From Narthecium ossifragum (lineage: Eukaryota > Streptophyta > Magnoliopsida > Dioscoreales > Nartheciaceae), in contig OY986971.1 of NCBI GenBank assembly GCA_963920575.1, forward strand, positions 3,100,001 to 3,164,000: DNA of 64,000 nt, given 5' to 3'. Both the position numbers and the translations under genes were made by a program. Positions 1-64,000 of the stretch are shown one piece after another (the stretch's first letter is position 1; each line of letters opens with the position of its first letter). The notes beneath the pieces are model-generated. The model was not told where the DNA came from. It did not search any database and saw only the letters and a program-made list of their open reading frames with translations.

Positions 1-1259
1 ACAGATTGGCTCTGGACTAGGTTATGCATTATATAGGCCGAATGCCAAATGTTATGTTTAAGTGGGTTAGGCACTACCAGGCCTAAACTAGTAAAGAATC
101 AGGTCAATATTATTATTTTGCAGTGAACCCATTTTTGAGCGAAGTTGGTCGGATCAAAGGAAAGGAACAAACTATATTACCCAGTGGGTGGTTCAGGTTG
201 GTTGAGATGGACATGATGCATACTGAATCTATTGGATCTTGGTTGGACTGGGTTGGGACCACATAGCAATCAAGTCCACATAAAACAGGAAGCAACATCC
301 TTTTTAATTGGATCTTCATCCTTTTCCACTCTTGCAGAAGTGTTCACGCTCCACTGGATTTTTCCTAATTTTGGTTGTGCCAATAATTCAATTTGAATCT
401 GATTTTCTTGTGAGTAACCTTATACTTAGTGGCAAGTATATGGCAAAGGTTGTTCTAGATTTTAGTCACAAGAGTTCAAGCAAATTGGTTTTAAGACCTT
501 ATAGTGAATTAACCTGGATGATGCTAGAAGCATGGGCAATCAAGGTTGAATTAAGTGATATGAAGTGGCTGTAAGCGGACATGAGTTTCTGATAATATAC
601 TTGACCAAGTAGGTTGCCTTTTGTGTCTTTTCATTCTGTTTGACAATTTCAAAGGATGTGCATAGAAGGGGAAGTCGACACTCGGATTAAAGATGATTTG
701 ACATGTTGTTTGGTTGAATGTAGCTGTGTGCTCTATTTGAAGAGTTCTTGCATTGCTATCCCTTCATTTTGTGGGCTGTTATGAAAAGGTTATTTTATCC
801 ATCCGGATTTAGCGTTGGAGTGGACATTTTTGGACACAAATGCCTTGTTGGATGAGGCTATAGTCCTTAATGTGCTACCAATTTTTTTTTCTGTCTATTT
901 TAGGAGGAATCTTCTAGTTGACTGTTTATGGCACCTTTTCTTTGAAGCTTTATGATAGTTAACCAAAGCAAGCCCTATTGGCTACTAGCCAGCATATAAT
1001 TGATGTGAACTTCAGACCATTTTAAGATGTCGTATATTTTTCCACTCTTTGGGCCCTAGCTTATTTCCCGTTGTTATCTACTTCTCATGGCCATTGAAGA
1101 CGACAAAAAATATCTTCTTGCTTCCTCTATATTTGAAGTGATTCGAGTCCCTTAAAATCTTTTTTGGGTGAAAGCTACCTATGGTCCTTGCTCCTTGAAT
1201 AGGTGTGAACTAATGATGACATCGAACAAGTCACTTGTTGGGTATCTCCTTAGAGTTGT
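1..1259. other. no recognised gene; probable intron or upstream region of the SYD-like gene
   Basis: AT-rich sequence with only short random open frames. I recognise no conserved protein segment and no clear repeat ends. It may be part of a long intron of the SYD-like gene whose first visible exon starts at 2841, because that protein family has a long N-terminal region encoded upstream. This is inferred from gene order only. Confidence 0.4.
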
Positions 1260-1570
1260 TGATGTAGGGCGACCTTCAAGAATCACCACATGGAAAGTAG
1301 TCCTCCGACCTTAGAAATCACCACCTAGGGGAGCCTTGGGCATCACCACCCGAAGAAGAAGAAGCTCATCTTTAATTTTCATTAATCATAACTTGACCCT
1401 AATCGGCATACAAATCCCTTATTTATAGCCTTGTCAAGAGGCAAATCATAATAGGAAATTTAAACAAACATCAACTCAAATCCTAACAAATCAATCCAAA
1501 TGAGAAACCAATCCTAACAAATCAAATCAAATTTGAATTCTTTCTAGTTATGGAACTTGCTTTCGCATCA
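1260..1570 (-). repeat. TRIM terminal repeat, left copy
   Basis: It aligns over its whole length with 1829-2136 at roughly 85-90% identity by eye. It begins TGATGTAGGG and ends TTTCGCATCA. On the inferred minus orientation this is the 3' LTR. Confidence 0.75.
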
Positions 1571-1828
1571 TTCTCTACTGGTTAAAGAGAGCTCGTCCGC
1601 GAGCTGAAGTCGTTGGCCTCAAAGAGACCTCATCTTCATGCTTGGATAGATAGTTGATGCCGAACAAAGTCTAACAATCACCACCTAGACAATATTCGAC
1701 AGATCCTAGCATCACCACTTAGGATTATCAAAGTCGATGCCGAATAGCCCCTAAGAATCACCACCTAGAGGACAATCTGCCAACCCTAGGAATCACCACC
1801 TAGGGGAACCTCGTTCGGATACCAAAAA

Positions 1829-2136
1829 TGTTGTAGGTCGATATCCAAGAATCACCACCTGAAAAGTAGTCCTCCGACCTCAGGAATCACCACCTAGGGG
1901 AGCCTTGGGCATCGCCACCTAAAGGAGAAGAAGCTCGTCTTCAGTTTTCATTCTTCATAACTTGGCTCTAATCGGCATACAAATATCTTATTTATAGCAT
2001 TTTCAAGAGGCTAATCATAATAGGAAATTTTAACAAACATCAACCCAAATCCTAACAAATCAACCCAAATGAGAAACCAACCCTAAAATCAAATCAAATT
2101 TGAATTCCTTCTAATTATGGAACTTGCTCCCACATC
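1829..2136 (-). repeat. TRIM terminal repeat, right copy
   Basis: It begins TGTTGTAGGT and ends CTCCCACATCA. It is followed directly by GTTGT, the duplicated target site. On the inferred minus orientation this is the 5' LTR. Confidence 0.75.
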
Positions 2137-2840
2137 AGTTGTCCTGTGTTTTGGATGACTACAGGAACATTTAGGTTCGTTTGAGAATTTTTCTTCTACT
2201 GATCAAATTATAGGTGTCGTAGGAAGCTATGATCTGTCTGCTTTCTTTCTCGCATCAGTCCAGTGATGAAAATTATCTGGTTGCTCAAATCTTTGCCTTG
2301 GATTAAGGGTGATTCATTTCATTTGTTTCATCTCCTGCTTTTTCATGCTGTTCGTTTATGAAAGAATGTTCTGACTTGCTAATTTGTTTGTTACCAACTT
2401 GTCTAGAAGTGTCTTTGTGCAATATACTTAAAAAACATACAACTGCAGAATGTCTTGCTTCATCCTGTTTTGAAATTGTGTTCTTCTTCTCTAATCTATA
2501 AGTTTTTTGTTGTACTTCCATAATTTTAGATCATAAAAGAGGTCATAAGCTGCTTATCTTCTCTGTAAAGGACAATTAAATCCTAGTAACTTGCGAGATT
2601 TGGTTTAAATCTTCTTATTGGACATTGTACGAATAAATATCATGTTTCGCTCTTAATTCCCTCTATTAGTTATTTTAATGCTTGTGCTTGTTCACCTATT
2701 CCTTTCAAAATGAGAAAATTGTTTTGCAAGTATTTTCAAGTTCAAACCTGCAGCTGATTTCCTTATATGCATTCTAAGTCCAAACTCTAAAGTTCTGGTA
2801 TGTGTTATGTGGTCTTTCTAATTTGTTTTCTGGTGGTCAG
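2137..2840. other. no gene seen; probable SYD-like intron
   Basis: AT-rich sequence, rich in T runs towards the acceptor at 2839-2840. No conserved coding segment was recognised on either strand. Confidence 0.45.
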
Positions 2841-5800
2841 CAAATGGTCAGTTCATCGGAAGACATTTCTGCCAGGACAAAAAGTGTTATTGAATTGAAA
2901 AAACTTCAACTTTTAAAACTTCAACGCCGTTTACGCAGGTGTGTAATTTTCTCTCATCGTGACAAATCTCCTTGTTGTTTGCAATAGCTGTTTCGCATGC
3001 TTATTGTCTTCTTTGACACACCTTTTGTTTCCTTGTTTATAGTGACTTTCTCGATGATTTTTTTAAACCTGTAATATCTGATATGGAGCGACTGAAATCC
3101 ATGAAGAAACATAGACATGGCAGGAGAATCAAGCAACTTGAAAAATTTGAGCAGAAAATGAAGGAAGAAAGGCAGAAAAGAATTCGTGAAAGGCAGAAAG
3201 AATTTTTTGGTGAGATAGAAGGCCACCGGTATGTCATTCTTGGGTTTATCCTTTGGGAGGATTAGTTTTCTCGTAAACTGTTTATTGCCTTTCATAAATT
3301 TGCAATCTTTTTGGAGAATGCTGTCTGTTATGCCTTTGTTATGTGTTGAAGTTACTTTATCATTGATGTAATTGATATTTACTGGTATTGTTCTAACTTA
3401 TGGAGCATGCTGGAGGCATTTTAAGAACTCATGCATTGCGCATTTCTTTTGTAGAGAGAAACTTGAAGACTGCTTCAAAGTCAGGAGAGAGCGCTGGAAG
3501 GGTCTTAATAGGTACGTGAAAGAGTTCCATAAACGGAAAGAAAGAGTTCACCGTGAAAAGATTGACAGAATTCAGCGTGAGAAGATTAATCTATTAAAGA
3601 ACAATGATGTGGAAGGGTATCTGAGAATGGTCCAGGTTCGGATCAGCATACCCATATGGTGACTTTGTATTCTTTTCAAAGCGATTGTCTTCTGTTTATG
3701 AATTAGTTGTAATCATATAGGATGCAAAATCTGATCGGGTTAAGCAACTTCTCAAAGAGACTGAGAAGTATCTTCAGAAGCTGGGTACAAGATTACAGCA
3801 GGCTAAAGCTATGACAAAGCGGTTTGAGTTGGAAATGGATGATGGCCGAGCTGTAAATATGTTTGAGAAGAATGAAGTTGCTAATGACAATGAAGATGAG
3901 AGTGATCAGGCTCTGGTAAGCACTTTTTATTCACTTTTTAAACTGTTCTTCCTCTACTGAGTTCTTTATGCTGCAGCACTACCTTGAAAGCAATGAGAAG
4001 TACTACATGATGGCTCACAGGTATTTTTAACCTCTGGTCTGAAATGTCATTACATGTCTCTTACTTTCTGATTTACTTTGAGTGCTCTAAGAAGAACCAA
4101 TACAGCTCTGTAACTTCATATTATGACGATTTGTCAAATATTCTGCAATTTTAATCCAATCCTGCATTTAAGTCAATTTTTCAAAATCCTTGACATAAAA
4201 TTTTGGTTCTTCAGTGTGAAAGAGAGCATAAATGATCAGCCAGCTTCTCTTCAAGGAGGAAAACTGCGGGAGTAAGTCATCTTTATTTATGCAATTTCAT
4301 TTCTTTTTATGTGCTTTGAGTCAATGTTTGTGGTAGCTGTGAGCTATAAAGATGGTTGAGACTTGAGAGCATCATAGGACTTTGGTCATTTCTGAGATCT
4401 GATTGCAGGTACCAGATGAATGGCTTGCGCTGGCTGGTTTCACTATACAATAACCACTTGAATGGGATTCTTGCAGATGAAATGGGTCTTGGTAAAACAG
4501 TTCAAGTATGTCTAGTGTCTACATTAGTGATATTTTACTTGTGAGATTTTCGTTGGTTTCAATTTTGCAAGTCTGAATTATGTACATGAAAACTAAGTTC
4601 TTTAGTTTTGCAGGTTATTGCACTAATTTGTTACTTAATGGAAGCAAAGAATGATAGAGGTCCATTTCTGGTGGTCGTCCCTTCTTCTGTTCTACCCGGA
4701 TGGGAATCAGAGATTAACTTTTGGGCCCCCAGTATAAACAGAATTGCATATGCTGGTCCTCCAGAAGAAAGGCGTAGGCTTTTCAAGTATGTACCTTAAT
4801 TTAGAACATGCATTTTCTTATATCAGGGGAATGAATTTGATAGTCCTTTATTATTCCAGGGAGAGAATTGTTCAGCAGAAGTTCAATGTTCTCCTAACGA
4901 CATACGAGTATTTGATGAACAAACACGATAGACCAAAACTAAGCAAAATTCATTGGCATTATATTATAATCGATGAAGGCCACCGAATAAAGAATGCCTC
5001 CTGTAAGCTGAATGCAGATCTGAAGCATTATCAAAGCTCCCATCGCCTGCTGTTGACTGGAACACCTCTACAGGTAGCGTTTTTGTCTGTTTAGATTTTA
5101 AAATAGTGCACTCTCTAATCTTGTACAATTATCAGTAGTTCTGCAGCACATATTGCGATATTTTCTGATGTAAATTCTCACTGGTCATGGTTTTGTGCTA
5201 GTTCGTGGATATCTGGTGCTTATCACTCGAGGAATTATTGGGTTGTGGCAGTGGAACCTTATAACATATCTGAAGTTCAAAACACATTAAGCTCATTCAT
5301 TAGAACAACATAAGTACATCTCAGACCTTCAGTTCTTACATCAAAAGCTGATACATAAAAGACTTACTCTCTTCTGCACCTCTAAACATCTTACAACTAT
5401 CTACAAGTCTTGGGACTTCTATATACATATGTATGCACGATACAACAAACAGCAATCTTGCACAAAACTCCAGTCTTCCTTGCATATAAAAGATGCTGAG
5501 ATGTTGAAACTGTAAGTCTAAACTTCATCTCCTGAAATATAATGAGAATGGGATGAGCTAACCAGCCCAATGAGTAATATGGATGCTGAAACCAAAATCC
5601 TACTATGCTGCGTTATATATATAAGCACTACATGCTAAAAGGACTAAACAGTAACATACTTATACTTTAGCAAGACATCATCTTGCTAACAAGAGAATGA
5701 GGTGTCTTTCATAATCATGAGGTGTCACTCTCATAACAGATATGGTGTTGACTCATCCCTCCTAAGTATATAAGCTCATCTAGGGAGTAAGGTGGCCCCC

Positions 5801-8581
5801 CCAAACATGAGGTGGCTTCCTCTTCTATTTTAGCAAGACGTGTCTTGCAACTAAGGACTGAGTTGTCCCAAAAAAATCATGAGGTATTTCTGAATCATGG
5901 AATTAGATCTCAGCAATGCTACTAAAAAGTATGTTACCTGATTATAGAAATGCATCACAAGACATGGAAAGTAGTACCAGAATATTACAAATTCAGTGTC
6001 TGTTTACTTGTTTGTTTTTGTAGAACAATCTTGAGGAGCTGTGGGCGCTTCTAAATTTCTTACTACCTAGTATTTTTAATTCATCTGAGGATTTCTCCCA
6101 ATGGTTCAATAAACCATTTGAGGGCAGTGGAGATACTTCACCCGATCAAGTAAGAATTATTCATTATCTTTCAATGTAGGAGTTTAAGTTCTTTTGCTAT
6201 GTCCACTCACAGAAGTCTGATTTACAATGATCATTTTGTTGCTTATGTAGGCTTTGCTTTCTGAGGAGGAGAATCTTTTGATTATAAACCGCCTTCACCA
6301 AGTTCTTCGACCTTTTGTACTTAGAAGGTTGAAACACAAGGTATGCAGGGAATTCATTCAGGGTTACATATCAGATGCTTGCATCTAATGTTATTTCTGG
6401 TTGTGATTTCTCTTAGGTTGGTGAGCTAATAATGCTATAATATCTTATGTCTTTTCTGTCACCTTGTTAAGAAGGCTATCAGCCAAACATAAATGAAAAT
6501 TCCTTGTGTCCCTTCTGAATTCAATAAGTTTTGTTAGGATCTTGCTGGCCCAAATTCTTGAAATCCCTCTCACGTTCCCTGGACTTCGAGCTCGATAATG
6601 GTTTCTTAAAGCCCTAGAGTCCATGCTAGATGATTCTTATTCTTGCAAGCTTGTATTTCCGTGCCGGTCCAGCACTGTGTACCGTGCCAGGGGGTTAGCG
6701 GCTTCGAACCCCCCTCCCCCCCCAATACCGTGCCAAGAAGTAGGAGGAAGAAAAATGACAATGGCACAGGGGCGTGCCAGTCCGAAGGGCACGTACCGTG
6801 CCAGCAGGCTGCTGACACGGCGCGTGCAAGTTGCAAGTATGTGACATTTGTCAACCAGCACTTTTATCTTCTGAACGGAAAAATTCCTTTTGCCCTTAAT
6901 TCTTTTGCAACTCTTCTGGAAATTATCTGAGAAGAAACTTTTGATACCGTCCTATGCTTGATTCCAGTAATGTTTTCAATCCCAAGCTCTCCTCTTCCAC
7001 CCTTTGAGTCTGCCGGTTGCTTGGTCTTGCATGATGCAACCTTTTGTTCTTTGATGCTTATTAAGGTGTCAAGTCACTCGAACTGATTGCTGATGCACAA
7101 CATGAAGCACTTGGAAGCATAGCCGGATGAATTTTATCACCTGATCGAGGAAACTAAATGTCCACTGGTTGGGTTTCCTGGAGTGTGCTCAGGGTGAAAG
7201 ATACAAATGAGTTCTTCAGGTGGTAGTTGTGATATTTAATGGAGTCTAGATTATGGTGTGGTATATGAGGGAAAAATAAGTGGGCTTGCCCAGAATTGTC
7301 CTATTGTTTTAGACATCCAGTGCCTTCACATGGATAAGTATTAGATTTGTAATTGAGCAGTGACAGGTCTGAGATTTATGAAGAAGAATGTTATACCGCA
7401 AAAGAAGCAGCATTTCTGCGAGGTAAATAATGTGTTCTGATTAACTGATTAATCAACCAATACTATAGGGAAAACTGGCTTACGACGCCAACATTGGGCT
7501 ATTGTTTCCTTTTGTCTTGTGATAGTAAAAACTATGCGATCGCATCATAGCTGCCCCCTTGCTATAATTTTATAATGGACAAAGCCTTATTAGTGGACTT
7601 GCAAAGAAGCTAGCTTAGATAATTTGTTGCTCTTGTGCATCTTCTTTGTGTTTTATGCCTATGTTGCATATATATATTGTTGGAGATAAAAAGTTCGCCT
7701 TTTTTTTTGGTTATTACAAAGCTATAGAGACTCTTATGACCTTTGTACGGGCTTGGAGAATTCTTGATACCATAGCTAATCTTTTGAAGATTATTCCGGT
7801 TCAATTGTTCTAAGAGAAGAGTCATGGGCAAAGGGTATAACTTTCATGTTTTTATTTCTTATACAAATAGCATCCCTTTTTCTGGTAAGGCTGGAAACTA
7901 GTGCTTGAATTTGATGTGCTGTGGATTTGGGTCTTGTAGTTGGAAATCTTTCCTAGTTAACTTGTTAATTGAAGGAGTTTCTTTTTCTTTTGCCCAACAC
8001 TTCTATTTCTCATAGATATCAGTGACAATTCTCAGCTGTCGATATGCTAACTGCATATTTTTTATCTTTGCATAATCATCTATTTTGCAGGTTGAAAATG
8101 AACTCCCTGAAAAAATTGAGAGACTTGTACGGTGTGAAGCTTCTGCCTATCAAAAGCTTTTAATGAAGAGGGTGGAGGAAAATCTTGGCTCACTTGGAAA
8201 CTCAAAGGTTTTGCGGACTTCCTTTCTTTCTCTTGCTATTACTTGCTTAATTGTGCTGAATTCTGCTTAATGGTGCTGAATTTGCCTTTCTTTTAGGGTC
8301 GTTCTGTGCAAAATACTGTGATGGAGTTGCGCAATATATGCAATCACCCATATCTTAGCCAACTTCATGCTGAAGAGGCATGTCTAATTATTCTTGAGTA
8401 ATTTTCTCTATGTTATAAAGTCTGGTATCCTTCTTAAATTGTTCAACTTAATCTTATTCCTATCTTTTCATAGGTTGATAGTTTGATACCTAAACATTAT
8501 TTGCCACCTATTGTGAGGCTCTGTGGGAAATTGGAGATGTTGGATCGGTTGCTACCCAAGCTCAAGGCCACTGATCATCGG
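2841..8581 (+). CDS. SYD: SPLAYED-type SNF2 chromatin-remodelling ATPase, 14 internal exons, incomplete at both ends
   Basis: Exons by GT/GC-AG borders and continuous frame: 2841-2938, 3043-3228, 3455-3635, 3721-3915, 3977-4020, 4215-4271, 4409-4505, 4614-4786, 4860-5073, 6024-6149, 6251-6340, 8091-8207, 8297-8377, 8474-8581 (589 codons). The first ~250 residues are the basic, coiled HSA-like region ([17 protein letters not shown]). The SNF2 ATPase half follows: [11 protein letters not shown], motif I DEMGLGKT (4476-4499), motif II DEGH (4972-4983), motif [12 protein letters not shown] (5048-5073), then [14 protein letters not shown] and [11 protein letters not shown]. The sequence is that of plant SYD rather than BRM or MINU, judged from remembered family sequences. 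SWI/SNF ATPases slide or evict nucleosomes in the nucleus. The last exon stops at KLKATDHR, just before the helicase-C lobe, and no later exon is found in the window. The copy is therefore truncated or its 3' half lies in the assembly gap. No start codon or N terminus is visible. Confidence 0.9.
5074..6023 (+). other. 950-bp SYD-like intron with repeat-like sequence
   Basis: This intron is long compared with its neighbours. It contains repeated AGCAAGAC and ATCATGAGGT words around 5660-5890 that look like part of an inserted repeat. I found no terminal repeats or target duplication, so no element is called. Confidence 0.4.
6341..8090 (+). other. 1.75-kb SYD-like intron containing a GC-rich repeat island
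   Basis: The intron between exons ending 6340 and starting 8091. At about 6655-6832 there is an abrupt GC-rich patch with repeated CCGTGCC/GGCACG words, unlike the AT-rich surroundings. The same words occur in the ends of the hAT element at 8798-13450, so this may be the remnant of a non-autonomous relative. Confidence 0.5.
8378..8473 (+). other. GC-AG intron in the SYD-like gene
   Basis: The conserved junction (LHAEE to VDSLIPKHY) requires a donor GAG|GCATGT at 8378 and acceptor TAG at 8471-8473. The nearest GT donor would bring an immediate TGA. GC-AG introns are a known minor class of U2 introns. Confidence 0.8.
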
Positions 8582-8789
8582 GTATGACAAATTCTATAGT
8601 TGCTCCAAATTTGACCTGTATCTTATGAAATATGCATTTTGAGTGTTTTATTCTCTACTATTATTTTGTATCGGGCTACAGTATGTTAACTAGTTGATCG
8701 CACCACATTATGTTAACTAGTATTAAGTTAATTTAGGATATAAAATTGCATTAAATTTACTTGGAAGTATTTTTAAAGCAGATGGTATA

Positions 8790-8797
8790 GTCTAGAG
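8790..8797. repeat. 8-bp target duplication of the hAT element, left copy
   Basis: GTCTAGAG here is identical to 13451-13458 on the other side of the element. Eight-base duplications are diagnostic of hAT insertion. Confidence 0.9.
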
Positions 8798-11700
8798 CAA
8801 GGATTGCGCCGAGCCGGTCCTGGCCGCTCGGAACGTGCCAACGGCACGGTCCAACACGGACTTTTAGATGTTTGGCACACCACATTTATTATTTGGCACG
8901 GAGTTTTGACCATGTATTTGATGTTCTACATTGATTTGGAGATTTTTTTGGATTTTTGAGCACTCAAAATGAAAAAGAATAGATATAGAGGTCGATAATG
9001 AACTATTTTTTATATAATTCATTACATCATTGCAACATTCATCAATAGACTATGACTTGTACATTCTCATGCTCTCCACCAACTATATCGATCCTCCGGG
9101 TTTAAAGGTTGATGGAGTATGACCCTTCTAATAGATTACATAAACGATAAAAACTGTGGGAATGTGGAATGTGATGAATGCTGCTCATCAAATTTTCTGA
9201 TGAGGTCCATGAAACGGATAGGCTGATCTTCAAAAGTTACCTCCTCGAGCATGTTGTACCTGAAAGCTACACGCAGAGGAGAATTTGATGAAGACTCTCC
9301 ATAGCTACTATATTGGTGTGGCTCTGACTGCTCAAAAAAGTATGGTTGCTGGCTCTGAGAATCAGATGAACCATAGTGAGGATAGCCATAAAAACCATAG
9401 CCTTGCGGATCGATTTTATGACGCGCATGAATTGACATAGGGTACTGGTAATCTCCAAAGCTATGTGATGAAGAATAGCTATTAGAACCGTATCTCTCAG
9501 AGTGAAAGGGGTGCTTATAGGACAGAAGAGTGGATGATGAACTGGCATCAGCGCGAGACTCTGTCTCATGTCTGAATAATTATACTGAGCATCTCGCTCT
9601 TGGCCGACTTTACGCCTCCCGTACACCAAGCGTGAATCTCTCACTCCATGGTGTTCGTCTTGTGTAGCATGCGTGAATCATTGCTCTGTGAAAATCAAGC
9701 CACCATCCCTTCTCTGAGATTGTGTAGCAGGGATGCACGTGTCATCTCCACCATCACTATCGGTGTCGTCGTCGTCCTTCGACTGATGCGTGCTGGCCGA
9801 AGTAGTGACCTCCCTGTCATTGGTATCCCGTGAATCTATGTCTTGTTTGGATGACTGGCTTTGCTGGGATTTTCCACCTCCACGTGCCCCTCTCTCATGC
9901 ATAAGACGATCAAACTTTGCATCAGAGTCGGTATCACCTTGGGTCCTAATCGAGCAGAAGATGCAGGAACCCTAGAAGGATTAGGAGCCCCTTGTTGCTC
10001 TGATGGAGATCTGACATTCCGTGTCGTCCAAGCATCAGCATCCATGTTCTACAACCCCGCCTCCTCGATGATGTACCTATTTGTTCGAGGTGGATCGCCT
10101 GGCTCGTTTAAGACGGGATCACCCCATGTTTTCTATAGCTCGCACCCAATCAATTATAGGATCATCTTCTTCCCTGAAGACATAAGTGTCGATCACATCA
10201 GGATCCTCCATGTCTTTCGTTGTGTCATCGGTGATGTACCTCGGTCGGAGTCTCATATTGTAATGTACATGTACCAGCTTCTCCAGCCGAGTGTATGACA
10301 GCATGTTCCGCGCTTTTGAATGAATCAGTACGAATGTGGACCAGTTGCGTTCGCACCCACTAGATGATTACAGTCTGTGATAGGATGCGAATCGCAATCC
10401 TCCTCAAATTTGGTGTTGACTCTCCGTACTGGATCCACCATTCAGCTGTAATACAATATATTTCATTAGAACCTCACTTTGGACCTATTTGTGTACGATA
10501 TTAAATCATAAGTTATAAAATCACCACTCACCGGGATCAGTAGAACATCTCCCATTTACAGCCGAGGCCTCCCCGAAAGATCCAATCCCATCTCTGAACA
10601 TCATTCCTTGATATTCATTTTTGCATATTTCACGGTAAGTTTTCAAGCATTATTTCGATAATTCTTGAAGAGAAATTGTAATGTACAACAAAGAATACCT
10701 CATTTATAGCCAAATTGCATGTTGTTGCATCTTTCTTTAACCTGATAATGCTATTCCGCAATGCTCGTAAAAGGTGATACTTGGTAGCGGTATTGGTATG
10801 CTGGATTTAAATAATATCCTGCGAGATGCAAATTGCGGCCCATTTATGCCTTCCATCGGCGCTCAATAATGTTGATATTCTCGCAAGCCGTTGGAGCAGC
10901 TCTCCGTATCTCCGCGTTTGCTTGCTCGATCCTTCCATATAGGTAGCCCATCTGAGCTTTCCTCTCAACATCAGCCATACGAAGAACAGCGTAAAGAGGT
11001 TTTATAACCCGGACTGTTTCATTCACCGCCTCCCAAATCTGTTCGACAATATTGTCTTGTATGTCTCCTTTCCATCCGTGGAGTTAGGATATCCACCAAA
11101 GTTACTCCTCTCCTCGGATACAAACATAGTTTTTAGTCCAGTCATCTTCTGTTGCATAGATTTGAATGCAATGAAATGTGTGCCAAAACTTGTAGCACCA
11201 GGCCGGATGAGCTCTCCCTCAGTGTATTTTTGCATCATGGCATGCACAAGAAGGTGGTTGTATATGAACCGAGAGATTTGTTGGGCTTGAGCCACTGTCT
11301 TCCTTATCTTCTTCAGCTGGCCTATGTCGTGCAACATCATATCAATACAATGTGCGGTGCGAGGGGTCCAATATAAATGCCCCCTCCTCGCCATGAGCAT
11401 CTCTCCAGCTTTCTTGAAATTTGCGCCATTATCGGTGACAATCTACATCATACATATAATCAAATATTATTAATTTTTTAACTCCTACGTAATGAAATTT
11501 AGCATTGGATAAAAATGTGATTTTGAGTCTACATGCACGACATATCTCTCCCCTATATCGTTTACAACCTGCTCCATGAGACGACAAATGTAGTTTGCAT
11601 CGTGGAATTCATTGGAGGCATTGATAGACTTGTGGAACACCACCTTTCCATTGCAGTAGACGAGAAAATTGATTATGGACATTCTCGTCGGTCCTATCCA

Positions 11701-13450
11701 GCTGTCGCACATAAGTGTAACTCCATATCTGTCCCCTTGTTTCTTGAAGCCACTGATATATTCTCGCATTTCAATGATCTCCTCTTGTAGATACTTGTCG
11801 GCTATTTCTTTATGTGGGAGGCTCAATCCCAGGCCCATGCTTTTGTATAGTGTTTATCATGGACCGAAAGAATGTGTTAGCTGCAAAAAAAGGAGGAATG
11901 TGAGAAATGAAACCACCGGGCTATGTTGCGACCGATTTCCCTCTTCTTGTCCCCCTTCCAATCGTTGATTCGTCTCTGCCTGGAGTCTTGGCTCGGGTAT
12001 GCATTAGGATCCATGTCCCTAATATCGACTGATCTCTTGTCCCCTCCACCTCTCCTCATTGATCCAAACCTATTGAGGATCGACGAACCTTTGCTTTGTT
12101 TCCGAGGAGGCGAACAACCTGAGGCAGAGGCGCTATGGGCTCCAGAACCGGTCTCATATGTTGAAGGTCCAAAACGTGCTCTGTGCCTCTGAACCTCCTC
12201 CGCGTCCCACTGTTCCTGAAGGGATGCCTCGATACCAGCGCACAATAGTGGATCATTCTCGTACAGATCACGAATCGAGTATTCAGCCGCTTGTCTGTTT
12301 ATGTTCGCCTTCATGTTCTTCATAGCCTTTTCCGCCTCTTTTACCCTATCAAGTTTGGCTCTCAAGCTTTGCCTGACCTCTTGGGGCACTTTTGAACATT
12401 TTGCCACGTTTGAGTCATTACCGGCTATATGCGCCGGCTATATGTGCCTTCAGCCGGCTGACACCACCTCCTTTGCCTACCATACCACAAAATTTACATG
12501 CCCATCCAAATCTTGTTCCGGGAAGAGGATCCCCATACTGCCACCCAATATCCTCTTCACGTGGTTTCGAACGTATTTAACTGAAATAATATAATATATT
12601 AAATTATTAATACTCCAACTTAATAGGTTAACTTAGTGCAGGTGGTGGATTGGTTTATATTATTACAAGGATTATTAAAATATAACTAAATTAACAAAGA
12701 TCATTAAAATATAAATAAATGAAGTAATTAACAAGGATCATTGTTATAAACTTTATAACAATGATCATTAAAAAAGAAATAAACTAATAAACTTAGGTTA
12801 CTCACCTACCTAGTCTTTATAAGAGCCGTGGTGATGGGTTTAAGGCACAAACCCTCGCGGCCTCGCCCCTTCTCGCTTGATGCCCGTCCCGGATGCCTCG
12901 ATGCTGCGGTAGAGAGGAGATCGCCATGGAGAGGAGGAGATCGCCGCAGTGGAGGCGTCGTGGAAGATTGGAGAGGTGAGGAGGAGATCGCAGTGGAGGC
13001 TGGAGAGGAGGAGATCGCAGGCTCGCAGCCGTATGAGGAGGAGATCACGGTGGAGAGGTGAGGAGGAGATCGTCGTGAGAGGAGGCGATCAAGAGATGGC
13101 AGCGCTGTAGCGGTCCAGGTAAGTCTCCTTCCTCTGTTCCTCCTCTCTCCTCTCTGTTTTTACTTTTTACCCTTTTCCCCTTTCCCCTCTTCTTCTTCAC
13201 ATCACAGGTTTCCCCTATCTCTGCTTCCCCCTCCGTTATCTCTCTTCTCCCTCTTATAACCCAGTTGGCCGACCGGCACCACCCCGTTGCCGACCGGCAA
13301 TAGCGGGTATCGACCGGCAACCGACGGTGCCGGTTGACAAGCGTGCAAAGGTGGTTGTGCCAGTGCTGGGGGCAAAGTCGGTGACGCTAGCCCACCAGCA
13401 CGATACTTGTCGGCCGGCACCAAAGGTGCCGATCGGCTCGGGAATCCTTG
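8798..13450 (-). mobile_element. hAT-superfamily DNA transposon, structurally complete, transposase broken
   Basis: The 4653-bp element is bounded by short inverted repeats: the left end starts CAAGGATTGCGCCGAGCC and the right end, read inward, starts CAAGGATTCCCGAGCC. Both sides carry the same 8-bp duplication GTCTAGAG. Subterminal regions are full of GGCACG/CCGTGCC and CCGACCGGC words. The transposase lies on the minus strand, 5' end to the right. The 12900-13100 stretch, before the coding part, holds imperfect repeats of a GAGGAGGAGATCGC word. The element sits 209 bp past the last SYD-like exon, so it probably landed in an intron. Confidence 0.9.
9136..12570 (-). pseudogene. hAT transposase (BED finger, DUF659-type core, hAT dimerisation domain), disrupted
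   Basis: Reading leftward: an N-terminal BED zinc finger near 12450-12560 (WACKFCGMV, SRLKAHIAG), a linker, a DUF659-like core with LMCDSWIGPTRMSIINF (about 11720) and IVTDNGANF (11410-11442), then the C-terminal dimerisation region with AIRILSQT and GCERNWSTF followed by RLEKLVHVHYNMRLR (10250-10420). The tail is rich in S, Y and Q. An intron at about 11443-11531 joins VVH to IVTDNG. Two lesions are visible: a 13-bp tandem duplication inside the BED finger (12421-12446), which shifts the frame into a stop, and a one-base shift between SQT and SSSGCERNW near 10365. The family normally cuts and pastes hAT DNA; this copy cannot make an intact protein. Confidence 0.8.
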
Positions 13451-13458
13451 GTCTAGAG
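13451..13458. repeat. 8-bp target duplication of the hAT element, right copy
   Basis: GTCTAGAG, identical to 8790-8797. Confidence 0.9.
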
Positions 13459-13594
13459 TACGTTCATGTGCATTTTTATGGTTTTAATAACCAGATATTC
13501 TTTCAATTTGTCCGTTTTCTACCATATACCTGAGAATACTGGGTTTATTATTTGAAAGTTTGAGCAAAATTCCGTTTTATGCACATTTTTTTCT

Positions 13595-13915
13595 TTACTT
13601 AAGTTCGTTCTTACTCATTTGCCATTCTTTTATGAGGTGCTTGGATCTTTGCCTAGGCATGTCCTCATTTCTTTGTTCAGCTGCATGTTGAATTCTCTTC
13701 CCTTCCTTCACTTTGAATCGCATGGTATTCCTAATTTTCCAAGGCACCTTGGGACATTTCAAAACATTTGGGTAATCACCAGCCAAAGATTTCCATGCTT
13801 GTGGCTTGTGTCGAGCCGGGCTTTGGTAATCACAGACTGTGCCCATAGTTGGCTTCGATTTTTCTGCCATCAACATGGTTGTTGTGCTCTTGACATATAA
13901 TTGATTTAAAAGCAA
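13595..13915 (-). pseudogene. older hAT transposase N-terminal fragment
   Basis: The minus-strand translation contains LAGDYPNVLKCPKVPWKIRN and then KVKEGKRIQHAAEQR. This matches the segment that follows the BED finger in the transposase to the left (HIAGNDSNVAKCSKVP and so on). The upstream cysteines of the finger are not recognisable. It lies outside the 8798-13450 element, so it belongs to a second, more decayed copy. The identification rests on one short motif. Confidence 0.5.
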
Positions 13916-15872
13916 GTTTTATTTGCCACCTTCCTCGTTATTGGGTCATTTAGGTAGTAGTTTAACATAGGACTCAAGTGCTAAAACTTGGGTTTGGTTT
14001 TTTGCCGAATTAAATTTGTCCATGATGCTGGCAGTTTTCAATTTTATGTTTTTAGCTTTGAATAGAATAAAGATGCTGTGAAACTAGAAGCCCGAATAAA
14101 CCGTTGAGGTATCAAAGTTATTGATAGTTGAAAGTAGGGAATGATCTGAAGAGTATAAGATGCACATATATATCTATCGCAAAACATCGATGTTGTATGC
14201 AAAAAAGCAGGAAAGCCTAAAAGATGGAAGTTTGGTGCTTATTTCATAATGGTAGCAAATAACTATTGATAAATGATCAAATTTTTTTAAGGAGGTTGCT
14301 TTTGTAACTTCTTTTACAAGATAAGCATCTGTAAATCCTTGCTTGCATTGAATCATCGAGTTTCAATGCCAGAGTTTTCCCCTTAAGATCAAATAATAAG
14401 TTGATGAAAAGATTTGCCCAATATGCAATCCTGTAGTCTATATCAAGAGAATGCCTATTTTTTAGGTTCTTTAATCTCATGTTGATTCATGAGTGCTCGA
14501 ATGTGTGTGATGATTTGTTAGCTGACAAAGGACTAATATTTTCTGCTGATCAGTTTATGCTTCTACACACATTATAAGAAATAGGACTAAAACCAATCAT
14601 TTATCAACATTCTGGGAATTTCGTATAATGTTCAAGAAGCATAATTAAAATGATCTTATTGCTTGCAATCAATTACTTATAAATCTTTCAGATTGTAGTT
14701 TTCAGGTTATAATTTAACCAATCAGTTGAATTTTTCATAACTACATCAGTTTAAGTTAATGGATTCGTTTAGAGATGTGTTGACATTTAGTCTTCTTGGC
14801 TTTTATTTGATAAAAAACAGAAGGATCGCTATTGAATACTTGGCATAAAAAGATGCTGAAAATGAAATGACAAATGCCTACGTTCTTTACATTTTGTTTA
14901 CAACTAGATAAGACAGGGATGTTGGTCAGATTAACCTAAATCCAATGCTTTTCCTCTTTAAATTTCCACTGTCCTACAAATTTTTGTTTTCTGGTTCATA
15001 CCTTTACTTTTAAGCTCTCCCTAATTTCCTAATACAAAAAAACTAAATCTTAAACTACCAATATGCTGTATTTGGCTGAGGATTAAAGCTAAATCTTAGC
15101 TATACTGTCCTCACAGAGTTGTAATGTCGCTCTCATCTCAAACCTTGTACCTATTTTTGAATCTTGCCTAGCATAAGAAAGAACCTTTGGCTTCTACCAT
15201 ATTCGTTGGGTTCTTTTCCTAATCTACTTCCAATGATCATTTGTTTGATATCCTCCATTGTTTGTTGTGCCTGTCGGCACAATCCGTGCCCGTAAATACT
15301 CAGCATGGGTTCCGTGCCAAGTACATTTACCTCCTAATGGGGATCTGTGCCATTAGCCGTGGCTGAACTGAATGTCATCATCATACATGGCATCGGCATG
15401 TATTGTGCCATTTTTTGGCCAGCACGTCACATGGCACCGGCAATGTAATCCATATTATGCTCTTTTGCAATCACATTGGAACATATCTTACTTTTGGTTT
15501 TACTCCTGATAATATTTTCATCTCTCATAGCTTAATTCAAATCTTGTGAACCTCCCCTAGTGACAAATTACATTTGTCTTAATTTTTATGAATAGTGTTC
15601 GTAGAGATTTTGGGCGTACTGGTTCTTAGAAGTCAAAAAATAAATGAAATTTGGTTGTGAGAATATTTGGATATTTGCTGCCTTGCATCATTTTCATGCA
15701 AACAAAAAGAAGAATACTATCTAGATGTAGTGTTCACTTGTATTTTTATTCAACCATTTCCCTTGTGTGTTCCAATTTCCACGTGTTAGTTTGCTTAGAA
15801 ATCTGTCAAGGCTTTCAATAAAATTTTCCTATTAAGACTAATCTGTAGTCACTTAGTTAATCTAAGTTGATA
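13916..15872. other. no gene seen; GGCAC-rich hAT-like remnant near 15265-15450
   Basis: AT-rich sequence with no conserved coding segment in either direction. I looked for the expected SYD helicase-C exons here and did not find them. Between about 15265 and 15450 the words GGCAC, GTGCC and CCGTGCC recur several times, as in the hAT subterminal regions. Confidence 0.45.
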
Positions 15873-16072
15873 NNNNNNNNNNNNNNNNNNNNNNNNNNNN
15901 NNNNNNNNNNNNNNNNNNNNNNNNNNNNNNNNNNNNNNNNNNNNNNNNNNNNNNNNNNNNNNNNNNNNNNNNNNNNNNNNNNNNNNNNNNNNNNNNNNNN
16001 NNNNNNNNNNNNNNNNNNNNNNNNNNNNNNNNNNNNNNNNNNNNNNNNNNNNNNNNNNNNNNNNNNNNNNNN
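15873..16072. other. assembly gap of 200 N
   Basis: Exactly 200 unknown bases, a round number typical of a placeholder. The true length is unknown. Open frames crossing it are artefacts. Just right of it (16110-16165) TATTCTCTTTATAAG is repeated three times with a partial inverted copy, which may have caused the break. Confidence 0.98.
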
Positions 16073-17072
16073 GTCCCTTTCCTCTTTTTGATTAATATAC
16101 ATGAATGCATTATAGTATTCTCTTTATAAGTATTCTCTTTATAAAAAGAGAATTTATAAGTATTCTCTTTATAAGTTAAATTTGGGATTAGGATTTGGGC
16201 CATCAAAGGGGAAAAATGTCACGAGAAATACATAACAAATCCTAACCTCCCATAACTGCTTTAAAATGGTGTTTACCCATTAAAACATCATATTGTGGTG
16301 TACCAGTGAATAAGTTTACTAGATTTGGTGTAAACACTAATTATCTATTTTTTTTTCTCTTTTTTACTTAAAAAAGTTATTAGATAAAAGAAATAGTATC
16401 CTTGCTTTTTATTAATAATAACAATGATTCCTTTACAATCGGTTTTAATAAAAGAAATAAATTTTACGTACCATTAATCTGAAAAAAGAAAAGAAAAGAT
16501 GATAAACAAAATAAAATCCGTTTGATCGAGGCCATGTGCAACCGAGGAATTAGCTAATTGGTTTGAGATGAGTCTGCAAGAACGGAAATGGGTATATGTG
16601 AAAGAAGCAAGAGAAGGATGGCATAGCTACTTGATGTTTCCTTGTGAGGTAAATGCCGTAGCGAATGATCTTGCACGTCCGGTCAGACAGGGGATCCCTG
16701 GCGCGTTGTGGTAGCAGGGTTGGCTTCTCACTCAACATATGCTTTGATGTAGTTTGAGGTGCTTTGTATCACTTAGCCATTTGGCTCAGCTTGGAAAGAA
16801 TAAAAAAGCTACTTGATATTTCAAGTCAGGATTACATATTCAATCAACTATTCAAGAGAAGAGAAGAAACAAAAAAAAATACTTGAGTGTGATTCACGCG
16901 CTCGCAAGCTCATTTAATATCATTTGTAACCTAATGGACAAGTGGGGAAGTACTCATGCTAGTGTTTTTTAGTTGAAGAGATTAGATCATAGTTGGGGTT
17001 GTTGAGAATTTGTGACTTTTTCTTTCTATAGAGTTTGGAGTTAGACTGAACGCTTAGAGTGATATGGGACTT
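16073..17072. other. no gene seen
   Basis: AT-rich sequence. Apart from the short repeat next to the gap, I recognise nothing conserved on either strand. Confidence 0.5.
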
Positions 17073-17075
17073 TTA

Positions 17076-17434
17076 GGGCTTGTTTGATTGAGGGATAGGG
17101 AATCCCTATCATGTATTAAATCCATTTTATCCCTGTATTGTAGTCAAATATTATCTAATCCTTATTTTTATTCACTTTTATCCACATTCTTATCCCTATT
17201 TTTCAACCAATCATTACTATATTTTCTCTTCTTTTTAACCAATCACATCAACTTTATCCATGTTTTTTCACTTTTTAACCAATCACATCAACTTTATCTC
17301 TATTTTTTCAATCAAATATTACTAATTTATTACTACTTTTCAACAAAATATCATACATATCCCACTACTTATCCCAGGATACCAATCTCCATCCCCTCTA
17401 ATCCCATGATAGACTATCCCACAACCAAACACAC
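17076..17434. mobile_element. Tourist-like (PIF/Harbinger) MITE
   Basis: A 359-bp non-coding element. The left end reads GGGCTTGTTTGATTGAGGGA and the right end, read inward, GTGTGTTTGGTTGTGGGATA, an imperfect inverted pair. TTA is present at 17073-17075 and 17435-17437, the three-base target duplication of this superfamily. The interior has short tandem repeats of TTTTTAACCAATCACATCAA. A 116-codon frame inside is not a gene. Confidence 0.65.
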
Positions 17435-17437
17435 TTA

Positions 17438-18598
17438 AAGGGGATAAGTGCAATCCCCAATTAAAATTCTCCTAGGAGTTTGAATTCCAGGAATTTTAGT
17501 ACTTTCCATGCACTTTCTGTGGAAAATTACGGAGAAATGTCAATCACACACTCTACTCGACTAAACTTTGATTTAGTAGCTTCCAATAGGACTTTGGAAG
17601 TGACATGATATCTATATCAAGTCAAGCTTAAAAACTCAACTAATCGAAAATGAAAAAAAGAAAAAAGAAAAGAAATGATAGGCGAGTACTAGTCATATTA
17701 TTTAATCTAAAAGGCTCAACATATGTTTTATATTAACCCCACCATGCGAAAATCACTAAAGCAATCTCGACTTTTCAAACCATGCTTAAAACATGGGAAT
17801 TACACCTGTGAATAAACAACTGTCAACAATAGTAATTTTCATGGCCAATGCGATCGATACATGCTTACTTTATCTATCTATCGATCGATCGATCATCAAA
17901 AATGGGTCTAGCAATTCAAGAGGACAGCATCGGATTGTTAACACACGAATTCTTATTTCTGAATGATAACCACAAGACTTGACCGATCGGTGGAAAATCT
18001 TTATAAAATCATTCCATGCATGATGGAAACTCATAGAATGAATTGCCCATCAGAATCACGAACTAAACGATGTTCAAAAGATTACCCGAGTTCTTCGAAG
18101 AAGAAGCTAGCGTCAAAAGAACAGGAGTATATTATATATAGCTTGTGTTGTGTGTTTATATATATATAGCTGGACGAAACCGAGTGAGTGAGGTCTTTGG
18201 TAAGCCAAAACGTGTTGACCTCATGAGTCACCACTACTAGTGAAATTCTTTTCCGGAATGTTAAAAGGAGGAGAATGTCAAACAAATGATCGAGCGAGGA
18301 TTCTTCCTCCCACGAAAAGATGTTTTGATGAATACAGCTAGCTCACATGAGTTTTGATAGAGGCGCGCGGCAGCATCAGCGCGTTGACCTCGAACGTGAA
18401 TCATGGCGAGTATCGCCCAAGTGTTGTCTTTTGTTCATTATGATTCTGAGTAGTCAAAGCTTTAACCTTAATTTCAAGTAGCTGGTGGTAGTGATACACG
18501 TTCTGTAATCTTTAGAGAAAAGACGTATATTCTACTGGTGTCACTCTCGCGTGCGAGTCGGGTTGGATTCAATCTCCTTTCAAGTTTCCACAAATTGG
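17438..18598. other. no gene seen; small TATC/GATC microsatellite
   Basis: AT-rich sequence with no conserved coding segment. A TATC/GATC tetranucleotide tract lies at about 17869-17893. Short open frames near 17963-18285 look random. Confidence 0.45.
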
Positions 18599-18599
18599 G

Positions 18600-19207
18600 G
18601 TCTTTTTCTTTTTTCTTTTTTTTTTCGGTTACAAGATTATTATTATTTTTTTGCTTAGTTGAGCTAAACTGGTTGGGCATTACATCCAACACCCACAACA
18701 CTACTACATTACATAAAGCAAAAACCTCCCCAGCAGTCCCCATCCGAGCCCGGTGGGCAAGATCATCCACGACATCATTGGAGGCACGGGGAATATGCAT
18801 AAAAATAACACCCCTAGACTCGCACTTAAACTCCATATTCTCGTAAGAATTGATTGTAGTTCTACATCCCATACCTCTCTGCCGTTAAGGAAGTTGACTG
18901 CATTCCTCGTGCCCGATTCAACCAACATTTTGTTGATGCCTTTCGCCACTGCTAGTTCCAGCCCCGTCAAATCACCAATAGCTCTGCCTCATCACTGCAT
19001 CTGGCTAGACCTCTTTGCATGAATGTCCAATCTGGTGTCCCCCCTCCACTCCAACAGACAACTCCAATACCGACTTCAGTACTTTCAGACAACCAGGATC
19101 CATCAGTTTGGACCACCGTACAACCATGATCTCCTCTTGATGTTGTACATATCCATGATCGTGAGACCAACCCTTCCCACGCCAGAACTCCCCGGCCAGT
19201 CTTTATA
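18600..19207 (-). pseudogene. LINE 3' end with decayed RNase H domain
   Basis: On the minus strand a plant LINE-type RNase H is recognisable: VQTDGSW (first catalytic Asp), SDEAELL, GLELAVAKGINKMLVES, and the C-terminal HIPRASNDVVDDLAHRA. The three pieces lie in different frames, so at least two shifts have occurred. Beyond the stop, plus-strand T runs at 18600-18650 represent the element's poly(A)-like tail. The piece abuts, head to head, the forward LINE that starts near 19220, so it is a separate insertion. Confidence 0.7.
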
Positions 19208-19221
19208 CTCGCCACATATAA

Positions 19222-21552
19222 GGTTCCGGGCCTGATGGAATTCATGTAGACTTCTACATCACTTATTGGGGTGTTGTTGGAAATGACCTTGTCACTGTGA
19301 TCAAGGATTTCTTTCGCTTGGGGAGGCTTCCACCGACGTGGAATGAAACATTTATATCTTTTGTACCCAAATGCCGGTTTCCTACACGGGTGAAAGACTA
19401 CCGGCCCATTAGTCTTTATAATACGGGTTGCAAGATCATTACTACAATTCTTGCTTGTAGAATGGAAAAAGTTCTTGATGGCCTTATCGGTTTGGAGCAA
19501 TCGGCTTTCTTGAAAAGTCGTAACATTCATGACAACATTGATGCGGCGATGGAGATTGTTCATTCCATGAGGATCGCACCTAAGACTAAAAGTTTAATGG
19601 TCATTAAGGTGGACCTCAAGTCCGCATATGATAAGGTTAGTTGGCCTTTCCTTGAGGAGACCCTTAGAAGAATGAATTTTCCATTAAGATGGATTTCTTG
19701 GGTTATGAGTTGTGTGATTGGGCCAAGGTTTTCTTTCATCATTAATGGGAAGCTTCACGGTCAAGTTAACTCTGGGTGCGGATTGAGGCAAGGTGATCCC
19801 CTTTCTCCTTTTCTCTTTTTTGTAGTCCAAGAAGTATTATCGAGAATCCTCAAGCACCCCTCAGAAGGTTTGGAAGGCTTGAAGTTCAATGGCTCGAATT
19901 TCTCTATTTCCCATCTCCTATTTGTCGACGATTGCCTTTTTGTTTCAAAAGCTACTTGCATGGAGGCCCGAAGGTTGAAACAAATGTTAATGCAATTCAA
20001 ATCCATCTCCGGATTGGAGATGAATAAGACCAAAGCTAGTGTCCTCTTCACTCCTGGTATTGATGAGGATCATAGGAGGACGATGCTGCACATCCTCGGA
20101 ATTGGTGAAGCTAAAGGACCGTGGGTTTATCTTGGAGTCCCTCTTAGTGACAAAAGAACTTCAGTGACACATTTCTCACCTTTGGTTGACAAAATGATCT
20201 CTAAGGTGATATATTGGCAGGGTAAGCCTTTCTCTGATCCGGGGCGGCTGATACTACTTAAATATGTGCTACAGGCCATTCTGGCGTTTGTCATGGCGAC
20301 AACAAAATTACCTGTGGCGGTGATCAAGAGACTTGAGAGAATTTGTAGGGATTTCTTATGGAGGGGTCGTAAATCGGGATTTAGCACTATTGCTTGGAAA
20401 AAGGTATGTATGTCGTATGAAGCGGGTGGGCTTGGTGTTAGAGACCTAACATCTTGATAGGTGGCTTTGAAGATGAAACATATGGCCTCTTTCCTCCAGC
20501 CAACAGTTAATATATGGAAATCTCTGGCGATTGCAAAATATAAATGGAGAGAGTTGCTGCCATCTATTAGGGACTTCAAGCCTAGATCAGTCTCTCTACA
20601 CTGGAGGGACCTTTGTCTAGCTGCTGACGAGCTCCATAAAGGCCTGGTGTGCTCGCCGTGACAAACTAGTAGATTGAGTTTCCTACATGATGTTTGGCTT
20701 GGGGAGGATGCGTTGATGCGAACACCTTCTCTTTATAGTGCTAATGGCTTGGATAGAGCTGTCATTGGCGATTTTCAGATCGGGAGAGATTGGAATGAGG
20801 GTAGTTTGCTAGATTTTTGTGATGTTGAGATTGTTCGGAGGGTACAACAAGAACAGATTTTACTACATGATGAATGCCGATGGGGATATGGTAGGCTTGG
20901 TCCTGTGACCACGGCTTCAGCATATAACTTCCTTATGTTTCGGCGCATCAATGATACATATGAGAGTTGGAGAATGGTGTGGAGGCTGCCAGCTGGACCT
21001 AGGATCTGCCACTTTATTTGGTGTGTTTTCCATGGGAGGTTGCATGTGAGGGAGTTACTATGGAGATACTATGGGTCTTCAGAACGTGACTGTCCGCGAT
21101 GTGGGGAGGGGCCAGAAACAATTGGCCATGCATTAGCAGATTGTCCTGTGATCCTACGAATTTTGAGAAAGGTTTGTGGAGATCTTATAAGACTAGATGG
21201 AGGGCTTGAACACTCTCTAATAATTCTAACATCCTCCTCGAGCCAGCCTCAGATCAAGAACCTCAAATCTCTTATTAGCTACGGGCTGTGGATAGTGTGG
21301 AAAGATAGGAACTCCATAGTCTTTGATAGGGGAGGGGAGCATGAAGATGCCCTTGCTCGGAGAATACTACGCCTCTCGGAGGATTTTAGTCGGAAAAACC
21401 TTAAACCGGAGGGCCTTTCCTATCAAGAGGGTATGGTGATTCAAGTAGATGTTGCGGTGGATTTGACCTTTGACTCCGCTGTGATTGGGATGGTATGTAG
21501 CTGCTCAGGGGAGATATGGGCTTTGGGTTTTGGAGAGTTTGATGTAATGTAA
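19222..21552 (+). pseudogene. LINE reverse transcriptase / zf-RVT polyprotein with stop codons
   Basis: From GPDGIHVDFY onward the RT blocks are clear: MVIKVDLKSAYDKVSW with the first catalytic Asp, SGCGLRQGDPLSPFLF, and the FVDD form of the catalytic box (LLFVDDCLFVSK). Two adjacent stops (TGA TAG, 20455-20460) and one more (20659-20661) interrupt an otherwise continuous frame. After these comes the zinc-binding CPRCGEGPETIGHALADC and the first strand of an RNase H (IQVDVAVDLTFDSAVIGM), which is cut short. The protein family copies its own RNA into DNA at nicked target sites. This copy is dead. Confidence 0.85.
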
Positions 21553-21595
21553 TATTTGTATTCTAGCCTTCGGGCTCAACTTATCCAAAGAAAAA
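19222..21595 (+). mobile_element. 5'-truncated LINE (non-LTR retrotransposon)
   Basis: It carries reverse transcriptase, a zf-RVT zinc region and the beginning of an RNase H in one frame, then the tail AGCCTTCGGGCTCAACTTA and an A-rich run ending near 21590. The endonuclease domain is absent and the RT begins mid-domain, as in typical 5'-truncated copies. Similar CTTCGGGCT tails are found at 22256 (+) and 25210 (-). Confidence 0.85.
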
Positions 21596-22084
21596 AAAAC
21601 ATAGTTTTCCCTCCTCACGCACATAGTTTTATTTCCTCATTTATGGGGCTTTTTCCCTTCAGATAGGGTCATTTGCCCAACCACTTGAAAAAACCCAAAA
21701 TAGTATGTGACCTAAAAGTAGACCAAGACCATGAAATGAACCTAATTTGGATGCTCTCCCCTTTATTCTAGCCGGTATAATTTGAACCCGGGCATCCCTC
21801 CTATGGGTCTTCAATCTTTGAGTAGTAGGGAGAGCTTATTGTAAGTTTTGTTTTACAATAGACTCATCTTGTAACCGAAAAAGTGTCTCCATTGAGTCTC
21901 TTGCTCAGCATCTACTGATCATCATGAGGTGATTTCTATTAAGGATTTAGGGACTCTTTGGGGTATTTGATTGTCCAAAAGTAGGTGATTGCTCTTACTT
22001 TTATGGGGTGGGTGGGTGGGGGGTAATGTTTGAACCTCTCTTTTCCATCTATCAACTTTGTTGTGCATAATGGTGGCTAGATCT
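21596..22084. other. no gene seen
   Basis: Non-coding sequence between two LINE remnants. It may itself be decayed LINE sequence, but I recognise no motif in it. Confidence 0.4.
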
Positions 22085-22282
22085 ATTTGGTCGGAGGAGT
22101 TGTGCTTTGACTGGTGTTCTTTTATATTTCGAGGTTTGCCAATTATTTGACTGACTCTGTTGCGAAATGGTGCCGTCGCCTCCCAGCCCCATTGTGGTGG
22201 TCTCATGAGGATGGACATGATGCTTTGAATCATGTGTTAGGGTAATGTAATACTAGTCTTCGGGCTGAACTAATCAAAAAAA
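22085..22282 (+). mobile_element. LINE 3' fragment (RNase H tail)
   Basis: One frame reads ANYLTDSVAKWCRRLPAPLW and ends in a stop at about 22233, resembling the end of a LINE RNase H. It is followed by ACTAGTCTTCGGGCTGAACT and an A run, like the tail of the LINE at 21595. Upstream coding sequence is unrecognisable. Confidence 0.6.
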
Positions 22283-23146
22283 CTTTGTTGTGTATAATCA
22301 TGCATTAATTATGTCACCAGCTCGATCATATGATATCGCACTATGCAGAGCTAAACAGTATACAGGTCGTCTGTTTCGGCGAACTTGTCTCGTTTCGAAC
22401 CCAACCCAAATTGCAATTATCATTATTTTTTCTTCTTTGAAATAGCACACAGAAAGAAGCCCAAGCCTTTGAAATTTGAGTGCAAATCACAATAGAAATT
22501 CAGGTAATGAGTAAATGATGATTTCAGATCCTACCATTCCATCTTCCTAGTATATAGGCATCCCCTCAGTACATATATGAAATGCAGGATTCCTGCACCA
22601 GTTGTCGTTCTAACTACCGTACGTGATCTCCCAGCATTGGTTAAACAACTATACTTGGATCACTAAACTTGTCAGAAGGTGTAAAAATTTGAATCTGAGA
22701 AGCACTTGTACAGGATTCCAACTACTACAACCAAGCAATCGCCTAGCTGAATATATCAAAAAAATGAAATGTTTGAACTTGTTACACATTGGAATATATA
22801 ACAGAAAGAGCCAATGTGATTTCATGTACAGAAAGTCCAACAATTCAGCTGTTCCAAACGAAGAGTGTCCATTACAGATAGAAAAGAAGGCTCATATTAT
22901 CTTCTTCACCTTCAATCGATTGTTGAACATAGCAGCCGTTCTTCTAACTAATGAAGGTCCGTAGGAATCGTTAAGCAATTTGAGGATAATATAGTGATTC
23001 GTCAAATGTGAATGCAAAAGAAGCGATCAGAACAAACAAGTGCAGTAAGAACTTTTGAATTTAGCTCATTGGGAATAAGATATGATTTCTCCAGATGAAC
23101 GTTGGGAGATAATTTACATGATGCTGGATTGAGGTATATGAAAAAT
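22283..23146. other. no gene seen; probable 3' flank of the PPR gene
   Basis: AT-rich sequence downstream, in PPR orientation, of the PPR stop. No further coding segment was found. Confidence 0.4.
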
Positions 23147-24919
23147 TCAAATATGTAAGCCTGGGAAAGAATGTAACCACTGAGGGTGATTGTCTGATTG
23201 ACGTGGTTCAACTTGTGAATCAAGGAGTGATGAGATGACAACATATAGGTTTCTTAATAAGGTATAAATCTCATTTGAACACGAGTGCGAGACATCAGCC
23301 ATATGAAACATGTGAACCTGATCCCCAACTTCGATCCAACTAAACCCTGATCGTTTTCTCAATCCTACATCTCTTAGTTGAGTCCTCAAATTTGCCATGT
23401 CACTCCATCGGCATTTCTCAGCATAAATATTTGATAACATAACATGATATCCAGCACCATCATTGATTAAGCTGCTCCCTGGCATATGATCCAATGCAAG
23501 CTCCAAAAACTTTGTTGAAGAGTGGATCTGACGTGCACTTAGGAAAGCTCCCCATATATCTGTAGTTGGATCCATTGGCATGTTCTTAATGAATGCAAAG
23601 GCTTCTTCCAAATGTCCAGCCCGACCAAGCATGTCGACCATTGAGGCATAGTGTTCATGCCGAGCTGTAACTTTGTAATCCAAAACCATAAGATTGTATA
23701 CTGAGCGACCTTCAGACACCAAACCAGCATGACTGCAAGCTGATAAGACTGCAGTAAAAGTTATCTCATTCGGACGAACATCTGCATTTTTCATTTGATC
23801 AAAAAGATAGAGAGCCTCATTACATTCTCCGTGCATTCCATATCCAGCAATTATTGCATTCCACAACCCTGCATCTTTCTGCTCAACTTGATCAAACATA
23901 CATCTAACCAATGCCAGTTTCCCACACTTAGCGTACAGATCCACCAAAGCAGTAACAATGAACAAATCCGAATCCAATCCATTTCTTATCACATATGCAT
24001 GAGCCTCTAAACCAGGTTTCAAAGTTGCAGTTTGCGAGAACAGTGGCAGAATTACCAATAAGCTAACCTTGTCAGGCCTGAAACCATCAACCTGCATTAA
24101 CTTAAACTGACACAAGGCATCCGAGGAAAGTCCATCACGCGCAAACCCTGCAACCAAAGCATTCCAAGTAACCGAATTAGCTTTCACTCCACACTCTCTC
24201 ATTCTCGGAAACAAACCAAGAGCCTCATTGTACATGCCGCACCGCAAGTACCCATCGACCATGGCTGTCCACAAACAAACATCCCTCTCGCGCACCGACT
24301 CAAACTACATCCGTGCAAAACTTATATACCCACACTTGGAGTAAAAGTGCACGATATCGGTGTCCAGCCGGAGATCCCAGACTGCCCTAGAAACTAAAAC
24401 ATGGGCATGAACTATTTTTCCACCGCGCAAAGATCCCAAACCGCTGCATGATTTGAGGACAGTGCTGAAGGTCACAGCATCCGGCGAGACTTGTCGATCC
24501 AAAAGCATCTTTTTATACAGACCCAAAGCAAGTTGCTGCTGTTCTCGATCAATGCAAGCTCTGAGGATGTGGTTATAGACATGGGTGGTTCTGTTAGGCA
24601 AAGATTCAAACAGCTTGTGGGCATGTTCGAGGCCCGAAAGAGCAAAGTAGCTGATGAGAAGTTTGCAAGATAGCACGGATTTGGACGAGAACCCAGATGT
24701 GGTGATGAGCGAGTGGAGCTGTTGGAGGAGTGGGAGAGAGGTGGGGGGTTTGGTTAGAGCTTGGAGGAGGCTCTCATAAGTGATGGCGCCATTAGAGTGT
24801 GATAGAGAAGCTAATGCTAGCTTTCTCATAAGAGTTCCCGGAAGTCGCTTCCTCGAAGTGAGATGCAGTTTTCTGGCGTTTGGATGACATGAGAGATGTT
24901 CAGCAAAGAAGCCAAACAT
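23147..24919 (-). pseudogene. PLS-class PPR protein (E/E+ type) with one in-frame stop
   Basis: An intronless frame of 590 codons including the stops, typical of this family, interrupted only by TAG at 24305-24307 (ARM*FESVRERD). Both halves are in the same frame. Repeats of about 35 residues are clear (DVCLWTAMVDGYLRCGMYNE, SVTWNALVAGFARDGLSSDA, GLWNAIIAGYGMHGECNEAL). The protein ends with E/E+ motifs (GFSWIEVGDQVHMFHMADVS) and lacks a DYW domain. Such proteins bind organelle RNA sequence-specifically, usually for C-to-U editing or splicing. The N terminus could start at MFGFFAEHL or at MRKLALASL (24832). Either the gene has recently died, or the stop is an assembly or sequencing error. RNA editing is not expected for a nuclear transcript. 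Confidence 0.85.
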
Positions 24920-25677
24920 GATTGCAAGGAAGCAGGAGTCACGTGATCCGCACGTGCCGATAATGATAGGTAAAATTTACGGTTAATTGGCTAAACCCCC
25001 ATGTTAAGGTATCTTTACAGCTTAAAAAACCAAGTCATCTGTTTTAAGCCAAAAACCCCATTTAGGCTTTAGTTATGTTGTCCGTATGTTACACCCCACC
25101 GCGTGGTCTGCTACTTTGCTTTTTAATTTAGAGGTATCCGAATGATTAATTAGTATGAGACTATAGAAACAGAAGTTACACATTTTTTTTGTGTTTTTTT
25201 TGTACTAATTAAGCCCGAAGGCTGGGGAATAGAAGGACACTCCATGACAGCAGAGATCACAGTACCACCAAACCTAGCGTGACGGCAGCTTGATTTAGAC
25301 CTAAGAATAAGAGAAAAGGAAGTTTAATCCGAAGAAAAATGTTGGACGGATTGGCAAATTAATGTAGTAAAGTCTGGAATAGAAGACACGTTGGGAGGAC
25401 GGCTGGTGTTGAGGAGAGGTAGGTTCAGACTATGTAACACGTTTAAGCATCTTTGGCTGGAATTATTTGTGATTTGGAAATGGGTTTAGGGACTACATTA
25501 ATCTAATACAGGACAATAAAAATAAACTAAACAGATGACAAATTCGCATAAGTAGTCAAGCTAGGTGTGCAATTAATCAAACTCAAGCAATAACTCAAAT
25601 TAATCAAGTTCGAACACTTCTCAGACTGCATCAAGAGTGGTGGTGTTGTGTGTAGCTAATAGGAATATCTATCTTCT
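24920..25677. other. intergenic; upstream of the PPR gene, with a short LINE tail
   Basis: At about 25180-25232 a T-rich stretch followed by AATTAAGCCCGAAGGCTGGG is the reverse complement of the LINE 3' tails at 21565 and 22256, so a minus-oriented LINE scrap lies here. Otherwise nothing is recognised. Confidence 0.5.
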
Positions 25678-26647
25678 CAGTCCAATGAGAGAAAACTCAG
25701 TCCATTGAGAGAAAATGAAAAATCAGTCTATTGAGAAAAAACTAAGTCCATTGAGAGAAAACGAAAAATCGGTCCATTGAGAGAAAACTCAGTCCAGTGA
25801 GAGAAAACTCAGTATAGTGAGAGAAAACCCAATCCAATGAGAGAAAATTCAATCCACTGAGAGAAAACTCAATCCAGTGAGAGAAAACCCAGTCCAATGA
25901 GAGAAAACTCAATCCAATGACAGTAAACTCAATCAAATGACAATGAACCCAATCCAGTGAGAGGAAACCCAATCCAATGAGAGGAAGCTCAATCCAATGA
26001 GGGAAAACTCAAGCAAATGACAGTAAACTCAATTCAATGAGAGAAAACCCAATCCAATGAGAGAAAACCCAATTCACTGAGAGAAAACTCATATCAATGA
26101 GAGAAAACACAATCCAATGACAGAAAACTCATTCCACTGAGAGAAAACTCAATCTAGTGAGAGAAAATCCAATTCAATGAGAGAAAACCTAATCCAATGA
26201 GAGAAAATTCATTCAACTGAGAGAAAACTCAATCCAGTAAGAGAAAACTCAATCCAATGAGAGAAAACCCAATCCAATCACAGTAAACTCAATCCAATGA
26301 GAGGAAACCCAATACAATGAGAGGAAACCCAATCCAATGAGAGGAAACTCAGTCAATTAAGTTTTCACTCAATCGACTGAGAGAAAACTCAGTCTATTGA
26401 GAGAAAACTCAATCGATTGATAGAAAACTCAGTCGAATGATAGAAAACTTAGTCGATTGAGAGAAAACTCAATCTAGTGAGAGAAAACTCAGTTGAGTGA
26501 TAGAAAACTTAGTCCATTGAGAGAAAACTCAGTCCATTGAGAGAAAACTCTGTCGATTGAGAGAAATCTCAGTGCATTGAGGGAAAATTCAGTCGATTGA
26601 GAGAAAACTCAGTTCATTGAGAGAAAACTCAGTCGATTGAGAGAAAA
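25678..26647. repeat. 20-bp minisatellite array, about 48 units
   Basis: A nearly uninterrupted tandem array with consensus AGAAAACTCAATCCAATGAG. The 20-bp phase is kept throughout. Variants occur in blocks: CAATCCAATGA types dominate the middle and CAGTCGATTGA/CAGTCCATTGA types the two ends, pointing to local amplification. A 76-codon minus-strand frame within it merely reads the repeat and is not a gene. Confidence 0.95.
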
Positions 26648-27111
26648 CCTATACACTTGGGAATTTGCTCGCAATGCGTATTATTTATTGTGTTTTGTGA
26701 GCTTTTTGAGTTGTCTTCATAACTAAGCTAATAACATCAATAAGCTTGTCAGAAATTGCATTTTGTGGAATTTTATTTTGTCAATTCATTCTAATGATGC
26801 CAGATGTAACACGCCTCAGCCTTTTGCTTCCCTTTTCGTCTAGCGGTATTAAATCTAATATCAGAGTCTTATAAGAAAGTTCAAGAAGTCAAGAAACAAA
26901 GCAAACATGATGAGTTGGTTTAGAATGTGTGGTAGCTCAAGACTTTTTATGGTTTTCAACATTTTAGTTCTTTGGTTTACAGTCAGTATTCACATGTATT
27001 TTAGAGACATGACTCTATTGCATGTTGTTCTGTATTCTGCTCCCTGACATGTTAAACAACGTTATTCTGTCTTATCACTACATTTGCTAATGTTCTTTGC
27101 CCTTGAACCAG
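26648..27111. other. no gene seen between the minisatellite and the DDR4-like exons
   Basis: I searched this stretch for the DDR4-family exons that should precede GLPPVNK and did not recognise any. Confidence 0.4.
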
Positions 27112-27525
27112 GGTTTGCCACCTGTAAACAAAAATATGGCACAGAATGATGCTTGGGTCACAGTAGTTTGTAAAAAACTTCATAGTTGGTGGCCCTGGGT
27201 AGGTTATTCTTCTTTTCTCACAGCATTTGATGAGAGTCTGTGCTTAGCTTTTATCACAAGAGTTAAGACTTTTCTGTTGTTATGTTTGTTTGGTTGCAGG
27301 TTGCTGAAGGTGAGAATCCACTCAAACCTGATCAAGGGTATGCAAGGACATCTTCTCCAAATACACTTTCTCCTAACTTATTTGTCTAATGTTCTGTGAC
27401 ATGAGGTATGTGGTCGGCGTATCTTATTCCCTTGGTTTTGCAGGCAAGAGATAATCAGATACAAGGAACTTGATCCAAAAATTCTTTTGATGATCCTCAA
27501 AGCCCTTTGTGAAATCCGTGCAGAT
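27112..27525 (+). pseudogene. fragment of a DDR4-like DDT-domain gene, three exons
   Basis: Exons 27112-27198, 27300-27337 and 27444-27525 keep perfect GT-AG borders and one frame. They encode GLPPVNK, NDAWVTVVCKKLHSWWPWVA, EGENPLKPDQ, IRYKELDPKILLMILKALCE and IRAD. This is the conserved core of plant DDT-domain-containing DDR4-like proteins, which are thought to associate with ISWI chromatin remodellers. The exons before (start of the DDT domain) and after are missing from the neighbouring sequence. Because introns are kept, the copy arose at DNA level, not by retroposition. It could be a truncated duplicate or a segment captured by a transposon. Confidence 0.75.
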
Positions 27526-28960
27526 GTAATCCCGACTGCCTGTGACTTTAAGTGGTTTTATGGATTTGACTGCTTATGTTTAAGCCATTTCATGGACAAT
27601 ATAGGGTCTATGTTTAGCATATCTACATAGTGTAAATCTTGTATGATCATTTGCCATCCCAGCCATCGGGAATTCTATATCCTTTTGATAACTCATACAC
27701 CCAGCTACAGCCTTGCTATCCTGATCCACCAGATGAATGGGGTTTTCACCCCAAAAACAATCTGAGTTGTGTTATTGCCCCCATAAGTCTTACTTATGGG
27801 GGCTTGGCCGATTCCCCCTAAAATTTATTCTTTTGTGAATACCCAGTGACATGTCTTTTATGATTATTTTTTATACGTAATTGTGATTAACCCAAATTAG
27901 TGAAACACATTAACCCATAACCCTACTATGTCTAATTTAAAGCGATTGGCCCATTAAACAGTAAGTTAAGATTTTTTGATGATGATATTGCTCTTTATGA
28001 TCTTGTTTAATTTTCATGGATCTTTTACGCCAGCTGTATATGCTAGGCCGTGGATCTTTATTTCCGGCGGTCGCTGCACCACTAGAGGAGGGGTCGCGGG
28101 TGGCTGGGGAATCCATCCACTGGTTCGGATCGAGGTGATGGACAAAAGAGACCGTGAATCCGACAAGATCAATGACGGTGGTCTTTGGAGGAAGAGGTCA
28201 ATATCCGACCACCTCGATCTCGTAAAATCCTAGATTCGACCCCCTCGTTGCCCCACGACTTTTCCCTGACATGTTCCCCGCGAGTCCTGGTGGTCCTTCG
28301 CCGTCCTCAGCCGATGCGGGTGCTGGATCCGGAGGTGTAAAGAGTAGAAAAGAGAAAAAAAAAAGAAAAAAGAAAAAGAGAAAAGTGAAGTTGTGAGCTC
28401 GTCGTAGGTCCAGATCGCTACATGAGGGATTGTAGGGACCTCAGGAAATCATCCCTGGTGCCTAATCGACAAGAATGGCGGTAGAGGCGAAGGATTGGAG
28501 GAGAAAAGATAAAATTGATTGAAAAATCCGACGACTGAGGTCTACTGGAGGTCGATCGCCAGCGAGTAGATCTCGATCGCCAGCGAGTAGATCTCGTCGA
28601 AGGTTGGGATAAGTGGAGGAGAGGTCATGGGTGATTTGGGAGTCAATCTACGGGTCAGATCAAGGTCGACGGTTGCGGAGTGGAGATTTGGCGAAAACGA
28701 CGACCGGCCTTGAAGATATGATGAATTTGGGAACTGGTCGCAGCTCAGCATGGCAGCGGCGCGGAGATCTGAAGAAGGTGAGGGCTGGTTGTGGAGATCC
28801 GGAGAAGAAGAGGGCTGGTCATGGAGATCCGATGAAGATGAGGGCTAGTCGGAGCGCTTGACGACGGCATGGAGATCCGGCGAAGATAAGGGATGATCGG
28901 AGTATGACATGGCAGCAGCGTGGTCGACGAGAGGGGTTAGGTAAGTGGGTGGCATGGTAG
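27526..28960. other. no gene seen; hairpin and GC-rich repeat-like region
   Basis: A perfect 12-bp hairpin lies at 27777-27803. From about 28020 to 28960 the base composition turns GC-rich, with short tandem repeats (a 21-bp unit GATCGCCAGCGAGTAGATCTC twice at 28551-28592; imperfect GAGATCCGG-containing repeats at 28750-28900). It looks like transposon sequence without identifiable ends or protein. Confidence 0.45.
27777..27803. repeat. perfect 12-bp hairpin
   Basis: GCCCCCATAAGT and its exact reverse complement ACTTATGGGGGC are separated by CTT. CTAA follows 14 nt later (27818-27821). This arrangement is reminiscent of, but not diagnostic for, a Helitron 3' end. Confidence 0.6.
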
Positions 28961-30019
28961 GAAGGTCTTTTGGATACTATTTTGGATTAACTTTCCAAAT
29001 TTAGTCTGCCTAGTCTTATCAGCACACTAAGATCATTCTTTTGGGCCTCTAGCCCCTTACCCCTATTTTTTAATATTTTCTCCCATTTTTATTTGTTTTC
29101 ATTGGAGAAAGCCTGTTAATTTTTCACGTAGAAAAATAATGCTCACGCAACATGACTCAGGCTGCACTTTGTCCAAGTACCACTGCTCTATAATCTAGAT
29201 ATGAAATTAAGATTTACATTAAAGAGAAAAATATATGATATCGAATTTTTAATGCCCATATAAAAGAGAAAAATAAAACAAAAACTAGACCTGGCCCAAC
29301 CCAAGCAGTTTCAAGCTTGGGCCCTAGCAAGCCCAAGCCTAGACAATATGCCATGTATAGGGATAGTCCTAAACCAGGTAGACTATTAACAAAATACCCT
29401 ATAAGTCTTTTTCACGATGGATTCAACTAAATAAAATTTTCGATATATAAGGAGATTATACATCCGATGACCACCAAATATTGAAACAAAAAGTCTTAAA
29501 ATTTTCAATTCGCAAACGCTCTGACGACTTGACCAAAACTGACCACAAACTCAACCCAACTATTCTAGTTCCATTTCATTAAAAAATAGCGAAGGCGACG
29601 GACCGGTTCAAATTGAACAGAAGATGGCTGAGTAGCCATTTTAACCTTTTGTACACCTCATCTGCTAATTTTTTTTTTGTCGAAGTCCTTAATCTGAACC
29701 TAATCTCATGTGGCATAGGACAAAGAAAAACGAAAAACAAAAAACGAAAAAAAAAAAACAAATACACCACTATAAATTTGAGAATTTTTTAAAAAAGGCC
29801 AGGCAGTCTTGCAGCCATTTTTGAATCGTCTGTTGAACCGTCTGTAATTCTCTCTCGCAACGGTCCAAATGAGACCTCCAACTAACCCAAACTAAAAGAG
29901 ATCTCCCCACCCACCCTTCCCTCCCTCTTCCTACCCTTAACTACTCATACTCCTTTGCTATATATAGAGACCCCTATAGAAGAAGATAAGGTACCCATCT
30001 ACAATATAGTCTGGCATTA
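28961..30019. other. intergenic, with a TATA box for the small ORF at the right end
   Basis: AT-rich sequence with no conserved coding segment. CTATATATAGAG at about 29959-29970 is a good TATA box roughly 55 bp before the ATG at 30020. Confidence 0.45.
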
Positions 30020-30226
30020 ATGGAGAATGCAGAGAGGATGGTAGGAGAGATGGGCCATGTCTTCATCCATAGCCAAGTCAAGAAGATCAAGAAAGAGGAT
30101 GAGAAGGTAGAGGAGAGATTGCAGCCTTGGATGATCGAGGCGAGGCCCATGTTCCGGGAGGTCGTGAGGAGGCTCTCACCTTCACCGCTGGGGCGGGCCG
30201 GACGAGCCATCTCGGTTGGCAACTGA
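30020..30226 (+). CDS. small basic protein, 68 aa, function unknown
   Basis: A single-exon frame starting MENAERMVGEMGHVFIHSQV and ending SPSPLGRAGRAISVGN. It is charged, with KKIKKEDEKVEE in the middle, and has no signal peptide or membrane segment. A consensus TATA box (29959-29970) sits at the right distance for a short 5' leader. The SPLG-RAISVGN tail resembles the conserved end of small uncharacterised plant proteins as I recall them, but I could not check. The frame may be a genuine short gene, and I assign no function. Confidence 0.55.
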   Translation: MENAERMVGEMGHVFIHSQVKKIKKEDEKVEERLQPWMIEARPMFREVVRRLSPSPLGRAGRAISVGN

Positions 30227-30738
30227 GTAGGATCCAGATGGAGACACGAGTTGTAAATAGTCAGGTTACCATGTAGTTCAGCTTCTGCTTCTTTGCCTTC
30301 TGTCTTGAAATTCTGTGTTTCCCTGTAAGAAGCAATCAAACTCATCTTTGAGAGGCAAAGATTTCACATAGAATGAATAATGTTGCACTTAGTCTGACCA
30401 TGTGAGAATAACATCAATCTTAAGAGAAGAAAAGAATAATTCAGGTAAAGTTGGACCTTGTAAGAAGCTTTGTGACCATGCAAAGATGCCACCATTGTTT
30501 GAAGTTTCCTGACCTGCATCCTCTGCAGAGAGCTCAATCAAATCAAAGTAGCTGATAAGAAGCCTCAATTCCCTGACATCTGAGTCATAAAGATTCCTGC
30601 TGAACTACATAAATGGATCAGATATAATTTCATGAGGATTTGCTCTCAAACAAAAGAGTACAGCTGATCATCTTATTTGGGATGAAAGTAACAACAGTAT
30701 GTTATACAAGCTAGAAGCCGATATAATCTTTTGTGTGT
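30227..30738. other. non-coding stretch between the small ORF and the 3' end of the SET gene
   Basis: The two genes converge here. The stretch probably holds both 3' untranslated regions. No further gene was recognised. Confidence 0.4.
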
Positions 30739-33700
30739 CTAACTCTGAGCAGCAGCTTTTTGTTGTGAGAAGAGCCTGACTTTTTGCGTAAGTTTCCTCA
30801 TCACATCTATGAGCATCAATTTTTTCTGCATCCTGAATTGAAGAGCCAATTCCATAGAACTGGAAACATCCCCCTTTAATATGGATTCATCCTGCATTAT
30901 CTTTGTGGGAAAGTGTTCTAATGCAACAACAGTGAGAGCAATAGCAGTTCGCAGAACGGCAATTTCGACAGGCACCCCTAGAGGAGCTTTGTCTGATAGT
31001 GACATCAAAGTTGGCAGATCCTGGCTTTGTACGGTTTCTTTGTCATCTGTGAGAAGTATCCTTAATGCAGCCAATAAGCGACCATCTACCAGATCAGGAC
31101 CTCCCACACATACCTGAAAGGAAATAGAAATGGTTAACGGTGATGTCAAGAATAGTTCAAAATTAACATAGTCTGGCAATACAATTACAATAAAGTTCAT
31201 TCCACATTCCTAAGACTGAAACTAGCTTGGGCAGTACCCATCAGTGGTTAAAAAGCTGGCAACCAACACAACAGGCTGGGCATGGAATGCCTAACATTTG
31301 ACATGAAAACCCAAGCCCGAATGCATAGACCAGCTCACACTTAAGTATGCAAAATAGATTCAGGATTTGGAGTGATATTATAAGCCAACCATGTGAAGCA
31401 CATGAGCCTATAGTCGTTACCCATACTAAACTAGGTTTTAGACATGTAAGCTTCATGTTTTTCTTAGTATCCTCTACCAGACTGACATGCAAGCCATGCT
31501 CAAAGCAAGATTTATTAAAAATACTTCATTTAGGCTCATGTTCATTAGTGTTCTCCTCTTTCTGCGCCTTTAACTTGCAGGCTTAAGTGTCTGCAGAGAT
31601 TGCTAGTACTTTAAAAAGTCTGCAGTCTGTGGATAGGTTCCTAGTACTTCAAGAACTTCCTTAGTAGTTAAAACACAATGCCACATAAGATACAGGCAAA
31701 GAGCAATATCATACCTCAGTTCGACGGTATATGCTAAAGCCAAGGGATTATATTGATAAGAGAATAAAGAAGTCCATTTCTATGAAGCTTTTGACCAACT
31801 CCTAATTTCAGGCAAGTGTTAAAGTTGAGGTAAGGATTGAGAGGGAAAAACCTTTAGCACAGCAGCATCTCCCTGTAAATTGAGCTTACATAGAATCTCC
31901 TGCTGCCATATGGCTGGAGACGAAAAGCTGGTAGAAGAAACTCCAGCAGCCATACTAGCAGCCTCAAGAAGGGCGCTATCATACCTCAGTTCGATACTAT
32001 CATACTGGTTCGATGGAATCACAAATCCATAATCAAGAAGAAAGAGATCATTACATAAGCACCCATAATTCAGAATTATCGGAGCATCTTTCTCAATTTC
32101 AGTGTCTGCTACAACCTGTAGATGTTGCATCAAGGGCGGATATGTTATGATTAAGCCGGAATTGGGCATACATTGTAAAGCAAGACAGACCAAAGGACAT
32201 GAGTGCATAAATCATGAATAAAAAAAGCTAAAAACTGCCAAAATATAGAGAGCACCAAAAAAAGTTACCTTCACCAACATCTTTGGGCTGCTCGTATCTT
32301 CCTCCTGAATAATTCGAGCATTTGGGTTAAAGCTGTGGTTGCACATATCAATAAGCGGAAGCAGCATTGGAACATCTTCGCCTTTAGTTTTTCCACGTAA
32401 GCGAAAAGCACGAGAAGAAACTGCCGACATCGCCCAACCAAGAGAAGATGCATTTACATTTTGACCTCCAAAAGGATGATCCTTTGAAGGTATATTGCTA
32501 AGCACATTTTTTATTTCTTTCTCGAATTCAAGAAGAAAGCGACATCTCTTATTTACCTGAAATATGATCAAGACAAGAATAGACCAGTGTATCATCTTCA
32601 GTTCTGAGTCCTGCTTTAAAACAAAACCAACAAATGTAAAGGAAGGCTCAACTACCTGGTGAACAAGAGGGGCATATTGCAGGTTTTTTATGTCCTCTCC
32701 TGAGAAGAAAATAGGTACACTGAAAGCTTCAGGCAAATTGCTGATATATGGCCACCAAAATGAGCCGACTGCTGCTCTTTCTTGAAGAAGCCTCAAGCCC
32801 AGTCTCATAGCCCACAATTCCTCTGTCACAGGCTCCCCATGGGTTCCAATATACTCCTTAGCACACACTCACTATAGCCAAATTTACAAAATATTTAAGT
32901 TACTGCCTATGCTAAAGCAGGTAAACTGATGCCACGAATTCCCATAATACAAAGTACTGCAAGAATGCTTTCTCAATCTTTAAATTAGAAAGATTAGTGT
33001 CACAATCAAGATGATGCAGAAAAGAAGACATCCCTCAGGACACATATGTCTGGCCTCAACCACATATTTGATACCATGCATAGGTTCAAATGTGCAGCAT
33101 AGAAAGGCGTCATGGCAGTTATGAAGGTCATATCAAAAAGTGGAAAGGTCTTCAAGAACAAGAAGTGTTAAGGAGAGAGTTACCTCCAATAAAAGGCAAC
33201 TCAATGACAAACAGAAAAAAATCCTTGACCTAAAGACAATGAATTGTTTAAGTTAGTAAGAAGGGCAATTCAAAAGGCACATAATAAACTTCAAATTCAG
33301 CCTAAAGGAGATAACTTGAGTTAGGATCCTCAACACAGGCTTTGTAAAGGAACAAAGAAGGATAAAAAGGCATCTTTTTCACCCAAAGAGCAAATCAGAA
33401 TGACCAGAAATTAACAATTTTGAGGAACTAAAGTTGTCTTTTGAAGTATGAGCTCAATTGATAGAAAAAGTAACTAAAAGACATACTCATATTAAAATTA
33501 TTTGAGAGTTAGAGCATGAAGGTAAGCTGTAGCTAATAACAGGGAAGAACTTTGGCAGCCGTTCTATGATGGCCATTTGTTCTTTTCAAAAGATAAAAAG
33601 GTGTAGTATGCCAAGAATCAATATCGATAAGTTTAGATAGATCAAGTTTTGTTAAACATTTTTTTAGTTTTGCAACAAGGATTTTCCCACAACTGGCACT

Positions 33701-34682
33701 AAGCCCACTAATTTTCAAAGGCATGCACCCTAAAAGTCAAATTTATAAAGAACAGCCCCCTAGGAACCTTGAGTTATTGCAAGATAAGAAAGCTTAGAAT
33801 AATCACGCAAGAGTCAAGGACATACAAGGTCTAAGATCCTCACATTAGCCACAAAACGGGTAAGTTTAGGTCCATGAGCAACCTAAAAGGCCTTGCAATC
33901 AGCTTTTAGCTGTTGCTAAGTCGACAAAAACATCAAACAGAAGGAATGCAATCAAATTTCTTGCTAGAAATTGTGCTGAAATCAATTAATTGCCTCTAAG
34001 TTAATTCTCGAAGTCCACCAATCTATCATCTATGCCAGTCTAATCTCTACAGCATATTTATCAATCACGAAAATGTTACTCTTCTTTTCGAGCATTCAAT
34101 GACCAGCAAGCAGTGAAGCAAGTTGAAGCTACCAGCAAAGACGCTTCAAATCTCTTTTTTCTTTCCAATGCTCGACGATTCCAAAAAAATAAAGAACTAG
34201 AAGACACGTTTAGCAAAACTTGTATTCCTAAAGATAGAACCCAGAACCCAAGGTAATCGAAGAATTCCATCATAGATACCCACAACGAAAAACGCATTAC
34301 TAGATCGCATTGGGATGAAGATCCCAATACCTGGAACTCGAGTAGCCAACTGCATCAGCACATCATCACTATCACCTTCAGATGACCTCTCGAAACGAAG
34401 GGGGAGGTGGCCGGGAAGGGCGATGAGCTCCGTCCCTTGAGGGATCTCCTCGTCGGCGATGATGCCAAGTCCATGGGCAGGGTGGTCGGCTATCTTGAGC
34501 TTCGGATGAACAAATCCCCCCTCCCGCCGCACCCACCGCGCGAGGTCCGGAGGGCTCGGCACGAGTCGTGCCGCCGAGCACGAGAGACGGCGACGCTGGC
34601 GGTGCGCGAGGGAAGACGAGGCCGAGGAGGACATGAGGTTAGTTGCTCTTGTTAACATCTTGGAGGCCGCGGCGCTCGCCAT
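30739..34682 (-). CDS. SET-domain protein lysine methyltransferase, Rubisco-LSMT-like family, five exons
   Basis: Exons on the minus strand: 34331-34682, 32656-32822, 32269-32556, 31852-32115, 30739-31113 (482 codons with stop), all GT-AG and in frame. The first ~45 residues (MASAAASKMLTRATNLMSSS, then R/S-rich) resemble an organelle transit peptide. The SET core follows: HGLGIIADEEIPQGTELIAL in exon 1, the catalytic DMCNHSFNPNA in exon 3 and LNYGCLCNDLFLLDYGFVIP in exon 4. Exon 5 matches the helical substrate-binding domain of the Rubisco LSMT class. It resembles Arabidopsis At5g14260-type proteins; the actual substrate is unknown. The start at 34682 is chosen for the transit-peptide context; an in-frame ATG at 34817 would add 45 residues. 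Exon 1 is strongly GC-rich. The gene is divergent to CAP-G, but a 14.7-kb retrotransposon now separates them. Confidence 0.9.
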
Positions 34683-35166
34683 TAGAGAGCGATGCTGGAG
34701 GAGATAAGAGAACCGTAGAAACCTTGTATCGCTATGGGGATTGGGGACTGCGTGCTGGATTTGGGGTCGTATCTTTTGTGGGTTTTTCTGCAAATATAAC
34801 TCTACTTTAGATGGCATAAATTTGAAACAAACACCTGAATAATAAGAATAATCGAATTGATGTCAAACCGTGAAAACATCCTCTCAAATAATAATGCCTC
34901 CAATTAGTCGAATCATTAATTTTTAATTTAAAGCCACCCATTCTGATGCATATAATTCGTGATCTATAAGTAGCAGTAGCAATGTTGAAAAGAGGGGGGT
35001 TTCTTATAATTTTTGATGAAAAATTTAATGCCTTTTCATCTATAAATTTTGTATATATAAAGGAATTTTCGCTTTGAAATCGAAAGAAAAAGTTGGTTTA
35101 AAATCAGGTTCATGACTATAAAAATATTAATTCCATTACAGAAAAATTAACTGAGTTATATGAGTA
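34683..35166. other. SET-gene side of a divergent promoter region
   Basis: 484 bp between the SET start codon and the retrotransposon target duplication. Together with 49909-50133 it would have formed a bidirectional promoter region of about 0.7 kb before the insertion. No TATA box stands out. Confidence 0.6.
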
Positions 35167-35171
35167 CTATG
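35167..35171. repeat. 5-bp target duplication (CTATG), left
   Basis: Identical to 49904-49908 immediately after the other LTR. Confidence 0.95.
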
Positions 35172-36428
35172 TGTTAGAGAGGAAATCTAACCGTTGACCG
35201 GTCAAATAGTGAAAGTCAAAATCCTATTCCACACTTAAGTATCAAACGATTGCAGTTGAGTTCTACTCTTTCAAATTAATGAACCAGAGATGTCAAGTAA
35301 TATGGAAATCTAGATTAGACCTAATTAAATAATCTAATTATCAAGATTAACCTAAGAAAAGCTTTGAATTACGGAATTAAATAAAGCATAAGGATCAACT
35401 TAAATTACTGAATCTAAGAAATGCATTTAAATCTATGGATTAACTTAATCTAAGAAAGCAGTAACTTATTCTAATGAAAAACAGTAAAGAAAGCTGTAAG
35501 AAAAGCAATATAAAGGACTAATTAAACCTAAATTAATCTTAAAATACTCCTATGATCATGAATAACGAAAACAGTAATTAAAAGACTAATTTAATCTTAC
35601 TTAAAACTAATTTAACTTAATTAAACTATGGGAAAGAAACGGACAGAAAACAGAAACGGAAACAAATCCATTAATCTAAAACTACAAAAAAGAAAGAAAA
35701 GAGGAAAAGACGATTAAAACGACTACATTATCGAAATTATACTAAGAAAGCAATAAAAGACGCCATTAATCAAACTGAAAGCTTTATTAATCAACTTACA
35801 GGTACAAAAGAAACGAAAGCCATGCTTATGAGCAGGTTACAAGTTGTCTGGGGGAGGTTACAGTGGAGAAGAGAAGCTATTTATACTAAGGAACTGAATA
35901 ACTGCTCCCGCCTTGAGGGTTGATGGCGTGGAAGGAGGAGATCGTGCGCGAACTGCTCCGTAACAGCTTCTCCCACGTCTGTGTCTGGTTTGGAGAGTAC
36001 ACGTGGTTGATTCTCGTTCATTGCATACGTCATGATTACGCTGGCTTACTTATCGTTTCTTGTCCACGTCATACCTGCATGTGTTTTTTAACCATATTTG
36101 GCACACGTGTTAATTGCTTTTGGACGATAAAATTGAGTAACATGTCCAATTGTGACTTTTGGGCGATGATCGTCCATAGTCCTTTAAATGACGGTGCCAT
36201 ATGGACGATATCGTCCATTTGATTAAAATTCTATCGTCCATTTTGGTCGATAAATTCCATCGTTTCATTTGGTCGATATTTTATCGTCCATTTGGTCGAT
36301 AGACTCTATCGTTCATTTGGTCGATAGGTTTCATCTGGTCGATAAGATTATGTAGTTATCGTCCATTTAGTAATTGCCTTTTGCTTACGTGTCCGTCATT
36401 TATGAGTTAGCCATTATTTTGGCTAACA
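35172..36428 (-). repeat. 3' LTR (left)
   Basis: It starts TGTTAGAGAGG and ends GGCTAACA on the plus strand, aligned end to end with 48665-49903. It holds 13 copies of TGGNCGAT or its complement between 36121 and 36365. An 18-bp unit near 36325-36343, absent from the other LTR, adds one of them. Confidence 0.97.
36121..36365. repeat. TGGNCGAT motif cluster in the 3' LTR
   Basis: Thirteen exact matches start at 36121, 36160, 36169, 36202, 36210, 36233, 36244, 36270, 36283, 36293, 36318, 36336 and 36358, in both orientations. The N position takes A, G or T here and also C inside the element. Confidence 0.9.
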
Positions 36429-36440
36429 TTTTGCCCCCCA
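36429..36440 (-). other. polypurine tract
   Basis: Read on the minus strand, TGGGGGGCAAAA lies immediately before the 3' LTR, the position where plus-strand DNA synthesis is primed. Confidence 0.75.
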
Positions 36441-36781
36441 TGCGGTAATCGAGGAGACACTTTAATGACGAGGTGACCGCATCATCCAGGATTTGACCGT
36501 TTTGCCTAGGTTTTCAAATTTAATCATGGCGGATGTTTAGGAAAATGAACCGCTGCGCCGTTTCTTTTCTCTATCCAAATCTTTTGGGATCCAGCATTTA
36601 AACCTTCTGGCAAGTAACGACAAAAAACCCTTTATTTAAATCTCTTCCTTCAGCTAGAAAAGAACTTTCTTCGCCTGTCTTCTTCTTCAAGTCTCCTAGG
36701 GTTTTATTGCTCTTCACCTACCTGCGCGGCGGTTCTTTGTTCTTTTCCTCTTAACTCCGGCGTCTACACTCGTTCGTCATC

Positions 36782-39700
36782 ATGGTGCGTGAGATCAAAG
36801 TTGACAACGCTGTGCAGAAGGAGGTGATGTCCGCTGTGGGAGGTTTCAATGAGAACATGAAGTCAGATGACATCAGGAGTGGTTATTTGGTCCGGGAAGG
36901 TGATCCTAACTCTCAGTTATGTATTTTGAGTCCTTGCTTCGTTCCTGAGAGTATTCCTTCCCTTGGTGCCGAGGAAGCTTTTCTTGTACATTCTTTTCCT
37001 ACTTCTGTCGATTTGCCCTTTTCTGGAACCCTAAATCTCTCTTCCCTTTCTTCAAAAAACCCCATCATCTCATAGCCATTGGTTGATGACACGTTTGTCA
37101 AATGGTATAATAGGATGATTAGCCATTCTGAAACTAGGTCAATTTTTTCTGAGGCGGGTATCTTAGATTTCTTGGACTTAAGCACCAGGGTTCCTCTTCA
37201 AGATTCTAATTTGCTTATTTCATTGCTTCTCTTTTGGTCGACAGAATATAACAATTTTGTCTTCCCTTTTGGTTCGCTCACTATTACTGTATTGGACATC
37301 TCTTAACTGGCTTAACTCCACTTGGTACTTCTGTATCGGCCAATATGGACGTACCCAAGAAAGAAATCGTTTTTGAGGCCGATAAGAACTATAGCCTTTT
37401 CATTAATTACTATGCCAAGTTATCTGAGAGTGATGGTCCTCCAAACTCTCTTGAACGATTAGCGTTCATTTACTATTGGCTTTGTAAATTTGTCCTTTGC
37501 CTTCCTGCCAAAAAATCTGTCAAGGGGTACATTCCACTCGCTCGGGATCTTTCCTCAGGCAAATAAGTTTTTTCTCTTGCTCCTTTTATTTTGTCGGCCA
37601 TTTATCGAGGCATGTATCTCGTCCTTGAGCAGTTGAGAGAAGGGGGTAGCTTGACGGGATTTGGTCCTTTGTGGCTCGTCTAACTATGGCTTAGAGCTTA
37701 CTTTCCTGATCTTCATATGCCGCCTTCATCGTCATCGGCCAGAACTCAAGGCCATTTGTATCTTTCTTCATCTTCTATTCCCAAATCCTTTAGACATGCC
37801 TTCAATTATTTCTATACTCTGTCCAATTTTTCTTCTTATCGCCCATTCAATCCTGAGTCTCACCCATCGTCCATTAAGCCTTTGCTTGATCTTTCTTCAG
37901 ACTTAGAGTCTGATGATAAAATATTGGCTTGGGCCCGTTTTCTTATCGGCCGTGACCTTCATTTTGATACGGCTTGGGGCAAAGCGAATAATAAATGTGG
38001 AGTAGAAGTTTATGCTCCCAATTTTGCTGCTCGCCAATTTGGTCTTAAACAATCTTGCCCTGTGCCACCATACTTCAGTTTCAATATCGTCGCTAGAGGA
38101 CGATGTGTCTTCTCAGAGCTGGAGCGGGTAATTTATGTGGATAAGAGAGAATTGCTCCTCATTAAGAGGTTTAGGCTTAGATCTTTTGAGCCTACTAGCG
38201 AGATTGAAGCTAGTATCACTGATAGTTGGAAAGAAATGGTCGATGAACGTCTTTTCTTTGCTGACAAGGACTTAGTTTTTGAAAAGTTCATTCCTCCAAG
38301 GGAGAAGAAAAGACAAAAGCAAGTGGCTGCTAGTCATCGACCAGGCAAACGAAAGACAAAAGGTATATCTTCATCATTCTCCTTGATTTTTTGATATCCT
38401 TTCTTCATTTAATACTATATGATCGATAGGTTCAGACGATGAGGGCGATGCGCCGCCTAAAAAGAAGCGCGGTAAAGGAAAAACCGTCGTCCAACCTCAA
38501 CCATCTTCTTCTCCAAAAAATAAATCATCTCCTCGATCGATAGATTTTGACGATGATGATGATGAACCGCTTACAAAGAGACGTAGTAAAGGAAAAACTA
38601 TCGTCCAACCTCAACCATCTTCCTCTCAAAAAGATCAATCATCTTCTCGGCCAATTGTAGAGGACAAGGTTGATTCTCCTGGCAGCAGTCATCGAAGCAG
38701 TCAATCTGCTCATGATAAGTAAGTATCATAACGTTTTCCTTTCTTATTACACTTGTATTCTTCGTTTGATACTTAGACTTTTATATCTTCAGGACTGCTG
38801 TAGAAGTGGGTTCCAGTACTCCGAGCTCCTTGTATTCTTTGTCTCCTTCTCGACCTACAACCAAAGTTCCTGAGGTTGTGGTTGATACGTCTCCATCACA
38901 AATGGTCGAGGAACATCCTCCAACTTCTCCTGATCATGCTGATGAGAGTGTGCCTCCAACTTCCTCGGCCAAATCTTCCTCAAAAACCAAGGCGCAAGTA
39001 CGTTCTGGTGGTAGATTCAAACGACTCGCCCAAAAGAATATAAAAGTATAGATAACTTTTATTTTATTGATGATCGATTTATCGACCATTCTCTAATGTT
39101 TAAATCTTTTAGGAATCGAGGAAGCAAAAGTCTGTCGGCCAAAATTCTGGTCGAGAAGATGAGGATGAAGACGATAACAATATCTTTGACGTCTTGAATA
39201 CAACTCCATCTAAACCAGGTTTGTCATTAACTGGTAGAAAACTCGTTCATGGTTCGTATAGTTTTTTACGAGACCTTGGTAATGCGAGTTTATCTTCTGT
39301 ATCAGTTTCTCCTAATATCCCAGCTGCTCCAACTCAAGTTGAAGATCTCTCGGCCAAAACTACTAAGCCGGGCATCTCTGCTTCTCCAGTTGTCTCATCA
39401 ACAGAGACACTACCTGCATCCCCAAAACCTCGTCGCGGTGTCCCTGAACCAGTAATGGCCGATATTATATCGCCCACTTCTCATGTTCCAACATCAACTA
39501 TTGATGTTCACACAAGGGCGACTGTTAGAAGCCCTACAGCTGCTCCCTCTACGATGAAGGCTTCAACTTCATCTTTTGTTGCCCCCACTGCTCAACCATC
39601 CAGCTCTACCTCTTCACAGGTATTCATCGCTCAATTTGATTCTGTCGATCATTTAGTGTTAAATATTACTGAATACTTTTTCTTTTCAGGGCGATCTCGC

Positions 39701-40406
39701 CCATTTAATGAATATTGTCCAGACCTTCTCGGATTCCTGGCATTCTATAGTGACTGCCAAGAAAACGGTTGTTGACCCTGAAGTTACACAAGGAAGTCAA
39801 CATGAAGAGTTCAGGCGAGCCCTATCTCAATGTCTTGTAGTTTTGGACAAACTACCTGAAGAAGATCTCACCAGATCAGATAGCGAAGCACTGGACCAAG
39901 CTATAACACCCTTTCTCTCTGTGGATCCAACAGTCTTAGGGTTTTCGTCTAGTGATATGGACGATATCCACAACATCAAAATCAAGATTGAAAGTCTGAC
40001 TGCTGAGAGAAACAACTTGATGAATGAGATAGTTCTTATAGGGGAACGTCAAGAGCGGCGTACCCATATCAAAGACGTCATCAGCAATCGTGTCAAACAA
40101 CTTCAGAAAAATACTGATGATATTGGCAAAACAGAATCAGAGATCCTTGGTTACCAGAACCAAATGAAAGAGTTAGAGGAAAAAATCGCCCAGTGTACTA
40201 CTAAGAAGAACTATCTCCTTCGCGAAACTACTCAACTTGCTGAGGAGGGCAACCAAATGATGCAAGAGTACCTCGCTTTGGAGGCAAATTCCTCAAAAGA
40301 TCGCCAAGTCGAGTTGAAGGGTGAGCTTGTGAAGAACAAGCAACGCTTTAGGGCAGTCCGTGAAAAGATTGTTCTTTTATCTCAAAATCTCTCTTTGAAG
40401 AGATAA
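36782..40406 (+). pseudogene. antisense accessory gene of the retrotransposon: plant mobile domain plus coiled coil, five exons
   Basis: It lies between integrase and the 3' LTR, on the strand opposite to gag-pol. Exons by perfect GT-AG borders and frame: 36782-38362, 38430-38718, 38793-39045, 39113-39619, 39690-40406. Exon 1 resembles the plant mobile (aminotransferase-like) domain: FVKWYNRMI, SIFSEAGILDFL, FWSTEYNNFVFPFGSLTI, then IYRGMYLVLEQLREGGSL and WLRAYFPDLH. Exons 2-4 are S/T/P-rich with basic patches (KKKRGKGK, KRRSKGK) that could be nuclear signals, partly as a tandem duplication. Exon 5 is a long coiled coil. Exon 1 is broken by stops at 37073-37075, 37564-37566 and 37681-37683 and by a frame shift near 37303; exons 2-5 are open. 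Role unknown. A TTATTTAAATC sequence near 36630 may be its own promoter. Confidence 0.75.
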
Positions 40407-40568
40407 ATTTTTCTTTGTCTGATATGAGCGACAAGATCTTGTAATGCCACACTTTTGGCCGATATTTTGTAATGAACATATTTGTTAATTGCTCTCGTCC
40501 AAATCTCAAGGACGTACTTTGTTAATTGCTATCGTCCATATTTTGAGGACGTTTTTCTTCTATGTCTT

Positions 40569-42794
40569 TTATTCCATTGATGGGTAATACTTCTTAATGT
40601 ACCGACCATTTATCATTGATCGATGCAACCCACCGTCAATATTCCGCAGTTGATATGATCCATTTGGAAATACTTGATCGAGTAAGTATGGTCCTTCCCA
40701 GTTAGGCGACCATTTTCCATATTTGGGATCATTACGATCTATAGGTAGGATCGTTTTCCAAACTAGATCTCCTTCTTGGAACTCTTTTGATACTACTCTT
40801 TTATTGTAGATATCGGCCACTTTTAACTTTTGCGCCTCTATATTTTCTAAGGCAATAGCTCGTTGCTCATCCAGTTCTAAAAGATTATACATTAATGCAT
40901 CTTCATACTCTTCACTAGTTGAGCGATCTTGTTCCATAACTCTGGGCGATAGAACATTTATCTCAGCAGGTAGTACCGCCTCTTGACCATAAACTAATTG
41001 ATAAGGCGTAACCTTAGTATTAGACTTAGGTGTAGTTCTATGTGCCCATAACGCTCTTAATAAACCTTCATGCCATTGCCTTGGGTTATCGTCCATCATC
41101 TTTCTTATGATTGGCTTGATGGTTTTATTGGACGCTTCAGCTTGTCCATTAGACTGGGCATAGTAGGGTGTAGAATTGGCCATATTAATTTTATACTCCG
41201 CCAAAAAATTCTTTACCCTAGAACTTATAAAAATTGTCCCTTGATCAGACACAATTGTTTGTGGAATGCCAAATCTACATATGATGTTTTCCCAAATGAA
41301 ATTTATCACTTGATCATCAGAAACATTTTTTAATGGAATTGCTTCCATCCATTTAGTAAAGTAATCTGTTGCCACAATTACAAACTTGTGTAACATGGAC
41401 GATGGAGGATAAATTTTTCCTATAATGTCTATCGCCCAACATCTGAATGGCCAAGGTTTAACAATGATCGATAATTCACTTGCTGGAGCTCGTTGTAATG
41501 GACCATGTCTTTGGCATGCCTCACATCCTTTGGCATACATAGCACACTCCTCCCCCATGCGCGGCCAATAAAAGCCACTGCGCATTATTAGCCAGCGCAT
41601 TTTGATGCCAGACTGATGTGCTCCACAAACGCCATTATGTATTTCGGCCATCGTCAATTTAGCCTCATCAGGGTGCAAACAGCGCAATAAGACGCTATCT
41701 GGTCGACGTTTATATAAAACGTCATTTTGTAGGAAATAATGTATCGCTTTAAGACGGATTTTTCTATCGACCTTAAGCGATGGGTCCTTCAAAAAATCGA
41801 CGATTGGGGTCCGCCAATCCCGCTGGCTATTGATTTGACTTACCTCATTTGGCCGATGAAATCGCTCTAGTGCAGATTGAATTATGCCAGAACAGAAATC
41901 GCTCATGCCCCCCAAGTGTTTTAACACTTTGTAGCCTGATGATATTTGGGCGAGGGTATTAGCTTCATCGTTCTGTAATCTTGGAACGAATAATAGTTCA
42001 AAATCGTTAAAACGATTTAACAACATTAGAGCGATTTGATGAAATGGAATTAAAATATCGCTTTGGCATTTATAATATCCAAGTATATGATTTATCACTA
42101 GTTGTGAATCACCTTTGATTTGTACATTGGACACTCCTAAGTCTAACAAAATTTCTAGGCCGATGATTAAAGCTTCATATTCAGCCTGATTGTTAGTACA
42201 TAATTGCGATAGAGTATACACAAATTTATATTTGCGTCCAATGGGCGATAGGATCGTGATCCCTAGACCAGCTCCATTGATAGTTTTAGAACCATAAAAG
42301 TACATCGTCCATGGGGTGAGCGATACGTTGTTAATTTCTCGCTCTAACTCCTTTGGTATATCTACGCAAGGATAGTCAGCTAAAAAATCGGCCAATGCCT
42401 GGCCCGTAACAGCCTTTTGAGACACAAATTGAATATCAAATTCAGCCAATGTTAAAACCCAATAACAAATTCGTTGGTGCAAAATTGGCCGAGAAAACAA
42501 GAATTTCAATACATTGAACTTAGATATCAAGTAGACTGTTACAGGTTTTAAATAAGCGCGAAGCTTGGTACACATAAAATACAAGGCCAGGCACAACTTT
42601 TCTATGGCCGAGTATTTTTGTTCATAAGATAACAATTGTCTACTTAGATAGTACACTGCTCTCTTAGCTCCATCTTTTCTTTCTTGCGCCAAGAGACCGC
42701 CTATTGATCGGTCTGCTGCAGCGATGTAAAGCTTCATGGGTTGTCCCAACCTTGGCGGCGCCATAATTGGTGGCGTTGATAAACAGTGCTTCAA
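40569..42794 (-). CDS. retrotransposon RNase H, second RNase H and integrase
   Basis: 741 codons continuing the RT frame after a stop at 42855-42857. It begins with the end of the Ty3-type RNase H (AVYYLSRQLLSYEQKYSAIE), then an archaeal-type RNase H (NNQAEYEALIIGLEI, IKGDSQLVINHI), then integrase with the HHCC finger (HNGVCGAHQSG, CEACQRHG) and the DDE core (CWAIDIIGKI, TIVSDQGTIF, NGQAEASNKTI), ending in a GPYLLDQVFPNGSYQL-type C-terminal domain. In the second RNase H, the conserved Asp of the first strand (normally FDGS) is Tyr (YFYGSK, codon 42294-42296). Integrase inserts the DNA copy; RNase H removes the RNA template. Confidence 0.93.
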   Translation of the reverse strand: MKHCLSTPPIMAPPRLGQPMKLYIAAADRSIGGLLAQERKDGAKRAVYYLSRQLLSYEQKYSAIEKLCLALYFMCTKLRAYLKPVTVYLISKFNVLKFLFSRPILHQRICYWVLTLAEFDIQFVSQKAVTGQALADFLADYPCVDIPKELEREINNVSLTPWTMYFYGSKTINGAGLGITILSPIGRKYKFVYTLSQLCTNNQAEYEALIIGLEILLDLGVSNVQIKGDSQLVINHILGYYKCQSDILIPFHQIALMLLNRFNDFELLFVPRLQNDEANTLAQISSGYKVLKHLGGMSDFCSGIIQSALERFHRPNEVSQINSQRDWRTPIVDFLKDPSLKVDRKIRLKAIHYFLQNDVLYKRRPDSVLLRCLHPDEAKLTMAEIHNGVCGAHQSGIKMRWLIMRSGFYWPRMGEECAMYAKGCEACQRHGPLQRAPASELSIIVKPWPFRCWAIDIIGKIYPPSSMLHKFVIVATDYFTKWMEAIPLKNVSDDQVINFIWENIICRFGIPQTIVSDQGTIFISSRVKNFLAEYKINMANSTPYYAQSNGQAEASNKTIKPIIRKMMDDNPRQWHEGLLRALWAHRTTPKSNTKVTPYQLVYGQEAVLPAEINVLSPRVMEQDRSTSEEYEDALMYNLLELDEQRAIALENIEAQKLKVADIYNKRVVSKEFQEGDLVWKTILPIDRNDPKYGKWSPNWEGPYLLDQVFPNGSYQLRNIDGGLHRSMINGRYIKKYYPSME

Positions 42795-42854
42795 GCGCTC
42801 AAAGGCTTGTTGATGTCGCTCTTCCCAGACGAAGTCGTCTTCATTATTTAATCT

Positions 42855-44027
42855 TTAGAGCGATGAAAACTCTTGAGTTTTACCTGCATAGTTAGCAATA
42901 AACCTTCTTAAAAAATTCACTTGACCAAGAAACTTTTGCAGTTCTTTCTTAGTCTTTGGAGGACTAGCCTCTATTATAGACTTTGCTTTGTTTTGATCAA
43001 GTTCTATTACTCGCTGATGGACGAGAAATCCAAGGAAATTCCCTACTTGCACACCAAAGGCACATTTCAAGGGATTCAACTTTAAATTATATTCCCTCAT
43101 TCGCTCAAAGGTTTTGATTAACTGCGAAAAATGATCGGTCATAATTGGTGATTTTACTACAATGTCATCTACATAGACTTCAATAAAATGGCCAATCATA
43201 TCATGAAAAATCAAGTTCATCGCTCGCTGATAAGTAGCACCAGCGTTTTTTAGACCAAAAGGCATAACAACCCACTCATAACTTCCAAGTGATCCTGGAC
43301 ATCTAAATGCCGTTTTATGAACATCATTATCGGCAATATAAATTTGGTTATAACCAGCATACCCATCCATAAATGAGTATATTTCGTGCCCAGCAGTGGA
43401 ATCAACCAAATTATCGACCGACGGCATAGGGTACTCATCTTTGGGTGTAGCCAAGTTTAAATTTCTAAAATCTATACAAACTCTAAGTTTTCCATTTTTC
43501 TTCTTAACTGGCACTATATTAGAAAGCCACTCTACATACCTGGCCGTTCTAATAAAGTTTGCGTTTAACAATCGTTCAATTTCTTTCTTTACTTCTGGGA
43601 TTATGTTTGGAGCAAAGCGTCTAGGCGCCTGCTTATATGGTTTGAAATTTGGTCGAGTAGGAAGCTCATGTTCTACAATATTCCTATCTAAACCAGGCAT
43701 TTCTTTATAATCCCATGCAAAGCAATCTTTATATGAACGTAAAATGGCAATGAGTTCATACCTCACATCTTGGGCGATAAGCTTACTGATGAATGTTGGA
43801 CGATGCTCCTCGCTATCACCAAGGTTGATTTCTTCCAAGGGGTCTTGAGCTTGCATATTTCCACGTTTGCCGTAGGGGACTTCTTCCTCATCTTCTTGTG
43901 GGATCTCTTTTAAACAATCTAGGTCACTTTCTTCTTGTGCAGCGAACGCTTCCACTTGATAAGCCATTAGCTTGGCTTTTAAGGCCGTTACAGCGGCCTG
44001 ATTTCGTTCAGAGTCTGAACTCATCAT
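42855..44027 (-). CDS. retrotransposon reverse transcriptase
   Basis: 390 codons with the complete RT palm: FNPYKQAPRRFAP-like entry region, PVKKKNGKLRVCIDFRNLN, MPFGLKNAGATYQRAMN, and the catalytic YVDDIVVKS. The frame overlaps the end of the protease ORF by ATGA (44024-44027) and so lies in a different phase. It ends in TAA at 42855-42857, after which the same frame continues into RNase H. The enzyme copies the element RNA in the particle. Confidence 0.93.
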   Translation of the reverse strand: MMSSDSERNQAAVTALKAKLMAYQVEAFAAQEESDLDCLKEIPQEDEEEVPYGKRGNMQAQDPLEEINLGDSEEHRPTFISKLIAQDVRYELIAILRSYKDCFAWDYKEMPGLDRNIVEHELPTRPNFKPYKQAPRRFAPNIIPEVKKEIERLLNANFIRTARYVEWLSNIVPVKKKNGKLRVCIDFRNLNLATPKDEYPMPSVDNLVDSTAGHEIYSFMDGYAGYNQIYIADNDVHKTAFRCPGSLGSYEWVVMPFGLKNAGATYQRAMNLIFHDMIGHFIEVYVDDIVVKSPIMTDHFSQLIKTFERMREYNLKLNPLKCAFGVQVGNFLGFLVHQRVIELDQNKAKSIIEASPPKTKKELQKFLGQVNFLRRFIANYAGKTQEFSSL

Positions 44028-45025
44028 TTATGACTAGTGGCCGGTGATCGGCCAGTTTTGGATGCAAAGACCACTGAGGTTGGTCTTGCCGGATCAAACA
44101 GCTCTGCTACACGCTCTTTTAGCATAACTCCATTCTCAGAGACTACCTTGAGTGTGTCTTCAAACTGAAGGAATTGCAAGGGGCCATAATTGCAATCATA
44201 GAAGGATGCCTCCAATGCATGCGTGTCCATGCTGAACGGCATATTATCGGCCATAACCGATTCCACGTTTCCCTTGTCATTCCATAGGAAAAGACATTGA
44301 TGAAGAGAAGAGGGAACGCATTGACTAGCATGGATCCAATCTCGTCCAAGTAGAACGTTATAACTGGTCGATGAGTCCATGACAAAGAACGATGTCGTTC
44401 TTGTTACACTTCCAACCTTAATATCCAAAGGAAGGATCCCCTTTGCTGGGGCTGGAACTCCACTGAATCCGGTTAGAGTGATATCCGTGGGGATAAGATC
44501 ACTATCGGTTTTGTGCAGCTTCTTCATCATTTTTGTAGGGATGACGTTCACTGCGGCCCCTGTATCAATTAGGACTCTGCTTACTGGGACACCATTGATC
44601 TCGGCCTTGATATGAAGAGGCTGTAAATGTCGCGTCATTGCTGCCGGAGGTCGTTCGAACACTGCATTGTTCAAATCTTGATGGGCTTTCTTGTGTGAGC
44701 TGGCCGATGACTGAGGTTGATTGCTGACTGCTTTCCCCTTGGCCCTAGCTGCTACCTGGACGACCTCTGGGTTCTCTTGACCATCCCATGATGGCCACTG
44801 TTGATCCTTTTGGTGTTGTTCCTGCTGTGCTTCTGTTTCGTCCATGTCCCAACCAGTTGGTATGATTGGTGCTTCATTTGTTGGCGTACTGTATTTGGCA
44901 ACATCTGACTTGGGAACCCACTTCTTAACAATGGGATCGCCATAGCAAACCAAGTAATCAAATTTTCCACTTGGTTGGCCCTGAGTACTGATAGCTGGAT
45001 TACCTGCCTTGTAGAGATCCATCAA
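44024..45025 (-). CDS. retrotransposon aspartic protease region
   Basis: 334 codons. The retroviral-type protease site VLIDTGAAVNVIP is clear at about 44545-44590, with the downstream LLGRDWIHASQ block. Upstream is a spacer that repeats a module (GNPAISTQGQPSGKFDYLVC) also found about 294 bp earlier in the adjoining frame. The protease cleaves Gag-Pol. The frame is the same as the preceding ORF, separated only by TAG at 45035-45037. Confidence 0.88.
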   Translation of the reverse strand: MMDLYKAGNPAISTQGQPSGKFDYLVCYGDPIVKKWVPKSDVAKYSTPTNEAPIIPTGWDMDETEAQQEQHQKDQQWPSWDGQENPEVVQVAARAKGKAVSNQPQSSASSHKKAHQDLNNAVFERPPAAMTRHLQPLHIKAEINGVPVSRVLIDTGAAVNVIPTKMMKKLHKTDSDLIPTDITLTGFSGVPAPAKGILPLDIKVGSVTRTTSFFVMDSSTSYNVLLGRDWIHASQCVPSSLHQCLFLWNDKGNVESVMADNMPFSMDTHALEASFYDCNYGPLQFLQFEDTLKVVSENGVMLKERVAELFDPARPTSVVFASKTGRSPATSHK

Positions 45026-45034
45026 TAGCTTTTT

Positions 45035-46354
45035 CTAGGAGATGTTTCTTCTCGCTGCTTCCTCATTAACTTTAATGGGTACTTCTATTTCCACCCATTC
45101 AACATCTTCGACCATGGGCTCTTGTTCTTCATCTCCCCAACCAGTCGGGACAATTGTTGTTGATGTTGATGGTATGATTTGGGCGACAACTTCCGTCTTT
45201 TTTACAAGACGCTTCACCTTGACGTCTCCATAAACCCGGAGATAATCATATCGGCCACTTGGCTGGCCACCTGGTCCAACTGCTGGATTTCCTTCTTCAT
45301 ACAACTGTCTTAACAGTTGTTCTATAGATATATTCCTCCTCCAAGCTTCTTCACCGACGTCGATTTTTTCTTCTATCTCGACGTACTCATCCTCTTGGTC
45401 GAGCACTAAGTTTACTGAAGGTGAATTCTCCATTTCATCGACCAAGGTGGCCGATGTGTCCCCGTTTTCCTCGACCAGTGTGGCTGACGATCCACCGTCG
45501 GCCATATCTGATATATCAGAGTCGCTTTCAGTTGGACATTGTTGTCCAAGGCGACTTGGTAGAATGTAGTTGTTGACGATGACTGACGGGAGTGTTCCAA
45601 ATTTTATTACTTGTGTTGCTCTAGCCTCATCGTCATCATCCTTGTTTGGACGATGGAACTTGCTTTTTGAAGACTCTGTTGCATTGGAAACAACAACATC
45701 TTCTTCAATATACTCAACCTCCTCATCCTGACTTGGGTTGGTTTCATGGGCTTGCTTGGCCTTCATCATCTGGCCATACTTCTTCTGGTAGCGACAGTAC
45801 TGAGTCCTTGTCATCTCCTCCACATGAACTGAGCGACGAGTATAGCAGTTGTAGTTGTACCATCGCTCTGGCTTGTAAGGCTGAGGCATAAAGCTTTTTG
45901 GATACACATGAGGCTTAACCATGTTCCACTGCCTAGACTGTGAATGAGGAAACTTGGTCCCTGAGAACGGTGTCATCGGGCGACTGAGATCCCAATGACA
46001 TCTGGGGCAGACATGTGGAATGGCATGTTCCTTCCCTTTGTCTTGACCAAGTCTGGTGAAAACATCTGGACGACTGTCGTCCTCAGTCTCGTCGATGACG
46101 ATCTTGAACTTTGGCAATTTGAAGTTCGCCACGTCAGTCAGCACCATCCCCACTGGAGCAGCCTTGGGGAAAGGATTTGCATCAACTCCCATGTGTTTGG
46201 CTGGGAAACCAATCCTACCGGTATCAATCGCATCATGCAAAACATTACGGAAAACCAAACATTGGTTAGTATGATGCGACCAAACATTATGCCACTTACA
46301 ATATCTTTTGCCCTTGATCTCATCAAGGCTTGGCATAGCATGTCCATCTTTCAA
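45035..46354 (-). CDS. Gag C-terminal / linker region with zinc-knuckle-like motif
   Basis: 439 codons in the same frame as gag, after the TAA at 46379-46381. It starts near RYCKWHNVWSHHTNQCLVF, a C/H cluster common in Tat-type Gag after the capsid. The rest is acidic and low-complexity. It ends at TAG 45035-45037, after which the frame continues into protease. An element-internal duplication is evident from EEAWRRNIS and EEAARRNIS blocks 294 bp apart. Confidence 0.8.
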   Translation of the reverse strand: MKDGHAMPSLDEIKGKRYCKWHNVWSHHTNQCLVFRNVLHDAIDTGRIGFPAKHMGVDANPFPKAAPVGMVLTDVANFKLPKFKIVIDETEDDSRPDVFTRLGQDKGKEHAIPHVCPRCHWDLSRPMTPFSGTKFPHSQSRQWNMVKPHVYPKSFMPQPYKPERWYNYNCYTRRSVHVEEMTRTQYCRYQKKYGQMMKAKQAHETNPSQDEEVEYIEEDVVVSNATESSKSKFHRPNKDDDDEARATQVIKFGTLPSVIVNNYILPSRLGQQCPTESDSDISDMADGGSSATLVEENGDTSATLVDEMENSPSVNLVLDQEDEYVEIEEKIDVGEEAWRRNISIEQLLRQLYEEGNPAVGPGGQPSGRYDYLRVYGDVKVKRLVKKTEVVAQIIPSTSTTIVPTGWGDEEQEPMVEDVEWVEIEVPIKVNEEAARRNIS

Positions 46355-46378
46355 TTTAACTTGTTTATCTTTGAGTAA

Positions 46379-48610
46379 TTAATCAAAGATTTGATCAGCC
46401 TTTGAAACATCAAAAGAAAACTTTCGCATTGGACATTTACCGTCTCTAATTACTTCTTTACCCTTAAGTTCTCGCTCAAGTTTGGCAAGAGCTTTACATA
46501 TATAAAGTTTTCTTTTAAAAAGCTCGGCCAAACAAACATCGTTCATGTTGTAGTTTTCTTCATCTACTTCACTAACTTGGTTTATTTCATAGTTAGTATC
46601 CCTATAATAAGTTCCCTTGGAAGATGATTTCATTTGATCTTCTTCCCTCAACAATTGCTCATAGCGTATAGCGCTAGTCTGTAGTTGAAATAGATCAATA
46701 AAATCCCTATCTTGGAACTTTTTCTTAAGTTCAAAGGCTAATCCACTTTGAGCGATTTTTACAAATTCTCTTTCAGGCAAGGGAATAAAGCACCTACTTC
46801 TCGCTCTTTTAAATCTTTGTAAAAATGATTCAGCATTCTCATCTGGTCGTTGTCTAAGTTGAGCTAAATCGGCCATTGTGATTTCTGGTTCTGATTTATA
46901 AAATTGAGAATGGAACGCATGTTCCATTTGCTGCCAATTTTGAATAGAGTTGGGCGATAGTTTAATGAACCATGAATAAGCTACTCCGGATAAAGAGTTA
47001 GGGAATAGTCTAAGTTTGACAAAATTGCTCACGTCTCCACATTGCATGGAGAACTTCCCTATATGTTCAATGGTCGATATCTCATCTACCCCAGAGAACA
47101 TAGTAAACTCTGGAACTCTATAGTTCCTAGGAAACGGATGCATTTGGTCAACCCAATCGGGATAAGGTTTCCTATAAGTTGGACGAGTAGCTGGTCGTCC
47201 CAAACCTATTTGCTCTTGTAGAATCTCGGCAACTTGTTCACGTAGAGCATCGGCCTGATTATAAAGAGGGTTGTTGTACACTTGGTCATACTGCTTGTTT
47301 TGTGGTCGAGCATAATAGATAGGTGCCTCATATGGTCGATAATTATTCTGATAGGGGATATCACCCAAGCGTTGTCCGTCGGCCATTCTTTGATTATAAA
47401 AATTATTGCCTATTGGCCGATTAACTTGACCACCCAGTTGCCCATAGTTATTCTGTGGAAACGCCTGGCCTTGAGCATCCAAATTATTATTTTGGCCGAT
47501 ATTTTGGCCATTATTTTGGAAAACATTTTGACCATTGTTTAGGTTAACAGGGTTTTGGACATTGTTTGGGTAAACAAGGTTTTGGCCATTGTTCGGGTAA
47601 ACAATGTTTTGGCCATTGTTCGGGTAAACAATGTTTTGACCATTATTTGGGTAAACGAAGTCCTGGCCATTATTTGGGTAAACAAAGTTCTGGCCATTAT
47701 TTGGGTAAACAAAGTTCTGGCCATTAGGAGGAACGTTCTGGGGAATGTTTTGAAGAATATTCTCGCCCATAACCAAAGGCATTCCACCTACCGGTATACC
47801 TTGACCTAAAGGAATTCCATTATTAGGCGCTCCCTGCACAGGAGGCACAACACCACCTTGAACTCCTTGAAGAGGAGGGACACTATTGTTTAGTATTGCT
47901 CCAGGAGTTAACACCTCATTATTATGAGGTATTTGTGTTGGCGATGGAAACAACCCAGATGTTTGACCGATTAAATTTGGTCTTGGATTATTATCATTAT
48001 TCATCGATGGCCGATGATGGGTTGTACTAGTTTGGCCAACTTGGCTATTTTGGCCGATACGGTTTTGGCTATGCATTGGATTTTGTAAAAGAACAAAACC
48101 GTTATTACCACCAGGTCCCATGACCGTATTGGGCTGAAGTGGACGATTGTGTTGGGTGGGGTTTTGGCCGATAGGGATTGCTGACATGGTAGGCCTAGCA
48201 ACATTTGATCCAGGGTTTGCCTGAGACAAAGTTGCGTTTATAAAAGTCTGCATAGTGTCAATAAAAGGCCTTAGAGCAGTGGCGATATGACTTGCCATCT
48301 GCTGATTGTTAGCATGTAAAGCTTCATCGACCATATTTTGGGCTGTATTTGATGTTATGTTTCCTGGGTCTAGGCCAACTCTGGCCGATGAGTTCCCTCG
48401 CTCTACAGAGAGATAAACCACCCTATCTCGATATTCTATGTGTGGTGGGGAATAGGTGGAGGAATATGTGATTGGTCGAGAGGTGGAAAAGAACAGGTTC
48501 TTCCTCGACCGTAATTGGACTTTGTTGGCCATCGCCCTGATTGGCGACGTTTCCACTACCACTATTGGTGTCAAACCCAGTCCTAGTGATGACCATTCCG
48601 TCTGGTCCAA
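46379..48610 (-). CDS. retrotransposon Gag (capsid)
   Basis: 743 codons. The N half is N/G/Q/P-rich. The C half holds the retrotransposon gag fold (SGVAYSWFIKL, WQQMEHAFHSQFYKSEPEIT, RQRPDENAESFLQRFK). A 9-residue repeat (NNGQNFVYP) runs seven or more times. The N terminus is uncertain: an ATG at 48626 directly after the primer site opens a Gag-like start (MEVGQVGPDGMVITR) in another frame that fades near 48500, where this frame becomes convincing, so a one-base shift has probably occurred. Gag forms the particle in which reverse transcription occurs. Confidence 0.88.
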   Translation of the reverse strand: MDQTEWSSLGLGLTPIVVVETSPIRAMANKVQLRSRKNLFFSTSRPITYSSTYSPPHIEYRDRVVYLSVERGNSSARVGLDPGNITSNTAQNMVDEALHANNQQMASHIATALRPFIDTMQTFINATLSQANPGSNVARPTMSAIPIGQNPTQHNRPLQPNTVMGPGGNNGFVLLQNPMHSQNRIGQNSQVGQTSTTHHRPSMNNDNNPRPNLIGQTSGLFPSPTQIPHNNEVLTPGAILNNSVPPLQGVQGGVVPPVQGAPNNGIPLGQGIPVGGMPLVMGENILQNIPQNVPPNGQNFVYPNNGQNFVYPNNGQDFVYPNNGQNIVYPNNGQNIVYPNNGQNLVYPNNVQNPVNLNNGQNVFQNNGQNIGQNNNLDAQGQAFPQNNYGQLGGQVNRPIGNNFYNQRMADGQRLGDIPYQNNYRPYEAPIYYARPQNKQYDQVYNNPLYNQADALREQVAEILQEQIGLGRPATRPTYRKPYPDWVDQMHPFPRNYRVPEFTMFSGVDEISTIEHIGKFSMQCGDVSNFVKLRLFPNSLSGVAYSWFIKLSPNSIQNWQQMEHAFHSQFYKSEPEITMADLAQLRQRPDENAESFLQRFKRARSRCFIPLPEREFVKIAQSGLAFELKKKFQDRDFIDLFQLQTSAIRYEQLLREEDQMKSSSKGTYYRDTNYEINQVSEVDEENYNMNDVCLAELFKRKLYICKALAKLERELKGKEVIRDGKCPMRKFSFDVSKADQIFD
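47500..47730 (-). repeat. 27-bp tandem repeat inside gag
   Basis: A unit of 27 bp (plus-strand core TTTGGCCATTGTTCGGGTAA) is repeated about seven to eight times. It encodes the NNGQNFVYP nonapeptide. Its length keeps the frame. Confidence 0.9.
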
Positions 48611-48640
48611 CTTGACCGACTTCCATAAAGTCTTGACACA

Positions 48641-48659
48641 GGTCCCACCGGGTGTGCCA
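48641..48659 (-). other. primer-binding site
   Basis: Read on the minus strand, TGGCACACCCGGTGGGACC lies 5 nt inside the 5' LTR. It starts with TGG, complementary to the CCA end of a tRNA. I did not identify which tRNA. Confidence 0.75.
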
Positions 48660-48664
48660 AAAAA

Positions 48665-49903
48665 TGTTAGAGAGGAAATCTAACCGTTGACCGGTCAAAT
48701 AGCGAAAGTCAAAATCCTATTCCACACTTAAGTATCAAACGATTGCAGTTGAGTTCTACTCTTTCAAATTAATGAACCAGAGATGTCAAGTAATATGGAA
48801 ATCTAGATTAGACCTAATTAAATAATCTAATTATCAAGATTAACCTAAGAAAAGCTTTGAATTACGGAATTAAATAAAGCATAAGGATCAACTTAAATTA
48901 CTGAATCTAAGAAATGCATTTAAATCTATGGATTAACTTAATCTAAGAAAGCAGTAACTTATTCTAATGGAAAACAGTAAAGAAAGCTGTAAGAAAAGCA
49001 ATATAAAGGACTAATTAAACCTAAATTAATCTTAAAATACTCCTATGATCATGAATAACGAAAACAGTAATTAAAAGACTAATTTAATCTTACTTAAAAC
49101 TAATTTAACTTAATTAAACTATGGGAAAGAAACGGACAGAAAACAGAAACGGAAACAAATCCATTAATCTAAAACTACAAAACAGAAAGAAAAGAGGAAA
49201 AGACGATTAAAACGACTACATTATCGAAATTATACTAAGAAAGCAATGAAAGACGCCATTAATCAAACTGAAAGCTTTATTAATCAACTTACATGTACAA
49301 AAGAAACGAAAGCCATGCTTATGAGCAGGTTACAAGTTGTCTGGGGGAGGTTACAGTGGAGAAGAGAAGCTATTTATACTAAGGAACTGAATAACTGCTC
49401 CCGCCTTGAGGGTTGATGGCATGGAAGGAGGAGATCGTGCGCGAACTGCTCCGTAACAGCTTCTCCCACGTCTTTGTCTGGTTTGGAGAGTACACGTGGT
49501 TGATTCTCGTTCATTGCATACGTCATGATTACGCTGGCTTACTTATCGTTTCTTGTCCACGTCATACCTGCATGTGTTTTTTAACCATATTTGGCACACG
49601 TGTTAATTGCTTTTGGACGATAAAATTGAGTAACATGTCCAATTGTGACTTTTGGGAGATGATCGTCCATAGTCCTTTAAATGACGGTGCCATATGGACG
49701 ATATCGTTCATTTGGTTAAAATTCTATCGTCCATTTTGGTCGATAGATTCCATCGTTTCATTTGGTCGATATTTTATCGTCCATTTGGTCGATAGACTCT
49801 ATCGTTCATTTGGTCGATAAGATTATGTAGTTATCGTCCATTTAGTAATTGCCTTTTGCTTACGTGTCCGTCATTTATGAGTTAGCCATTATTTTGGCTA
49901 ACA
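48665..49903 (-). repeat. 5' LTR (right)
   Basis: The partner of 35172-36428. In element orientation it begins TGTTAGCC at 49903 and ends CTAACA at 48665. U3 holds ten exact TGGNCGAT/ATCGNCCA matches (49614, 49662, 49695, 49726, 49737, 49763, 49776, 49786, 49811, 49833). The TATA box lies on its downstream side at 49371-49378. Confidence 0.97.
49371..49378 (-). promoter_or_regulatory. TATA box of the retrotransposon LTR promoter
   Basis: The minus strand reads GTATAAATAGC, a strong TATA box in the direction of gag-pol. The same sequence is in the 3' LTR at 35877-35887. The TGGNCGAT cluster lies about 240-470 bp upstream, in the position of an enhancer. Confidence 0.7.
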
Positions 49904-49908
49904 CTATG
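49904..49908. repeat. 5-bp target duplication (CTATG), right
   Basis: Identical to 35167-35171. Confidence 0.95.
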
Positions 49909-50117
49909 AAACAAATTCTTCGTACTTTTTACACATATTTGTTAAAAATAAATCCTCGGATAACACCTATAGAAGGGTGCAGTTGCAAAAAACCCCCTGA
50001 GGAAACGCAAAAAAATGCGTTCTAAAATTAGCACTTTCCCGCCCAAATCTCACAAAATTTGAAAACGCACCTCGCCAAACAGAGGAGACATCCATCTGAA
50101 CCATCTCCCTCTCCATT

Positions 50118-50128
50118 CCCAACGGCCA
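50118..50128 (+). promoter_or_regulatory. MSA (M-phase-specific activator) element
   Basis: CCCAACGGCCA matches the published MSA consensus YCYAACGGYYA at every position. It lies 5 bp before the CAP-G start codon, so probably in the 5' leader. Three-repeat MYB proteins bind MSA elements to drive G2/M transcription, which suits a condensin gene. Confidence 0.65.
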
Positions 50129-50133
50129 ACGCC

Positions 50134-53100
50134 ATGGGAGAGACCTTCGACTCCGAGAAGCACCAGCATCGCCTGGCACGCGAGATAGCTCGAATCCTAG
50201 ACGAGTGCCAGCAGTCCCATGCCGTCCATCCCCGCAAGCTCAAAGAACTCGCCGCCCTCCGCTCCTCGTACTCTTCCCAAACGCCTTCATTCTTCCCCTC
50301 GTTCGCTCTCGCCGTTGCTCCTCTCTTCGATTTCGCTCGGCGGACGCCTTCCGTGGAGCGCGCCGCTCGCTTCGTCTCTGCCTTTGCTGCCCGCCGAGAC
50401 GAGAAGGACGCAGCCCTCTCTGACGCCTTCTTGGAGGAGTTCTTGAGGTTTCTTCTTGTCGCCACTCGCGCCGCCCACCGGACAGCGAGGTTCAGAGCGT
50501 GCCAGATCATCTCGGAGGTAATGAGCCTTTACCAAACCCCATCACCTTCCGATGTTTTTGCCTCTAAAAATTGAAATTAGGGTTTTTGAGCTTATTTTGT
50601 TGACATATTTTCTGGTTTCCATCCTTTTATTAGTTTTGGCTGCATAATTGGACAATTATGATAGATCATTTCGCCACCTACCTCTCATCTCATCAAAGAA
50701 GGGCTCTATGCTCTGGTTTCTGGCCATAGTTTTTAGTCTGTAATTTATCTTCAACTGAGGAAACTGGTTTTATGTGTTTCTGTTTTTTTTATTTTGTTGT
50801 ATCTTTGTCTTGTACCAACAATTACCTAAAAGATGTGATTTATTTTGTTTCTCCGGAAAAAAGTGAACTTTTTCCAATGAATAATTGTTTGTTATTAGTT
50901 CATTTGTATATGAGCTTAATTATCTAGTGGATAACTGGATACTGGATATGAGAGGCTTTTCATCAATTACACTGTGATATATCCATATAAGGGTAAGCAT
51001 TCAATAGGTTATAAGATCAGAGAGCTATGCCTCTACCACTTCAGCTACCACAGATTGGACTGTTTTAACATCGTTGTTAGTCAGCAGAAGAATTTGCATT
51101 TCTCTATTTTCTTTTGTTATTTTTTATTTTTATTGTTAGCTAAAAACTGACCGCATTTACAGATAATAATGTGGCTACCAGATGATGCAGAGGTGAGCAA
51201 TGAGGTGTGGGATAAGGTTATAGACAACATGAAGCAGCGGGTGGAAGACAAGGTCCCAGCAATACGTGGTTTTGCAGTTCGTGCTTTATCACGTTTTGCC
51301 AATGATGCGGACAATGCAGACATTGTGAACATCTTCCTTGAGACTTTACCTCATGAACAGAATGCTGTGAGTTTCCGTCTCGGTTGTCACCAGTCTTATT
51401 GACTTCTCCATCCTCATTACTCTATGGTTTTAACATGTGAAGGAGGTAAGGAAATTGACTGTCCTCTCCATGCCACCTACTAATGCTACATTGGGCGCAA
51501 TTGTTGATTCTACTCTTGATGTTAACGAGTCGGTCCGTAAGGCAGCATACTGTGTCTTGGCAAGTAAATTTCCTCTTCAGAGTCTTAGGTAATAATGTCA
51601 CACTGCATGCTGATAAGAAGCAAGGTAAATACCGATTCCACTTTGTTTGACTTTTTTTATTCTGGATCTTAGCATCAAGCTCAGAACAACAATTCTCCAA
51701 AGGGGGCTTTCAGATAGGTCCCCATCTGTCACCAAAGAGTGTTTGAAGATGCTGAAAGAAGAGTGGATCTTGAAGTGCTGTGATGGGGATCCTATTTCTC
51801 TCCTGAGGTTCCTTGATGTAGAAACTTATGAGTCAGTTGGAGAAATTGTGCTGGAGTCTCTTTTGAAAGATGGGATGGTAAGAGTACAAGAAGGTCAGAG
51901 TATTAGGCAGTATTTAACATCTTGTGGTGGAGGTGGAGGTAAGTCCGAGCTTTAAGTGAAAATAAACTTTATTTTACAAACTTATTATGTTATCAGGTAG
52001 TCCTCCTAGTATGAGTACTCTTTGCCATGCGGATTGCTTGAATTGTAGCTTATATGAGCCATTTGGCATGTAAAATTGAAATGGCTTGAACGTATAGGTT
52101 TCGCACTAGCTGTTAAAATTATGACTATACAGGTTCCATGTTTAAGGATCTGCCATTTCAGTAATATTGTTTTAAGTAACACAAAAATAGAAGTAGGTCC
52201 TTGATTGAGCCATGTTCTAAGTACTAATAGACACTTAAATAAGTCTAGGTTCTGGATGGCATTGTCCATGCTGCTCAAATGGTACCATTCCAACAAGAAA
52301 TCTGAAGGTAGACACCCTTAATCAACGTGTATCGATCGAAGCTTAGGAGTTTTGACTTGTATTGGTCGTGCGCCTCACAGTTGTTTGGTTTGTTGCATCA
52401 AATAATGATGCATCACTTATGCCATAACTTTTATTATTCTGGTACTTGGCGTGCGGTATCAGGCACCTGATGCAGATGCGTTTTATAAATGTTAAAAATA
52501 GAGGGGTGTGGTCTGATGCAATCTAATAGAGCATCATGTGATACGGCCAAATCGGTCATTTTGCGCGATGCAGCATCAGTTGATGCTATGCAAGGGGTCA
52601 ATACAATCAACCAAATAGCGTTTCGCATTTATAAGCATGGTTTTGAATGCTATGCTCTTCCCCAAAGTGTTCATATTTTGTGGGTCTACCGGGCTTTAAG
52701 TTGTTGATATGTTTTCTGTCCTATTATTTCCTCAACTCTGGTCCATCTTACTCTGCATTTCAATGGATAATATTTTCAAATATCGTTCTCTCTTCATTGT
52801 GCAACGCAACATTGCTAAGATATCACACTAACAGACATGGACTGTTAAGCTCTAAAGCACAGATTGAGAGAAAAGAAGATCCTTCATAAAGGGTCTGTAC
52901 ATAACTAGACTGCTTTTATTTTTTTGCCAGATGAATATCTGCTTGCATTCTAAATCAAGCAACAAATCTCATAGGTTATTTAGTTTGATACATCCTCTTG
53001 ATCTGTGTCTGACTTCTACTTTTGTGAGTGTATAATAAGTCATGCAAGTCAAGAGTTATTGGTGGTTCAAAACATGACATCAGAAGTCAATAAGCACAAA

Positions 53101-56100
53101 GAAATGTGATCAAAGCATGTGTTTGTATCAAAAGATTTACTTTTGAAGTTAAATGTAACCCAAGTTTCTGTTTTTTTTAGCTTTTACTTTTGATCTATGT
53201 TTAATGTTTATGTTTTCAATCTTATAATCTCGCCATTATCTTTTTGGGCAAGTGTGTTTTATCTGCAAAATTTATGGTGATAGGAACTGAAAGTTCTGGT
53301 ATTCAACTAATGGAGGCAGAAGTTGCTCTATATTGGAAAACTATGTGCCGCCATTTGCAAACGGAAGCTCAAGTAAGCACAAAAGTTTTGCTCCAATTCA
53401 TACTTCTCTTATCCTGATTTATCTGTAGTCTCGAGTAGGTGTTACTAAAATGTAGAAATTATGTCCTAAGAGGTGTGGAGTCTCTGTGCTCATTTTTCAC
53501 CGTTATTTTAGCTTCTAAATGCGTCTACTGATATGTATACAATCTTAGTGGCACGTCATTTACTTTCTCGTATGAACACTAAGGTCTATAGTAATTATTA
53601 ATTATGGCTAGCATTACACTTTCTACACATTCTGCTGTCAAATTGCCATATTTGAAACATACGGTTGCTTCATTCTCGAGATATTTCGCTGAAAGGTTTC
53701 TTCCCTGGACATGAACATTTCTGAATACATGGAGAAGATTTGGGAAACCGAAAGGATTAGGAGACAAATATTGTATGATTGGAATTTCTAACGTGAATGG
53801 TTAACTGTTCCAAACTATGCTGGAAGTTGCGAATCATACATATGAAAATGGATGTTCAGTGGCAATGTTCTGCACTCTGAACATGGAGTTTTGTATCCTA
53901 TCTTGTATTGGGACAGCTATACTTCTTTATGTTTTGTTTTGATGCTGCCGTGTGTCTCAACTTGTGTTATGATCATATGGCCCTTTTGTGTAACTTGCGC
54001 TGTAACTTATCTCATGAAGTTTTTCATTCCTTTTCCCTTTATTTTGTTTTTCTTCCTCTCTAATATCTTAATTTACTATTGACCGTCATGCAGGCTAAAG
54101 GTTCAGATGCTGCGACTACTACCGGCACCGAAGCGGCAGTATATGCCTCGGAAGCTTCGGCCAAAAATGACCTTCTTGATGGAGTCTTGCCTGTTACAAT
54201 TTCTGACTACATTGAATTGGTACAAGCACATATCTCTGCAGGTCAGTCTAACATCCCAGCGTTAGGAATGGCATAGATTAATAAGATATTGATGGATGTG
54301 ACATTGTTTTCGTGTTTAGTTGTCTCAAGTGTAAACATGCCAGGTAGTTAACAGATAGGTTCATAATGTTACCGGGTAACTGGAACTTATCTCTTCTCAG
54401 GACCAAACTATCGCTTTGCATCAAGGCAGCTGCTGCTACTGGGTGCAATGCTCGATTTCTCAGATTCGATGAACAGGAAGGTTGCCAGTGCCTTTGTGGG
54501 GGAACTTTTGCTTAGGCCACTTGACTACGAACTTGATGATGATGGAAACAAGGTTCTCATAGGTGATGGTCTGAGTCTTGGTGGAGATAGGGACTGGGCC
54601 ATGGCAGTGGCAGAATTGGCGAAGAAAGTGCATGCTTCTTCAGGAGAATTTGAAACTGTTTTCAGTGATATAGTTGAGAAGCTTGCTCATCCTTGCCGTG
54701 AGAGAACAGCTGATTTAATGGAATGGATGCATTGCCTTGCGGTGACCGCTCTAATGTTGGAAAACATTGAATCACTCTGGTCCCTCCAAGGGAAAGCAAT
54801 TGAACCATATGAACTATTACAATCTTTATTGCTTCCAGGGGTTAGTGTACCTATTACTCTTTAGGGCCCTTTACGTTTCTGTTGGCTTCTGTCCTACCTA
54901 CATTAGACATCTTTTTCCCATGTATTATCTGATACAGGCAAAGCAGATTCATGTAGATGTGCAGAGGGTTGCTACTAGATGCCTTTGCCTTTTTGGCTTG
55001 TCAGAAAGGAGACCAAGTGAAGAACTTGTAAAGCAGTTGCGGCTTTCCTTCATCTTTGGCGCTTCCCCAGTTCGTGTAATGGCTGCTAAGTCATTAATAG
55101 ACCTACTAACATGGCATGGTCCTAAGGAAGTTGACAAGGCCATTGGAATAGACCAAGAACTGCCAGATAATGATAAAAATGGTTTTAATGAAGTGAATTT
55201 ATCGACTCTGGAGGAGGATGTAAGCATTCCGCTGCTTGACCTCTTATATTCTGGAATTAATAGAGATGACCAGGGTGACACTAATGAATCTGATGATCAT
55301 GGTCATGGTCATGAAACTGTTCAAGCTATTCTTGGGGAGGGATTTGCAAAGATTCTTCTTCTGAGTGAGAACTATTCAAGCATATCTACTTCTTTGCTTC
55401 CTTTAATCTTACAAAAGCTCATAATTATGTACTTCAACAATGAAACCAAGGAACTGCAAAGGTGATTTTCCCTCCTAAAGTTTGTTCATATTCGTAGCTT
55501 GTGTATTATCAATAGTTGATTAATTATTTTGGTCTGGCGTTTTTAGGTTAAAGCAATGTCTTTCTGTGTTCTTTGAGCACTATCCTGCCCTTTCATACAG
55601 TCATAAGGTAAGTTCTTAAGCTGATACTGCTGGGCCAAGCTGAACTTTTTGGTACTGACTCGCCTTTCTTTATGTACTAAGTAATTATGTTAGTTCTTTC
55701 CTGCAGAATTGCATCTCCAGAGCATTCATTCCAGTCATGCAGTCTATGTGGCCAGGTATCTCTGGTAATCCAGGAGGTTCTCCAGTTATTGTGTCTAAAT
55801 TGCGAAAGCGTGCAGTTCAAGCTTCACGTTTTATGCTGCAAATGATACAAACTTCTCTGTTCTCGAAAGATCAAGAGGATGGCGTATCTAAAGAGAAGAA
55901 CCTTGAAAATGATTCTGGCTCATTGCAGTCATCACCTGACTATGATTGCGGGGAGGAGGGCCTTGCCATACGAATTGCTGCAGAGGTAAACTCGGTGATA
56001 CCTTGTGATCTATGATTCGAGTAAGGTGGAAAGTAGGGTTCTTGGAGCACCATAACTATGTATGTTTTGTATTGGTAATTTGAAGAGTGCAGTTTTGATT

Positions 56101-56901
56101 TGTCCTGCTTAACTTTCAGAGTTCATGGGCAACCAAGCATTGTTGAAAAAGCTTCTGAGATCTTGTTTGTGTGTTCAGGTGACATGCTGCCCTGAGAAGA
56201 AGACCCCCGCTGGCAAGTCATACATCTTGGCATTGTGTAGAATAGCTGTTTTGCTGCTATTCCGACCATCAGAACAACAAGCGATAAGATGCATGAGGGG
56301 CCTGTTAAATGGTATAATTTCATTGGTATCAGCTGACAAGGAACTTATCAAAGAACTAAGTCGGATGGCAGCACGCCTTAAATCACTTGACAAACAACCT
56401 GATCAAGAACTGTCACAAGAGCAAGCTACGATAATTTTTGGTACGTTATGCATTAACTTCGTGTTTCCTCTTTGTTTCCAAGTACAAAAACTCAACTGAT
56501 ACAACCTTTTCAGTAACTACCTCACATTGTGCAATCACAAAGTACCTTATCACAACTTGCTTTACCTTGTATCAAATGCTGTGATCCCAGGGAAACTAGA
56601 CTTGCCTAGCAACCTCAAGTTGGATGTGCCAACGACGCTGCCACCAACACCGGCGCCACGCTCAACCAGAAATGCTCCACCGCGGCGAAAAGTGAGACAT
56701 GAATCTTCTACCGATGATGAGGATGCTTCACCCGTTGCTGCTGTTCCTCCTACTCCTAGTTTAGTCAGCGGACGGTCGCAAAGAGCCAGTAAGACAGTGG
56801 CAATTAGCAAGATGAGAACTGAAACTAACATTGCGTATTCCGATGCTGATGAGGAAGGAGAGTCTGATGTCACCTCAGAAGAGAGTTCAGATGAATTCTG
56901 A
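50134..56901 (+). CDS. CAP-G: condensin complex subunit 3 (CAP-G), 12 exons, complete
   Basis: Exons: 50134-50517, 51163-51366, 51443-51588, 51673-51938, 53284-53372, 54094-54241, 54401-54840, 54938-55461, 55547-55607, 55707-55985, 56179-56440, 56591-56901; 3114 nt, 1037 residues, all GT-AG and in frame, close to the usual plant length. HEAT-type helices run through most of it: DKVPAIRGFAVRALSRFAND, NESVRKAAYCVLASKFPLQS, SDRSPSVTKECLKMLKEEWI. The conserved middle (DYIELVQAHISAGPNYRFAS) and the HEAT part VQRVATRCLCLFGL follow. The C terminus is disordered, with basic and then acidic serine-rich segments (ESSTDDEDAS, SDVTSEESSDEF) likely to be phosphorylated. CAP-G with CAP-D2 and CAP-H forms the non-SMC part of condensin I, which compacts mitotic chromosomes. 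The ATG at 50134 gives MGETFDSEK; an in-frame ATG at 50059 is less likely. Exon 1 is very GC-rich. A retrotransposon LTR ends 225 bp upstream of the ATG. Confidence 0.95.
51939..53283 (+). other. large CAP-G intron 4 with possible MITE remnant
   Basis: 1345 bp without coding potential. Between about 52380 and 52615 GATGCA/TGCATC words recur and the segment is flanked by TTTGGTTTG- and CAACCAAAT-like ends, suggestive of a small decayed MITE. I could not define a target duplication. Confidence 0.35.
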
Positions 56902-57240
56902 TTGAAAATAGTTGAAGCTTGTAATTTTGATGTATCCTATGTACAAGGCAGTTGCTAGACAACCCTGATTGAAGAATCCTGGAAATGAGTTAAAATAGTT
57001 ACACTATTTTATATGCAGAATAAGTTCAAATTCATCTCTCATCAACTCAATAGTAAAATAATAATACAACCTCTTGTGACAGTTGCTAGACAACCCTGAT
57101 TAAAGAAAAAGCAAACTAAAAAATAATAGTTAAGGTGGTCTTGATCTCAACCGTTAGATCGACATCCAACGGTTGATATACATCACTGCAGGGCCAGCAG
57201 TTGATGAGCTATTATAGATTTGGATCCGACGCTCTTCTGA
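56902..57240. other. CAP-G 3' flank and ALY promoter region
   Basis: Holds the CAP-G 3' untranslated region and the putative promoter of the ALY gene on the same strand. CCCTGATT with its GTTGCTAGACAA context is repeated at about 56950 and 57085. The only regulatory-looking site is the inverted AACCGTT pair at 57148-57175. Confidence 0.5.
57148..57175. promoter_or_regulatory. inverted pair of MSA/MYB-like sites
   Basis: CAACCGTT (57148-57155) and AACGGTTG (57168-57175) form an inverted repeat around a 12-bp spacer. Each arm carries the AACGG core and matches 10 of 11 positions of the MSA consensus on its own strand. It could serve the downstream ALY gene. Confidence 0.4.
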
Positions 57241-57490
57241 TTGGATCCAGTTCTAATCTCAGACTCAGCCGCTCCTCATCACTATACCCTCTCTCATTCC
57301 TCGCGACTCACGCGGACCGCCGTCTCCTTTGTCTCTCGATCTCCTCGTCCTTCCCCTCAGCTCTCTCAGTCATCTCTTCCCCCAGACGGCCTCCGCGCCG
57401 TGCGCGGCGGTTGGCTCGGTCCACCCCTTTCTCCTCTCCTTTCCTCGTCGATCTGGTCGTCCTTTTCATTCTCGAGGCCCGTCGCCGGCG

Positions 57491-60400
57491 GTAATCTGGT
57501 GAAGTACGCCCCTGCTCTTCTTGCTTTCTCTTTGTTTGGTTTGTTCTCGAGTTAATTCTTGCTCTTAAACTATATTTTGGACTTCTAACCTGTTATTTTC
57601 TTTGATGTTAGGGTTTTTGGTCAACTTGTCCTCTTGAAATTTCTTTGAAGTGAATATTGCTATTTTTGGCTTTGATCTCCAGTTTTTTCCCTTTTGAACC
57701 ATTACTTATCATTTCGTTCCTTTCTTCACATGATTTAATTGCTTGAATCGTAGGTTAGGTTTACTTGCCTAGGTCTTAGGGTTTATTTGCATTGATTTTA
57801 GGTTTGCGGTGTTCTGTGATTTGTGCGATGGTAACACATCTGGATTTCAAACCAGTTCTTGTCAAACTATTTTGTCTGGTTCCGCTAGCACTTAATGTCA
57901 AAGGATTTCATTTTAGTGGAAAGTAGTGCTCGGACACTATATACTAGACCTAATCCCAGAATAGGAACTTTGTATAAGTGAGTTTTTTTTTGAAGTAGAT
58001 TATTAATTGAGGTGGATTGGCCGTACAAAGATGCAGTCATCGATTCTCCCGATAGGCCACTGTTTACGCTTATGTCGAATCACAATAAAATAACTTAAGA
58101 AAATGGAATTACAATTTGAATTTGACCTCCTCTTTGCAGGAGGTCAATCAAAAAAGAAATAGCTTGATCATGTGCATATATTGATGGATTTCTTTTGACC
58201 TGCTCAGACCTTGAAACACCAAGTGCTTCTAATTTCGTAGTTGTAGTCGTCTCATTGTAGTGAAAAGTAGTGCTTGGGCACTATATACTAGACCTAATCC
58301 CAGAAGAGGAACTTTGCATAACTGGGAATGTTTTTGAAGTAGATTGTTAATTGAGGTGGATTGGCTGTAGATAGCTTCATCATATGCATATATTGATGGA
58401 TTTCTTTTAACCTGCTCAGACCTTGAAACACCAAGTGCTTCTAATTTCGTAGTTGTAGTTGTCTCTTTTGTCTTTAATCTCCTTAAGAGAGTACCCTGCT
58501 TTTTTTTGTCTTTTTTTTTCTTAACCAAATATCGCTGCTATGAGAAGCACATACAAAGTCCTTTATGATGCATTACAATATTCTATCGAACCTCGTAATG
58601 AAAGGAAAAAAAAACATTAAATGAAAAACAAACGCAAATGGAAGGATGTGAATTTAAAAGCTTGTTGCTTATATATATGACTAGACACAATTGCTTGGTA
58701 GTTGATGGAAAAGCCATTTTCTAGTTGATTGGAGATTCTTTATTTTTTAGGTGTATGACAAATGTAAATTTTGTTTTCGAAAAATTGAAATAAGACATCT
58801 CTTGTTTCCCATAACTCTTTGGATGAAAGGAAAGCCAAACCATGAAGTATCCCGCTTTGTTCAGAAGAATGACTTTAAATTGTGACTTCCTTTTGAGCCT
58901 ATTTTCGTTTACAGTTTTAAGAAGAAAATAGCAATATATTTTGATGGAAGTGAACTTCGTTTTCCTGGAACTTCTTTTGTAATTTTTTTGATGACATTCA
59001 TTATTCCCTCCACATTCAAAATCTGGAGTAGTGAACTTGCATGAATATCTAGAAGTAATTTTTTTGGCTGTTTTCCTTTGTAGTTTTAAGATGAAAATAA
59101 TTATATTTTTTTCGATGGAAATGAACTTCATTTTCCATTAACTTCTTTTGTAATTTTCTTATGAACTTCTTTATTCCCTCCACATTCATAATCTGGAGTA
59201 GTCAACTTTCATGAATAAACAGAAGTTGAGTTTTTGGCTGTGGGTCAATGCCATATGCAACCTAACTCTGATTGTGTACCTAGTGTTGAATTCTTCATCA
59301 ATGCTTTTTAATTCTAGCTTAGCGCCTCTAAACTTGACCTTTGCCTTGACAGACATCGACCAATTGATGTCGTGATAGTGTACTTAGACTTGAATTCTTT
59401 TTCTTTAGTAGATATGCTTCGATCCTAGTTAACAATCTCTAAACTTGATCCGCCTTGCAAATCTCCAACAATTGGTGCTGCAATAGTGTATTTAACTTTG
59501 TATTCATTTGATAAGTTTTGATTTGAATCCTAGTTTAGGGTCTCTAGGAAAAACTTCATCACGGCTTGAACAGATGTGAAGGAACTAGTGCTAAAAACAC
59601 GAGGCAAGTGCGTGCACATGTCAAGCATGTATTCAATAATGATTTTGCGGGAAATCCCTAGATTGGACCCCAAACTCATGAGGTGCTATGGTGCTACCTC
59701 CCTTTTTTATGTGCTGAGAATGTACTTTGTCTTTATATCAAAATTGTGCTTCGGAGACATTTTAGTGCATGTTTGTTTCAGTATGGAATGGGCAGACATC
59801 ATGATAACATCATCCATGAGAGACTTTTGTAGCACAAAAACCTGCATCAGGAGTTCCTTGCATAACCACATGCATGTCATCAAACATAGCCCTAAATAAA
59901 CTCCATATTTTACAATACATTGGAGTCGCTTTCCATACAACCAACCAAGGAGATGGTTTGGGTTCTCGATTGGGAAGCACGATATGCGGTATCCTGCAGT
60001 CATATAATATAAGCTGTTCAAACCCTTAAAGAAACTTTTTGATACTCGCCTTGTAACTCAATGCAAAGCCAGACCCAAATAGCTGTATTTAGGCTTGTCA
60101 TTATGGAAGTTATATGCACTTTCTGAGTGAGATGCTTTGGTGGGTAAAGGCTGTGTTAAAGAAAAGTCTGTAACTGGAGTGGTTGGAAATAGAGAAATCA
60201 TTGGAAGGCAAAATAAAGTTCAATGATGCCTAAGCTTTATTTGCACGTCATTTGGACCTTGAGCTGAAGCTCCCATTTTACTTGTCTTGATGTGACGTTT
60301 TAAAGGTCTCATTTGTAGCAAGTCCAGGTCTTTAGATGCTTAGAACATATTTTGAACAGCAAATATTTATGTGTTATTCTTTTCATTCTCATTTACTCTT

Positions 60401-60531
60401 ATCTGACATTTTCAATACTGTATGTTTTAGTTATTAATTCCGATCTTGGCAAAATTATTCTGTTTTATATTTGTTTCCATTGTTGGTGAGTACCATGGAG
60501 AATAAATCCTAATGAGCTCTCAATATTGCAG
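57491..60531 (+). other. probable 3-kb 5'-UTR intron of the ALY gene, with two tandem duplications
   Basis: A GC-rich transcribed-looking leader (about 57241-57490) ends at GGCG|GTAATC, and an acceptor ATTGCAG at 60525-60531 precedes the ATG exon. Inside, 57917-58257 is repeated as 58258-58466, the second copy lacking about 130 bp, and 58896-59068 is repeated as 59069-59241. No other coding sequence was found. The intron call is inference from splice signals. Confidence 0.5.
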
Positions 60532-60581
60532 GTTGTTGTGACTCTTTCTGGTCATTTTGAAACGCATTATCAGCTAGTCAA

Positions 60582-63176
60582 ATGGTGACATCTTTGGATA
60601 TGTCCTTGGATGATATAATAAAGAACAAAGGTGCTAGTGGGAGAGGGAGAGCTAGAGGACGAGGGCGTGGACGCGGTTGGGGCCGTGGGCAAGGTGGTGC
60701 TTCTCGTGGAGGGGCAATTGGCATGCCTCGTCAAGGGCCCCTCAGGGTTAATAGTCGGCCAAACCCTTATAAGATTGCCAAGGCAAGCCCGTAACTATGA
60801 TGTCTTTCGTATGTCTTCAAGAGTCTGAATTATTGTAGAAACCTATGCATGAAGAGGAGGAGCTCTATGCATTTTGTAACTGGGGAGGCTCAGATTGAAG
60901 CCCCCATGTAGCTGGTCTGGCCTTTTGGTGTATCTCATCTTCCTTGCCTATTTCCAAGAGATGCTCTTGCTTAATGTGGAATATCTACAGTGCGGGGCTT
61001 CATTTGTTATTTCATGGGATCTATTTGCTGAGGAGCTTCCTGGGTCATATATCAGAAGTGATATCGGAACTGGAGCTCTCGTACATAGCTTGTCATCAAC
61101 ATATATATGAAGGGCGGAATTCTCTACTTCCATTTCTTGTCTGTTTGCTTTATTAGCAATCTGGTACAGGTTTAACTATTTGGTCCTTTTGAAGTATTAA
61201 TACTACAATTATTTGGTCCTGCAAAAGAATCAATATTAGATTTCTCATATGGAAAAAAAAAGATGCCTGTTAGTGCCTACTGGACCTATTTAGGTTTTGA
61301 TTAGTTTTAATTACTCAGTTGTTTTTGTTGTTGCGCTGAATTTCTCGCCTCTATTTCTCAATGCAGTTAGTTCCTATGTTTTGTCTGTAGACTGACTCGT
61401 TTCTTCTCCAAATGTGCATGTCTTTTTCTTGCATATTGTCATCAGTCTTTCAGCAGAGTCAAGGATTTGATATGGCAGCATGATATGTTTAATGATAGCA
61501 TGGTAGCTGCTGGTCTACCAGGAATTGAGATGGGTACAAAGTTGTACATTTCCAACTTGGATTATGGAGTCTCCAATGAGGATATGAGGGTAGGTTAGCT
61601 GGGCCTTTAAAATGTTTAGTTGTCAGAGATTTTGCTTCACCTAATTGTTTTGAACTGCCTCTTAGATATTGTCTATATTGCATTTAGGAGCTGTTTTCTG
61701 AGGTTGGCGACCTTAAGCGGTGTGCAGTTCATTACGACAGAAATGGCCGCCCATCTGTGAGTTTATTTCTGACCATAGCTCATGTTCCTACTTTACCCTA
61801 TCTGTTCAATAGTATACAAATATATAGTACACTGGATAGGTGAACGATGTAGTACAGCAAGATTACAGTCTCAAGGAAATCTATTACTCTGGGATTAGAA
61901 ATTAATATCTAGTTCTTATAATGAGGATTATGGGTTTGTGAATATTCATCAGATTCTCCCATATAAGTGCAATCACTTGAACAAAATCGGCATTTCATTT
62001 TGAAACTCAGGGATAGTAGATTCCTCCAAATGCTAGTCATAATGGCATGTGATTAGGCAGTGTTTGTTCATCTGAACTGAATGACAGTGCAAGCCAAACT
62101 CTTTTGGACCAAAAGCGGTTAGGCAGTCCTTAGTCATGTGGACTAGATGGTCCAGTTCTTGTTATTCAGAAATATGTTAGGAAATGTTTGGTCACATGGA
62201 CTGGATGGTTTAATTTCAATTATTTTGAACTGCTTAGGCAGTCTTTGGTCATGTGACTGGACGTTCTAATGTTAATTATTGAACAGCCGGCTGTTTTGAT
62301 GATTAGATGTTGCTTTTTCGCTATTTTTGTAACTTCTTAGATTTCTTGCTTGCAGTTAGTGAAATTCATGAAGACTTGCTATTTGTCCTTTTGTAAGCCT
62401 TATGAGCTTGTTCTTGTATATGCATTTTAGCTATTGTCAATTTGATTTGTGCTCATAATTTGAAACTTTCAATTTCTTGCCAGGGTTCTGCGGAAGTGGT
62501 GTTTACAAGAAGAAGTGATGCCCTGGCTGCTTTAAAACGCTATGATAATGTTCAGCTTGATGGAAAAGCAATGAAGATAGAGGTGATAGGGACTAACCTG
62601 GGCTTGCCTCTTGCTCGTGTGAATGTTGTTGGGGCAGTAAATGGAAGAGGAAGGAGGACAGTTGTGATGAGGTATTTGTTATCCGCTATGAATGCTGTAA
62701 CTTTATCCCCCCCTCTTTTTTGATGGGTCGTTTTAGGAATCTCAAATTTGTGTTTATGTACGAGTATGTGTTGTTGCGCATCTATTATGAACTTTTTGAG
62801 TGCATGCGGTATATTAGCCAATTAATTTTCGTTCATCAAGTTAGTTTTTCTTATTCTTTTATGTTGGTTTTGCATATCAAACTAGATATTGGAAGGAAAA
62901 ATTAATCATCATGACGCAAAGTTATTTTTTTATAACCTTATTCTTGTTGTATTTGATAAAGGATGGTGCAGATGGAGTTACATTTTAGTGCTCTCCTTTT
63001 GTTTCTCACTTTGAAATGTATTGTCCTGCATGCGATAGCTTTGTTTTTCTTCCTTTCCTGCATGAAAAAATTTGTTCCATATAACCATAGGTTGTAAGTT
63101 GCATACTTATTCTTTATGGTTTCTCCAGGCCGGAACTGAATGGTCGGGGCTCAAGTTCCTTAAATCGCATGCCAGG
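60582..63176 (+). CDS. ALY: ALY/REF-type mRNA export adaptor (THO complex subunit 4), 3' end outside the window
   Basis: Exons 60582-60782, 61446-61589, 61688-61756, 62484-62671 and 63129-63176; the last is followed by a donor, so more exons lie beyond the window. The protein starts with LDMSLDDIIKNK, the conserved N-terminal UAP56-binding motif, then an RG-rich stretch (GRARGRGRGRGWGRG) that binds RNA, then one RRM at about residues 100-170 with RNP2 LYISNL and RNP1 GSAEVVF, then an R-rich C-terminal part (NGRGRRTVV). ALY adaptors join TREX to spliced mRNA in the nucleus and hand it to the export receptor. The first coding intron uses a GC donor at 60783. The distal UAP56-binding C terminus is not seen. 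Confidence 0.92.
60783..61445 (+). other. GC-AG intron in the ALY gene
   Basis: The conserved junction (NPYKIAK to SFSRVKDLIW) requires donor AAG|GCAAGC and acceptor CAG at 61443-61445. Using the nearby GT (60791) would shift the frame and meet a stop within a dozen codons. Confidence 0.75.
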
Positions 63177-64000
63177 GTGAGATTTTGAAACCTATTTTGT
63201 GTGATTACTTTATCATTGTTCTATTGTATAATTTTTTGAAACTCGCATATGCTATTAAATAGCTTTGTTCCTCGATGTCCTGTAATGGTAGTTACATAGA
63301 CATCTTGTTATATACTTTTTGGACAGATTTGTTTTCCATATATGTTTCCCTTGAACGAAAAATACCTAGTCCTGTTGTTTCTAAAGCTTCTTTTGTGGGT
63401 ATGAAACTGCAGTCTCTTGTGAACTTGTGTTGGCCAACTCTTTTATGAGTTTGTATCCTTCTATCTGAAAGAAATAAGATAATTTCTAAAATTTGCTCTC
63501 TGCATAATTTTTTCCTGTCTTATGGTTGATCTTGTGTGTACTTGTGAGTATTCTGCTGTTATTTGGAGTGCATTGCTTTGATCTGCTAAGGAGTTGTCAA
63601 AATTGTTTTTTGGTCTTCTTCCTGCATGGCAGTAGAATGACAGCTGTGAATTTCCCTGGCCTTGTGAATCGGCTTTATGTACCTCTGATGGTCATTTCTG
63701 TTTGCAACCTACTTCGTAGCGATTCTTACATATTGAACTAGTTATTCCTCTTTTTGTTCCTGATTGGTGCCTTCAGGTTCATTCTACAGTGCAACCACCT
63801 CATCATATGCTACTTTTAGGTGCTTGACCTTTGCCCAACAATTTGAATGGCCCAACATCATAGTTCTTAATCACCACTTTAAAAAGTTGAGTTTTGATAG
63901 AAGGCGCCAAATACTTAAGTGGTGTAGCTGCTTGAATGAGTAATTTTTGTTGTATGTGCATGTATATGGGTTCTATAATGTCTTTGTCTGCCTTGGTAAA
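63177..64000 (+). other. ALY intron continuing out of the window
   Basis: T-rich intronic sequence after the exon ending 63176. I could not identify the C-terminal ALY exon (EELDADLEKY-like) here. Short frames such as 63526-63741 look random. Confidence 0.5.

What the first reader, a model, noticed from the sequence alone, without database searches (positions are those of the whole stretch)
35172..49903. A retrotransposon saturated with one short word, TGGNCGAT
Reading both strands, I count 64 exact TGGNCGAT/ATCGNCCA matches: 13 in the left LTR, 10 in the right, 41 internal (for example 37335, 38237, 39081, 39456, 39469, 40456, 41396, 41850, 42242, 43771, 44365, 44701, 45448, 47071, 48008, 48165, 48382). 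A word with seven fixed bases is expected about twice in 14.7 kb, and I noticed only one in the remaining 49 kb (27805). All four bases occur at N. Matches lie in both orientations, in different codon phases, in gag, pol, the antisense gene and the LTRs. Neither protein coding nor simple duplication explains this, although gag IGQ codons (ATC GGC CAA) account for a few. Near misses (CTCGGCCA, GTCGGCCA, TGGTCGAG) suggest a slightly looser core, TGGNCGA. This looks like a selected binding site of a protein that acts on the whole element.
Basis: seen in the sequence. Interest (0 to 1): 0.92.

Follow-up and report, generated by a model that had tools for sequence, protein, structure and literature searches.

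The report
Retrotransposon saturated with one word
A plant retrotransposon carries one short DNA word about a hundred times, on both strands and inside its genes, and relatives in the same genome carry it too, so the word is likely the landing site of a protein, probably made by the element's own antisense gene, that would help the element escape silencing.

Summary
The 14.7-kb element (Tat-type Ty3/gypsy, minus strand, TSD CTATG, LTRs 0.9% apart) holds 68 TGGNCGAT (dinucleotide shuffles: 1.4) and 102 TGGNCGA (4.5 expected). Codon-preserving shuffles of gag-pol give 9.6 TGGNCGA against 53 seen. The spacer is exactly one base, N is free, internal strands are equal (40/39). Words lie in coding, intervening and U3 DNA; flanks are near background (16 seen, 10.7 expected). 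In the held genome (379 Mb) one relative with synonymous divergence near 1 keeps 67% of the words against 24% for same-letter controls; a more decayed relative keeps 31% against 16% (p 0.09). Apparently non-autonomous LTR elements carry up to 26 per kb with the same spacer. The antisense gene beside the 3' LTR encodes a plant mobile domain (PMD) protein (sister copy, E 1.9e-30) under purifying selection. PMD ORFs at three other loci weakly match DUF1985, a VANC domain. Best reading: a selected double-stranded binding site, likely bound by the element's PMD protein, predicted to act like VANC. Binding and any effect on silencing are untested. Unlike VANC sites, most internal words are in coding DNA, in both orientations, outside tandem repeats.

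The parts
35172..49903 (-). Whole Tat-type Ty3/gypsy LTR retrotransposon, gag-pol on the minus strand; 102 TGGNCGA of which 68 TGGNCGAT
35167..35171 (.). Target-site duplication CTATG, left copy
   Evidence: sequence
49904..49908 (.). Target-site duplication CTATG, right copy
   Evidence: sequence
35172..36428 (-). 3' LTR (left); 13 words
48665..49903 (-). 5' LTR (right); 10 words; 11 substitutions in 1239 columns against the left LTR (K2P 0.009)
36121..36365 (.). Word cluster in U3 of the 3' LTR, upstream of the antisense gene; partly a 23-49 bp tandem array
49614..49840 (.). Word cluster in U3 of the 5' LTR, upstream of a TATAAATA at 49378-49371
36755..40406 (+). Antisense gene: PMD (plant mobile domain) protein with a lysine-rich stretch and further 3' exons (exon structure inferred); frame interrupted in this copy; 23 TGGNCGA in 36434-40406
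   Evidence: uninterrupted PMD ORF in sister copy L035
40569..42854 (-). pol: RNase H, second (RVT_3-type) RNase H, integrase; 14 words
42855..44027 (-). pol: reverse transcriptase; frame ends in a stop before the RNase H part; 4 words
44024..45034 (-). Aspartic protease region; 7 words
45035..46378 (-). ORF between gag and protease; 10 words; no Pfam match
46379..48679 (-). gag (Retrotrans_gag); 18 words

Best explanation
TGGNCGA(T) is a double-stranded DNA word spread over the whole retrotransposon and its relatives and kept there by selection, likely the binding site of the PMD protein encoded by the element's antisense gene, which would coat the element and counter its silencing much as VANC proteins do for VANDAL transposons. 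Shown: enrichment, fixed spacer, strand symmetry, independence from codon content, excess retention in a relative whose synonymous divergence is near 1, sharing with apparently non-autonomous elements, and a PMD antisense gene under purifying selection. Inferred: that a protein binds the word, that it is the PMD protein rather than a host factor, and that the outcome is loss of silencing. The dense U3 clusters sit beside both the gag-pol promoter region and the start of the antisense gene, so the protein could also drive its own expression.
For: Enrichment. Specificity (spacer 1 only, N free, TGANCGA tolerated, T preferred at position 8), spacer and free N repeated in four element sets. Codon-preserving shuffle. 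Retention against relative L021/L022: 37 of 55 and 37 of 54, same-letter controls 23 of 94 and 23 of 93 (Fisher p 3.6e-7 and 2.8e-7), fixed positions more identical than N and flanks; dS between the two elements 0.6-2.0 by piece. Against a second relative L023/L024, its words are in excess retained (12 of 21 vs 11 of 86, p 5.6e-5). Genome-wide paired words 450 against 14 for the reversed pattern, many of them copies of one LTR array but in several other contexts too. Apparently non-autonomous LTR elements up to 26 words per kb. Antisense PMD: E 1.9e-30; dN/dS 0.11-0.24 and faster than RT (dN 0.22-0.30 vs 0.07). PMD ORFs of 3 of 5 PMD loci also match DUF1985 weakly (E 5e-5 to 2e-3); DUF1985 is a VANC domain (PMC5735166, Fig 5 legend).
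Against: The DUF1985 matches are all below the curated cut-off, and L035's own PMD ORF matched PMD only. Window words kept in the second relative, 12 of 39, do not clearly exceed controls, 11 of 70 (p 0.087). Fourfold-degenerate third positions are more conserved inside window words (30/35 vs 325/478, p 0.035) but not significantly with the relative's words (26/32 vs 329/481, p 0.17). Loci not chosen for a PMD also reach high scores for other words (L014 49.5, L021 35.5, L015 24.0), so words do not single out PMD elements. At 2 of 4 sister copies the antisense region was not found where expected. No Tat element of another clade was recognised, so word and antisense gene could not be shown to vary together (one search listed mainly copies of this family, 38 of 13336 candidates scored). 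No binding, expression or methylation data. The host PMD proteins MAIN and MAIL1 promote silencing rather than oppose it (PMC7156037, passages).
Confidence: 0.55

Rival explanations
1. A host transcription or chromatin factor recognises TGGNCGAT, and the elements have accumulated its sites to be expressed or kept open.
For: Dense U3 clusters near promoters; shared by several element kinds in one genome.
Against: The word is only slightly above expectation in 49 kb of flanks (16 vs 10.7), and ordinary activators do not explain saturation of gag-pol coding DNA. Host promoters were not surveyed.
Confidence: 0.25
2. The word serves the retrotransposition machinery, for example integrase, capsid or double-stranded cDNA handling.
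For: Spread over the whole transcribed element and present in apparently non-autonomous partners.
Against: Equal on both strands (40/39), so RNA recognition is unlikely; U3 and the inner part of the non-autonomous elements are denser than gag-pol.
Confidence: 0.1
3. A methylation side effect: CpG contexts that decay slowly or are protected leave this word behind.
For: Words contain CpG, and CpGs in words are kept more often than elsewhere (43/57 and 46/54 vs 111/221 and 108/250); the decay product TGGNCAA is also in excess (22 vs 8.1).
Against: Slow decay alone cannot make 102 words where base composition without any CpG loss predicts 4.4; other NNNNCGA words are kept at 25-35% only.
Confidence: 0.05
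4. Chance, amino-acid content or tandem duplication.
For: gag-pol protein sequence raises the expectation to 9.6 words; U3 words are partly in tandem arrays.
Against: 53 seen vs max 19 of 1000 codon shuffles; 6 of 79 internal words lie in tandem arrays; 79 distinct flanks.
Confidence: 0.01

Closest known systems
VANDAL21/VANC21 sequence-specific anti-silencing (Arabidopsis; PMC5735166, parts 1-2 of 6 read)
   Same: Short word at high density over one TE family and rare elsewhere; element-encoded extra gene that evolves faster than the core enzyme; words clustered in regulatory DNA
   Different: Here an LTR retrotransposon, not a MULE; words mostly in coding DNA, both orientations, mostly not in tandem repeats; protein is PMD, not a DUF1985 match; binding and hypomethylation unproven
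Retand elements with antisense TRP28 ORF (PMC11963269, parts 1-3 of 5 read)
   Same: Element with long POL-3'LTR region and an antisense gene suspected to bind DNA
   Different: Antisense domain here is PMD; TRP28 (PF04195) not found by the Pfam scans; no saturating word is mentioned in the parts read
Ogre elements with PMD ORFs (57% of Ogre elements, PMC6317226, one passage)
   Same: PMD in a plant non-chromovirus gypsy retrotransposon
   Different: Sub-lineage not tested by phylogeny; no target word mentioned in the passage seen
MAIN/MAIL1 host PMD proteins and the DOWN motif (PMC7156037, PMC9899485, passages)
   Same: PMD proteins linked to transcription through a short promoter motif
   Different: Different motif (CATGCAGTTT in the MORC1 promoter), host genes, role in keeping TEs silent

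Membership tests
VANDAL/VANC anti-silencing system | Short word dense in the TE family and rare in the rest of the genome | tested here: met
   element; window flanks; paired word genome-wide 450 vs 14 reversed; single words were not counted genome-wide
VANDAL/VANC anti-silencing system | Words mainly in non-coding regions, arrayed in the same orientation | tested here: not met
   53 of 79 internal words in gag-pol ORFs; 40 plus, 39 minus
VANDAL/VANC anti-silencing system | Words accumulate as tandem repeats | tested here: not met
   6 of 79 internal words in tandem arrays; seen only in U3
VANDAL/VANC anti-silencing system | Element encodes a DUF1985 VANC protein | tested here: inconclusive
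   Antisense gene is PMD without a DUF1985 match; PMD ORFs at 3 of 5 other loci match DUF1985 below cut-off
VANDAL/VANC anti-silencing system | Protein binds the word and removes DNA methylation | not testable with these tools
   needs protein and plants
VANDAL/VANC anti-silencing system | Mutator-like DNA transposon | tested here: not met
   gag, protease, RT, RNase H, integrase and LTRs
Tat clade of Ty3/gypsy | RT, RNase H, second RNase H and integrase in pol | tested here: met
   PF00078, PF17919, PF17917, PF13456, PF00665; dual RNase H as a Tat feature from PMC9289625, passage
Tat clade of Ty3/gypsy | Antisense gene between pol and 3' LTR (described for Retand, Grande, RIRE2 in PMC11963269) | tested here: met
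Retand lineage | Antisense TRP28 (PF04195) domain | tested here: not met
   no PF04195; the genome-wide PF04195 search did not complete
Tat, Retand or Ogre lineage | Placement in an RT phylogeny | not tested
   no tree was built

The most novel reading that the evidence does not exclude
PMD proteins carried by plant transposons are a broad class of self-targeted anti-silencing factors, each paired with its own short word: in this one genome TGGNCGAT marks Tat retrotransposons and their non-autonomous partners, and ATCGGTA, AACCGAA and CGGTCGA mark PMD-bearing MULEs or elements beside them. The Tat element writes its address into its own protein-coding sequence.
Probability: 0.3. Interest if true: 0.93.

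Novelty: new variant of a known kind. Interest (0 to 1): 0.84.

Why it matters
Sequence-specific anti-silencing is known for Arabidopsis VANDAL DNA transposons. A counterpart in LTR retrotransposons, with the address embedded in coding DNA, would give a function to the antisense genes of Tat elements, whose role is unknown (PMC11963269), and to transposon PMD proteins. It would also offer a natural sequence-specific chromatin opener with a defined word.

Tried and rejected
Amino-acid, dinucleotide and duplication explanations were rejected. CpG survival as sole cause was rejected. AlphaFold2 on the sister-copy PMD ORF gave mean pLDDT 34.5 and was dropped, no fold search made. Protein search with the 3' antisense exon found nothing, and with the PMD ORF one weak Abeliophyllum hit. 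The viral and bacterial genome collections gave no relative of the RT. The gag1 codon comparison aligned poorly (24% identity) and is not used; the 3' antisense exon there is 45.5% identical in protein with saturated dS. Of four sister copies fetched, L034 and L036 showed no alignable antisense region (2 and 0 words) and were left out of the antisense comparison; L035 and L037 were used. In one search word-covered RNase H-integrase residues (42) were about as conserved as the other 711 (0.688 vs 0.651) with more rare residues (19% vs 14%), so words look mostly fitted synonymously with some amino-acid cost. ATCGATC counts count most sites twice, since GATCGATC is read on both strands; the same holds for TCGNCGA. 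One search failed in mid-script and was redone.

Full report
Observation. The element at 35172-49903 lies between 5-bp duplications CTATG, has LTRs of 1257 and 1239 bp that differ at 11 of 1239 aligned columns plus an 18-bp indel in the U3 word array, and runs on the minus strand. It holds 68 TGGNCGAT and 102 TGGNCGA. Internal counts are 45 and 79 where dinucleotide models expect 1.1 and 3.9. The flanks hold 16 TGGNCGA in 49 kb against 10.7 expected.

What the word is. Changing the spacer abolishes the excess (spacer 0: 7; 1: 79; 2: 2; 3: 3; about 3.9 expected each). The N is free (18 A, 30 C, 13 G, 18 T). The clearest tolerated change is G to A at position 3 (TGANCGAT 14 vs 1.6), with T preferred at position 8 (45 of 79; G 21, C 10) and smaller excesses for A at position 1. 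Internal orientation is 40 to 39. TGGNCAA, the CpG decay product, is also in excess (22 vs 8.1). Such a pattern is that of a protein reading double-stranded DNA; RNA recognition would not be strand-symmetric. Density is 5.8 per kb in the antisense-gene region, 3.4 in RT, 6 to 8 in the rest of gag-pol and 8 to 10 in the LTRs.

Not coding. Shuffling synonymous codons within each gag-pol ORF, so that protein and codon usage stay fixed, gives 9.6 words on average, 19 at most in 1000 trials, against 53 observed, in several codon phases and both orientations. In the RNase H-integrase part, word residues are no less conserved across 120 listed homologues than other residues.

Selection. The genome holding the window (379.4 Mb, 150 contigs) could be searched. 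A relative at C2:7553000-7572999 (L021/L022) aligns at 82% (9273 columns). Counting alignment gaps as losses, 37 words are shared, 21 are only in the window element and 17 only in the relative. Without gapped sites, 37 of 55 window words and 37 of 54 relative words are kept, whereas words made of the same letters with a CG keep 23 of 94 and 23 of 93, other NNNNCGA words 35% and 25%, other TGGNNNN words 38% and 36% (Fisher p 3.6e-7 and 2.8e-7 for the same-letter control). For window words the fixed positions other than the CpG C are 0.93-0.98 identical, the C 0.80, the N 0.85, flanks 0.73-0.92; for the relative's words the fixed positions are 0.87-0.96 and the N 0.85. Synonymous divergence between the two elements is 0.6-2.0 by piece, 0.9 in RT. 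At fourfold sites of conserved residues identity is 30 of 35 inside window words and 325 of 478 outside (p 0.035); with the relative's words it is 26 of 32 and 329 of 481 (p 0.17). These last counts are small, and a few overlapping residues are counted twice.

A second relative (L023/L024, 78%, 6284 columns) is more decayed: 13 words shared, 30 only in the window element, 10 only in the relative. Without gapped sites 12 of 39 window words are kept against 11 of 70 controls (p 0.087), and 12 of 21 of its own words against 11 of 86 (p 5.6e-5). So retention is clear in three of four comparisons.

Other elements. RT matches of 90-97% identity are many (107 listed, 106 of 7902 candidates scored). 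Genome-wide the paired pattern TGGNCGATN10TGGNCGAT occurs 450 times against 14 for the reversed pattern; of the first 100 or so places listed, many are copies of one LTR array, the rest show several other contexts. Ten 20-kb neighbourhoods chosen from that list for differing contexts were read: 8 of 10 hold 12 to 96 TGGNCGA and 2 of 10 hold 6 and 9, with 2 to 7 of the reversed word in each. Two are LTR elements whose LTR ends only resemble the window's LTR ends; the 3 of their ORFs that I scanned matched nothing in Pfam, so I call them apparently non-autonomous. They carry up to 26 words per kb. In them and in L021/L022 the spacer and free N are the same as in the window element. A trans-acting factor is the simplest reading.

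The antisense gene. It begins about 0.3 kb from the 3' LTR, whose U3 carries a dense word cluster. In the window copy the PMD appears in three pieces because the frame is interrupted. In a sister copy (L035, 96.5% identical over this region, 31 words) one ORF of 492 aa matches PMD at E 1.9e-30, 106.7 bits, cut-off 34.9. Between the window-type and L021/L022-type genes dN/dS of the PMD pieces is 0.11-0.24, with dN three to four times that of RT: a fast-evolving but constrained protein. PMD occurs in 57% of Ogre elements (PMC6317226, passage) and in gypsy elements of ten to forty plant species (PMC9289625, passages, which call its function unknown).

The VANC link. VANC21 binds YAGTATTAY, dense in VANDAL21, and removes methylation; VANC proteins contain DUF1985 (PMC5735166, parts 1-2). 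Five PMD loci of this genome were fetched (L029-L033; four with MULE transposase ORFs, one with a C48 peptidase). All 5 PMD ORFs match PMD above cut-off, and 3 of 5 also match DUF1985 at E 5e-5, 7e-4 and 2e-3, all under the curated cut-off. So PMD and VANC may be distant relatives. These loci lack an excess of TGGNCGA (2-5 per 10 kb). Their best other words score 16.2, 11.5, 21.8, 27.3 and 34.7, against 6.5 to 15.5 for five window segments outside the element. Against a PMD-only link, stretches fetched for TGGNCGA and not for a PMD also reach 49.5 (L014), 35.5 (L021), 24.0 (L015), 19.9 (L019) and 18.9 (L026) for other words; some of these words recur at the PMD loci, so they may be partners of such elements, but that was not tested. 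L033's ATCGGTA words lie outside its transposase and PMD ORFs. Part of that array is an inverted repeat, and the CGGTCGA clusters may belong to neighbouring elements, so these counts are weaker than those for TGGNCGA. Genome-wide, paired ATCGGTA occurs 6787 times against 225 for the reversed pattern.

Mechanism. I commit to this: the PMD protein of the antisense gene binds TGGNCGA along its own element and its non-autonomous partners and counters silencing. Shown are the word, its retention, its sharing, and the gene. Binding, identity of the binder and effect are inferred.

Literature. The listings, judged by title and start of abstract and mostly capped (for example 15 of 2178 papers), showed no paper on a saturating word in a plant LTR retrotransposon or on transposon PMD proteins as anti-silencers. 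The library is partial, so this is weak evidence of absence. PMC10398659 was seen as abstract and outline only.

Noticed in passing
L033:5131-5690 and genome-wide: ATCGGTA/TACCGAT arrays, often as inverted pairs: 6787 paired matches vs 225 reversed controls; L033 is a PMD-bearing MULE with the words outside its two main ORFs.
   Followed up: partly
L031:1694-1999 and 8036-8334: AACCGAA words flank the ORFs of a PMD-bearing MULE (15 in 10 kb vs 1.2 expected, 12 of them in these two stretches).
   Followed up: partly
L032:8539-8857, L033:9482-9748, L015:4228-4675: Compact CGGTCGA clusters with partial similarity to one another, 11 to 15 in under 0.5 kb.
   Followed up: partly
L029:1126-1330, L014:6711-7475, L021:2554-3447: GATCGATC-centred clusters in stretches with no similarity to one another found by blastn at 1e-5; the L029 one precedes a TATA-like sequence.
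   Followed up: partly
L009:5978-10000 with L010:1-673; L011/L012 4549-13802 in joined coordinates: Apparently non-autonomous LTR elements with up to 26 TGGNCGA per kb, many spaced 15-18 bp in one orientation.
   Followed up: partly
window:47502-47726: 27-bp tandem repeat inside gag coding an NGQNFVYPN-like peptide repeat.
   Followed up: no
window:42855-42857: In this copy a stop separates the RT and RNase H-integrase parts of pol.
   Followed up: no
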